From assembly GCA_038049695.1 (NCBI GenBank), contig CP142452.1, forward strand, positions 30,182,501-30,246,500: DNA of 64,000 nt. The letters run 5' to 3'. A program made the translations under genes and the position numbers. This document shows, one piece after another, positions 1 to 64,000 of this stretch; position 1 is the first letter of the stretch, and every line of letters starts with the position of its first letter. The notes beneath the pieces were generated by a model. The model searched no databases, was not told the origin of the DNA, and was given only the letters and a program-made list of their open reading frames with translations. The DNA comes from Cinnamomum chago (Eukaryota > Streptophyta > Magnoliopsida > Laurales > Lauraceae).

Positions 1-3000
1 TATTTTGGGCGCCCGGACTTTCGTTTTCTATGTTTTAAGCTAACGTTCTAACTTAAACTTACGTTTCGATTGTACGTGCAATCCGGGATTCGGAATCTCG
101 TTGCGTCAATTCTTGTAAGTCATGAAAGACTACGGGCCCGTGCCCGACAAGTTTCTAGGGAAATGGAGCCCGCTTTCTCATTTTGGGCGCTCGGAGGCTC
201 ATTTTCTAGGTTTTAAGCTAACATTCTAACCTAAACCTAGCATCCAACTGTGAGGGCAATCCGGGATTCGGAATCACGTTCCGTCAGTTCCTGTGAGCCA
301 TGAATGACTAGGGTCCCATTCCCGTCAAGTTTCGAGGGCAACGGAGCCCGTTTTCTCATTTTTGGCGCTCGGAGGCTCGTTTTCTAGCTTTTAAGATAAT
401 GTTCTAATCTAAACCTACGTTTCAACTGTACGGGCAATCCGGGATTTAGAATCTCGTTCTGTCAGTTCTTACAAGTCATGAATGAGTAGGGGCCCGTGGC
501 CGTCAAGTATCACGGGCAACGGACCCCGTTTGCTGATTTTGTGCGCCCGGAGGCTCGTTTTCTAGGTTTTAAGCTAACGTTCTAACTTAAATCTACGTTC
601 TAACTGTACGGGCAATCCGGGACTCGAAATCTCGTTCCGTCAGTTCCTGCAAGTCATGAATGACTAGATGCCCGTTTCGCCGAGTTTCTGGGGCAACGGA
701 GCCCGTTTGCTCATTTTGGGCTCATGGAGGTTTGTTTTCTAGGTTTTAAGTTAACGATCTAACTTAAACCTACGTTTCATATGTACGGAAAATCCGGGAT
801 TCGGAACCTCGTTCCGTCAGTTCTTGCAAGTCATGAATGACTAGGTGTCCGTGCCCGTAAAGTTTCACGGGCGACGGAGCCAGTTAGCTCATTTTGGGCG
901 CTTGGAGGCTTATTTTCTAGGTTTAAGCTAACGTTCTAACTTTTAAACCTACGTTTCAACTGTACGGACCATCCGGAATTTAGAATCTCGATCTGTCAGT
1001 TCCTACAAGTCATGAATGACTACGGACCCGTGCCCGTCAAATGTCACGGGCAACGGACCCCGTTTGCTCATTAAGGGGCCCCGGAGGCTCGTTTTCTACA
1101 TTTAAAGCTAACGTTCTAAGTTAAACCTACGTTTCAACCGTACGGGAAATCCGGTAATCGAATTCTCGTTCTGTCAGTTCCTGCAAGTCGTGAATGACTA
1201 GGAACCCGTGCCCGTCAAGTCTCCCAGTAAACGGAGCCTGTTTGCTTATTTTGGGAGCCCGGACTTTCGTTTTCTATGTTTTAAGCTAACGTTCTAACTT
1301 AAACTTACGTTTCGACTGTACGTGCAATCCGGGATTCGGAATCTCATTGCGTCAATTCCTGTTAGTCATGAATGACTAGGGGCCCGTGCCCGGCAAGTTT
1401 GTAGGGCAATGGAGCCCGCTTTCTCATTTTGGGCGCTCGGAGGCTCATTTTCTAGGTTTTAAGCTAACGTTCTAACATAAACCTAGCTTCCAACTGTGCG
1501 GGCAATCCGGGATTCGGAATCTCGTTCCGTCAGTTCCTGTGAGCCATGAATGACTAGGGTCCCGTGCCCGTAAGTTTCACGGTAATCAGATCCCGTTTGG
1601 TCATTTTGTGCCCCCGGAGGCTCATTTTCTAGGTTTTAAGATAACGTTTTAACTTCAACCAACGTTCCAACTGTACGGGCAATTCGAGATCCGGAATCTT
1701 GTTCCGTCAACTCCTGCAAGTCATTTATGACTAGGGGCCCGTGCCCGTCAAGTTTCGAGGGCAACGGAGCCCGTTTTCTCATTTTGGGCGCTCGTAGGCT
1801 CGTTTTATAGGGTTTAAGCTAATGTTCTAACCTAAACCTACGTTTCAACTTTACGGGCAATCCGGGATTTAGAATCTCGTTCTGTCAGTTCTTACAAGTC
1901 ATGAATGAGTAGGGGCCCGTGGCCGTCAAGTTTCACGGGCAACGGACCCCGTTTGCTGATTTTGTGCGCCCGGAGGCTCGTTTTTTAGGTTTTAAGCTAA
2001 CGTTCTAACTTAAATCTACGTTCTAACTGTACGGGCAATCCGGGACTCGTAATCTCGTTCCGTCAGTTCCTGCAGGTCGAGAATGACTAGATGCCCGTTT
2101 CGTCGAGTTTCAGGGGCAACGGAGCCCGTTTGCTCATTTTGGGCACATGGAGGCTTGTTTTCTAGGTTTTAAGTTAACGATCTAACTTAAACCTACGTTT
2201 CAAATGTACGGAAAACCCGGGATTCGAAACATCATTCCGTCAGTTGTTGCAACTCATGAATGACTAGGTGTCCGTGCCCGTAAAGTTTCACGGGCGACGG
2301 AGACAGTTAGCTCATTTTGGGCGCTTGGAGGCTTATTTTCTAGGTTTAAGCTAACGTTGTAACTTAAACCTACGTTTCAACTGTACGGACCATCCGGAAT
2401 TTAGAATCAGGATCCGTCAGTTCCAAAAAGTCATCAATGACTACGGACCCGTGTCCGTCAAATTTCACGGGCAACGGACCCCGTTTGCTCATTAAGGGGC
2501 CCCGAAGGCTCGTTTTCTAAATTTAAAGCTAACGTTCTCACTTAAACCTACGTTTCAACCGTACGGGAAATCCGGTAATCGAATTCTCGTTCTGTCTGTT
2601 CCTGCAAGTCGTGAATGACTAGGAGTCCGTGCCCGTCAAGGCTCCCAGGCAACGGAGCCCGTTTGCTTATTTTGGGCGCCCGTACTTTCGTTTTCTATGT
2701 TTTAAGCTAACGTTCTAACTTAAACTTACGTTTCGATTGTACGTGCAATCCGGTATTCGGAATCTCGTTGCGTCAATTCTTGTAAGTCATGAATGACTAC
2801 GGGCCCGTGCCCGACAAGTTTCTAGGGAAATGGAGCCCGCTTTCTCATTTTGGGCGCTCGGAGGCTCATTTTCTAGGTTTTAAGCTAACATTCTAACCTA
2901 AACCTAGCATCCAACTGTGAGGGCAATCCGGGATTCGGAATCACGTTCCGTCAGTTCCTGTGAGCCATGAATGACTAGGGTCCCATTCCCGTCAAGTTTC

Positions 3001-4476
3001 GAGGGCAACGGAGCCCGTTTTCTCATTTTTGGCGCTCGGAGGCTCGTTTTCTAGCTTTTAAGATAATGTTCTAATCTAAACCTACGTTTCAACTGTACGG
3101 GCAATCCGGGATTTAGAATCTCGTTCTGTCAGTTCTTACAAGTCATGAATGAGTAGGGGCCCGTGGCCGTCAAGTATCACGGGCAACGGAAACCGTTTGC
3201 TGATTTTGTGCGCCCGGAGGCTCGTTTTCTAGGTTTTAAGCTAACGTTCTAACTTAAATCTACGTTCTAACTGTACGGGCAATCCGGGACTCGAAATCTC
3301 GTTCCGTCAGTTCCTGCAAGTCATGAATGACTAGATGCCCGTTTCGTCGAGTTTCAGGGGCAACGGAGCCCGTTTGCTCATTTTGGGCTCATAGAGGTTT
3401 GTTTTCTAGGTTTTAAGTTAACGATTTAACTTAAACCTACGTTTCATATGTACGGAAAATCCAGGATTCGGAACCTCGTTCCGTCAGTTCCTGCAAGTCA
3501 TGAATGACTAGGTGTCCGTGCCCGTAAAGTTTCACGGGCGACGGAGCCAGTTAGCTCATTTTGGGCGCTTGGAGGCATATTTTCTAGGTTTAAGCTAACG
3601 TTCTAACTTTTAAACCTACGTTTCAACTGTACGGACCATCCGGAATTTAGAATCTCGATCTGTCAGTTGCTACAAGTCATGAATGACTACGGACCCGTGC
3701 CCGTCAAATTTCACGGGCAACGGACCCCGTTTGCTCATTAAGGGGCCCCGGAGGCTCGTTTTCTAGATTTAAAGCTAACGTTCTAACTTAAACATACGTT
3801 TCAACTGTACGGGAAATCCGGTAATCGAATTCTCTTTCTGTCAGTTCCTGCAAGTCGTGAATGACTAGGAGCCCGTGCCCGTCGAGTCTCCCAGTAAACG
3901 GAGCCCGTTTGCTTATTTTGGGCGCCCGGACTTTCGTTTTCTATGTTTTAAGCTAACGTTCTAACTTAAACTTACGTTTCGACTGTACGTGCAATCCGGG
4001 ATTCGGGATCTCGTGCCGTCAATTCCTGTAAGTCATGAATGACTAGGGGCCCGTGCCCGGCAAGTTTCTAGGGCAATAGAGCCCGCTTTCTCATTTAAGC
4101 TAACGTTCTAACCTAAACCTAGCTTCCAACTGTGCGGGCAATCCGGGATTCGGAATCTCGTTCCGTCAGTTCCTGTGAGCCATGAATGACTAGGGTCCCG
4201 TGCCCGTCAAGTTTCACGGTAATCAGATCCCGTTTGGTCATTTTGTGCCCCCGGAGGCTCGTTTTCTAGGTTTTAAGATAACGTTTTAACTTCAACCAAC
4301 GTTCCAACTGTACGGGCAATCCGAGATCCGGAATCTTGTTCCGTCAACTCCTGCAAGTCATTTATGACTAGGGGCCCGTTCCCGTCAAGTTTCGAGGGCA
4401 ACGGAGCCCGTTTTCTCATTTTGGGCGCTCGTAGGCTCGTTTTATAGGGTTTAAGCTAATGTTCTATCCTAAACCT
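1..4476. repeat. Satellite block 1: ~178-bp monomers in 7- and 8-mer higher-order repeats
   Basis: Head-to-tail ~178-bp monomers. Each has a head near GGAGGCTCGTTTTCTAGG, a core containing ACGGGCAATCCGGGATT and a tail near GTCATGAATGACTAGG. Eight types can be told apart by their heads. Type a reads CCCGGACTTTCG; b CGCTCGGAGGCTCATT; c GTGCCCCCGGAGG; d CGCTCGTAGGCTCGTTTTAT; e GTGCGCCCGGAGG; f GGCTCATGGAGGTTTG; g CGCTTGGAGGCTTATT; h AAGGGGCCCCGGAGG. Type a heads fall at about 15, 1261, 2682 and 3928, so the spacing is 1246, 1421, 1246. The 1.42-kb unit is abcdefgh. The 1.25-kb unit lacks c through a b/c fusion. No coding potential; stops occur in all frames. The array runs off the left edge. Confidence 0.95.
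4472..4476. repeat. Target site duplication, left copy (AACCT)
   Basis: AACCT immediately precedes TGTTAGGG at the left LTR end. The same five bases follow the right LTR end at 6189-6193. Five-base duplications are typical of Ty1/copia and Ty3 integrases. Confidence 0.85.
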
Positions 4477-4992
4477 TGTTAGGGATTTTGTAATTGCAAT
4501 TTGATGGATGCATTTGCACTTTAGCATCATTTGATATTTCACACATGCATTGATTTAAAATACCTTGAAATCTAGTTTTTTACATGCATTGGTTTTTAGA
4601 TTTGGAAAAGTTTTTGGTTTATGCATGTTTTGGTTTTAAACTTGGATGCATTGGTTTTAGAACCCAAAACTCTTTTGAAAACCTAATTCCTTGTGCATTA
4701 TTTTTGGAAAATCATCTTGTGAATTTAGGTTTGAGCTTTGCATACATTCTTCACAAAAAGAATTTTTTTTGTATGCATTTTCATTTGAAAAGAGTTTTGT
4801 CAAATCAAGCTAGCCTTTGGTTTTAATCTTTTGAATCATTTTAGGCTTTGGGTGTTTCATGTTTTTAAACATCTTAGAATGTCTTAAAACATGTATTCTA
4901 ACTTGGTTTAATGGCCCAAAAAATTCCCAACCAAAATCACTTTAGAAAAATACATTTTTGGGAAAACAGGACCTTTAGCGGCGGAAAAACCA

Positions 4993-5027
4993 CTTTTAGC
5001 GGCGGTTTTTGTGTCCGCCGCTAAAAG
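4993..5027. repeat. Perfect 13-bp inverted repeat in the LTR
   Basis: CTTTTAGCGGCGG (4993-5005) pairs exactly with CCGCCGCTAAAAG (5015-5027) across a 9-base loop. A further direct copy of TTTAGCGGCGG lies just upstream, near 4975. The dyad lies upstream of the LTR TATA box, where LTR enhancers usually sit, so it could be a regulatory dyad or an RNA hairpin. Confidence 0.7.
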
Positions 5028-5068
5028 CAGTTTTTCAAACGGTCATTTTTTTGCCCGTTGTGTGATCC

Positions 5069-5102
5069 CGGTCGACCGAGACCCCTTTGCCGGTCGACCG
5101 AG
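5069..5102. repeat. Directly repeated palindrome CGGTCGACCGAG in the LTR
   Basis: CGGTCGACCGAG occurs at 5069-5080 and again at 5091-5102. Its core CGGTCGACCG is self-complementary. The pair sits 26 bp upstream of the TATA box, so a U3 protein-binding role is possible but unproven. Confidence 0.6.
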
Positions 5103-5127
5103 GACTAGCCGTTGGCAACTTTTTGGC

Positions 5128-5133
5128 TATAAA
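5128..5133 (+). promoter_or_regulatory. LTR TATA box
   Basis: TATAAA within GGCTATAAAGTCC, after a GC-rich upstream block. The position, about 650 bp into the LTR, fits a U3 promoter driving plus-strand transcription. With no internal region left, any transcript would run into satellite DNA. Confidence 0.5.
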
Positions 5134-5765
5134 GTCCATTCATTTCCAACCTTTTTCAGGGCTTGAACCATGAACCTTTGAGAGCATTTTGGAGCCAAAG
5201 AAAGGGGAAGAAGTTGGAAAGGCTAGGGGGCCATTTGGAAATCAAATACATGAGTTCTTAAAAAGGTACACTTTACTTGTATTTTGATTTTCATTAAAAT
5301 GAAATCCATGCATGCTTAAATCTTTGTTTTTCACTTATGCATGATTTCAAGAGTTGTTTTGCAAACTCATTATCTTCATTGGTATATTAGAATGGTTTGC
5401 AATCACTCTCACCTAAATCACATGTGTTCTTAGACTTTTATATTCATACAACATGTTTTAGATCATTTCTTCAAGTTGTGTGAATCTTTCATGTGATTAG
5501 TATTTTTCTCTTCAATCATCATTTTATAAGCTTTGATTTTAAAATGCATCATGCATTCATTTAAGACCTTCATTGTTAAAATAGATTGAAGTAGAGCATT
5601 CATACACTTGTGCACACACTTTAACTTAATTGAGTGTATGTTTGTTATTTGTATTAAACTTTCATATTAGCCTAGTCAAGAGGCAATTTCATATGAGCTT
5701 AAATTGTAATCTCTTAGAGTGATCTTTTGTAAAGACACTTTCTTAGAGAAAGCTTTATTTGTAAA

Positions 5766-5932
5766 GGTTATTGCTTAGCCTAAGAAAAGCATTGTATAAG
5801 GTTATTGCTTAGCCTAAGAAAAACATATTGTAAGGTTATTGCTTAGCCTAAGAAAAGCATCTTGTAAGGTTGTTGTTTAGCCTTTGAAAAGCAACATTGT
5901 GTAGGTTATTGCTTAGCCTTTGAAAAAGCATA
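5766..5932. repeat. 34-bp tandem repeat in the LTR (about five copies)
   Basis: GGTTATTGCTTAGCC begins at about 5766, 5800, 5834, 5868 and 5904, so spacing is 34-36 bases. The first three copies share CCTAAGAAAAGCAT; the last two carry CCTTTGAAAAGCA. They lie downstream of the TATA box, in the transcribed part of the LTR. Confidence 0.8.
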
Positions 5933-6188
5933 AATAGTGGAAATCCGGTGGGGTGTTGGATTCACAAGCCGGTAGTGGATGTAGGCACGTTGGCCGAACC
6001 ACTATAAATATTGTGTTGTGGTGATTGCTATGTGGTGATTGTTTTTGTTTAGCTTCCGCATATTGTATGATCAATCATCACATGTGACTAGTTTTTGTTA
6101 AGAAATTAAAATTGGTTTAAATTGGTCACAATTGTAGCTCACCCTATTCACCCCCCCCCTCTAGGGTTAGGATCCTCGTGGACTTTCA

Positions 6189-6193
6189 AACCT
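6189..6193. repeat. Target site duplication, right copy (AACCT)
   Basis: AACCT directly follows the LTR 3' end (GGACTTTCA) and matches 4472-4476. Satellite monomer d then continues in register. Confidence 0.85.
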
Positions 6194-9100
6194 ACGTTTC
6201 AACTATACGGGCAATCCGGGATTTAGAATCTCGTTCTGTCAGTTCTTACAAGTCATGAATGAGTAGGGGCCCGTGGCCGTCAAGTATCACGGGCAACGGA
6301 CCCCGTTTGCTGATTTTGTGCGCCCGGAGGCTCGTTTTTTAGGTTTTAAGCTAACGTTCTAACTTAAATCTACGTTCTAACTGTACGGGCAATCCGGGAC
6401 TCGAAATCTCGTTCCGTCAGTTCCTGCAAGTCATGAATGACTAGATGCCCGTTTCGTCGAGTTTCAGGGGCAACGGAGCCCGTTTGCTCATTTTGGGCTC
6501 ATGGAGGTTTGTTTTCTAGGTTTTAAGTTAACGATTTAACTTAAACCTACGTTTCATATGTACGGAAAATCCAGGATTCGGAACCTCGTTCCGTCAGTTC
6601 CTGCAAGTCATGAATGACTAGGTGTCTGTGCCCGTAAAGTTTCACGGGCGACGGAGCCAGTTAGCTCATTTTGGGCGCTTGGAGGCATATTTTCTAGGTT
6701 TAAGCTAACGTTCTAACTTTTAAACCTACGTTTCAACTGTACGGACCATCCGGAATTTAGAATCTCGATCTGTCAGTTGCTACAAGTCATGAATGACTAC
6801 GGACCCGTGCCCGTCAAATTTCAAGGGCAACGGACCCCGTTTGCTCATTAAGGGGCCCCGGAGGCTCGTTTTCTAGATTTAAAGCTAACGTTCTAACTTA
6901 AACATACGTTTCAACTGTACGGGAAATCCGGTAATCGAATTCTCTTTCTGTCAGTTCCTGCAAGTCGTGAATGACTAGGAGCCCGTGCCCGTCAAGTCTC
7001 CCAGTAAACGGAGCCCGTTTGCTTATTTTGGGCGCCCGGACTTTCGTTTTCTATGTTTTAAGCTAACGTTCTAACTTAAACTTACGTTTCGACTGTACGT
7101 GCAATTCGGGATCTCGTGCCGTCAATTCCTGTAAGTCATGAATGACTAGGGGCCCGTGCCCGGCAAGTTTCTAGGGCAATAGAGCCCGCTTTCTCATTTT
7201 GGGCGCTTGGAGGCTCGTTTTCAAGGTTTTAAGCTAACGTTCTAACCTAAACCTAGCTTCCAACTGTGCGGGCAATCCGGGATTCGGAATCTCGTTCCGT
7301 CAGTTCCTGTAAGCCATGAATGACTAGGGTCCCGTGCCCGTCAAGTTTCACGGTAATCAGATCCCGTTTGGTCATTTTGTGCCCCCGGAGGCTCGTTTTC
7401 TAGGTTTTAAGATAACGTTTTAACTTCAACCAACGTTCCAACTGTACGGGCAATCCGAGATCCGGAATCTTGTTCCGTCAACTCCTGCAAGTCATTTATG
7501 ACTAGGGGCTCGTGCCCGTCAAGTTTCGAGGGCAACGGAGCCCGTTTTCTCATTTTGGGCGCTCGTAAGCTCGTTTTATAGGGTTTAAGCTAATGTTCTA
7601 ACCTAAACCTACGTTTCAACTATACGGGCAATCCGGGATTTAGAATCTCGTTCTGTCAGTTCTTACAAGTCATGAATGAGTAGGGGCCCGTTGCTGTCAA
7701 GTATCACGGGCAACGGACCCCGTTTGCTGATTTTGTGCGCCCGGAGGTTCGTTTTTTAGGTTTTAAGCTAACGTTCTAACTTAAATCTACGTTCTAACTG
7801 TACGGGCAATCCGGGACTCGTAATCTCGTTCCGTCAGTTCCTGTAAGTCATGAATGACTAGAGGCCCGTTTCGCCGAGTTTCAGGGGCAACGGAGCCCGT
7901 TTGCTCATTTTGGGCTCATGGAGGTTTGTTTTCTAGGTTTTAAGTTAACGATCTAACTTAAACCTACATTTCATATGTACGGAAAATCCGGGATTCGGAA
8001 CCTCGTTCCGTCAGTTCTTGCAAGTCATGAATGACTAGGTGTCCGTGCCCGTAAAGTTTCACGGGCGACGGAGCCAGTTAGCTCATTTTGGGCGCTTGGA
8101 GGCTTATTTTCTAGGTTTAAGCTAACGTTCTAACTTTTAAACCTACGTTTCAACTGTATAGACCATCCGGAATTTAGAATCTCGATCTGTCAGTTCCTAC
8201 AAGTCATTAATGACTACGGACCCGTGCCCGTCAAATTTCACGGGCAACGGACCCCGTTTGCTCATTAAGGGGCCCCGGAGGCTCGTTTTCTAGATTTAAA
8301 GCTAACGTTCTAACTTAAACCTACGTTTCAACCGTACGGGCAATCCCGTAATCGAATTCTTGTTCTGTCAGTTCCTGCAATTCATGAATGACTAGGAGCC
8401 CGTGCCCGTCAAGTCTCCCAGGAAACGGAGCCCGTTTGCTTATTTTGGGCTCCCGGACTTTCGTTTTCTATGTTTTAAGCTAACGTTCTAACTTAAACTT
8501 ACGTTTCGACTGTACGTGCAATCCGGGATTCGGGATCTCGTGCCGTCAATTCCTGTAAGTCATGAATGACTACGGGCCCGTGCCCGGCAAGTTTCTAGGG
8601 CAATTGAGCCCGCTTTCTCATTTTGGGCGCTTGGAGGCTCGTTTTCAAGGTTTTAAGCTAACGTTCTAACCTAAACCTAGCTTCCAACTGTGCGGGCAAT
8701 CCGGGATTCGGAATCTCATTCCGTCAGTTCCTGTTAGCCATGAATGACTAGGGTCCCGTGCCTGGCAAGTTTCTAGGGCAATAGAGCCCGCTTTCTCATT
8801 TTGGGCACTTGGAGGCTCGTTTTCAAGGTTTTAAGATAGCATTTTAACTTCAACCAACGTTCCAACTGTACGGGCAATCCGAGATCCGGAATCTTGTTCC
8901 GTCAACTCCTGCAAGTCATTTATAACTAGGGGCCCGTGCCCGTCAAGTTTCGAGGGCAACGGAGCCCGTTTGCTCATTTTGGGCGCTGGTAGGCTCGTTT
9001 TATAGGGTTTAAGCTAATGTTCTAACCTAAACCTACGTTTCAACTTTACGGGCAATCCGGGATTTAGAATCTCGTTCTGTCAGTTCTTACAAGTCATGAA

Positions 9101-12100
9101 TGAGTAGGGGCCCGTGGCCGTCAAGTTTCACGGGCAACGGACCCCGTTTGCTGATTTTGTGCGCCCGGAGGCTCGTTTTCTAGGTTTTAAGCTAACGTTC
9201 TAACTTAAATCTACGTTCTAACTGTACGGGCAATCCGGGACTCGTAATCTCGTTCCGTCAGTTCCTGCAGGTCGAGAATGACTGGATGCCCGTTTCGTCG
9301 AGTTTCAGGGGCAACGGAGTTTTCTAGGTTTTAAGTTAACGATCTAACTTAAACCTACGTTTCAAATGTACGGAAAACCCGGGATTCGAAACATCATTCC
9401 GTCAGTTGTTGCAACTCATGAATGACTAGGTGTCCGTGCCCGTAAAGTTTCACGGGCGACGGAGACAGTTAGCTCATTTTGGGCGCTTGGAGGCTTATTT
9501 TCTAGGTTTAAGCTAACGTTGTAACTTAAACCTACGTTTCAACTGTACGGACCATCCGGAATATAGAATCTGGATCCGTCAGTTCCAAAAAGTCATCAAT
9601 GACTACGGACCCGTGTCCGTCAAATTTCACGGGCAACGGACCCCGTTTGCTCATTAAGGGGCCCCGGAGGCTCGTTTTCTAAATTTAAAGCTAACGTTCT
9701 CACTTAAACCTACGTTTCAACCGTACGGGAAATCCGGTAATCGAATTCTCGTTCTGTCTGTTCCTGCAAGTCGTGAATGACTAGGAGCCCGTGCCCGTCA
9801 AGGCTCCCAGGCAACGGAGCCCGTTTGCTTATTTTGGGCGCCCGTACTTTCGTTTTCTATGTTTTAAGCTAACGTTCTAACTTAAACTTACGTTTCGATT
9901 GTATGTGCAATCCGGGATTCGGAATCTCGTTGCGTCAATTCTTGTAAGTCATGAATGACTACGGGCCCGTGCCCGGCAAGTTTCTAGGGAAATGGAGCCC
10001 GCTTTCTCATTTTGGGCGCTCGGAGGCTCATTTTCTAGGTTTTAAGCTAACATTCTAACCTAAACCTAGCATCCAACTGTGAGGGCAATCCGGGTTTCGG
10101 AATCACGTTCCGTCAGTTCCTGTGAGCCATGAATGACTAGGGTCCCATTCCCGTCAAGTTTCGAGGGCAACGGAGCCCGTTTTCTCATTTTTGGCGCTCG
10201 GAGGCTCGTTTTCTAGGTTTTAAGATAATGTTCTAATCTAAACCTACGTTTCAACTGTACGGGCAATCCGGGATTTAGAATCTCGTTCTGTCAGTTCTTA
10301 CAAGACATGAATGAGTAGGGGCCCGTGGCCGTCAAGTTTCACGGGCAACGGACCCCGTTTGCTGATTTTGTGCGCCCTTTGGCTCGTTTTCTAGGTTTTA
10401 AGTTAACGTTTTAACTTAAATCTACGTTCTAACTGTACGGGCAATCCGGGACTCGTAATCTCGTTCCGTCAGTTCCTGCAAGTCATGAATGACTAGATGC
10501 CCGTTTCGCCGAGTTTCTGGGGCAACGGAGCCCGTTTGCTCATTTTGGGCTCATGGAGGTTTGTTTTCTAGGTTTTAAGTTAACGATCTAACTTAAACCT
10601 ACGTTTCATATGTACGGAAAATCCGGGATTTGGAACCTCGTTCCGTTACTTGTTGCAAGTCATGAATGACTAGGTGTCCGTGCCCGTAAAGTTTCACGGG
10701 CGACGGAGCCAGTTAGCTCATTTTGGGCGCTTGGAGGCTTATTTTCTAGGTTTAAGCTAACGTTCTAATTTTTAAACCTACGTTTCAACTGTACGGACCA
10801 TCCGGAATTTAGAATCTCGATCTGTCAGTTCCTACAAGTCATGAATGACTACGGAGCCGTGCCCGTCAAATTTCACGGGCAACGGACCCCGTTTGCTCAT
10901 TAAGGGGCCCCGGAGGCTCGTTTTCTAGATTTAAAGCTAACGTTCTAACTTAAACCTACGTTTCAACCGTACGGGAAATCCGGTAATTGAATTCTCGCTC
11001 TGTCAGTTCCTGCAAGTCGTGAATGACTAGGAGCCCGTGCCCGTCAAGTCTCCCAGGCAACGGAGTCCGTTTGCTTATTTTGGGCGCCCGGACTTTCGTT
11101 TTCTATGTTTTAAGCTAACGTTCTAACTTAAACTTACGTTTCGACTGTACGTGCAATCCGGGATTCGGGATCTCGTGCCGTCAATTCCTGTAAGTCATGA
11201 ATGACTACGGGCCCGTGCCCGGCAAGTTTCTAGGGCAATTGAGCCCGCTTTCTCATTTTGGGCGCTTGGAGGCTCGTTTTCAAGGTTTTAAGCTAACGTT
11301 CTAACCTAAACCTAGCTTCCAACTGTGCGGGCAATCCGGGATTCGGAATCTCATTCCGTCAGTTCCTGTTAGCCATGAATGAGTAGGGTCCCGTGCCCGG
11401 CAAGTTTCTAGGGCAATAGAGCCCGCTTTCTCATTTTGGGCACTTGGAGGCTCGTTTTCAAGGTTTTAAGATAGCATTTTAACTTCAACCAACGTTCCAA
11501 CTGTACGGGCAATCCGAGATCCGGAATCTTGTTCCGTCAACTCCTGCAAGTCATTTATAACTAGGGGCCCGTGCCCGTCAAGTTTCGAGGGCAACGGAGC
11601 CCGTTTGCTCATTTTTGGCGCTGGTAGGCTCGTTTTATAGGGTTTAAGCTAATGTTCTAACCTAAACCTACGTTTCAACTTTACGGGCAATCCGGGATTT
11701 AGAATCTCGTTCTGTCAGTTCTTACAAGTCATGAATGAGTAGGGGCCCGTGGCCGTCAAGTTTCACGGGCAACGGACCCCGTTTGCTGATTTTGTGCGCC
11801 CGGAGGCTCGTTTTCTATGTTTTAAGCTAACGTTCTAACTTAAATCTACGTTCTAACTGTACGGGCAATCCGGGACTCGTAATCTCGTTCCGTCAGTTCC
11901 TGCAGGTCGAGAATGACTAGATGCCCGTTTCGTCGAGTTTCAGGGGCAACGGAGTTTTCTAGGTTTTAAGTTAACGATCTAACTTAAACCTACGTTTCAA
12001 ATGTACGGAAAACCCGGGATTCGAAACATCATTCCGTCAGTTGTTGCAACTCATGAATGACTAGGTGTCCGTGCCCGTAAAGTTTCACGGGCGACGGAGA

Positions 12101-15100
12101 CAGTTAGCTCATTTTGGGCGCTTGGAGGCTTATTTTCTATGTTTAAGCTAACGTTGTAACTTAAACCTACGTTTCAACTGTACGGACCATCCGGAATTTA
12201 GAATCTGGATCCGTCAGTTCCAAAAAGTCATCAATGACTACGGACCCGTGTCCGTCAAATTTCACGGGCAACGGACCCCGTTTGCTCATTAAGGGGCCCC
12301 GGAGGCTCGTTTTCTAAATTTAAAGCTAACGTTCTCACTTAAACCTAGTTTCAACCGTACGGGAAATCCGGTAATCGAATTCTCGTTCTGTCTGTTCCTG
12401 CAAGTCGTGAATGACTAGGAGCCCGTACCCGTCAAGGCTCCCAGGCAACGGAGCCCGTTTGCTTATTTTGGGCGCCCGTACTTTCGTTTTCTATGTTTTA
12501 AGCTAACGTTCTAACTTAAACTTACGTTTCGATTGTACGTGCAATCCGGGATTCGGAATCTCGTTGCGTCAATTCTTGTAAGTCATGAATGACTACGGGC
12601 CGGTGCCCGGCAAGTTTCTAGGGAAATGGAGCCCGCTTTCTCATTTTGGGCGCTCGGAGGCTCATTTTCTAGGTTTTAAGCTAACATTCTAACCTAAACC
12701 TAGCATCCAACTGTGAGGGCAATCCGGGATTCGGAATCACGTTCCGTCAGTTCCTGTGAGCCATGAATGACTAGGGTCCCATTCCCGTCAAGTTTCGAGG
12801 GCAACGGAGCCCGTTTTCTCATTTTTGCCGCTCGGAGGCTCGTTTTCTAGCTTTTAAGCTAATGTTCTAATCTAAACCTACGTTTCAACTGTACGGGCAA
12901 TCCGGGATTTAGAATCTCGTTCTGTCAGTTCTTACAAGTCATGAACGAGTAGGGGCCCGTGGCCGTCAAGTATCACGGGCAACGGACCCCGTTTGCTGAT
13001 TTTGTGCGCCCGGAGGCTCGTTTTCTAGGTTTTAAGCTAACGTTCTAACTTAAATCTACGTTCTAACTGTACGGGCAATCCGGGACTCGTAATCTCGTTC
13101 CGTCAGTTCCTGCAAGTCATGAATGACTAGATGCCCGTTTCGCCGAGTTTCAGGGGCAACGGAGCCCGTTTGCTCATTTTGGGCTCATGGAGGTTTGTTT
13201 TCTAGGTTTTAAGTTAACGATCTAACTTAAACCTACGTTTCATATGTACGGAAAATCCGGGATTCGGAACCTCGTTCCGTCAGTTCTTGCAAGTCATGAA
13301 TGACTAGGTGTCCGTGCCCGTAAAGTTTCACGGGCGACGGAGCCAGTTAGCTCATTTTGGGCGCTTGGAGGCTTATTTTCTAGGTTTAAGCTAACGTTCT
13401 AACTTTTAAACCTACGTTTCAACTGTACGGACCATCCGGAATTTAGAATCTCGATCTGTCAGTTCCTACAAGTCATGAATGACTACGGACCCGTGCCCGT
13501 CAAATTTCACGGGCAACGGACCCCGTTTGCTCATTAAGGGGCCCCGGAGGCTCGTTTTCTACATTTAAAGCTAACGTTCTAAGTTAAACCTACGTTTCAA
13601 CCGTACGGGAAATTCGGTAATCGAATTCTCGTTCTGTCAGTTCCTGCAAGTCGTGAATGACTAGGAGCCCGTGCCCGTCAAGTCTCCAAGTAAACGGAGC
13701 CTGTTTGCTTATTTTGGGAGCCCGGACTTTCGTTTTCTATGTTTTAAGCTAACGTTCTAACTTAAACTTACGTTTCGACTGTACGTGAAATCCGGGATTC
13801 GGAATCTCATTGCGTCAATTCCTGTTAGTCATGAATGACTAGGGGCCCGTGCCCGGCAAGTTTGTAGGGCAATGGAGCCCGCTTTCTCATTTTGGGCGCT
13901 CGGAGGCTAATTTTCTAGGTTTTAAGCTAACGTTCTAACATAAACCTAGCTTCCAACTGTGCGGGCAATCCGGGATTCGGAATCTCGTTCCGTCAGTTCC
14001 TGTGAGCCATGAATGACTAGGGTCCCGTGCCCGTCAAGTTTCACGGTAATCAGATCCCGTTTGGTCATTTTGTGCCCCCGGAGGCTCGTTTTCTAGGTTT
14101 TAAGATAACGTTTTAACTTCAACCAACGTTCCAACTGTACGGGCAATCCGAGATCCGGAATCTTGTTCCGTCAACTCCTGCAAGTCATTTATGACTAGGG
14201 GCCCGTGCCCGTCAAGTTTCGAGGGCAACGGAGCCCGTTTTCTCATTTTGGGCGCTCGTAGGCTCGTTTTATAGGGTTTAAGCTAATGTTCTAACCTAAA
14301 CCTACGTTTCAACTTTACGGGCAATCCGGGATTTAGAATCTCGTTCTGTCAGTTCTTACAAGTCATGAATGAGTAGGGGCCCGTGGCCGTCAAGTTTCAC
14401 GGGCAACGGACCCCGTTTGCTGATTTTGTGCGCCCGGAGGCTCGTTTTCTAGGTTTTAAGCTACCGTTCTAACTTAAATCTACGTTCTAACTGTACGGGC
14501 AATCCGGGACTCGTAATCTCGTTCCGTCAGTTCCTGCAGGTCGAGAATGACTAGATGCCCGTTTCGTCGAGTTTCAGGGGCAACGGAGCCCGTTTGCTCA
14601 TTTTGGGCACATGGAGGCTTGTTTTCTAGGTTTTAAGTTAACGATCTAACTTAAACCTACGTTTCAAATGTACGGAAAACCCGGGATTCGAAACATCATT
14701 CCGTCAGTTGTTGCAACTCATGAATGACTAGGTGTCCGTGCCCGTAAAGTTTCACGGGCGACGGAGACAGTTAGCTCATTTTGGGCGCTTGGAGGCTTAT
14801 TTTCTAGGTTTAAGCTAACGTTGTAACTTAAACCTACGTTTCAACTGTACGGACCATCCGGAATTTAGATTCAGGATCCGTCAGTTCCAAAAAGTCATCA
14901 ATGACTACGGACCCGTGTCCGTCAAATTTCACGGGCAACGGACCCCGTTTGCTCATTAAGGGGCCCCGGAGGCTCGTTTTCTAAATTTAAAGCTAACGTT
15001 GTCACTTAAACCTACGTTTCAACCGTACGGGAAATCCGGTAATCGAATTCTCGTTCTGTCTATTCCTGCAAGTCGTGAATGACTAGGAGCCCGTGCCCGT

Positions 15101-17784
15101 CAAGGCTCCCAGGCAACGGAGCCCGTTTGCTTATTTTGGGCGCCCGTACTTTCGTTTTCTATGTTTTAAGCTAACGTTCTAACTTAAACTTACGTTTCGA
15201 TTGTACGTGCAATCCGGGATTAGGAATCTCGTTGCGTCAATTCTTGTAAGTCATGAATGACTACGGGCCCGTGCCCGGCAAGTTTCTAGGGAAATGGAGC
15301 CCGCTTTCTCATTTTGGGCGCTCGGAGGCTCATTTTCTAGGTTTTAAGCTAACATTCTAACCTAAACCTAGCATCCAACTGTGAGGGCAATCCGGGATTC
15401 GGAATCACGTTCCGTCAGTTCCTGTGAGCCATGAATGACTAGGGTCCCATTCCCGTCAAGTTTCGAGGGCAACGGAGCCCGTTTTCTCATTTTTGGCGCT
15501 CGGAGGCTCGTTTTCTAGGTTTTAAGATAATGTTCTAATCTAAACCTACGTTTCAACTGTACGGGCAATCCGGGATTTAGAATCTCGTTCTGTCAGTTCT
15601 TACAAGTCATGAATGAGTAGGGGCCCGTGGCCGTCAAGTATCACGGGCAACGGACCCCGTTTGCTGATTTTGTGCGCCCGGAGGCTCGTTTTCTAGGTTT
15701 TAAGCTAACGTTCTAACTTAAATCTACGTTCTAACTGTACGGGCAATCCGGGACTCGAAATCTCGTTCCGTCAGTTCCTGCAAGTCATGAATGACTAGAT
15801 GCCCGTTTCGTCGAGTTTCAGGGGCAACGGAGCCCGTTTGCTCATTTTGGGCTCATAGAGGTTTGTTTTCTAGGTTTTAAGTTAACGATTTAACTTAAAC
15901 CTACGTTTCATATGTACGGAAAATCCAGGATTCGGAACCTCGTTCCGTCAGTTCCTGCAAGTCATGAATGACTAGGTGTCCGTGCCCGTAAAGTTTCACG
16001 GGCGACGGAGCCAGTTAGCTCATTTTGGGCGCTTGGAGGCATATTTTCTAGGTTTAAGCTAACGTTCTAACTTTTAAACCTACGTTTCAACTGTACGGAC
16101 CATCCGGAATTTAGAATCTCGATCTGTCAGTTGCTACAAGTCATGAATGACTACGGACCCGTGCCCGTCAAATTTCACGGGCAACGGACCCCGTTTGCTC
16201 ATTAAGGGGCCCCGGAGGCTCGTTTTCTAGATTTAAAGCTAACGTTCTAACTTAAACATACGTTTCAACTGTACGGGAAATCCGGTTATCGAATTCTCTT
16301 TCTGTCAGTTCCTGCAAGTCGTGAATGACTAGGAGCCCGTGCCCGTCGAGTCTCCCAGTAAACGGAGCCCGTTTGCTTATTTTGGGCGCCCGGACTTTCG
16401 TTTTCTATGTTTTAAGCTAACGTTCTAACTTAAACTTACGTTTCGACTGTACGTGCAATCCGGGATTCGGGATCTCGTGCCGTCAATTCCTGTAAGTCAT
16501 GAATGACTAGGGGCCCGTGCCCGGCAAGTTTCTAGGGCAATAGAGCCCGCTTTCTCATTTAAGCTAACGTTCTAACCTAAACCTAGCTTCCAACTGTGCG
16601 GGCAATCCGGGATTCGGAATCTCGTTCCGTCAGTTCCTGTGAGCCATGAATGACTAGGGTCCCGTGCCCGTCAAGTTTCACGGTAATCAGATCCCGTTTG
16701 GTCATTTTGTGCCCCCGGAGGCTCGTTTTCTAGGTTTTAAGATAACGTTTTAACTTCAACCAACGTTCCAACTGTACGGGCAATCCGAGATCCGGAATCT
16801 TGTTCCGTCAACTCCTGCAAGTCATTTATGACTAGGGGCCCGTGCCCGTCAAGTTTCGAGGGCAACGGAGCCCGTTTTCTCATTTTGGGCGCTCGTAGGC
16901 TCGTTTTATAGGGTTTAAGCTAATGTTCTAACCTAAACCTACGTTTCAACTATACGGGCAATCCGGGGTTTAGAATCTCGTTCTATCAGTTCTTACAAGT
17001 CATGAACGAGTAGGCGCCCGTGGCTGTCAAGTATCACGGGCAACGGACCCCGTTTGCTGATTTTGTGCGCCCGGAGGTTCGTTTTTTAGGTTTTAAGCTA
17101 ACGTTCTAACTTAAATCTACGTTATAACTGTACGGGCAATCCGGGACTCGTAATCTCGTTCCGTCAGTTCCTGCAAGTCATGAATGACTAGAGGCCCGTT
17201 TCGCCGAGTTTCAGGGGCAACGGAGCCCGTTTGCTCATTTTGGGCTCATGGAGGTTTGTTTTCTAGGTTTTAAGTTAACGATCTAACTTAAACCTACATT
17301 TCATATGTACGGAAAATCCGGGATTCGGAACCTCGTTCCGTCAGTTCTTGCAAGTCATGAATGACTAGGTGTCCGTGCCCGTAAAGTTTCACGGGCGACG
17401 GAGCCAGTTAGCTCATTTTGGGCGCTTGGAGGCTTATTTTCTAGGTTTAAGCTAACGTTCTAACTTTTAAACCTACGTTTCAACTGTACGGACCATCCGG
17501 AATTTAGAATCTCGATCTGTCAGTTCCTACAAGTCATTAATGACTACGGACCCGTGCCCATCAAATTTCACGGGCAACGGACCCCGTTTGCTCATTAAGG
17601 GGCCCCGGAGGCTCGTTTTCTAGATTTAAAGCTAACGTTCTAACTTAAACCTACGTTTCAACCGTACGGGCAATCCCGTAATCGAATTCTTGTTCTGTCA
17701 GTTCCTGCAATTCATGAATGACTAGGAGCCCGAGCCCGTCAAGTCTCCCAGGAAACGGAGCCCGTTTGCTTATTTTGGGCTCCC

Positions 17785-17962
17785 GGACTTTCGTTTTCTA
17801 TGTTTAAAGCTAACGTTCTAACTTAAACCTACGTTTCAACCGTACGGGAAATCCGGTAATCGAATTCTCGTTCTGTCTGTTCCTGCAAGTCGTGAATGAC
17901 TAGGAGCCCGTGCCCGTCAAGTCTCCCAGGCAACGGAGTCCGTTTGCTTATTTTGGGCGCCC
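17785..17962. repeat. Hybrid a/h satellite monomer
   Basis: This monomer opens with the type a head (TCCCGGACTTTCGTTTTCTATG), then changes to the type h body (TTTAAAGCTAACG, ...CCGGTAATCGAATTC). It is followed directly by a normal type a head. It is a one-monomer HOR remnant that fits unequal crossover or slippage between a and h. Confidence 0.75.
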
Positions 17963-19441
17963 GGACTTTCGTTTTCTATGTTTTAAGCTAACGTTCTAAC
18001 TTAAACTTACGTTTCGACTGTACGTGCAATCCGGGATTCGGGATCTCGTGCCGTCAATTCCTGTAAGTCATGAATGACTAGGGGCCCTTGCCCGGCAAGT
18101 TTCTAGGGCAATGGATCCCGCTTTCTAATTTTGGGCGCTTGGAGTCTCGTTTTCAAGGTTTTAAGCTAACGTTCTAACCTAAACCTAGCTTCCAACTGTG
18201 CGGGCAATCCGGGATTCGGAATCTCATTCCGTCAGTTCCTGTTAGCCATGAATGACTAGGGTCCCGTGCCCGTCAAGTTTCACGGTAATCAGATCCCGAT
18301 TGGTCATTTTGTGCCCCCGGAGGCTCGTTTTCTAGGTTTTAAGATAGCGTTTTAACTTCAACCAACGTTCCAACTGTACGGGCAATCCGAGATCCGGAAT
18401 CTTGTTCCGTCAACTCCTGCAAGTCATTTATGACTAGGGGCCCGTGCCCGTCAAGTTTCGAGGGCAACGGAGCCCGTTTTATCATTTTGGGCGCTCGTAG
18501 GCTCGTTTTATAGGGTTTAAGCTAATGTTCTAACCTAAACCTACGTTTCAACTATACGGGCAATCCGGGATTTAGAATCTCGTTCTGTCAGTTCTTACAA
18601 GTCATGAACGAGTAGGGGCCCGTGGCTGTCAAGTATCACGGGCAACGGACCCCGTTTGCTGATTTTGTGCGCCCGGAGGTTCGTTTTTTAGGTTTTAAGC
18701 TAACGTTCTAACTTAAATCTACGTTCTAACTGTACGGGCAATCCGGGACTCGTAATCTCGTTCCGTCAGTTCCTGCAAGTCATGAATGACTAGAGGCCCG
18801 TTTCGCCGAGTTTCAGGGGCAACGGAGCCCGTTTGCTCATTTTGGGCTCATGGAGGTTTGTTTTCTAGGTTTTAAGTTAACGATCTAACTTAAACCTACG
18901 TTTCATATGTACGGAAAATCCGGGATTTCGGAACCTCGTTCCGTCAGTTCTTGCAAGTCATGAATGACTAGGTGTCCGTGCCCGTAAAGTTTCACGGGCG
19001 ACGGAGCCAGTTAGCTCATTTTGGGCGCTTGGAGGCTTATTTTCTAGGTTTAAGCTAACGTTCTAACTTTTAAACCTACGTTTCAACTGTACGGACCATC
19101 CGGAATTTAGAATCTCGATCTGTCAGTTCCTACAAGTCATGAATGACTACGGACCCGTGCCCGTCAAATTTCACGGGCAACGGACCCCGTTTGCTCATTA
19201 AGGGGCCCCGGAGGCTCGTTTTCTACATTTAAAGCTAACGTTCTAAGTTAAACCTACGTTTCAACCGTACGGGAAATCCGGTAATCGAATTCTCGTTCTG
19301 TCAGTTCCTGCAAGTCGTGAATGACTAGGAGCCCGTGCCCGTTAAGTCTCCCAGTAAACGGAGCCTGTTTGCTTATTTTGGGCGCCCGGACTTTCGTTTT
19401 CTATGTTTTAAGCTAACGTTCTAACTTTTTTTTTTTTTTTT

Positions 19442-19461
19442 GAAGAGTAAGTTAGTTCTTC
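19442..19461 (-). other. 3' terminal hairpin of LINE A
   Basis: On the minus strand the element ends GAAGAACTAACTTACTCTTC then poly(A); GAAGA pairs with TCTTC. About 70 bp inward lies a second stem, AAGGGG-TATG-CCCCTT (near 19525-19540). Both stems recur in LINE B and LINE C, so they look like conserved 3' structures read by the ORF2 enzyme. That function is inferred from other LINEs with stringent 3' recognition. Confidence 0.6.
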
Positions 19462-19551
19462 ATTTTCTCAAAATAATATTCAGAAATGGAGTTTATCCGC
19501 CAGCAAGGCAGAAATAAACTCCCAAAGGGGCATACCCCTTACAAAGCATAT

Positions 19552-22500
19552 TTAATTCAAAGAGATGCCCACAACCCGGGCAAAGGTAGCAAATAACGAC
19601 ATAATATCAGAACCATTGATAATATTTGAGGGCCCAAGAGTCCTGCTAACAACTTTACTAAACCGAATAGTATGATGATGGAGCTTGGAATAGTGCACGT
19701 GGTCAAATCGTGTGAGGAAAGAATGAAACTTTCTCATTTGAAATCTTACACGCCAATCAGACAAAGATGGATCAGCCAAGCTCAAAGTCAACAGTGGGTC
19801 CGCCTCTATAGTAACAACATGTGCCTGGATGTGGAGAAGTTGCATAAAACTATGAACACCTGAATAGTAGTTGAGTGCTGATTCAATATGTGCATGAATA
19901 GGACAAGTTACATCTTTCCACAAGATGCCCACCATTCGCTGGTCAATAGTTGTGATGGAAAGTCTCCATCCAGGGTTCTGGACGACCAAAGGAGAAGGAC
20001 TGTGACTTTGATGAGGCTCTGCAGGAATATTCCAATGACCAGCAATATTCTCTGGGAGTTGGAGACCAAGGTAAAGAATCTTTCTGCAGACTGTATGCAG
20101 AATTTGATGAGCTACCATCTCAATTGTGTTAACTTTCAATCTGAAGATTCTACCATTCCTTTCAGCCCAAATATACCAAATAAAAGCATTCACAACAAGC
20201 TTTCCCAAAGTTTGAACATCATTACTGCATTGAGGTAGCTGAGAGTGGACTGATTGCATCAAATCCATCGGACTCATACATTCAGCCGGAGTCAAGTTGA
20301 GCTTTGAGAGAAGCAATGACCAAACTGATTTAGAGAAAGGGCATTGAAGCATCAAATGTGAGTCAGACTCCCAAGTAGCACTACAGAGCACACAGTTTGA
20401 GTCACATTGCACATGACGTTGGAGAAGGAATTCTTTGGTTTTAAGTCTCCTTTTCAAGAACATCCAAGAACACAGTGAATGTTTCTTGATACATCCCTTG
20501 AACCAAATCAAAGAAGGCCAAGTAAGGCCTTGATCAGTGAGATTACAAACCATTGCATAAGCTGATTTAAATGTGAATTTACCATTGTCTTCAAGTGTCC
20601 AGACCACCTCATCTTCAAAGGCATTACATGGCTCAACTTCAGTAGGCACTAGTTGGAAAATTTCCATAAGAGAATTGGACGTTGGAGTAGGGAATCTCCA
20701 ACTGCCATCCACAATGAAATGCCGAACATATACATCAGCTCCAAGCCCCATGTCATAGATTGCCCTATCCCCATAGCAATCTTTAAGCCGTCCCCCATTC
20801 AGCCATGGATCCGTCCAAAACTTTGTAATATGGCCATTACCAATCAGAAATTTTATATGATTCTTAGCAAGTGGCCTGAAGTGTAAAATACTCTTCCATC
20901 CCCATGAAGCCTGTCTTGGGATCGGAACATCCCAGAAGGAGCTACCCCGAAGATATCGTGGTTGGACCCATAGGTTCCAGCAAGTGTTCTTATTAAGGAT
21001 AATTTGCCACACCTGCCTTAAAAGGGCAGCTTTAGACGTTCCCGAAATGGATCGAATGCCAAGACCTCCCATAGCTACTGGCTGACAAATTGAGTCCCAA
21101 GCAATGGGATGAATATAAGCAGATGACCAACAATTCCAGAAGAAATCTCTCAACTGACGGTCAAGAGCATGCAGAGTTGCTTGAGGAAGTAAGTACACAG
21201 AAGCCCAGTAAAGATGAAAAGAAGATAGAGTGGATTTGATCAGCTCAACTCTCCCAGCATAAGATAAAGCTTTAGCTTTCCAACCTGCTAATCGATTTTG
21301 AATTTTGGCTAGGAGGGGCTGGCAGTCATTGAAGGTCAATCGCTTCGAGGATAAAGGAAGCCCAAGATACTTGATAGGAAGCTTTGCAGGCGGAATATTT
21401 AAGATGGAAGAGACAGCCAGTTCCTCGTCATGCCCACAGTTTGCAAAGAATATGGCACTCTTTGACCAGTTAACTCCCAAACCTGTGAATAGCTTGAAGT
21501 TGTCCAGAAAATGCTTGAGGTTCATTGCAGCAGAAGGAATAGCTTTACTAAAAACAATGAGATCATCAGCAAACATCAGATGAGAGACTGTGACATGCCC
21601 TTTGACAAAGGGGGAGGGGATCATATGAGAAGCAGCATATTGATTCATCAGGAGAGAAAAAAACTCCATAACAATAGTAAATAGAAACGGAGAGAGGGGG
21701 CACCCCTGTCTTAAGCCTCTAGTGCCTGTAAAGAAGCCTTCAGAGACTCCATTAACCAGAACTGAGAACTGAGCTTGAGTAACACATTCCATAAGTAACT
21801 TGATGAAATGGGCCGGAAAGTGAAGAGCATGAAGAGCTGCCTCCAAAAAATCCCATCGAACACTATCATAAGCTTTAGCAAGATCAAGCTTGATACACAT
21901 ACGAGGAAGGCCCTTCTTTAAGTGAAAGTTATGGAGAAGATCTTGGGCTAAAAGGATGTTATCTGCAATGCTCCTTCCTGGGACAAACGCTGACTGCATA
22001 GGGCTTACAATCTTTGCAATAACAGGTTTTAGTCGATTCAACAAGATACGGGAAATGATTTTATACAATTCATTAGTCAAGGCAATAGGGCGAAATTTAT
22101 CAGGCGACCGAGCATCATCACTTTTGGGAACCAGCACTATAAAGGTGTGCTTCAATTGCCTAAGCAGAGATCCATGCTTGAAGAAGTCAATGATGCTATC
22201 ACACACATCCTTACCAATAATAGGCCAGCACACCTTAAAGAAGTGTGCATTGAACCCATCTGGCCCAGGGGCTTTATTTGGGTTGGCATTTTTAATAGCT
22301 TCTTCAATCTCAGCAATGGTAACTGGCCGCAGGAGCATGTGTGCTTCCTCTTCAGAGACAAAAGCTTGGGGAGTAACATGGGTGAGGTCCGGCAGATGGC
22401 TTTCAAGAGGTGGAGCCAAAATATGTTGAAAATGAGAGACAAAGGTAGCAGCAATACCTGGAGAGTCATAGTAAGTGTTCCCCTCCAAATCCATAATCTG

Positions 22501-23631
22501 AGCAATGAAAGACTGATTGTGCCTCTTCCTCATAAGCCGATAGAAGTACTTGGTATTACTATCCCCCAGATTCACAGCAAGATCTCTGGATCGCTGTTTA
22601 TACATGCTTTCCTCCGCCTTTAAGATCTGATCCAAGTGGTATCTCGCCATCCTTTCATCCATTTGAAGGTTACTATTTGTCGGATCGCTCACCAAAGAAC
22701 TTTGAATATTATTCAAATGGGCAGAAGCTTCTGCTAATCGAGTTGGAAGAGAGGCCTGGGTCCGTTTCCATTCAATGAGCTGGTGCTTGACTCTTCTGAG
22801 TTTTTGAACCACCCTATACAGAGGTGTGCCCCGGATTTCAGTATGCCAAGCATATGTAACTGTTTCAAAGAAACCAGGCAGCTTTGCCCAATAATTAAAG
22901 TACCGGAATGGAGCCTTAAAGTGTGCTTGCTCACGAGAGGAAATCAGCAATGGAGTATGATCAGAGAGACCTGGCATAAGAACCTCCCCTTGAAACAGAT
23001 TCAGCTGTAGAAAAGCTGCATTCACCAAGACTCTATCCAGCCGACATTCAATTCTAGAATCTCCAATACTAGAATTCGACCAAGTGAAAGGCTGTCCCTG
23101 GAGAGACAGATCAACCAGCCCTGCCTCTTGAATGCAATCATTGAATTCAATAAGACCAGCAGCCCGTGGGATGGAACCCCCAGATTTTTCATGAACCCAA
23201 CGAACAGTATTAAAGTCCCCAGCCAGTAGCCATGGTTTAGAGATACTCCTGGATCGAGCAATGATGTAGTGCCAAAGGTCCCTTCGCTGCAGGTGGCTAT
23301 TGTAACCATAGCACGCTGTGAGTTCAAACATCCCGCTTCTACAGACAACGTCACAGTGAATAGCTTGAGCAGTATGCTGAATAGTGTGGATAGTGATAAC
23401 TCTTGGGTTCCATAGAATCCAAATTCTGGCTGAAGAACACTCAGCAATGTTTGATGTTTCAACCCATCCATGCGGCAAGATTGTATTAGCAATATCGTAC
23501 AGAGAGGATGGTTTAACTTTCGTTTCAAGGAGCACAAGTAAATCAAGCTTCAACTGAGATATTTTATTCCTCAAGTCCAAGTGCATGGAGGGTCTGTTAA
23601 GACCTCTGACATTCCATATGATGTATCTCAT
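19552..23631 (-). CDS. LINE A ORF2: endonuclease-reverse transcriptase (1359 aa)
   Basis: A complete frame for the enzyme that nicks target DNA and copies LINE RNA into it. Residues 1-232 form an AP-endonuclease-like domain: WNVRG (Asn7), LLETK (Glu36), CYGY (Tyr108), GDFN (Asp139, Asn141), LDR (Asp199) and SDH (Asp224, His225). Residues about 450-770 are reverse transcriptase: KAPGPDG, LDLAKAYD (Asp583), RQGCPLSP and FADD (689-690). A zf-RVT finger follows with Cys1080, Cys1083, His1092 and Cys1097. Residues about 1215-1335 resemble an RNase H fold but lack its full catalytic set. The start ATG overlaps the ORF1 stop as ATGA. All key endonuclease and RT residues are present, so the protein could be active. 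Confidence 0.93.
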   Translation of the reverse strand: MRYIIWNVRGLNRPSMHLDLRNKISQLKLDLLVLLETKVKPSSLYDIANTILPHGWVETSNIAECSSARIWILWNPRVITIHTIQHTAQAIHCDVVCRSGMFELTACYGYNSHLQRRDLWHYIIARSRSISKPWLLAGDFNTVRWVHEKSGGSIPRAAGLIEFNDCIQEAGLVDLSLQGQPFTWSNSSIGDSRIECRLDRVLVNAAFLQLNLFQGEVLMPGLSDHTPLLISSREQAHFKAPFRYFNYWAKLPGFFETVTYAWHTEIRGTPLYRVVQKLRRVKHQLIEWKRTQASLPTRLAEASAHLNNIQSSLVSDPTNSNLQMDERMARYHLDQILKAEESMYKQRSRDLAVNLGDSNTKYFYRLMRKRHNQSFIAQIMDLEGNTYYDSPGIAATFVSHFQHILAPPLESHLPDLTHVTPQAFVSEEEAHMLLRPVTIAEIEEAIKNANPNKAPGPDGFNAHFFKVCWPIIGKDVCDSIIDFFKHGSLLRQLKHTFIVLVPKSDDARSPDKFRPIALTNELYKIISRILLNRLKPVIAKIVSPMQSAFVPGRSIADNILLAQDLLHNFHLKKGLPRMCIKLDLAKAYDSVRWDFLEAALHALHFPAHFIKLLMECVTQAQFSVLVNGVSEGFFTGTRGLRQGCPLSPFLFTIVMEFFSLLMNQYAASHMIPSPFVKGHVTVSHLMFADDLIVFSKAIPSAAMNLKHFLDNFKLFTGLGVNWSKSAIFFANCGHDEELAVSSILNIPPAKLPIKYLGLPLSSKRLTFNDCQPLLAKIQNRLAGWKAKALSYAGRVELIKSTLSSFHLYWASVYLLPQATLHALDRQLRDFFWNCWSSAYIHPIAWDSICQPVAMGGLGIRSISGTSKAALLRQVWQIILNKNTCWNLWVQPRYLRGSSFWDVPIPRQASWGWKSILHFRPLAKNHIKFLIGNGHITKFWTDPWLNGGRLKDCYGDRAIYDMGLGADVYVRHFIVDGSWRFPTPTSNSLMEIFQLVPTEVEPCNAFEDEVVWTLEDNGKFTFKSAYAMVCNLTDQGLTWPSLIWFKGCIKKHSLCSWMFLKRRLKTKEFLLQRHVQCDSNCVLCSATWESDSHLMLQCPFSKSVWSLLLSKLNLTPAECMSPMDLMQSVHSQLPQCSNDVQTLGKLVVNAFIWYIWAERNGRIFRLKVNTIEMVAHQILHTVCRKILYLGLQLPENIAGHWNIPAEPHQSHSPSPLVVQNPGWRLSITTIDQRMVGILWKDVTCPIHAHIESALNYYSGVHSFMQLLHIQAHVVTIEADPLLTLSLADPSLSDWRVRFQMRKFHSFLTRFDHVHYSKLHHHTIRFSKVVSRTLGPSNIINGSDIMSLFATFARVVGISLN

Positions 23632-24182
23632 GACAAACGAGATTTATGAGAAGCCCTGTCCTTAATGACTACCCCAGAAGGACCCGGTTTATGTTTGCTG
23701 GTGCTTGGTATTTTCGGCAGGAGACTTTTATCCAATTGATGAATAGAAGAGATATCTCGTTGCTGACTAGAGGAGGATATAGCCAGAGTCTGGTGATGCA
23801 CCGTAGTGTCCAAGGAACCCAACACTGTGGCAGTTGTGGAGACAATTTCTGCATCAGAGACATTAGAATCGCCCTCCAAATTTGATAGGCTGAGGAAGCT
23901 ATTCGCTTGGATCGCCCCTCCATGTCCAGAGACTTGCTGCATCGCCATGCGGTGCTTTGGAGATGGTATCTTATCAGGTGACCGTTTACGTTTGACGATA
24001 TTCCAGTCATCCCCTGGAGCACTCTGCTGCTGCTCTTCACCACGTTCACTTACTTGCTCCGGACCCTTCTCTTTAGTAACACAGAAATCTTCTACATGGT
24101 GGGATTCAGATTCTTTATCTTTAGTACTGCCCTTTGGAACCCACTTCTTTGTAGTTGGATTGGCATCCTCCTTAAATGGGCA
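23628..24182 (-). pseudogene. LINE A ORF1, C-terminal 184 codons only
   Basis: The frame is open from the element's truncated edge and begins CPFKEDANPTT, where CP is the last part of a CCHC knuckle (compare SCPLK in LINE B ORF1). It continues through a Lys/Ser-rich tail with DDWNIVK and FLSLSNLEGDSNVS, which match WNVVK and FLSLSNLEGDSSV in LINE B. It ends SHKSRLS with TGA overlapping the ORF2 ATG. The N-terminus, DUF4283-like domain and most of the zinc knuckle are missing, so it cannot make a working ORF1 protein. An internal Met at 23948 would give only 106 residues. Confidence 0.8.
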
Positions 24183-24202
24183 ACTTTTTTTTTTTTTTTT
24201 TT

Positions 24203-24222
24203 GAAGAGTAAGTTAGTTCTTC
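24203..24222 (-). other. 3' terminal hairpin of LINE B
   Basis: Identical in the outer 20 bases to the end of LINE A (GAAGA...TCTTC), followed by poly(A). The second stem, AAGGGG-TATG-CCCCTT, lies near 24267-24282. Conservation here, while the adjoining UTR differs greatly from LINE A, suggests selection on the tail. Confidence 0.6.
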
Positions 24223-24344
24223 AATTGGAAAAAAATACAAAGATGGAAGCTTATCATCAACTTCCATAAGGGGCATACCCCTTTAAATACACTCAAGATA
24301 AACTAATGAAATTTAACGAACAAAATAAATCATCTCAAAGACAC

Positions 24345-25010
24345 ACTAACGTGGAAACATACAAGAAACTCCTCCACATGTGCTGGCAGTGGTCCAAATG
24401 AGCTCTTGCACTCCACCCAATAGGTGTAGGTTAAAGATAATGAAAATAATTGCTTGATTTGGTCTCCAACAGGACAATCAAAAGCAAAAAGCTATGATGA
24501 TGTCATGAGAGCCACTTGTAATGAAGACCAATGAAGACTTTTCACAATCCAAAAGAGTACTTGACTTTTTCTCCAACATACCAACCAAAGCATGATGTCA
24601 TCGTTGAGATTCACTTGGAAGTCATACAAGAGATCAACGTTGGGCAGTAGACTCATCTTCCAAATAATTCATTCACGCCACCCAATAGCCAAAGTGTAGG
24701 TGAGAAGATAATGGTGATAAGATCTTCTTAAAGGTGTACTTGACTTTATCTCCAAGAGACCAACCAAAGCAAAAGTGAAAGCTATGATGTCATCGTTGAA
24801 AGCCACTTGCAATGAAGCCTATGAGGAACGTCCACCACATGCATTAGCACCCAATCTAGTTCTTCCACGCCCCCCAAAAGGCAACTTTTAGGAGATAAGA
24901 TAATGAGAAAATTGTGCTTGACTTTGTCTTCAACAACCCAACCAAAGCAATCGTGAAAAACTGTGATGACATCGATGAGATCCACTTGTAATGAAACCGA
25001 TGAAGACCTA
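24345..25010 (-). repeat. Degenerate ~180-bp tandem repeats replacing ORF2 in LINE B
   Basis: A phrase of the form ATGATGTCATCGTTGAGAGC then CACTTGTAATGAAG recurs at about 24493, 24592, 24780 and 24960 on the plus strand. A second phrase (CTTGACTTTGTCTCCAACA...CCAACCAAAGC) recurs between the copies, as does CCACGCCACCCAATAG. Full units are about 180 bp with one shorter unit of about 100 bp, all diverged. No similarity to the host satellite is apparent apart from unit length. This segment lies between the ORF1 stop and the 3' hairpin. No ORF2 remnant was seen. Confidence 0.65.
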
Positions 25011-26843
25011 TCACAGTCCATTGAAGAAACCCGATTTAAGAGTGGACCTCTCCTTATTGACAGCGCCAGAAGATCCCTTTTTTGACTTGAGAGACGGACC
25101 AGATGGTTTGACTGCTACCTGGCCATCAGCTTGAGAAGAAACTGTTGTAGGCTGAATGCCACCTGTAGCACCTTGAAGAACGAGAGCAGTGGTTTGCTCT
25201 ATTTCATCTGCAGATACAGAAGAATCTCCATCCAGATTTGAGAGACTGAGGAAACGGTGGGAAACCTGAACCGGTGTATGGTCTCCACCCTGCAGTTTTA
25301 TTGCCTTGTTAGCAGGAGGGCGAGAGGAAGAAGACACCAGAGATGGTGATTCCTCTGGGCCAACCGATGAGTCTCCCTCAAGATTTGATAAACTTAGAAA
25401 ACGATTTAAGGCCACTGTGAGAACCTGGGTAGAAGATTTCATAGGACTGGCGTGAATCGTGTCAGGAGAAGATGCGCCTTTAACAACATTCCATTCAAGC
25501 AGTGCTGAATCATGTTGCATCACGTCCCGCTGAATGACTGCAGCATCCTCTGCAACCTGCTCATCGGCACCATCATGTGCAGCAGCACTAGCACGTGTAG
25601 TAACATCAACCAATGGAGTCTCCCCAGATGAAGAGTGTTTTGGGACCCAAACCTTCTTTGGTTTGTGCTGGGAAACCTTCAGAGGGCATGAAGTATCACC
25701 ATGATTGAAGGTCCGACAAGTTTTACAAGGATGAGGGCGCCAAGCATATTCAATCTTCTGTGTAATAGTTTTCTCCTTATACTTCATCCGCAACTCAGTG
25801 GGAAACTCTGCATCAACATCTACTTCAACACAAACCCTAGCGAAAGCATACCGTGTGCCTGCTGCAGTTGCATGATCCATGCAAATAGGGTTGCCAATAA
25901 CACTTGCGATTTTACTGAGTGCAGAGGTAGTCCGAAAACAAAAATTAAGGTTTGGAAGACGAACCCATACAGGGATGGACTCAAGGTTGTCGCGACCCAT
26001 AGTTATATCCACAGCCCACCTACGCAGAATTAATGGACGACCATACACAAACCAAGGTCCATCATCCAGTATCTGTTGGCCCGCATCATGAGAGTGAAAC
26101 TTGAATAGCAGAAACCCCTCTGCCATGGGAATAATCTCCAGATCCGGCAATCTCCAGGCTTTTGAAAGACACAACTTGATTTCAGAGATGGGAGGCGCTT
26201 TTCCAATAAAGTATCCTACAAGAGAGTTCCCCCAGCTTTGGATCGCTGCAAAAGAATCTTCGTCATCGAAAACAACATGATGATCCGGATCTGTCGAAGG
26301 CTTGGCATGGCGCTGCAAGTCTCTTGAACGATTAGGTTGTTTGTGAAACAGCGATGACCAAGATTCAGTCATCTGTTTAGCGTGCACCTTTTTCGGATCT
26401 GAAGAAGACGATCCGGTAGCATTAGTCAGGGGATTCTGCAACATTGTATGATCAAGGACCCCACCAGTAGCACCTCTGGGAGTGGGCGAATCCACCACTG
26501 CTGCCAACTCATCGTCAGAAAGCATTCGACCAAGGTGTTGCTCCACCTGTAAAAGGGCTTCAACAGAAGGGTAGCACTCGGGAGAGTGGATGGATGCAGC
26601 ACGATCAGCAGAAGCCTTTCGGTCATCGCAAAGGCGGATCTTTGCCTCTAGGATTAGATCACGAGGAACATCCAACGGAATAAAACATTCCTGCTTTCTC
26701 TTTAAAATCGACTTTAACAGAGAGACTTTTGCACCACGATCCTCAGCATAAGACAGAAGCAAGTGGATCTGGTCAGTCAACGAAAGTGGCACAGAAGAGG
26801 GAGGAAGAGGATCGGAGGGAATGGAGGTTAACCCTCCATCCAT
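25011..26843 (-). CDS. LINE B ORF1: DUF4283-like, CCHC zinc-knuckle nucleic-acid-binding protein (610 aa)
   Basis: ORF1 proteins of plant L1-type LINEs bind element RNA. I place the start at 26843 (MDGGLTS) because the in-frame upstream Met at 26942 lies inside the minisatellite and would add a hydrophobic 33-residue leader coded by repeat DNA. Residues about 195-280 are the DUF4283-like fold (SLVGYFIGKAP, AEGFLLFKF, ILDDGPWFV, LILRRW). A knuckle of form CX2CX4HX4C follows at 373, 376, 381 and 386 (CKTCRTFNHGDTSC). The C-terminal tail is Ser-rich and carries FLSLSNLEGDSSV twice, about 49 residues apart. There are no stops or frameshifts. No ORF2 follows. Confidence 0.88.
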   Translation of the reverse strand: MDGGLTSIPSDPLPPSSVPLSLTDQIHLLLSYAEDRGAKVSLLKSILKRKQECFIPLDVPRDLILEAKIRLCDDRKASADRAASIHSPECYPSVEALLQVEQHLGRMLSDDELAAVVDSPTPRGATGGVLDHTMLQNPLTNATGSSSSDPKKVHAKQMTESWSSLFHKQPNRSRDLQRHAKPSTDPDHHVVFDDEDSFAAIQSWGNSLVGYFIGKAPPISEIKLCLSKAWRLPDLEIIPMAEGFLLFKFHSHDAGQQILDDGPWFVYGRPLILRRWAVDITMGRDNLESIPVWVRLPNLNFCFRTTSALSKIASVIGNPICMDHATAAGTRYAFARVCVEVDVDAEFPTELRMKYKEKTITQKIEYAWRPHPCKTCRTFNHGDTSCPLKVSQHKPKKVWVPKHSSSGETPLVDVTTRASAAAHDGADEQVAEDAAVIQRDVMQHDSALLEWNVVKGASSPDTIHASPMKSSTQVLTVALNRFLSLSNLEGDSSVGPEESPSLVSSSSRPPANKAIKLQGGDHTPVQVSHRFLSLSNLDGDSSVSADEIEQTTALVLQGATGGIQPTTVSSQADGQVAVKPSGPSLKSKKGSSGAVNKERSTLKSGFFNGL

Positions 26844-26896
26844 GGTGAGCCGCCAATCAGAATGAGGAAGAGGAGAAAACAATCGCCAGAGAAGGA

Positions 26897-29413
26897 AGAG
26901 AAAAAATAAAGAACCTAGAGAAAAAATAAAGAACCTAGACAAAAAATAAAGAACCTAGTAGAAAAAATAAAGAACCTAGTAGAAAAAATAAAGAACCTAG
27001 ATAGAAAAAATAAAGAACCTAGTAGAAAAAATAAAGAACCTAGAGAAAAAATAAAGAACCTAGAGAAAAAATGAAGAACCTAGAAAAAATAAAGAACCTA
27101 GAGAAAAAATAAAGAACCTAGAGAAAAAATAAAGAACCTAGAAAAAATAAAGAACCTAGAGAAAAAATAAAGAACCTAGCAGAAAAAATAAAGACCCTAG
27201 AGAAAAAATAAAGAACCTAGAAAAAATAAAGAACCTAGAGAAAAAATAAAGAACCTAGAGAAAAAATAAAGAACCTAGCAGAAAAAATAAAGAACCTAGA
27301 GAAAAAATAAAAGAACCTAGAAAAAATAAAGAACCTAGAAAAAATAAAGAACCTAGAGAAAAAATAAAGAACCTAGAGAAAAATAAAGAACCTAGAGAAA
27401 AAATAAAGAACCTAGAGAAAAAATAAAGAACCTAGAAAAAATAAAGAACCTAGAGAAAAAATAAAGAACCTAGTAGAAAAAATAAAGAACCTAGTAGAAA
27501 AAATAAAGAACCTAGTAGAAAAAATAAAGAACCTAGTATAAAAAATAAAGAACCTAGTAGAAAAAATAAAGAACCTAGTAGAAAAAATAAAGAACCTAGT
27601 AGAAAAAATAAAGAACCTAGAAAAAATAAAGAACCTAGAAAAATAAAGAACCTAGAAAAATAAAGAACCTAGAAAAAATAAAGAACCTAGAAAAATAAAG
27701 AACCTAGAAAAAATAAAGAACCTAGAAAAAAAAAATAAAGAACCTAGAAAAATAAAGAACCTAGAAAAAATAAAGAACCTAGAAAAATAAAGAACCTAGA
27801 AAAAATAAAGAACCTAGAAAAAAATAAAGAACCTAGAAAAAAATAAAGAACCTAGAAAAATAAAGAACCTAGCAAAAATAAAGAACCTAGAAAAATAAAG
27901 AACCTAGAAAAAATAAAGAACCTAGAAAAAATAAAGAACCTAGAAAAAAATAAAGAACCTAGAAAAAAATAAAGAACCTAGAAAAAATAAAGAACCTAGA
28001 AAAAAATAAAGAACCTAGAAAAAATAAAGAACCTAGAAAAAATAAAGAACCTAGAAAAAAATAAAGAACCTAGAAAAAAATAAAGAACCTAGAAAAAATA
28101 AAGAACCTAGAAAAAATAAAGAACCTAGAAAAAATAAAGAACCTAGAGAAAAAATAAAGAACCTAGAAAAAAATAAAGAACCTAGAAAAAATAAAGAACC
28201 TAGAAAAAATAAAGAACCTAGAAAAAATAAAGAACTTAGAAAAAATAAAGAACCTAGAAAAAAATAAAGAACCTAGAAAAAAATAAAGAACTTAGTAAAA
28301 AATAAAGAACCTAGTAAAAAATAAAGAACCTAGTAAAAAATAATAAAGAACCTAGTAAAAAATAAACAACCTAGTAAAAAATAAAGAACCTAGTAAAAAA
28401 TAAAGAACCGAGTAAAAAATAAAGAACCTAGTAAAAAAATAAAGAACCTAGTAAAAAATAAAGAACCTAGTAAAAAAATAAAGAACCTAGTAAAAAATAA
28501 AGAACCTAGTAAAAAATAAAGAACCTAGTAAAAAAATAAAGAACCTAGTAAAAAATAAAGAACCTAGTAAAAAATAAAGAACCTAGTAAAAAAATAAAGA
28601 ACCTAGTAAAAAATAAAGAACCTAGTAAAAAATAAAGAACCTAGTAAAAAATAAAGAACCTAGTAAAAAATAAAGAACCTAGTAAAAAAAAAATAAAGAA
28701 CCTAGTAAAAAAATAAAGAACCTAGTAAAAAATAAAGAACCTAGTAAAAAAATAAAGAACCTAGTAAAAAATAAAGAACCTAGTAAAAAATAAAGAACCT
28801 AGAAAAATAAAGAACCTAGTAAAAAATAAAGAACCTAGTAAAAAATAAAGAACCTAGTAAAAAAAATAAAGAACCTAGTAAAAAATAAAGAACCTAGTAA
28901 AAAATAAAGAACCTAGTTTAAAAAATAAAGAACCTAGTTTAAAAAATAAAGAACCTAGTTTAAAAAATAAAGAACCTAGTTTAAAAAATAAAGAACCTAG
29001 TTTAAAAAATAAAGAACCTAGTTTAAAAAAATAAAGAACCTAGTTTTAAAAAATAAAGAACCTAGTATTAAAAATAAAGAACCTAGTTTTAAAAAATAAA
29101 GAACCTAGTTTTAAAAAAATAAAGAACCTAGTTTTAAAAAATAAAGAACCTAGTTTTAAAAAATAAAGAACCTAGTTTTAAAAAATAAAGAACCTAGTTT
29201 TAAAAAATAAAGAACCTAGTAAAAAATAAAGAACCTAGTAAAAAATAAAGAACCTAGTAAAAAAATAAAGAACCTAGTAAAAAATAAAGAACCTAGTTAA
29301 AAAATAAAGAACCTAGTTAAAAAATAAAGAACCTAGTTAAAAAAATAAAGAACCTAGTTAAAAAATAAAGCACCTAGTTAAAAAATAAAGAACCTAGTTA
29401 AAAAATAAAGAAC
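26897..29413. repeat. 18-bp A-rich minisatellite, about 135 copies
   Basis: About 2.5 kb of AGAAAAAATAAAGAACCT-type units, 17-22 bases each; the copy number is estimated from length. Variants come in ordered zones: AGAG spacers with some CAG (about 26.9-27.47 kb), AGTAG (27.47-27.61), plain AG with 4-6 As (27.61-28.28), AGTAAAAAA (28.28-28.91), AGTTTAAAAAA (28.91-29.04), AGTTTTAAAAAA (29.04-29.22), AGTAAAAAA again, then AGTTAAAAAA to the end. The left edge grades into the 5' end of LINE B; the right edge meets satellite at TAAACTTACG. Every unit contains AATAAA on the plus strand and stops in translation. Confidence 0.95.
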
Positions 29414-32400
29414 TAAACTTACGTTTCGACTGTACGTGCAATCCGGGATTCGGAATCTTATTGCGTCAATTCCTGTTAGTCATGAATGACTAGGGGCCCG
29501 TGCCCGGCAAGTTTCTAGGGCAATGGAGCCCGCTTTCTCATTTTGGGCGCTCGGAGGCTCATTTTCTAGGTTTTAAGCTAACGTTCTAACATAAACCTAG
29601 CTTCCAACTGTGCGGGCAATCCGGGATTCGGAATCTCGTTCCGTCAGTTCCTGTGAGCCATGAATGACTAGGTTCCCGTGCTCGTCAAGATTCATGGTCA
29701 ACAGATCCCGTTTCGTCATTTTGTGCCCCCGGAGGCTCTTTTTCTAGGTTTTAAGCTAACGTTTTAACTTCAACCAACGTTCCAACTGTACGGGCAATCC
29801 AGGATTCGGAATCTCGTTCCGTCAATTCCTATAAGTCATTTATGACTATGGGCCCGTGCCCGTCAAGTTTCGAGGGCAACGGAGCTCGTTTTCTCATTTT
29901 GGGCGCTCGGAGACTCGTTTTATAGGTTTTAAGCTAATGTTCTAACCTAAACTTACGTTTCAACTGTACGGGCAATCCGGGATTTAGAATCTCGTTCTGT
30001 CAGTTCTTACAAGTCATGAATGAGTAGGGGCCCGTGGCCGTCAAGTTTCACGGGCAACGGACCCCGTTTGCTGATTTTGTGCGCCCGGAGGCTCGTTTTC
30101 TAGGTTTTAAGCTAACGTTCTAACTTAAATCTACGTTCTAACTGTACGGGCAATCCGGGACTCGTAATCTCGTTCCGTCAGTTCCTGTAAGTCGAGAATG
30201 ACTAGATGCCCGTTTCGTCGAGTTTCAGGGGCAACGGAGCCCGTTTGCTCATTTTGGGCACATGGAGGCTTGTTTTCTAGGTTTTAAGTTAACGATCTAA
30301 CTTAAACCTACGTTTCAAATGTACGGAAAACCCGGGATTCGAAACCTCATTCCGTCAGTTGTTGCAAGTCATGAATGACTAGGTGTCCGTGCCCGTAAAG
30401 TTTCACGGGCGACGGAGACAGTTAGCTCATTTTGGGCGCTTGGAGGCTTATTTTCTAGGTTTAAGCTAACGTTGTAACTTAAACCTACGTTTCAACTGTA
30501 CGGACCATCCGGAATTTAGAATCTGGATCCGTCAGTTCCAAAAAGTCATCAATGACTACGGACCCGTGTCCGTCAAATTTCACGGGCAACGGACCCCGTT
30601 TGCTCATTAAGGGGCCCCGAAGGCTCGTTTTCTAAATTTAAAGCTAACGTTCTCACTTAAACCTACGTTTCAACCGTACGGGAAATCCGGTAACCGAATT
30701 CTCGTTCTGTCAGTTCCTGCAAGTCGTGAATGACTAGGAGCCCGTGCCCGTCAAGGCTCCCAGGCAACGGAGCCCGTTTGCTTATTTTGGGCGCCCGGAC
30801 TTTCGTTTTCTATGTTTTAAGCTAACGTTCTAACTTAAACTTACGTTTCGACTGTACGTGCAATTCGGGATCTCGTGCCGTCAATTCCTGTAAGTCATGA
30901 ATGACTAGGGGCCCGTGCCCGGCAAGTTTCTAGGGCAATAGAGCCCGCTTTCTCATTGTGGGCGCTTGGAGGCTCGTTTTCAAGGTTTTAAGCTAACGTT
31001 CTAACCTAAACCTAGCTTCCAACTGTGCGGGCAATCCGGGATTCGGAATCTCGTTCCGTCAGTTCCTGTAAGCCATGAATGACTAGGGTCCCGTCCCCGT
31101 CAAGTTTCACGGTAATCAGATCCCGTTTGGTCATTTTGTGCCCCCGGAGGCTCGTTTTCTAGGTTTTAAGATAACGTTTTAACTTCAACCAACGTTCCAA
31201 CTGTACGGGCAATCCGAGATCCGGAATCTTGTTCCGTCAACTCCTGCAAGTCATTTATGACTAGGGGCTCGTGCCCGTCAAGTTTCGAGGGCAACGGAGC
31301 CCGTTTTCTCATTTTGGGCGCTCGTAGGCTCGTTTTATAGGGTTTAAGCTAATGTTCTAACCTAAACCTACGTTTCAACTATACGGGCAATCCGGGATTT
31401 AGAATCTCGTTCTGTCAGTTCTTACAAGTCATGAATGAGTAGGGGCCCGTTGCTGTCAAGTATCACGGGCAACGGACCCCGTTTGCTGATTTTGTGCGCC
31501 CGGAGGTTCGTTTTTTAGGTTTTAAGCTAACGTTCTAACTTAAATCTACGTTCTAACTGTACGGGCAATCCGGGACTCGTAATCTCGTTCCGTCAGTTCC
31601 TGTAAGTCATGAATGACTAGAGGCCCGTTTCGCCGAGTTTCAGGGGCAACGGAGCCCGTTTGCTCATTTTGGGCTCATGGAGGTTTGTTTTCTAGGTTTT
31701 AAGTTAACGATCTAACTTAAACCTACATTTCATATGTACGGAAAATCCGGGATTCGGAACTTCGTTCCGTCAGTTCTTGCAAGTCATGAATGACTAGGTG
31801 TCCGTGCCCGTAAAGTTTCACGGGCGACGGAGCCAGTTAGCTCATTTTGGGCGCTTGGAGGCTTATTTTCTAGGTTTAAGCTAACGTTCTAACTTTTAAA
31901 CCTACGTTTCAACTGTATAGACCATCCGGAATTTAGAATCTCGATCTGTCAGTTCCTACAAGTCATTAATGACTACGGACCCGTGCCCGTCAAATTTCAC
32001 GGGCAACGGACCCCGTTTGCTCATTAAGGGGCCCCGGAGGCTCGTTTTCTAGATTTAAAGCTAACGTTCTAACTTAAACCTACGTTTCAACCGTACGGGC
32101 AATCCCGTAATCGAATTCTCGTTATGTCAGTTCCTGCAAGTCGTGAATGACTAGGAGCCCGTGCCCGTCAAGTCTCCCAAGAAACGGAGCCCGTTTGCTT
32201 ATTTTGGGCTCCCGGACTTTCGTTTTCTATGTTTTAAGCTAACGTTCTAACTTAAACTTACGTTTCGCCTGTATGTGAAATCCGGGATTCGGAATCTCAT
32301 TGCGTCAATTCCTGTTAGTCATGAATGACTAGGGGCCCGTGCCCGGCAAGTTTCTTGGGCAATGGAGCCCGCTTTCTCATTTTGGGCGCTCGGAGGCTCA

Positions 32401-35400
32401 TTTTCTAGGTTTTAAGCTAACGTTCTAACATAAACCAAGCTTCCAACTGTGCGGGCAATCCGGGATTCGGAATCTCGTTCCGTCAGTTCCTGTGAGCCAT
32501 GAATGACTAGGTTCCCGTGCTCGTCAAGATTCACGGTCAACAGATCCCGTTTCGTCATTTTGTGCCCCCGGAGGCTCTTTTTCTAGGTTTTAAGCTAACG
32601 TTTTAACTTCAACCAACGTTCCAACTGTACGGGCAATCCAGGATTCGGAATCTCGTTCCGTCAATTCCTATAAGTCATTTATGACTATGGGCCCGTGCCC
32701 GTCAAGCTTCGAGGGCAACGGAGCTCGTTTTCTCATTTTTGGCGCTCGGAGGCTCGTTTTATAGGTTTTAAGCTAATGTTCTAACCTAAACTTACGTTTC
32801 AACTGTACGGGCAATCCGGGATTTAGAATCTCGTTCTGTCAGTTCTTACAAGTCATGAATGAGAAGGGGCCCGTGGCCGTCAAGTTTCACGGGCAACGGA
32901 CCCCGTTTGCTGATTTTGTGCGCCCGGAGGCTCGTTTTCTAGGTTTTAAGCTAACGTTCTAACTTAAATCTACGTTCTAACTGTACGGGCAATCCGGGAC
33001 TCGTAATCTCGTTCCGTCAGTTCCTGTAAGTCGAGAATGACTAGATGCCCGTTTCGTCGAGTTTCAGGGGCAACGGAGCCCGTTTGCTCATTTTGGGCAC
33101 ATGGAGGCTTGTTTTCTAGGTTTTAAGTTAACGATCTAACTTAAACCTACGTTTCAAATGTACGGAAAACCCGGGATTCGAAACCTCATTCCGTCAGTTG
33201 TTGCAAGTCATGAATGACTAGGTGTCCGTGCCCGTAAAGTTTCACGGGCGACGGAGACAGTTAGCTCATTTTGGGCGCTTGGAGGCTTATTTTCTAGGTT
33301 TAAGCTAACGTTGTAACTTAAACCTACGTTTCAACTGTACGGACCATCCGGAATTTAGAATCTGGATCCGTCAGTTCCAAAAAGTCATCAATGACTACGG
33401 ACCCGTGTCCGTCAAATTTCACGGGCAACGGACCCCGTTTGCTCATTAAGGGGCCCCGAAGGCTCGTTTTCTAAATTTAAAGCTAACGTTCTCACTTAAA
33501 CCTACGTTTCAACCGTACGGGAAATCCGGTAACCGAATTCTCGTTCTGTCAGTTCCTGCAAGTCGTGAATGACTAGGAGCCCGTGCCCGTCAAGGCTCCC
33601 AGGCAACGGAGCCCGTTTGCTTATTTTGGGCGCCCGGACTTTCGTTTTCTATGTTTTAAGCTAACGTTCTAACTTAAACTTACGTTTCGACTGTACGTGC
33701 AATTCGGGATCTCGTGCCGTCAATTCCTGTAAGTCATGAATGACTAGGGGCCCGTGCCCGGCAAGTTTCTAGGGCAATAGAGCCCGCTTTCTCATTGTGG
33801 GCGCTTGGAGGCTCGTTTTCAAGGTTTTAAGCTAACGTTCTAACCTAAACCTAGCTTCCAACTGTGCGGGCAATCCGGGATTCGGAATCTCGTTCCGTCA
33901 GTTCCTGTAAGCCATGAATGACTAGGGTCCCGTCCCCGTCAAGTTTCACGGTAATCAGATCCCGTTTGGTCATTTTGTGCCCCCGGAGGCTCGTTTTCTA
34001 GGTTTTAAGATAACGTTTTAACTTCAACCAACGTTCCAACTGTACGGGCAATCCGAGATCCGGAATCTTGTTCCGTCAACTCCTGCAAGTCATTTATGAC
34101 TAGGGGCTCGTGCCTGTCAAGTTTCGAGGGCAACGGAGCCCGTTTTCTCATTTTGGGCGCTCGTAGGCTCGTTTTATAGGGTTTAAGCTAATGTTCTAAC
34201 CTAAACCTACGTTTCAACTATACGGGCAATCCGGGATTTAGAATCTCGTTCTGTCAGTTCTTACAAGTCATGAATGAGTAGGGGCCCGTTGCTGTCAAGT
34301 ATCACGGGCAACGGACCCCGTTTGCTGATTTTGTGCGCCCGGAGGTTCGTTTTTTAGGTTTTAAGCTAACGTTCTAACTTAAATCTACGTTCTAACTGTA
34401 CGGGCAATCCGGGACTCGTAATCTCGTTCCGTCAGTTCCTGTAAGTCATGAATGACTAGAGGCCCGTTTCGCCGAGTTTCAGGGGCAACGGAGCCCGTTT
34501 GCTCATTTTGGGCTCATGGAGGTTTGTTTTCTAGGTTTTAAGTTAACGATCTAACTTAAACCTACATTTCATATGTACGGAAAATCCGGGATTCGGAACT
34601 TCGTTCCGTCAGTTCTTGCAAGTCATGAATGACTAGGTGTCCGTGCCCGTAAAGTTTCACGGGCGACGGAGCCAGTTAGCTCATTTTGGGCGCTTGGAGG
34701 CTTATTTTCTAGGTTTAAGCTAACGTTCTAACTTTTAAACCTACGTTTCAACTGTATAGACCATCCGGAATTTAGAATCTCGATCTGTCAGTTCCTACAA
34801 GTCATTAATGACTACGGACCCGTGCCCGTCAAATTTCACGGGCAACGGACCCCGTTTGCTCATTAAGGGGCCCCGGAGGCTCGTTTTCTAGATTTAAAGC
34901 TAACGTTCTAACTTAAACCTACGTTTCAACCGTACGGGCAATCCCGTAATCGAATTCTTGTTCTTTCAGTTCCTGCAATTCATGAATGACTAGGAGCCCG
35001 TGCCCGTCAAGTCTCCCAGGAAACGGAGCCCGTTTGCTTATTTTGGGCTCCCGGACTTTCGTTTTCTATGTTTTAAGCTAACGTTCTAACTTAAACTTAC
35101 GTTTCGACTGTACGTGAAATCCGGGATTCGGAATCTCATTGCGTCAATTCCTGTTAGTCCTGAATGACTAGGGGCCCGTGCCCGGCAAGTTTCTAGGGCA
35201 ATGGAGCCCGCTTTCTCATTTTGGCGCTCGGAGGCTCATTTTCTAGGTTTTAAGCTAACGTTCTAACATAAACCTAGCTTCCAACTGTGCGGGCAATTCG
35301 GGATTCGGAATCTCGTTCCGTCAGTTCCTGTGAGCCATGAATGACTAGGTTCCCGTGGTCGTCAAGTTTCACGGTCAGCAGATCCCGTTTCGTCATTTTG

Positions 35401-38400
35401 TGCCCCCGGAGGCTCTTTTTCTAGGTTTTAAGCTAACGTTTTAACTTTAACCAACGTTCCAACTGTACGGGCAATCCGGGATTCGGAATCTCGTTCCGTC
35501 AATTCCTATAAGTCATTTATGACTATGGGCCCGTGCCCGTCAAGCTTCGAGGGCAACGGAGCTCTTTTTCTCATTTTGGGCGCTCGGAGGCTCGTTTTAT
35601 AGGTTTTAAGCTAATGTACTAACCTAAACTTACGTTTCAACTGTACGGGCAATCCGGGATTTAGAATCTCGTTCTGTCAGTTCTTACAAGTCATGAATGA
35701 GTAGGGGCCCGTGGCCGTCAAGTTTCACGGGCAACGGAACCCGTTTGCTGATTTTGTGCGCCCTTTAGCTCGTTTTCTAGGTTTTAAGCTAACGTTCTAA
35801 CTTAAATCTACGTTCTAACTGTACGGGCAATCCGGGACTCGTAATCTCGTTCCGTCAGTTCCTGCAAGTCATGAATGACTAGATGCCCGTTTCGCCGAGT
35901 TTCTGGGGCAACGGAGCCCGTTTGCTCATTTTGGGCTCATGGAGGTTTGTTTTCTAGGTTTTAAGTTAACGATATAACTTAAACCTACGTTTCATATCTA
36001 TGGAAAATCCGGGATTCGGAACCTCGTTCCGTCAGTTCTTGCAAGTCATGAATGACTAGTTGTCCGTGCCCGTAAAGTTTCACGGGCGACGGAGCCAGTT
36101 AGCTCATTTTGGGCGCTTGGAGGCTTATTTTCTAGGTTTAAGCGCTAACGTTCTAACTTTTAAACCTACGTTTCAACTGTACGGACCATCCGGAATTTAG
36201 AATCTCGATCTGTCAGTTCCTACAAGTCATGAATGACTACGGACCCGTGCCCGTCAAATTTCACGGGCAACGGACCCCGTTTGCTCATTAAGGGGCCCCG
36301 GAGGCTCGTTTTCTAGATTTAAAGCTAACGTTCTAACTTAAACCTACGTTTCAACCGTACGGGAAATCCGGTAATCGAATTCTCGTTCTGTCAGTTCCTG
36401 CAAGTCGTGAATGACTAGGAGCCCGTGCCCGTTAAGTCTCCCAGGCAACGGAGTCCGTTTGCTTATTTTGGGCGCCCGGACTTTCGTTTTTTATGTTTTA
36501 AGCTAACGTTCTAACTTAAACTTACGTTTCGACTATACGTGCAATCCGGGATTCGGGATCTCGTGCCGTCAATTCCTGTAAGTCATGAATGACTAGGGGC
36601 CCGTGCCCGGCAAGTTTCTAGGGCAATGGATCCCGCTTTCTAATTTTGGGCGCTTGGAGTCTCGTTTTCAAGGTTTTAAGTTAACGTTCTAACCTAAACC
36701 TAGCTTCCAACTGTGCGGGCAATCCGGGATTCGGAATCTCATTCCGTCAGTTCCTGTTAGCCATTAATGACTAGGGTCCCGTGCCCGGCAAGTTTCTAGG
36801 GCAATAGAGCCCGCTTTCTCATTTTGGGCACTTGGAGGCTCGTTTTCAAGGTTTTAAGATAGCATTTTAACTTCAACCAACGTTCCAACTGTACGGGCAA
36901 TCCGAGATCCGGAATCTTGTTCCGTCAACTCCTGTAAGTCATTTATGACTAGGGGCCCGTGCCCGTCAAGTTTCGAGGGCAACGGAGCCCGTTTTCTCAT
37001 TTTGGGCGCTCGTAGGCTCGTTTTATAGGGTTTAAGCTAATGTTCTAACCTAAACCTACGTTTCAACTATACGGGCAATCCGGGATTTAGAATCTCGTTC
37101 TGTCAGTTCTTACAAGTCATGAATGAGTAGGGGCCCATGGCTGTCAACTATCACGGGCAACGGACCCCGTTTGCTGATTTTGTGCGCCCGGAGGTTCGTT
37201 TTTTAGGTTTTAAGCTAACGTTCTAACTTAAATCTACGTTCTAACTGTACGGGCAATCCGGGACTCGTAATCTCGTTCCGTCAGTTCCTGCAAGTCATGA
37301 ATGACTAGAGGCCCGTTTCGCCGAGTTCCAGGGGCAACGGAGCCCGTTTGCTCATTTTGGGCTCATGGAGGTTCGTTTTCTAGGTTTTAAGTTAACGATC
37401 TAACTTAAACCTACATTTCATATGTACGGAAAAACCGGGATTCGGAACCTCGTTCCGTCAGTTCTTGCAAGTCATGAATGACTAGGTGTCCGTGCCCGTA
37501 AAGTTTCACGGGCGACGGAGCCAGTTAGCTCATTTTGGGCGCTTGGAGGCTTATTTTCTAGGTTTAAGCTAACGTTCTAACTTTTAAACCTACGTTTCAA
37601 CTGTACGGACCATCCGGAATTTAGAATCTCGATCTGTCAGTTCCTACAAGTCATTAATGACTACGGACCCGTGCCCGTCAAATTTCACGGGCAACGGACC
37701 CCGTTTGCTCATTAAGGGGCCCCGGAGGCTCGTTTTCTAGATTTAAAGCTAACGTTCTAACTTAAACCTACGTTTCAACCGTACGGGCAATCCCGTAATC
37801 GAATTCTCGTTATGTCAGTTCCTGCAAGTCGTGAATGACTAGGAGCCCGTGCCCGTCAAGTCTCCCAAGAAACGGAGCCCGTTTGCTTATTTTGGGCTCC
37901 CGGACTTTCGTTTTCTATGTTTTAAGCTAACGTTCTAACTTAAACTTACGTTTCGCCTGTATGTGAAATCCGGGATTCGGAATCTCATTGCGTCAATTCC
38001 TGTTAGTCATGAATGACTAGGGGCCCGTGCCCGGCAAGTTTCTTGGGCAATGGAGCCCGCTTTCTCATTTTGGGCGCTCGGAGGCTCATTTTCTAGGTTT
38101 TAAGCTAACGTTCTAACATAAACCAAGCTTCCAACTGTGCGGGCAATCCGGGATTCGGAATCTCGTTCCGTCAGTTCCTGTGAGCCATGAATGACTAGGT
38201 TCCCGTGCTCGTCAAGATTCACGGTCAACAGATCCCGTTTCGTCATTTTGTGCCCCCGGAGGCTCTTTTTCTAGGTTTTAAGCTAACGTTTTAACTTCAA
38301 CCAACGTTCCAACTGTACGGGCAATCCAGGATTCGGAATCTCGTTCCGTCAATTCCTATAAGTCATTTATGACTATGGGCCCGTGCCCGTCAAGCTTCGA

Positions 38401-41400
38401 GGGCAACGGAGCTCGTTTTCTCATTTTTGGCGCTCGGAGGCTCGTTTTATAGGTTTTAAGCTAATGTTCTAACCTAAACTTACGTTTCAACTGTACGGGC
38501 AATCCGGGATTTAGAATCTCGTTCTGTCAGTTCTTACAAGTCATGAATGAGAAGGGGCCCGTGGCCGTCAAGTTTCACGGGCAACGGACCCCGTTTGCTG
38601 ATTTTGTGCGCCCGGAGGCTCGTTTTCTAGGTTTTAAGCTAACGTTCTAACTTAAATCTACGTTCTAACTGTACGGGCAATCCGGGACTCGTAATCTCGT
38701 TCCGTCAGTTCCTGCAGGTCATGAATGACTAGAGGCCCGTTTCGCCGAGTTCCAGGGGCAACGGAGCCCGTTTGCTCATTTTGGGCTCATGGAGGTTTGT
38801 TTTCTAGGTTTTAAGTTAACGATCTAACTTAAACCTACATTTCATATGTACGGAAAATCCGGGATTCGGAACCTCGTTCCGTCAGTTCTTGCAAGTCATG
38901 AATGACTAGGTGTCCGTGCCCGTAAAGTTTCACGGGCGACGGAGCCAGTTAGCTCATTTTGGGCGCTTGGAGGCTTATTTTCTAGGTTTAAGCTAACGTT
39001 CTAACTTTTAAACCTACGTTTCAACTGTACGGACCATCCGGAATTTAGAATCTCGATCTGTCAGTTCCTACAAGTCATGAATGACTACGGACCCGTGCCC
39101 GTCAAATTTCACGGGCAACGGACCCCGTTTGCTCATTAAGGGGCCCCGGAGGCTCGTTTTCTAAATTTAAAGCTAACGTTCTCACTTAAACCTACGTTTC
39201 AACCGTACGGGAAATCCGGTAATCGAATTCTCGTTCTGTCAGTTCCTACAAGTCGTGAATGACTAGGAGCCCGTGCCCGTCAAGGCACCCAGGCAACGGA
39301 GCCCGTATGCTTATTTTGGGCGCACGGACTTTCGTTTTCTATGTTTTAACTTAACGTTCTAACTTAAACTTACGTTTCGACTGTACGTGCAATCCGGGAT
39401 TCGGAATCTCGTTGCGTCAATTCCTGTAAGTCATGAATGACTACGGGCCCGTGCCCGGCAAGTTTCTAGGGAAATGGAGCCCGCTTTCTCATTTTGGGCG
39501 CTCGGAGGCTCATTTTCTAGGTTTTAAGCTAACGTTGTAACCTAAACCTAGCATCCAACTGTGCGGGCAATCCGGGGTTCGGAATCTCGTTCCGTCAGTT
39601 CCTGTGAGCCATGAATGACTAGGGTCCCATTCCCTTCAAGTTTCGAGGTCAACGGAGCCCGTTTTCTCATTTTGGGCGCTCGGAGGCTCGTTTTCTAGGT
39701 TTTAAGCTAATGTTCTAACCTAAACCTACGTTTCAACTGTACGGGCAATCCGGGATTTAGAATCTCATTCTGTCAGTTCTTACAAGTCATGAATGAGAAG
39801 GGGCCCGTGGCCGTCAAGTTTCACGGGCAACGGACCCCGTTTGCTGATTTTGTGCGCCCGGAGGCTCGTTTTCTAGGTTTTAAGCTAACGTTCTAACTTA
39901 AATCTACGTTCTAACTGTACGGGCAATCCGGGACTCGTAATCTCGTTCCGTCAGTTCCTGCAGGTCATGAATGACTAGAGGCCCGTTTCGCCGAGTTCCA
40001 GGGGCAACGGAGCCCGTTTGCTCATTTTGGGCTCATGGAGGTTTGTTTTCTAGGTTTTAAGTTAACGATATAACTTAAACCTACGTTTCATATCTATGGA
40101 AAATCCGGGATTCGGAACCTCGTTCCGTCAGTTCTTGCAAGTCATGAATGACTAGTTGTCCGTGCCCGTAAAGTTTCACGGGCGACGGAGCCAGTTAGCT
40201 CATTTTGGGCGCTTGGAGGCTTATTTTCTAGGTTTAAGCTAACGTTCTAACTTTTAAACCTACGTTTCAACTGTACGGACCATCCGGAATTTAGAATCTC
40301 GATCTGTCAGTTCCTACAAGTCATGAATGACTACGGACCCGTGCCCGTCAAATTTCACGGGCAACGGACCCCGTTTGCTCATTAAGGGGCCCCGGAGGCT
40401 CGTTTTCTAGATTTAAAGCTAACGTTCTAACTTAAACCTACGTTTCAACCGTACGGGAAATCCGGTAATCGAATTCTCGTTCTGTCAGTTCCTGCAAGTC
40501 GTGAATGACTAGGAGCCCGTGCCCGTCATGTCTCCCAGTAAACGGAGCCCGTTTGCTTATTTTGGGCGCCCGGACTTTCGTTTTCTATGTTTTAAGCTAA
40601 CGTTCTAACTTAAACTTACGTTTCGACTGTACGTGCAATCCGGGATTCGGGATCTCGTGCCGTCAATTCCTGTAAGTCGTGAATGACTAGGGGCCCGTGC
40701 CCGGCAAGTTTCTAGGGCAATGGAGCCCGCTTTCTCATTTTGGGCGCTTGGAGGCTCGTTTTCAAGGTTTTAAGCTAACGTTCTAACCTAAACCTAGCTT
40801 CCAACTGTGCGGGCAATCCGGGATTCGGATTCTCATTCCGTCAGTTCCTGTGAGCCATGAATGACTAGGGTCCCGTGCCCGTCAAGTTTCACGGTAATCA
40901 GATCCCGTTTGGTCATTTTGTGCCCCCGGAGGCTCGGTTTCTAGGTTTTAAGATAACGTTTTTACTTCAACCAACGTTCCAACTGTACGGGCAATCCGAA
41001 ATTCAGAATCTTGTTCCGTCAACTCCTGTAAGTCATTTATGACTAGGGGCCCGTGCCCGTCAAGTTTCGAGGGCAACGGAGCCCGTTTTCTAATTTTGGG
41101 CGCTCGTAGGCTCGTTTTATTGGGTTTAAGCTAATGTTCTAACCTAAACCTACGTTTCAACTATACGGGCAATCCGGGATTTAGAATCTCGTTCTGTCAG
41201 TTCTTAGAAGTCATTAATGAGTAGGGGCCCGTGGCTGTCAAGTATCACGGGCAACGGACCCCGTTTGCTAATTTTGTACGCCCGGAGGTTCGTTTTTTAG
41301 GTTTTAAGCTAACGTTCTAACTTAAATCTACGTTCTAACTGTACGGGCAATCCGGGACTCGTAATCTCGTTCCGTCAGTTCCTGTAAGTCATGAATGACT

Positions 41401-44400
41401 AGAGGCCCGTTTCACCGAGTTTCAGGGGCAACGAAGCCCGTTTGCTCATTTTGGGCTCATAGAGGTTTGTTTTCTAGGTTTTAAGTTAACGATCTAACTT
41501 AAACCTACGTTTCATATGTACGAAAAATCCGGGATTCGGAACCTCGTTCCGTCAGTTCTTGCAAGTCATGAATGACTAGGTGTCCGTGCCCGTAAAGTTT
41601 CACGGGCGACGGAGCCAGTTAGCTCATTTTGGGCGCTTGGAGGCTTATTTTCTAGGTTTAAGCTAACGTTCTAACTTTTAAACCTACGTTTCAACTGTAC
41701 GGACCATCCGGAATTTAGAATCTCGATCTGTCAGTTCCTACAAGTAATGAATGACTACGGACCCGTGCCCGTCAAATTTCACGGGCAACGGACCCCGTTT
41801 GCTCATTAAGGGGCCCCGGAGGCTCGTTTTCTAGATTTAAAGCTAACGTTCTAACTTAAACCTACGTTTCAACCGTACGGGAAATCCGGTAATCGAATTC
41901 TCGTTCTGTCAGTTCCTGCAAGTCGTGAATGACTACGAACCCGTGCCCGTCAAGTCTCCCAGTAAACGGAGCCCGTTTGCTTATTTTGGGCGCCCGGACT
42001 TTCGTTTTCTATGTTTTAAGCTAACGTTCTAACTTAAACTTACGTTTCGACTGTACGTGCAATCCGGGATTCGGAATCTCGTGCAGTCAATTCCTGTAAG
42101 TCGTGAATGACTAGGGGCCCGTGCCCGGCAAGTTTCTAGGGCAATGGAGCCCGCTTTCTCATTTTGGGCGCTCGGAGGCTCATTTTCTAGGTTTTAAGCT
42201 AACGTTCTAACATAAACCTAGCTTCCAACTGTGCGGGCAATCCGGGATTCAGAATCTCGTTCCGTCAGTTCCTGTGAGCCATGAATGACTAGGTTCCCGT
42301 GCCCGTCAAGTTTCACGGTCAACAGATCCCGTTTGGTCATTTTGTGCCCCCGGAGGCTCGTTTCCTAGGTTTTAAGCTAACGTTTTAACTTCAACCAACG
42401 TTCCAACTGTACGGGCAATCCGGGATTCGGAATCTCGTTCCGTCAATTCCTATAAGTCATTTATGACTATGGGCCCGTGCCCGTCAAGTTTCGAGGGCAA
42501 CGGAGCTCGTTTTCTCATTTTGGGCGCTCGGAGGCTCGTTTTATAGGTTTTAAGCTAATGTTCTAACCTAAACCTACGTTTCAACTGTACGGGTAATCCG
42601 GGATTTAGAATCTCGTTCTGTCAGTTCTTACAAGTTATGAATGAGTAGGGGCCCGTGGCCGTGAAGTTTCACGGGCAACGGACCCCGTTTGCTGATTTTT
42701 TGCTCCCGGAGGCTCGTTTTATAGGTTTTAAGCTAACGTTCTAACTTAAATCTACGTTCTAACTGTACGGGCAATCCGGGACTCGTAATCTCGTTCCGTC
42801 AGTTCCTGCAAGTCAAGAATGACTAGATGCCCGTTTCGTCGAGTTTCAGGGGCAACGGAGCCCGTTTGCTCATTTTGGGCACATGGAGGCTTGTTTTCTA
42901 GGTTTTAAGTTAACGATCTAACTTAAACCTACGTTTCAAATGTACGGAAAACCCGGGATTCGAAACCTCATTCCGTCAGTTGTTGCAAGTCATGAATGAC
43001 TAGGTGTCCGTGCCCGTAAAGTTTCACGGGCGACGGAGACAGTTAGCTCATTTTGGGCGCTTGGAGGCTTATTTTCTAGGTTTAAGCTAACGTTGTAACT
43101 TAAACCTACGTTTCAACTGTACGGACCATCCGGAATTTAGAATCTCGATCCGTCAGTTCCAAAAAGTCATCAATGACTACGGACCCGTGTCTGTCAAATT
43201 TCACGGGCAACGGACCCCGTTTGCTCATTAAGGGGCCCCGGAGGCTCGTTTTCTAAATTTAAAGCTAACGTTCTCACTTAAACCTACGTTTCAACCGTAC
43301 GGGAAATCCGGTAATCGAATTCTCGTTCTGTCAGTTCCTGCATGTCGTGAATGACTAGGAGCCCGTGCCCGTCAAGGCTCCCAGGCAACGGAGCCCGTTT
43401 GCTTATTTTGGGCGCCCGGACTTTCGTTTTCTATGTTTTAAGCTAACGTTCTAACTTAAACTTACGTTTCGACTGTACGTGCAATCCGGGATTCGGAATA
43501 TCGTTGCGTCAATTCTTGTAAGTCATGAATGACTACGGGCCCGTGCCCGGCAAGTTTCTAGGGAAATGGAGCCCGCTTTCTCATTTTGGGCGCTCGGAGG
43601 CTCATTTTCTAGGTTTTAATCTAACATTCTAACCTAAACCTAGCATCCAACTGTGCGGGCAATCCGGGATTCGGAATCTCGTTCCGTCAGTTCCTGTGAG
43701 CCATGAATGACTAGGGTCCCATTCCCGTCAAGTTTCGAGGGCAACGGAGCCCGTTTTCTCATTTTTGGCGCTCGGAGGCTCGTTTTCTAGGTTTTAAGAT
43801 AATGTTCTAACCTGAACCTACGTTTCAACTGTACGGGCAATCCGGGATTTAGAATCTCGTTCTTTCAGTTCTTACAAGTCATGAATGAGTAGGGGCCCGT
43901 GGCCGTCAAGTATCACGGGCAACGGACCCCGTTTGCTGATTTTGTGCGCCCGGAGGCTCGTTTTCTAGGTTTTAAGCTAACGTTCTAACTTAAATCTACG
44001 TTCTAACTGTACGGGCAATCCGGGACTCGTAATCTCGTTCCGTCAGTTCCTACAGGTCATGAATGACTAGATGCCCGTTTGGCCGAGTTTCAGGGGCAAC
44101 GGAGCCCGTTTGCTCATTTTGGGCTCATGGAGGTTTGTTTTCTAGGTTTTAAGTTAATGATTTAACTTAAACCTACGTTTCATATGTACGGAAAATCCGG
44201 GATTCGGAACCTCATTCCGTCAGTTCTTGCAAGTAATGAATGACTAGGTGTCCGTGCCCCTAAAGTTTCACGGGCGACGGAGCCAGTTGGCTCATTTTGG
44301 GCGTTTGGAGGCTTATTTTCTAGGTTTAAGTTAACGTTCTAACTTTTAAACCTACCATTCAACTGTACGGACCATCCGGAATTTAGAATCTCGATCTGTC

Positions 44401-46815
44401 AGTTCCTACAAGTCATGAATGACTACGGACCCGTGACCGTCAAATTTCACGGGCAACGGACCCCGTTTGCTTATGAAGGGGCCCCGGAGGCTCGTTTTCT
44501 AGATTTAAAGCTAACGTTCTAACTTAAACCTACGTTTCAACCGTACGGGCAATCCCGTAATCGAATTCTCGTTCTGTCAGTTCCTGCAAGTCGTGAATGA
44601 CTAGGAGCCCGTGCCCGTCAAGTCTCTCAGGCAACGGAGCCCGTTTACTTATTTTGGGCTCCCGGACTTTCGTTTTCTAGGTTTTAAGCTAACGTTCTAA
44701 CTTAAACTTACGTTTCGACTGTACGTGCAATCCGGGATTCGGAATCTCATTGCGTCAATTCCTGTTAGTCATGAATGACTAGGGGCCCGTGCCCGGCAAG
44801 TTTCAAGGGCAAAGGAGACCGCTTTCTCATTTTGGGCGCTCGGAGGCTCATTTTCTGGGTTTTAAGCTAATGTTCTAACCTAAACCTACGTTTCAACTGT
44901 ACGGGCAATCCGGGATTTAGAATCTCGTTCTGTCAGTTCTTACAAGTCATGAATGAGTAGGGGCCCGTGGCCGTCAAGTTTCACGGGCAACGGACCCCGT
45001 TTGCTGATTTTGTGCGATCGGAGGCTCGTTTTCTAGGTTTTAAGCTAACGTTCTAACTTAAATCTACGTTCTAATTGTACGGGCAATCCGGGACTCGTAA
45101 TCTCGTTCCGTCAGTTCCTGCAAGTCAAGAATGACTTGATGCCCGTTTCGTCGAGTTTCAGGGGCAACGGAGCCCGTTTGCTCATTTTGGGCTCATGGAG
45201 GTTTGTTTTCTAGGTTTTAAGTTAACGATCTAACTTAAGCCTACGTTTCATATCTATGGAAAATCCGGGATTCGGAACCTCGTTCCGTCAGTTCTTGCAA
45301 GTCATGAATGACTAGGTGTCCGTGCCCGTAAAGTTTCACGGGCGACGGAGCCAGTTAGCTCATTTTGGGCGCTTGGAGGCTTATTTTCTAGGTTTAAGCT
45401 AACGTTCTAACTTTTAAACCTACGTTTCAACTGTACGGACCATCCGGAATTTAGAATCTCGATCTGTCAGTTCCTACAAGTCATGAATGACTACGGACCC
45501 GTGCCCGTCAAATTTCACGGGCAACGGACCCCGTTTGCTCATTAAGGGGCCCCGGAGGCTCGTTTTCTAGATTTAAAGCTAACGTTCTAACTTAAACCTA
45601 CGTTTCAACCGTACGGGAAATCCGGTAATCGAATTCTCGTTCTGTCAGTTCCTGCAAGTCGTGAATGACTAGGAGCCCGTGCCCGTCATGTCTTCCAGTA
45701 AACGGAGCCCGTTTGCTTATTTTGGGCGCCCGGACTTTCGTTTTCTATGTTTTAAGCTAACGTTCTAACTTAAACTTACGTTTCGACTGTACGTGCAATC
45801 CGGGATTCGGGATCTCGTGCCGTCAATTCCTGTAAGTCGTGAATGACTAGGGGCCCGTGCCCGGCAAGTTTCTAGGGCAATGGAGCCCGCTTTCTCATTT
45901 TGGGCGCTTGGAGGCTCGTTTTCAAGGTTTTAAGCTAACGTTCTAACCTAAACCTAGCTTCCAACTGTACGGGCAATCCGGGATTCGGAATCTCATTCCG
46001 TCAGTTCCTATGAGCCATGAATGACTAGGGTCCCGTTCCCGTCAAGTTTCACGGTCAACAGATCCCGTTTGGTCATTTTGTGCCCCCGGAGGCTCTTTTT
46101 CTAGGTTTAAAAAAAAAACGTTTTAACTTCAACCAACGTTCCAACTGTACGGGCAATCCGAGATTCGGAATCTTGTTCCGTCAACTCCTGTAAGTTATTT
46201 ATAACTAGGGGCCCGTGCCCGTCAAGTTTCGAGGGCAACGGAGCCCGTTTTCTCATTTTGGGCGCTCGTACGCTCGTTTTATAGGGTTTAAGCTAATGTT
46301 CTAACCTAAACCTACGTTTCAACTATACGGGCAATCCGGGATTTAGAATCTCGTTCTGTCAGTTCTTACAAGTCATGAATGAGTAGGGGCCCGTGGCTAT
46401 CAAGTATCACGGGCAACGGACCCCGTTTGCTGATTTTGTGCGCCCGGAGGTTCGTTTTCCAGGTTTTAAGCTAACGTTCTAACTTAAATCTACGTTCTAA
46501 CTATACGGGCAATCCGGGACTCGTAATCTCGTTCCGTCAGTTCCTGTAAGTAATGAATGACTAGAGGCCCGTTTCGCCGAGTTTCAGGGGCAACGGAGCC
46601 CGTTTGCTCATTTTGGGCTCATGGAGGTTTGTTTTCTAGGTTTTAAGTTAACGATCTAACTTAAACCTACGTTTCATATGTACGGAAAATCCGGGATTCG
46701 GAACCTCGTTCCGTCAGTTCTTGCAAGTCATGAATGACTAGGTGTCCGTGCCCGTAAAGTTTCACGGGCGACGGAGCCAGTCAGCTCATTTTGGGAACTT
46801 GGCGGCTTATTTTCT
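29414..46815. repeat. Satellite block 3
   Basis: The same array resumes in monomer a at AAACTTACGTTTCG, in register with the left side (ends CTAACTT at 19427). Type a heads fall at about 30797, 32214, 33636, 35053, 36478, 37902, 39326, 40572, 41996, 43418, 44664 and 45732. Most units are 8-mers. Units 39326-40572 and 43418-44664 are 7-mers; 44664-45732 is a 6-mer. The two-HOR stretches before and after 32,214 are near copies (about 2.84 kb offset), and a tract near 32.1-33.0 kb reappears near 37.8-38.7 kb. Confidence 0.95.
44664..45731. repeat. Six-monomer HOR variant (a/b then d fusion)
   Basis: The a-to-a interval is only 1068 bases. Near 44,850 the b head (GGAGGCTCATTTTCT) passes directly into d sequence (GGGTTTTAAGCTAATGTTC), so most of b and all of c are missing. 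The remaining monomers d-h keep normal order. It is the only 6-mer seen. Confidence 0.75.
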
Positions 46816-48560
46816 TGTGGTAGGGACACACCAAGGTATAAAATCCTGCTTCCCACCGTTTGAGTGATTTTCTGCAATACAGCCTTACTGGATAGTGTCT
46901 TACCTCTGAAAATCCTTCCATTTCTTTCAGCCCATATATGCCAGATGAATGCATTGAAGATTAGTTTCCCAAGAGTTTGAAGTCCCTTCTCTCGATGGGC
47001 TAGAGGAATGATGATGGAATCCAATAGTGCTAATTGATTTGTACAACTGATTGGCTCCAAGTTCAGCTTAGCTAATAGAGATTTCCACACTTCTTGAGAA
47101 AAAGGACATTGGGTCATTAGATGAGTAGGTGTCTCCCAGGTACAGTCACATAAAACGCAGCAAGAATCACATGCAACATTACGCTGGAGTAGAAAATCTT
47201 TAGTTTTTAGCCTCCCCCAAAGAAGCATCCAAGCACAAATAGAGTGTTTTTTTATACATCCTGTAAACCATATCATTGTAGGCCAAGAGATAGTTGTATT
47301 CCAACTCCTACTAACCAGATTGTATGCAGATTTTAGGGTAAATTTCCCATTGACTTCTGGAGTCCATACAATTTCATCATTGAAGTTAGGCCATGGATCA
47401 ATCTCACTTGGAATAGATTGGAAGATGTCTATCAAGGAGTTAGAAGTTGGAGTGGGAAAATGCCATCCATCCTCTTGAATAAAATGATGGAGTTTCAAAT
47501 CTGATCCCATGCCTAAATCATATACTGCTCTCTCACCAAAGCAATCTTTTAGTCTCCCTCCATTAAGCCAATGGTCTGTCCAGAAATGTATGTGCTGCCC
47601 ATTGCCCACTAAAAATTTTATATGAGGTAAAACAATTGGTCAGAGCAGTAGAATGTTTCTCCACCCCCAAGAGGCTTTGGATGGAATGGGAACGTCCCAA
47701 AAGGAAGCACCTCTCAAGTACTTTGCATTCACCCATAAGTTCCAGCAAGTTGGTTTGTTACTTACCACATTCCAAACTTGCCTTAAGATGGCTGCCTTGG
47801 CTGTCCCATGAACCGATCTAATACCCAGTCCTCCTATAGAAGTTGTTGGCAGATAGTGTCCCAAGCTATAGGGTGTATATAGTGATTAGTCCAGCAATTC
47901 CAGAAAAAGTCTCTGATCTGACGATCCAAAGCTTGCAAAGTAACTGTAGGAAGCATGAACACCGTTGCCCAGAAAAGATGGAAGGAAGACAGGGTGGATT
48001 TGATGAGCTCCACTCTACCTGCATCAGATAAGATTTTTTCTTTCCACCCTGATAGTCTCTGCTGAACTTTTGCTAAGAGGGGTCGACAGTCATTGAAATT
48101 CAACCTTTTTGATGACAAAGGAACACCCAGGTATCTGATTGGAAGATTGGCCTTTGTGACATTAAGAAGAGAAGATATTGCACACTGATCATCCTCACAA
48201 CAATTAGCAAAGAAAATTGAACATTTTGTCCAATTAACTCCCAGCCCTGTGAAATCTTTGAATTGATCAAGGAAATGCTTGAGATGAGCTGCTGCAACTA
48301 GTGAAGCCTTGCTAAAAACAATCAAGTCATCAGCAAACATACTATGAGATATAATGATATCACTCTTTCGAAAGGGAGAAGGGATCAAACCAGATTCAGC
48401 ATATTTATCCATCATGACAGAGAAAAATTCCATAGCTATAGCAAAAAGAAAAGGTGATAGTGGACAGCCCTGCCGAACCCTCTTGTGCTCTTAAAGAAAC
48501 CCTCAGCACTCCCATTGACCAACACTGAAAATTGCGTACCTGTTACACATTCCAACAGAA
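46816..48560 (-). pseudogene. LINE D: internal ORF2 fragment (RT to zf-RVT), frameshifted
   Basis: A 1745-bp minus-strand piece homologous to LINE A ORF2 residues about 612-1195. It begins LLECVTGTQFSVLVNGSAEGFF, has a one-base loss before RQGCPLSP, then carries FADDLIVFSKA (RT), a frameshift after AWDTICQ, GGLGIRSVHGTAKA, an in-frame TGA near 47640, then FWTDHWLNGGRLKDC and the zf-RVT motif (CCVLC...HLMTQCPF). It lacks the endonuclease, RT motif A, the C-terminus, 3' UTR and poly(A). Satellite resumes exactly (CTTATTTTCT / AGGTTTAAGC), with no loss or duplication. It is an older, diverged relative of LINE A. Confidence 0.85.
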
Positions 48561-51500
48561 AAGGTTTAAGCTAACGTACTAACTTTTAAACCTATGTTTC
48601 AACTGTACGGACCATTCGGAATTTAGAATCTCGAACTGTCAGTTCCTACAAGTCATGAATGACTACGGACCCGTGCCCGTCAAATTTCACGGGCAACGGA
48701 CCCCGTTTGCTCATTAAGGGGCCCCGGAGGCTCGTTTTCTAGATTTAAAGCTAACGTTCTAACTTAAACCTACGTTTCAACCGTACGGGCAATCCGGTAA
48801 TCGAATTCTCGTTCTGTCAGTTCCTCCAAGTCGTGAATGACTAGGAGCCCGTGCCCGTCAAGTCTCCCAGGCAACGGAGCCCGTTTGCTTATTTTGGGCT
48901 CCCGGACTTTCGTTTTCTATATTTTAAGCTAACGTTCTAACTTAAACTTACGTTTCGACTGTACGTGCAATCCGGGATTTGGAATCTCGTTCCGTCAATT
49001 CCTGTAAGTCATGAATGACTAGGGGCCCGTGCCCGGCAAGTTTCTAGGGCAATGGAGACCGCTTTCTCATTTTGGGCGCTCGGAGGCTCGTTTTCTAGGT
49101 TTTAAGCTAACGTTCTAACATAAACCTAGCTTCCAACTGTGCGGGCAATCCGGGATTCGGAATCTCGTTCCGTCAGTTCCTGTGAGCCATGAATGACTAG
49201 GTTCCCGTGCCCGACAAGTTTCACGGTCAACAGATCCCGTTTGGTCATTTTGTGCCCCCGGAGGCTCGTTTTCTAGGTTTTAAGCTAACGTTTTAACTTC
49301 AACCAACGTTCCAACTGTACGGGCAATCCGGGATTCGGAATCTCGTTCCGTCAATTCCTGTAAGTCATTTATGACTAGGGGCCCGTGCCCGTCAAGTTTC
49401 GAGGGCAACGGAGCCCGTTTTCTCATTTTGGGCGCTCTCAGGCTCGTTTTCTAGGTTTTAAGCTAATGTTCTAACCTAAACCTACGTTTCAACTGTACGG
49501 GCAATCCGGGATTTAGAATCTCGTTCTGTCAGTTCTTACAAGTCATGAATGAGTAGGGCCCGTGGCCGTCAAGTTTCACGGGCAACGGACCCCGTTTGCT
49601 GATTTTGTGCGCCCGGAAGCTCGTTTTCTAGGTTTTAAGCTAACGTTCTAACTTAAATCTACGTTCTAACTGTACGGGCAATCCGGGACTCGTAATCTCG
49701 TTCCGTCAGTTCCTGCAAGTCAAGAATGACTAGATGCCCGTTTCGTCGAGTTTCAGGGGCAACGGAGCCCGTTTGCTCATTCTGGGCACATGGAGGCTTG
49801 TTTTCTAGGTTTTAAGTTAACGATCTAACTTAAACCTACGTTTCATATGTACGGAAAACCCGTGATTCGAAACTTCATTCCGTCAGTTGTTGCAAGTCAT
49901 GAATGACTAGGTGTCCGTGCCCGTAAAGTTTCACGGGCGACGGAGCCAGTTAGCTAATTTTGGGCGCTTGGAGGCTTATTTTCTAGGTTTAAGCTAACGT
50001 TGTAACTTAAACATACGTTTCAACCGTACGGACCATCCGGAATTTAGAATCTCGATCCGTCAGTTCCTGAAAGTCATCAATGAATACGGACCCGTGCCCG
50101 TCAAATTTCACGGGCAACGGACCCCGTTTGCTCATTAAGGGGCCCCGGAGGCTCGTTTTCTAAATTTAAAGCTAACGTTCTAACTTAAACCTACGTTTCA
50201 ACCGTACGGGAAGACCGGTAATCGAATTCTCGTTCTGTCAGTTCCTGCAAGTCGTGAATGACTAGGAGCCCGTGCCCGTCTAGTCTCCCAGGCAACGGAG
50301 CCCGTTTGCTTATTTTGGGCGCCCGGACTTTCGTTTTCTATGTTTTAAGCTAACGTTCTAACTTAAACTTACGTTTCGACTGTACGTGCAATCCGGGATT
50401 CGGAATCTCGTTGCGTCAATTCCTGTAAGTCATGAATGACTAGGGGCCCGTGCCCGACAAGTTTCTAGGGAAATGGAGACCGCTTTCTCATTTTGGGCGC
50501 TCGGAGGCTCATTTTTTAGGTTTTAAGCTAACGTTCTAACCTAAACCTAGCTTCCAACTGTGCGGGCGATCCGGGATTCGGAATCTCGTTCCGTTAGTTC
50601 CTGTGAGCCATGAATGACTAGGGTCCCATTCCCGTCAAGTTTCGAGGGCAACGGAGCCCGTTTTCTCATTTTGGGCGCTCGGAGGCTCGTTTTCTAGGTT
50701 TTAAGCTAATGTTCTAACCTAAACCTACGTTTCAACTGTACGGGCAATCCGGGATTTAGAATCTCGTTCTGTCAGGTCTTACAAGTCATGAATGAGTAGG
50801 GGCCCGTGGCCGTCAAGTTTCACGGGCAACGGACCCCGTTTGCTGATTTTGTGCGCCCGGAGGCTCGTTTTCTACGTTTTAAGCTAACGTTCTAACTTAA
50901 ATCTACGTTCTAACTGCACGGGCAATCCGGGACTCGTGATCTCGTTCCGTCAGTTCCTGCAAGTCATGAATGACTAGAGGCCCGTTTCGTCGAGTTTCAG
51001 GGGCAACGTAGCCCGTTTGCTCATTTTGGGCACATGGAGGCTTGTTTTCTAGGTTTTAAGTTAACGATCTAACTTAAACCTACGTTTCATATGTACGGAA
51101 AACCCGGGATTCGAAAACTCATTCCGTCAGTTCTTGCAAGTCATGAATGACTAGGTGTCCGTGCCCGTAAAGTTTCACGGGCGACGGAGACAGTTAGCTC
51201 ATTTTGGGCGCTTGGAGGCTTATTTTCTAGGTTTAAGCTAACGTTCTAACTTAAACCTACGTTTCAACTGTACGGACCATCCGGAATTTAGAATCTCGAT
51301 CCGTCAGTTCCTAAAAGTCATCAATGACTACGGACCCGTGCCCGTCAAATTTCACAGGCAACGGACCCCGTTTGCTCATTAAGGGGCCCCGGAGGCTCGT
51401 TTTCTAAATTTAAAGCTAACGTTCTAACTTAAACCTACGTTTCAACCGTACGGGAAAACCGGTAATCGAATTCTCGTTCTGTCAGTTCCTGCAAGTCGTG

Positions 51501-51706
51501 AATGACTAGGAGCCCGTGCCCGTCAAGTCTCCCAGGCAACGGAGCCCGTTTGCTTATTTTGGGCGCCCGAACTTTCGTTTTTTATGTTTTAAGCTAACGT
51601 TCTAACTTAAACTTACGTTTCGACTGTACGTGCAATCCGGGATTCGGAATCTCGTTCCGTCAATTCCTGTAAGTCATGAATCACTAGGGGCCCGTGCCCG
51701 GCAAGT
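48561..51706. repeat. Satellite block 4
   Basis: Resumes in monomer g immediately after LINE D. Type a heads fall at about 48904, 50335 and 51569. The first full unit is an 8-mer; the second (50335-51569) is a 7-mer with the same b/c fusion as all other 7-mers. It ends inside monomer a at CCCGGCAAGTT, where the poly(A) of LINE C begins. Confidence 0.93.
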
Positions 51707-51993
51707 TTTTTTTTTTTTGAAGAGTAAGTTAGCTCTTCAATTAGAAAAGTATAAAATACAGAAACGGAAGTCTATGATCAAAAGATAATAGAAGCTTCCA
51801 AAGGGGCATACCCCTTGAAATACACATCAACTCAACTCAAAAAGAATGACACCCTATTGAAAGAATCTAAATTCTCGCATTAATAGAGTAATACAAAAGA
51901 TCAATGTTATCTACATTTAACAATGGAGGACCAGGAGATTGACTTCTGATCTTACTAAACTTCACTGTCTGAGGATGAAGGCTTGCAAAACTG
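51707..51993 (-). mobile_element. LINE C: short 3' end of a LINE A/B-family element
   Basis: The T-run at 51706-51718 is the poly(A). It is followed by GAAGAGTAAGTTAGCTCTTC, the family hairpin with a six-base stem, and AAGGGGCATACCCCTT, the inner stem. The last ~42 codons of ORF2 read on the minus strand from 51993 to a TAG at 51867-51869: ...LHPQTVKFSKIRSQSPGPP..., matching LHHHTIRFSKVVSRTLGPS in LINE A. It is strongly 5' truncated, as usual for LINEs. About seven bases of satellite (TCTAGGG) are missing at the site and no target duplication is seen. Confidence 0.85.
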
Positions 51994-54509
51994 ACAATGG
52001 AGCCCGTTTACTCATTTTGGACGCTCGGAGGCTCGTTTTCTAGGTTTTAAGCTAACGTTCTAACATAAACCTAGCTTCCAATTGTGCGAGCAATCCGGGA
52101 TTCGGAATCTCGTTCCGTCAGTTCCTATGAGCCATGAATGACTAGGGTCCCGTGCCCGTCAAGTTTCACGGTCAACAGATCCCGTTTGGTCATTTTGTGC
52201 CCCCGGAGGCTCGTTTTCTAGGTTTTAAGCTAACGTTTTAACTTCAACCAACGTTCCAACTGTACGGGCAATCCGGGATTTGGAATCTCGTTCCGTCAAT
52301 TCCTGTAAGTTATTTATGACTAGGGGCCCGTGCCCGTCAAGTTTCGAGGGCAACGGAGCCCGTTTTCTCATTTTGGGCGCTCGGAGGCTCGTTTTCTAGG
52401 TTTTAAGCTAATGTTCTAACCTAAACCTACGTTTCAACTGTACGGGCAATCCGGGATTTAGAATCTCGTTCTGTCAGTTCTTACAAGTCATGAATGAGTA
52501 GGGGCCCGTGGCCATCAAGTTTCACGGGCAACGGACCCCGTTTGCTGATTTTGTGCGCCCGGAGGCTCGTTTTCTAGGTTTTAAGCTAACGTTCTAACCT
52601 AAACCTAGCTTCCAACTGTGCGGGCAATCCGGGATTCGGAATCTCATTCCGTCAGTTCCTGCAAGCCATGAATGACTAGAGGCCCATTTCGTCAAGTTTC
52701 AGGGGCAACGGACCCCGATTGCTCATTTTGGGCACATTGAGGCTTGTTTTCTAGGTTTTAAGTTAACGATCTAACTTAAACCTACGTTTCATATGTACGG
52801 AAAATCCGAGATTCGAAACCTCGTTCCGTCAGTTCTTACAAGTCATGAATGACTAGGTGTCCGTGCCCGTAAAGTTTCACGGGCAACGGAGCCAGTTAGC
52901 TCATTTTGAGCGCTTGGAGGCTTATTTTCTAGGTTTAAGCTAACGTTCTAACTTAAACCTACGTTTCAACTGTACCGACTATTCGGAATTTAGAATCTTG
53001 ATCCGTCAGTTCCTACAAGTCATGAATGACTACGGACCCGTGCCCGTCAAATTTCACGGGCAACGGACCCCGTTTGCTCATTAAGGGGCCCCGGAGGCTC
53101 GTTTTCTAGATTTAGAGCTAACGTTCTAACTTAAACCTACGTTTCAACCGTACGGGCAATCCGGTAATCGAATTCTCGTTCTGTCAGTTCCTGCAAGTCG
53201 TGAATGACTAGGAGCCCGTGCCCGTCAAGGCTCCCAGGCAACGGAGCCCGTTTGCTTATTTTGGGCGCCCGGACTTTCGTTTTCTATGTTTTAAGCTAAC
53301 GTTCTAACTTAAACTTACGTTTCGACTGTACGTGTAATCCGGGATTCGGAATCTCGTTCCGTCAATTCCTGTAAGTCATGAATGAGTAGGGACCCGTGCC
53401 CGGCAAGTTTCTAGGGAAATGGAGCCCGTTTTCTCATTTTGGGCGCTCGGAGGCTCGTTTTCTAGGTTTTAAGCTAACGTTCTAACCTAAACCTAGCTTC
53501 CAACTGTGCGGGCAATCCGGGATTAGGAATCTCATTCCGTCAGTTCCTGTGAGCCATGAATGACTAGGGTCCCGTGCCCGTCAAGTTTAACGGTCAACAG
53601 ATCCCGTTTGGTCATTTTGTGCCCCCGAAGGCTCGTTTTCTAGGTTAACTTCAACCAACATTCCAACTGTACGGGCAATCCGGGATTCGGAATCTCGTTC
53701 CGTCAATTCCTGTAAGTCATTTATGACTAGGGGCCCGTGCCCGTCAAGTTTCGAGGGCAACGGAGCCCGTTTTCTCATTTTGGGCGCTCGGAGGCTCGTT
53801 TTCTAGGTTTTAAGCTAATGTTCTAACCTAAACCTACGTTTCAACTGTACGGGCAATTCGGGATTTAGAATCTCGTTCTGTCAGTTCTTACAAATCATGA
53901 ATGAGTAGGGGCACGTGGCCGTCAAGTTTCACGGGCAACGAACCCCGTTTGCTCATTTTGGGCGCTTGGAGGCACGTTTTCTAGGTTTTAAGCTAACGTT
54001 CTAACCTAAACCTAGCTTCCAACTGTGCGGGCAATCCGGGATTCGGAATTTCATTCCGTCAGTTCCTGCAAGCCATGAATGACTAGAGGCCCATTTCGTC
54101 AAGTTTCAGGGGCAACGGAGCCCGTTTGCTCATTTTGGGCACATGGAGGCTTGTTTTCTAGGTTTTAAGTTAACGATCTAACTTAAACCTACGTTTCATA
54201 TGTACAGAAAATCTGGAATTCGGAACCTCGTTCCGTCAGTTATTGCAAGTCATGAATGACTAGGCGTCCGTGCCCGTAAAGTTTCACGGGCAACGGAGCC
54301 AGTTAGCTCATTTTGGGCGCTTGGAGGCTTATTTTCTAGGTTTAAGCTAACGTTCTAACTTAAACCTACTTTTCAACTGTACGAACCATCCGGAATTTAG
54401 AATCTCGATCCGTCGGTTCCTACAAGTCATGAATGACTACGGACCCGTGCCCGTCAAATTTCACGGGCAACGGACCCCGTTTGCTCATTAAGGGGCCCCG
54501 GAGGCTCGA
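51994..54509. repeat. Satellite block 5 and right array edge
   Basis: Resumes at CAATGGAGCCCG in monomer a. One type a head lies at about 53271. Both e monomers here (near 52,560 and 53,960) carry a b-type core (CCTAAACCTAGCTTCCAACTG) inside e-like ends. Monomer c near 53,625 has a short internal deletion. The array stops in monomer h at GGCCCCGGAGGCTCG (54509); no monomer is recognisable beyond. Confidence 0.93.
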
Positions 54510-55415
54510 TCAAGAACCACTCTGGGATGTTGGGGTTGCCAAATCCAGTCTTCTTGAAAATATCTAGATTCTTGATATAGCCATATAGGAGATATCTAGT
54601 TATCAATGATCCTTCATCATCCAATTGGAGGGACGGATTCCAAGCTAGGAAGGTGGCATTGAGATTCAAGCAATTTGGTTCAACTACGATTTATGGGTTT
54701 AGCATCTCAAGCTTTACATCTTAGTAGAAGGATAAAAGGGTAGGTATTAGTCCATCTCATTTTACACCTTTGGAATTAGCAAATGTGACTTGGTTGGTGC
54801 TTGATGCTTTGGTTGTGGGCAGTTATCTTTTTCCTTGGCCGGGTTTGTTGGTTTTTTTCTTCATTTTCTTGACCCGATTAGTTGGTTGGTTTGCTTGTAG
54901 GGTTTTTGCCCGTTAGGTCTATCACCTTGCTGGCCTAGTCTTTGTTGTATTAGGGCTCGTTTGGCAAATCTTATTAGTATCAAATAGATTTGTGGATAAT
55001 AGATCCATGTGGAATCGACATTTTATAAATAGACTGCTTGGTAAATGAAATAGACGGTTTGAAATAGACATTTTATTAATTCGATGGTTCACATTTTTCT
55101 CAATTTCTCGAGAATTATGATGAATCGAGGGCTAAAATTTGATCCCATTGATTTACTGCTTTATTGGGCCTGTTGACTACTGCATGCAGCCAGACTGGGC
55201 CTGTTAGGGCAGATGTGCGCCTGGATTTGAGCCCAATCTACCCGGCCTGGTCCATGAGTCTTGTGCTGGATTAGATATTCTTGGTTACCTTGTTTTAGTT
55301 TTTCTTTCTTTCATTTTTTCCCTTTTGTGTGTGTGTGTGTGTGTGTTTCTTGATCCATATTTGAAAACTACAGCTGTCTACATCTGCCCTAACCACAGCC
55401 CTATTGCACTTGCAG
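54510..55415. other. Non-satellite flank, no gene recognised
   Basis: Begins abruptly after the satellite. A minus-strand frame at about 54510-54669 is open for ~53 codons (LNLNATFLAWNPSLQLDDEG...) but shows no domain I recognise, and its extension to 54454 reads into satellite. Near 54,790-54,955 is a T/G-rich stretch resembling plant retrotransposon 3' UTR. AGGGCTCGTTTGGC at about 54,952 looks like a transposon end, but I found no matching inverted end. A (TG)n microsatellite follows. Confidence 0.5.
55326..55346. repeat. (TG)n microsatellite
   Basis: Uninterrupted TG dinucleotides over 21 bases, just upstream of the CID-like exon remnant. Confidence 0.95.
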
Positions 55416-55674
55416 CTTACAGCGGCGAATCAATCCTCGTGACCTTGACAATGAAGCCCTTGCCTTCAAACCTGTTTTAGGAACCATGCTTGCCAGAATT
55501 TACCACAATCCACATAACAAGGATGCAAACCAGTCTTGGTTGCAGAAAATTCTACAGTTCTGGGCTTCAAAAGAAGTTTATGATCCTGATACTATTATAA
55601 TCTTGAGGGTGAGATGATTACAGGACCGCCTGGACTGCCAAAAGACTTGTCTGTCGCCACAGCTGATGCAGCAG
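55416..55674 (+). pseudogene. Frameshifted exon of a CID-domain (CHERP/SCAF-like) RNA-processing protein
   Basis: An exon-like segment sits between an acceptor (TTGCAG, ending 55415) and a donor (GTACTA from 55675). It translates as [20 protein letters not shown], then [20 protein letters not shown], then [20 protein letters not shown], and after a one-base loss near 55,600 as [20 protein letters not shown]. The pattern (arginine-rich start, paired helices, [12 protein letters not shown]) resembles the end of a CTD-interaction domain in CHERP/SCAF-type proteins that join RNA polymerase II to splicing. The family call is from memory of the pattern. The frameshift gives an immediate TGA, and no other exon was found, so it is probably a gene fragment captured near the array. 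Confidence 0.5.
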
Positions 55675-56359
55675 GTACTATTTCTTTTGTTTTTTCTTTT
55701 TTTAATGATGACGATATTTCTCTTTTCATCATGCTATAGCATTTATGCACTCTGTCTAGTTTAACGGTTAGTAGCAATCATTGACCCCAGGATATCCATT
55801 GGATCTTTAGGCCTTGATTACATGCAAATGGGGTGCCATGATTTGTAATCCAACCCATTGGTCTGATGGTCCTCATTACGGATAGACTTATAAGGCCATT
55901 TACCAAAATATACCGAGGGGAAAATTGTAATGCATTAGTTAATGGCCTGCTAATAGATTGTTCAGAAATCTTTACAGGATGTTCTGCACTCTTAAGTTAG
56001 GACCAGCCAAACATTGGCGCTTCACAAATACCTTGTCCTTTTTAATGCATGGTTTTCCTACATCTGATTGATCAGGTCAATGGGCTTGGCCGCTGGCCCA
56101 GATGTATTGCTGCAGTCTTAAACCCGTGGATATTTTACATATTCCAAGCATAAGGGTTAGTTTATTTTCTATGGTGGAATGCCAAGCAGTACAAAAGCAT
56201 GAAAGATGTTGCACACATGGGAATGGTCGTGTAGGCATGAAGGACAAAAGAATTTGGGGGGCAGCATTATAGGTGAATAGGTGATTGATGAACAAATGGG
56301 AGATGTGTCATTTATGATGCCCAGATATGGATATGAACACTGATACGGGGATACGACTC
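55675..56359. other. Non-coding stretch, possibly intron of the CID-like remnant
   Basis: Follows the splice-donor-like GTACTATTTC. It is AT-rich with no frame that looks coding. The end (ATATGGATATGAACACTGATACGGGG, about 56,323-56,348) resembles the sequence right of LINE E. Confidence 0.4.
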
Positions 56360-58198
56360 TTTTTTTATTTATTTTATAAACGGTAAATTTTATTCAAAGA
56401 AAGAAGAAACAAATGAAGAACAACGAATAGGAATAAAAATAACACAAACAAAAGCTCAACATCAAACGAAATGTGAAGCCGAAAAACTCCGTCTCTAGCA
56501 AGACCATCAGCCAAGAAATTAGCTTCATGAGGAATATGAAGAAAAGAAGCTCCTAGGTGAGATGAAATATCTTGCACCTCCTCCCCCAAATCAGTTAAAG
56601 TCCATAGATGAGAAAACTTCCCAGAACCCCATTGAATCGCAGAGAAAGAACCGCCTTCCATTATTGCATGAAGACCTCCCAGATGACGTAATTCACGGCA
56701 GCCCACCAATAAAGCATACATCTCAGCTCCATTAGAATCAACACAATTCACAGGACCCGCGAAGTTTTTGACAATTTTTCCAGAGAAGTCACGAATGACA
56801 CCCCTTAATTCCACATATCTGAATATGCGGAAAATAACTGCCATTAAAATTTAGCTTAAGAAAACCATTCAAGGGGTTCCCACAATAGATTTTTTTCTGA
56901 GAATACAGTGCCTTCCACCTTGAAAATGAGCTGGCCAAGATCTAGTAAGAGCTTCTAAAGAGACTCCAACAAATTCAACCTTCCTAATGGCCCATTCCGA
57001 AGCAACCCAAATAACGGACCGAACAGCCTCCTAAGGAGGTTTGCATTTATTTTTAAAAACTCTATTATTCCTCTCAACCCATAACTTCCAAAGACCAGCA
57101 TATAAGGATAACCGCCACAGAATGCTCCCACGAACAGATTTACCCCAGAAAATTCACTGCTAAAAAAACTCCTTAATAGAACGAGGCATGACCCAACACA
57201 TATAAAAAATTCTAATGATAGACGTCCACATATTTGAGCATAGTTGCAATGGACCAGAAGGTGGGTCGTCGTTTCCTCATCTTGTAAACGAAGTGGACAC
57301 CCATTAACAACAGTAAAATTTCTCCCTCTTAATTGATCCATAGTAAGAATTTTATGTAAACGGGCTACCCAATAGAATACCAAGATTCTTGGAGGAACAA
57401 TAGGGTTCCAAAATCTCTTCCAACCTACCATCCGATCGCACACACCAATCAAGACATTATAAAAAGATTTAACTGAAAAATTTCCTTTAGCTTTATCCTT
57501 CCAAATCCTAACATCCCTTCTCCCTCCAGAGATACATGTCTTGTTAAGTAAAGAAAGAAAACTAACATACTTTATCACCTCATGATCGTGCAAATATCGA
57601 CGAAAGTGGAAACTCCAAACTCTTGATCCACCCACAAAATGAGAATTATCTGCAACAAAGGCCTAGGGGTTCCTGTCCAAAAGGAAAAGAGAAGGAAACT
57701 GACACCGCAGGTTAGCATTACCACACCATTTATCATGCCAAAACTTAATTCTATTCCCATCATGAACCCAGTACCTTGTCCACTTATTGAACTCTATTTT
57801 CACAGAAAAAATTGACTTCCATAACCCCGAAGACTTACAACTAAGATCTGGAATGCACCATCCATTTCTTCTCACGTTATACTTATCAATAAGGATTTGT
57901 CTCCATAACCGTTGATTCGAGTTACCCATTCTCCATAACCACTTTCCAAGCAATGCTTTGTTCATATTTTCAATAGAACGGATACCCAAACCTCCTTGCG
58001 CAATAGGTTTGCAAATAACCTCCCATCTGACCAAATGATATTTTCTCCTCTCAACAGTATCATTCCAAAGGAATTCACGTTGAATCTTCTCCAATCTTCG
58101 CATGACACCTTTTGGACATCTGAAGCAAGACAAAAAATAGATAGGGATGCTTGAAAGAACTGATTTAAGAAGAGTCGATTCGTCACTTTTGAAAATCT
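56360..58198 (-). mobile_element. LINE E: 5' truncated, decayed L1-type LINE with RNase H
   Basis: A minus-strand LINE 3' portion of a family different from A-D. It opens at about 58,198 within late RT sequence (STLLKSVLSSIPIYFLSCFR), then QREFLWND and AQGGLGIRS, an in-frame TAG near 57,665, a zf-RVT region (56955-57635, PPRILVFYWVARL...TTHLLVHC), frameshifts, and an RNase H domain (56374-56860). RNase H shows NGAEMYALL, MEGGSFSAIQW and HEANFLADGLA; the usual acidic residue in the second motif is Gly and the first is Asn. The 3' end has a TTTTTTT tail on the plus strand. A similar ATGGATATGAA phrase near both ends may be an imperfect target duplication. Confidence 0.8.
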
Positions 58199-58199
58199 A

Positions 58200-58557
58200 G
58201 GACATGGATATGAATACGGGTGTTCTAATTTTTTTTTTCTTTAGATTACTTTTGAATCAATGAAATTATCATTGTTTTCTTCCATTTCTAACATTTTTTA
58301 TTGTGAGAAGTAGAAATATTAAAAGAACTATATGAAATAATGGACTTTATAAGTAGGATATATTAAACTTGTTCCCTAGAAGTATCGGTGCAGCATCGGG
58401 TGCCAATACAAGTGTCATATTGGTTTGATACGGCTACGTTGGGCTTGTACAAATATTCGGGTATCAACTTGTCATCATCCTCAACCCTGCAACTAATATG
58501 GCCCCATATGGATCCATTTGTGGAAGCTCAAACATTTGTAGATTGTCTGCTAGGAAG
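58200..58557. other. AT-rich spacer, no gene seen
   Basis: Between LINE E and the hAT-like element. It contains a T-run (about 58,230) and CATCGGGTGCCAATACAAG-type sequence. The short plus-strand frame starting at 58,388 continues into the repeat and has no recognisable domain. Confidence 0.4.
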
Positions 58558-59167
58558 TAGGGGTGCAAGTTGGGTTGAGCCAAACCCAAGCCCTCATGGT
58601 CTGATCCAGTGAAAAGTAAAAAATTTGAGTTGGACTTGTTTGGGTTCAGCTCATGCGTGGGCCTTGAAATTGAAAGTCACATAGAATTTGGGTTTGGTTT
58701 GGGCTTTGAGTAGGAACATATGAATGTTAGTTGGGTTGACCCAAACCAAAACCCTCATAACCAAAAGTCAAATTTGGGTTGGGCTTGTTCGGGTACAGGT
58801 CGAGCGTGGGCCTGGAAACTGAAACTTGGAACTTGGGTTGGTTTCGGTTTGGGCTTTGGGATGTACCAAATTCAACCTGTATATCTGACTTATATACAAG
58901 GATGTATTTATTTTGTATATACATAGTATACGCTCTAATACTATATATGAATTTCTAAAATTTATACCCTTTAAAAACCAAACCAAACCATAACATTTTG
59001 GTATCTGACCCAGTCCAAGCAAACCCAACTCAACGAAAATTGCCCTCTGATGGGAAAGTCAAAATTCTGATTGGGTTTAGGTTTGGGGAGACCCGCATAC
59101 AATTGTTGTCAGGGTTGGGCTGGGCTTAGCCCATAGCCAACCTGACACACCCAAAGTTGCACCTCTA
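58558..59167. mobile_element. Candidate hAT-like non-autonomous element (~610 bp)
   Basis: The left end TAGGGGTGCAA and the right end TTGCACCTCTA are inverted with one mismatch, as expected for hAT-type terminal repeats. Flanks (CTAGGAAG and GAAGGAAT) give no clean 8-bp duplication. The interior is rich in TTGGGTT and AACCCAA motifs and holds a tandem duplication with period about 165: GTTGGGTTGAGCCAAACCC (near 58,571) and GTTGGGTTGACCCAAACC (near 58,732), each followed by similar GGGCTTGTTTGGGT...GCGTGGGCCT sequence. No transposase is encoded. Short frames here are by-products of the repeat. Confidence 0.55.
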
Positions 59168-59779
59168 GAAGGAATCTGAGAATGTGATAGAGGTTTGAGA
59201 AAGAAGCAAGTTTAGCCTTTTGTCTGAAAAATCATATGCTGAAAGGGAGCAAAGTGGGTCAGTATTCAGTAACCTTTCATGGAAGTCTCGAGTATCGACT
59301 TCCTGTAGCTGCTTTTCCAGCAAGGGACATATATCTTCCATATGATTGTCTGGATCTTATTAATCAATTCCAAATGAGAAACTTCCAGTAGCTGTGAGGA
59401 GGGGTTTCATCTAAATTTTCACTGCTAGGGTGATGTAGTTGTTGGCCTTAGGGTCTCTCCAAGAGAAGTACTAGACAATAACTCAAGCTAAAGAGGGTTT
59501 AATTGTTCTTAGTTCAACTCAAACACATTTAAACGTGCAAGAGGGGCAATAGCCCTTGTTTTTTAAGTAGCGTAGTTATATTCAGTGCAAGAATCTTAGT
59601 TCTAATTAGCCAAAAGATAGATTCCTAGTTTGCATAGGAGGGAACTGGACGATCAATTATAGGCGGTCGACCAGCCCATTGGTATATCATGTATTGCTGA
59701 TTCAATTTTTTTGATTGGTGACAGGTAAGGCTATATTTAGTTAAAAGAGGTCCATAAAATAAAAGGAAAAAAAAATCAA
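59168..59779. other. Non-coding spacer
   Basis: No gene or clear repeat is recognised. A T-run at 59,706-59,712 and the following AT-rich DNA may be the 3' tail of LINE F on the minus strand. Confidence 0.4.
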
Positions 59780-60640
59780 ATAGAACACCTAGGTATACGA
59801 GTGTTACACCCAATATAAAAGACCAATTACATTACAAAAGGAAAAACTTTATCCACTCCCTGTTTGGCCAAGGCATTCATCATGCTATTAGCTGACCTCC
59901 TTGTGTGACAAAACTCCACTTGTGGAGATGAATACAAAAGCTTTGATTTCATTGAAAAAGAATGAAAAATAACTGCATTCTCATATGCTAGAATTCATGG
60001 TAATTAACCACAAGATAGCATTAGCTGAATCACTCTCCACAATAAGCCTGTCCTGATAAACTTCTGAATATATTTGAAGTGCCTCCGAAATGGCCTTCAC
60101 CCACTGACTTTGAAAACATAAAAATTTCCCCTTACTAATTTGAAGCACCCCTTCTGGGCACGGTTTACCCTCTAGCTGCTCCATTAACGTTAAAATTCAA
60201 AACATTGTAATGTGGAGAGGATCACCCATATAGGTGTGCCAATTATTCAAAATATCATGAAGCTCTTTAATGTTAAACTCCTAATGAAAACCCATTTGTC
60301 CATACTTAAGACACCACATAAAAAAAATCATCGATAGGAGAAGATGAACTCCACAATTCTTTATCATTCCTTGCTTGCCTAATGAACCAAATGATAGTAA
60401 ATAAAATGATCCTTCACAGCAAAAGACTACATCCATGGAAAGGGCATATAGCCTAAGCCTCCACCAAATCCTGTAAATGATCCCGGAAAACACCATGCCA
60501 ATCCATATCTTTCCATAAAGTAATTCTTTACAGATTCCACAATCTCACGATGTATGAAAAGAAGATTGATTCCCCCTTTATGCAAATCAAACATCTGATA
60601 TGTTATGTGACACCATGTAGTTCTCAAATTATTCACTATT
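59780..60640 (-). mobile_element. LINE F: RNase H-containing LINE remnant
   Basis: Minus-strand coding remnants in several frames. Near 60,300-60,420 is ILFTIIWFIRQARNDKELW, the usual W-RN segment before RNase H. Near 60,190 is LNFNVNGAARG, the RNase H start with Asn for the catalytic Asp, then after a frameshift KGKFLCFQSQWVKAISEALQ and LIVESDSANAILWL. Near 59,860-59,930 is VEFCHTRRSANSMMNALAKQ, the His/AN...LA motif with Asn for Asp. Frameshifts and substitutions show long decay. Limits are approximate, and the part right of 60,500 is weak. Confidence 0.6.
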
Positions 60641-60790
60641 TACATTATACCAGTTAGTGCTAACCATCAACATATCTCCATTCAGTCTGGAAGACAGATC
60701 TAACTGATAATCTCCCAGAAGGGGAAAGCTTCCAAATGCGTGTATAAAATGCTTCCAAATGCAGGCGTCGTTTTCTTCTATGCAAAGAAA

Positions 60791-61237
60791 ATTAATTTTT
60801 TTTATAACAGTGAGTTTTATTTCATCAGAAAAGAACAAGAAAGAGGACTAAGCAGAGAACTCAACGAAACAATAAAAGAAAGAAAGAAAAAACACTAGAC
60901 ATAAAAAAGAATAGAAGTGCGAAAAACTTCCTCAGCAAGAGCATCTGCCATAACATTTGCCTCCCTATGAACATGATGAAATGAGGCTCCAAGCTGATTA
61001 GAAATATCATGCACTTCCTCCGCCAAATCTGCTGGTCTCCAAGGATGAGAAGCCTTCCCAGAGCCCACCCCCATTGAATGGATGAAAAAGAATCACCATC
61101 AAGAATTGCATTGTGACCACCCAAACTAGGCAACTCCGACAACCAATCAACAAAAACTTCAGTTTCATTAGCATTCGAAGAATTCACATGCCCAAAATAG
61201 TTTCTAATCACCGAGCCCTCACAGTCCCGAATTACAA
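60791..61237 (-). mobile_element. LINE G: short 3' piece related to LINE E
   Basis: The plus-strand T-run near 60,798-60,805 is the tail. The minus-strand protein starts near 61,237: LFVIRDCEGSVIRNYFGHVN, then ETEVFVDWLSELPSLGGHNA, ILDGDSFSSIQWG, and after a frameshift SNQLGASFHHVHREANVMAD. It aligns with the LINE E RNase H (VIRDFSGKIVKNFAGPVN, MEGGSFSAIQW, HEANFLADGLA). G keeps ILDGDS, where E has MEGGS. The tails also match (GTTATAAAA on the minus strand). The 5' end is truncated. Confidence 0.75.
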
Positions 61238-61624
61238 AAAGGACTCATGTTGGACCTCATATTAACTAACGTAAGACACTCATGTAAGACACTGGCCATG
61301 ACATAGGCCCCCTCCTTTCCAACCCATAACATTCCCTAATTGAAGAGGATGATGTGTAGAAAGGTCTGAAAAAAACCTAGAAAATATCGATGAGAGAGAG
61401 AGAGAGAGAGATTTGATTATATAATTACAAAAATCACCCTAGGGTTACTACAAATTACAAGGTCCTTTGGACTGTTTTGTAAATATTGGAAAACTTGTCT
61501 CACACCAACCAAGGCCTTCTTGCATGAATCTGCAATCTCCACCCTTTCTTGAACATTCATCTTTTTTCTATTCTAATAAATGGTCAATAGAACTGTACTT
61601 TTATATCCATTTAATAAACATGAC
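61238..61624. other. Spacer with (GA)n microsatellite, no gene seen
   Basis: Contains a (GA)n run at 61,392-61,411. A 74-codon plus frame from 61,467 has no recognisable domain and runs into the tandem duplication. Confidence 0.5.
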
Positions 61625-62042
61625 ATGTGCTCTCTCTTTTGCTCTTATAGTCTATTTGCCAAACAAGTTCACTACTCAATATCTAGTCTAAAGAGCATTG
61701 TTCTCTCATATCCAAGAGGCAGATGACATGTGCTTTGGTTTTGGTGTATAAATTAATAAAATACTCATTCTTAGATGATGTGCAATGAGATGCTTCTTTC
61801 TATGTCGGTCAAAATTTTTTTTCCATTTTAAAACTTAAAAGAACTTCTTCCCTCATTCCAATGTGCCTCTCTTACACTCTATGATTCTATCAGTCAAACA
61901 AGCAAAGCACTCAATATTAGCAATGCCTCTCTCATATCCAAGAGGCAAATGAAATGTGCTTTTGTTTTGGTGTATAAATTAATTTAAAAAATATATACCC
62001 TTGGATGATGTCCAGTGAGATACTTCTTTTCATATCTCAATC
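61625..62042. repeat. Two-copy tandem duplication, period about 226-235 bp
   Basis: The first copy (about 61,625-61,810) and the second (about 61,859-62,042) share GTCAAACAAG/GCCAAACAAG, TCTCTCATATCCAAGAGGC, TTTTGGTGTATAAATTAAT, GATGATGTSCARTGAGAT and more in order. The aligned phrase CTCTCATATCCAAGAGGC lies at about 61,703 and 61,929. The copies have diverged noticeably, with small indels. No coding capacity. Confidence 0.75.
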
Positions 62043-62395
62043 AATTAAGAAGAATTATTGTAATTGACTGCAATTAAGGGCAAAGATAATATTTTTTAAT
62101 GGAAGAGTAGTCTCTCACTTTGAGGACACAGTTCCACCCTCAAACATTGCGAATTCTCTTTAAAACCTCTTTCAGCGTGTTTGTATTTTTTCAGCTTCTA
62201 TTATTATACTACATTATTTACTAAATTAAAGCCATTTGACCCATTCTATATTCTATATTCTAATAGTCCATGTATATACTTAAAATAGAAATGTAGAGTA
62301 TAACATGTTAAGTGGGAAGGAACATGGGGCGTGATATGGTGCGAACTTGCTGTCTGAACCAACTGTGGGGCCCACTGTGGGTACAGTTTGGGGAT

Positions 62396-62442
62396 GGGAC
62401 CGGCGCGGCGGCGGGGGGGGGTGGGTGGGTGGGGCGCGGGTG
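62396..62442. other. G-rich tract with quadruplex potential
   Basis: GGGGGGGGGTGGGTGGGTGGGG lies within 62,413-62,434, preceded by GGCGGCG: at least four G-runs of three or more with one-base spacers on the plus strand. Short frames across it are compositional by-products. Confidence 0.6.
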
Positions 62443-62455
62443 TGGAAAGATTCAA

Positions 62456-62587
62456 GTGGGACCACCCCAAGTATCACGTTTGAAGTCAGTCCCATGCCTC
62501 TAACCCCTCATCCATGGCCCACAAGTTTAACGGCTTCATATTAAAAAAAATTAGCCTTTGATCCAATGCTCCAATCCATTTGGATGT
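62456..62587 (+). repeat. Left arm of a ~130-bp inverted repeat
   Basis: GTGGGACCACCCCAAGTATC (62,457 on) through CCCCTCATCCATGGCCCACA and AATGCTCCAATCCATTTGG. It matches the reverse complement of 63,541-63,675 with scattered mismatches, about 1 kb away. Confidence 0.65.
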
Positions 62588-63540
62588 GGGTGCCAGACCC
62601 CTGGGATTAGTGACTATCCTTGGGGGCGGGGTTTCCTTGTTTGATAATTGACTCAGATTGAAGATAGGTGGGCCCCACCATGTGGTTCACACGGTGAGAA
62701 CCCATGCGAACCACATGTACTGGAATATCCTATATGGGCCCTGATCCTAACTAATCATGGGTGGGGGATCAGAAGATCCAGGTGGGATTATCCCATATAT
62801 AAAATTCCAAGCCCGATCAATCATCCTAACCTCTTGATTTGTGGCTCTCCTAGTTTCAATCCAACGGTTAGTCCCATTCGAAGAGGTTAAAGAACAAAAG
62901 ATTCGTGACATTTGAAGGAGTTTTATTTTGGCCTTTCTTTTTGGTTTGGGGGTGGGGTCGGGAGTGGACCGGCGGCGGCGGTTGTTGTTTCATTTTGGAT
63001 GGTGAGGTTGGACTGATCAAGTGGGGCCTCACCAGTTGTCTCCATGATTCAACATCGTGATTGACCACGAAAAGCAATGACACTGTGTCGCAGCTTGCGG
63101 TTGATCTTTTGAGTTTTCTTTACCCACCCCCCACCCCCGAAAATAAGAAAAATAAAAAATATTAAAAAAATCTAGAATATTGTAAAATGCTAGAAAACAA
63201 TGTTTTTTTTTTTTCTTGTTAGTAAAGACTATAAAGCAAAATATTGGCCAAGAAGGACTGATATTTTGTATTGCGCAATCTCGTTATGATATCTGCAAAA
63301 TATTGTTGCGGTAGGGATTGATACTGGTTCATATCAGCCAATATAAACTAGTATTGGCCGATACTTTGAACCATGGTTGTCTCACACGGTGTGAAACATC
63401 GCCACACAAACAAAACCGTTTGTGTATATATAGCATATGTCTAGCACAAAGTTACCATGCGAGAAAGCATGTGGGCCCACTTCTCTCTCTCTCTCTCTCT
63501 CTTCTTTTTCACCTATACATCATAGACCTCATGGGGTTTA
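62588..63540. other. Interior of the inverted repeat, no gene seen
   Basis: Contains GTGGGCCCCACCATGTGG (near 62,670), a GGCGGCGGCGG stretch (about 62,970), an A/T-rich zone and a (CT)n microsatellite at 63,482-63,502. Short frames have no recognisable domains. TATATATA occurs near 63,424. Confidence 0.4.
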
Positions 63541-63675
63541 CGCCAATCTGAATGGACTGGACAATTGGATTGAGCGTGAATGATTTTTTTTAACCGTTAA
63601 AACTTGTGGGCCACAGATTGAGGGGTTAGGATCATTGGATTGACTTGCAATATCATATTTGGGGTGGTCCCACCT
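63541..63675 (-). repeat. Right arm of a ~130-bp inverted repeat
   Basis: CTGGACAATTGGATTGAGCG, then AACTTGTGGGCCACAGATTG, AGGGGTTAGG and GGGGTGGTCCCACC. Read on the minus strand, it follows the left arm in order (GGTGGGACCACCCC..., CTAACCCCTCA, GTGGCCCACAAGTTTTAACGG). Confidence 0.65.
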
Positions 63676-63968
63676 AGTTCTTTTAATCCCACCTCCCCCA
63701 TGCCTAGGGCCCCACCATTTTTTTTACATGTTGCTTGCTATCTTTTTCTCCTTTTGTTTTTGGTTGGGAAGATAAGAAGACTTTTTAATAGAAACAAGAA
63801 GTATAAACTGATACAAGACAACCCACACGTCCAATTTGACAAGCCGTCCTTAGCTTTGGTTAGGTGACCTGCTATGCAGTGCATAGGATGGCCGGCAGCA
63901 AGCAAGCGGAAAGCAAAGTGAGAAAGGAAGAGAAGGGAAAGAGTAAACAAAAGCGACCAGAATCTCTA

Positions 63969-64000
63969 ATGGAGGTTGGGATGAAAGAACAACAACAACA
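63969..64000 (+). CDS. Possible start of a coding gene cut by the window edge
   Basis: ATG at 63969 in AATCTCTAATGGAGG opens MEVGMKEQQQQ up to the last base. The upstream 80 bases are purine-rich (GAAAGGAAGAGAAGGGAAAG), like many plant 5' leaders. Only ten codons are visible and the Gln run could be a CAA microsatellite, so this is a weak call with no functional assignment. Confidence 0.22.
   Translation, partial: MEVGMKEQQQ

Follow-up and report, generated by a model that had tools for sequence, protein, structure and literature searches.

An ORF1-only family of plant LINEs, probably mobilised in trans by two-ORF relatives

Mammals harbour half-LINEs, elements that retain ORF1 and have no ORF2, and fly telomeres have them in another form. 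HAL1 elements of mammals are described as L1-derived, encoding ORF1p only and having several origins (PMC5753468), and they are likely served by the L1 machinery (PMC4161310). HeT-A of Drosophila is presented as a non-LTR element with an ORF1 and without reverse transcriptase, which a partner element serves (PMC4700185). For plants, an ORF1 with a DUF4283 domain is described as conserved among LINEs of diverse species, and the Celine LINE of poplar as having such an ORF1, accumulating in centromeres and generating target duplications of 10-30 bp (PMC11288735). The partners of Stringent-type plant LINE/SINE pairs are likewise described as sharing a structured 3′ end (PMC3747384). No report of a plant ORF1-only LINE was recognised from titles and abstract openings in the open-licence literature.

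LINE B, a minus strand element in the 64,000-nucleotide stretch of DNA that was analysed (the window, G000:C2:30182501-30246500), is very probably one copy of a dispersed and recently active half-LINE family, which would use a LINE-machinery cycle with ORF2p acting in trans. The structure of the family, its dispersal, insertion marks, mosaic ancestry and kept reading frame are read from genomic sequence (the genome is 1.06 Gb in 14 contigs). The window is largely a 178-bp satellite, interrupted at 19426-29413 by LINE B and the adjacent LINE A, whose features are:

24185 to about 29413, minus strand: LINE B, a half-LINE, from 5′ array to poly(A)
26901-29413, minus strand: 5′ tandem array of LINE B, ~129 units of 19 bp (Tandem Repeats Finder)
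25011-26843, minus strand: ORF1 of LINE B, open, 610 codons (reading-frame translation)
25827-26195, minus strand: DUF4283 domain in this ORF1 (Pfam E 8.4e-27, coordinates hand-converted)
25686-25727, minus strand: CKTCRTFNHGDTSC in this ORF1, which we take to be a CCHC-like zinc knuckle (translation read by eye)
25263-25289 (approximate), minus strand: join of the L015-like ORF1 head to the half-LINE tail (identity scan and junction letters)
25139-25140, minus strand: point at which 99 nt are missing, in frame, by comparison with L010 (the stretch is absent from L016 and L041 too)
24381-24954, minus strand: tail repeats, tandem ORF2-start remnants (nhmmer with an ORF2-start profile, and self-match)
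24858-24954, 24641-24817 and 24381-24559, minus strand: tail repeat units (nhmmer)
24561-24610, minus strand: fourth tail repeat unit, weak (nhmmer E 0.11)
24203-24285, minus strand: 3′ end of LINE B, predicted to form three hairpins, of which the first and last are common to LINE A in sequence
24185-24202, minus strand: poly(A) of LINE B, 18 A (read from the letters)
19426-24184, minus strand: LINE A, a separate, apparently 5′-truncated LINE at the tail of LINE B
23632-24184, minus strand: ORF1 remnant of LINE A, C-terminal end only
19552-23631, minus strand: ORF2 of LINE A, open, 1359 codons
19426-19441, minus strand: poly(A) of LINE A, 16 A

Read 5′ to 3′ on the minus strand, LINE B consists of a 2.5-kb array of 19-bp units, ORF1, about 0.6 kb of tail repeats, the hairpins and its run of A, and no ORF2 was found between ORF1 and the poly(A) by letters, frames or self-match. 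LINE A consists of the C-terminal end of an ORF1, its long ORF2, a B-like 3′ end and poly(A). The intact ORF1 and poly(A) tail of LINE B, and the intact ORF2 and lost ORF1 of LINE A, are as the original prediction had them. Its 5′ limit for LINE B, at 26896, is too short: units like those of the 19-bp array lie directly upstream of ORF1 in 13 of 13 other elements examined (L009-L015, L017, L020, L021, L023, L024 and L026), and the array is for this reason assigned to LINE B, of which it is the presumed promoter region. The half- and full-length LINEs examined open with 1 to ~129 tandem units of 15-19 bp (AGTTCTTTATTTTTTCT type), and the monomers of mouse L1 have a tandem 5′ layout that resembles such arrays. 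By their domains (DUF4283 in ORF1; endonuclease, reverse transcriptase and zf-RVT in the ORF2 of full-length relatives), the ORF1 of LINE B and the ORF2 of LINE A are of the L1 type of plant LINE, and the DUF4283 domain itself speaks for a plant as the source of the DNA. Relative to L010 the window ORF1 has a 6-nt as well as the 99-nt in-frame deletion. An AlphaFold model of ORF1 (mean pLDDT 32.8) was set aside, and a PDB profile search gave 0 matches.

Though LINE A had been seen as complementary to LINE B and as its likely ORF2 donor, the letters around it point elsewhere. It is preceded by (A)18GTT and followed by (A)16GTT, so that A most likely went into the tail of B as a later, 5′-truncated insertion and the pair is two insertions. 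Nothing marks it as a donor, and a special role of this kind is not supported. Both frames are open in L021 and L024, so possible ORF2 donors exist among the two-ORF LINEs (the shared 3′ end is present in L024; the L021 slice ends before that region). The locus L002, 608 kb from the window, is a duplicate in which the B-A junction recurs.

The 3′ hairpins are shared by B and A as predicted for the first and last, which are common in sequence; the middle one differs in sequence, as it does among the half-LINEs and ORF2-bearing LINEs compared. Both kinds of element repeatedly have GGGGTATGCCCC (in variant form in L013 and L025) and, at the terminus, TGAAGA...TCTTCA, the minimum-energy fold departing from the three-hairpin picture in several sequences. 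At 51709-51994, on the minus strand, is another LINE 3′ end, the third noted in the window, which likewise has these hairpins and this tail. Other repeat traces in the window are a fragment of another LINE ORF2, 68% identical to that of LINE A, within satellite (46905-48554), three frames of 156-226 codons which by eye resemble remnants of reverse-transcriptase elements (56374-58133), and 34-bp tandem repeats between satellite blocks (5759-5931).

ORF2 of LINE B had been thought to be replaced by about 0.7 kb of unrelated repeats. It is indeed absent, but the repeats derive from its start, and their being unrelated is ruled out. A profile made from the first 300 nt of ORF2 of 11 LINEs matches 6 of 6 tails tested with best scores of 21.1 to 51.5 bits (the window tail gives 26.7 bits, nhmmer E 3.6e-9, and the highest-scoring relative E 1e-16), each tail having one to three matches with E under 0.01, all of them between profile positions 8 and 233. 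These scores are well above those of the controls, in which 300 shuffled tails reached at most 10.5 bits and ten other ORF2 slices at most 4.1 bits; the tail repeats are thus inexact tandem copies of the opening ~200 nt of ORF2. The loss of ORF2 accordingly begins some 230 nt into the frame and not, as first proposed, at the ORF1/ORF2 junction (the overlap there is ATGA in the six two-ORF LINEs inspected). A second ORF concealed in the tail was considered and rejected: the tail frames of 60-165 codons are consistent across tails neither in frame nor in length, and the ORF2-start repeats are not maintained as a reading frame.

An ORF1 query of the genome gave at least 63 matches (40 of 162 candidates scored). 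Among the regions read (20, three and one fetched, plus the loci returned with the two genome searches), the B structure, which is ORF1 or part of it, tail and poly(A) with no ORF2 between, occurs at 12 places: the window, L005, L009, L010, L011, L012, L013, L014, L016, L041, L042 and C12_62.2. Duplicates were counted with their parents (L006 and L007 with L005; C12_62.2 is L040+L044, with a duplicate 7.7 kb away). The 12 insertions are spread over eight contigs, C1, C2, C3, C4, C6, C7, C11 and C12. ORF1 is open, with 608-645 codons, in all eight that are near full length, in that they reach the 5′ units (window, L009-L014 and C12_62.2), and the prediction of an ORF1-only LINE family holds; the remaining four are 5′-truncated or inverted, and L042 is interrupted. 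Search matches alone give a C12_62.2-type ORF1 with a tail match 0.5-0.7 kb downstream at C8:31.26 Mb, C3:64.46 Mb and C12:59.34 Mb. Other C12_62.2-type ORF1 matches have no tail match (for instance C12:64.69, 64.96, 65.30 and 65.48 Mb and C10:16.25 Mb), the tail query not being of C12_62.2 type.

Several further observations were made at these loci. On other contigs half-LINEs also lie in a different tandem satellite, with a repeat of roughly 320 bp (flanks of L010, L011, L013 and L016), and the flank of L040 is repeated on contig C12. At G000:C7:28722683-28725304 (partly in L042) a half-LINE is split by an ORF1 element of ~2.6 kb on the opposite strand, too short for ORF2. Matches to parts of the tail only, from the search alone, are present far from satellite clusters at G000 C2:7350410, C3:20860747, C4:49766014 and others.

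The ORF1 head of the half-LINEs seems, from sequence comparison, to have been exchanged with two-ORF relatives. In an identity scan, L010 is 86-98% identical to L015, a LINE with both ORF1 and ORF2 present (each now broken), up to about ORF1 nt 1500, and 42-82% identical to C12_62.2 over the same stretch; after about nt 1545 its identity to C12_62.2 is 80-91% in aligning blocks, with the last 20-nt block at 100% (the L015 row of the scan ends at the ORF1 end). Across its whole 9.9-kb locus, L015 aligns with B solely at positions 7-1612, and nothing in it matches the tail. In an ORF1 tree of 25 sequences half-LINEs stand in two distant places, with starred branches that force two changes, and the two places still stand although one row labelled autonomous, L042anti, probably lacks the length to hold an ORF2 itself. 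L014 belongs to the B group in the ORF1 tree (100/99) and groups with C12_62.2 and L042 in the tail tree (100/100), the branch lengths of which are uncertain since repeat units may be misaligned. From the two places of half-LINE ORF1s, the single tail family and the discordance of L014, it follows that ORF1 was exchanged, with at least two separate joins, the second being known from one element, L014. The B group would have received an ORF1 close to that of L015, C12_62.2 has a distant ORF1, and L014 would be the outcome of a second, separate joining, located elsewhere than the join in L010 and L011.

The joining of heads to tails is probably the result of RNA template switching. Gene conversion or unequal recombination of DNA is a possible, if less likely, source of the mosaics, since numerous related elements sit close together, a few Mb apart at most, on the same contigs. 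However, gene conversion usually requires longer homology, and the L014 join is a single breakpoint with a 7-nt microhomology, AAACAGA, common to L015 and C12_62.2, as template switching predicts. The tail seems older than the present ORF1 heads. A tentative extension of the template-switching reading, for which we would claim somewhat less than even standing, is that the lasting unit is the tail, an ORF2-start array plus LINE 3′ end, as an RNA parasite outliving the ORF1 heads that it repeatedly picks up; the array may be a cis signal that draws in partner proteins.

Selection on ORF1 appears in the kept frame, and in dN/dS below 1 only in the core. No stop occurs in the near-full-length ORF1s of the B group, whereas simulating substitution without selection gave 4.2 on average (P=0.015). 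Indels that break the frame are 0 of 4 distinct ones in ORF1 versus 12 of 15 in the tail, a contrast for which the one-sided exact p is about 0.01 (by hand; tail indels within repeats may not be independent). On the internal half-LINE branches (to the L010 group, the L011 group and L014) a dN/dS below 1, which had been expected of ORF1, is found in residues 190-390, the DUF4283-CCHC core (omega 0.31, 7:8, p=0.022, one of four tests and uncorrected), and is not established for the whole ORF1 (0.81, 39:18, p=0.27); residues 1-189 give 0.91, and whole-ORF1 omega was 1.1 when the span ran past the L014 join. In residues 391-500 omega is above 1, with 11 nonsynonymous changes to 1 synonymous, an excess that is possibly adaptive, the numbers being small. 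Pairwise omega up to the zinc knuckle is 0.44-0.59 for three pairs between B subgroups; C12_62.2 against L042 has 0.48 over 365 codons (p=0.09) and, from 7 changes ahead of the knuckle, 1.62. Among two-ORF LINEs, four diverged pairs have 0.08-0.23, lower than the half-LINEs, so that constraint on ORF1 in half-LINEs looks present and weaker than in two-ORF LINEs. It is unlikely that half-LINE RNA is a passive template with no need of ORF1p, its ORF1 open since the copies are young and stem from few masters. Such a state would agree with the omegas of the whole ORF1 and its N-terminal part, and with the existence of L006, a truncated duplicate with a frameshifted ORF1. Against it are the lack of stops, the indel contrast between ORF1 and tail, the core omega, and a reading frame that continues across both joins.

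The copies bear marks of retrotransposition. Clear target duplications, of 16 bp, are present at 2 of the 12, L010 and L016, and the 5′ segment of L016 is inverted in the manner of twin priming. Shorter candidates were seen by eye at L012 and L041; the window, L005 and L014 have at most a few bases; and no target duplication was found at L009, L011, L013, L042 and C12_62.2 (5 of 12). L009 is inserted inside the ORF2 of another LINE. The window copy differs from L016 by 2 mismatches in 1897 aligned bases and from L041 by 2 in 1076, so elements of the window type moved recently. The check proposed with the original prediction, that copies should be dispersed, share the ORF1-repeat junction and carry tails and target duplications, is in this way borne out, the duplications being clear at two copies. 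An origin of the copies by DNA-level duplication or conversion among satellite arrays is very improbable. At least 8 of the 12 are in or beside tandem repeats, and tandem-repeat duplication does also multiply half-LINEs (L002, L006, L007 and C12:62.196 Mb), L002 repeating the B-A junction of the window; among the nine loci whose flanks were compared (L005, L007, L009-L014 and L016), L005 and L007 share theirs at 99%. The other flanks, however, are alike only where both loci sit in satellite, L041, L042 and C12_62.2 are distinct from other copies by position, and differing 5′ truncation points, poly(A) and the insertion within a LINE also tell against duplication, which L010 and L016 already largely refute. 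A single LINE with a private deletion of ORF2 has next to no probability and no remaining support after the genome search, as the same ORF1-tail junction recurs in other copies and the structure is present at 12 insertions, the window included, on eight contigs.

In the cycle proposed for the family, a half-LINE would be transcribed from its 5′ repeat array, and ORF1p translated from that RNA would coat it. ORF2p of two-ORF LINEs, recruited by way of the shared 3′ hairpins and poly(A), would reverse transcribe the half-LINE RNA, and integration would be by target-primed reverse transcription. A plant family of this kind would show that ORF1-only elements arise independently with another type of ORF1, and such independent half-LINEs bear on why nonautonomous elements retain ORF1. 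Head swapping onto a lasting tail, if true, would be a way to keep pace with changing partners.

The parallel with mammals that had been drawn for LINE B is apt in structure, an open ORF1 without ORF2 being found in eight of eight near-full-length copies. The likeness to HAL1 is that of an L1-type element keeping only ORF1. Unlike HAL1 proper, which descends from mammalian L1, the LINE B family has an ORF1 of DUF4283 type, and its tail is of tandem ORF2-start copies; one tail family is present on different ORF1 heads. HeT-A resides at chromosome ends, whereas the LINE B family is in satellites and elsewhere, with target duplications at two copies. Celine is a two-ORF family whose nonautonomous copies are described as truncated or as having disrupted ORFs, and the LINE B family is ORF1-only. 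The Stringent-type pairs resemble the LINE B family in the shared 3′ end, with the difference that here the nonautonomous partner is protein-coding.
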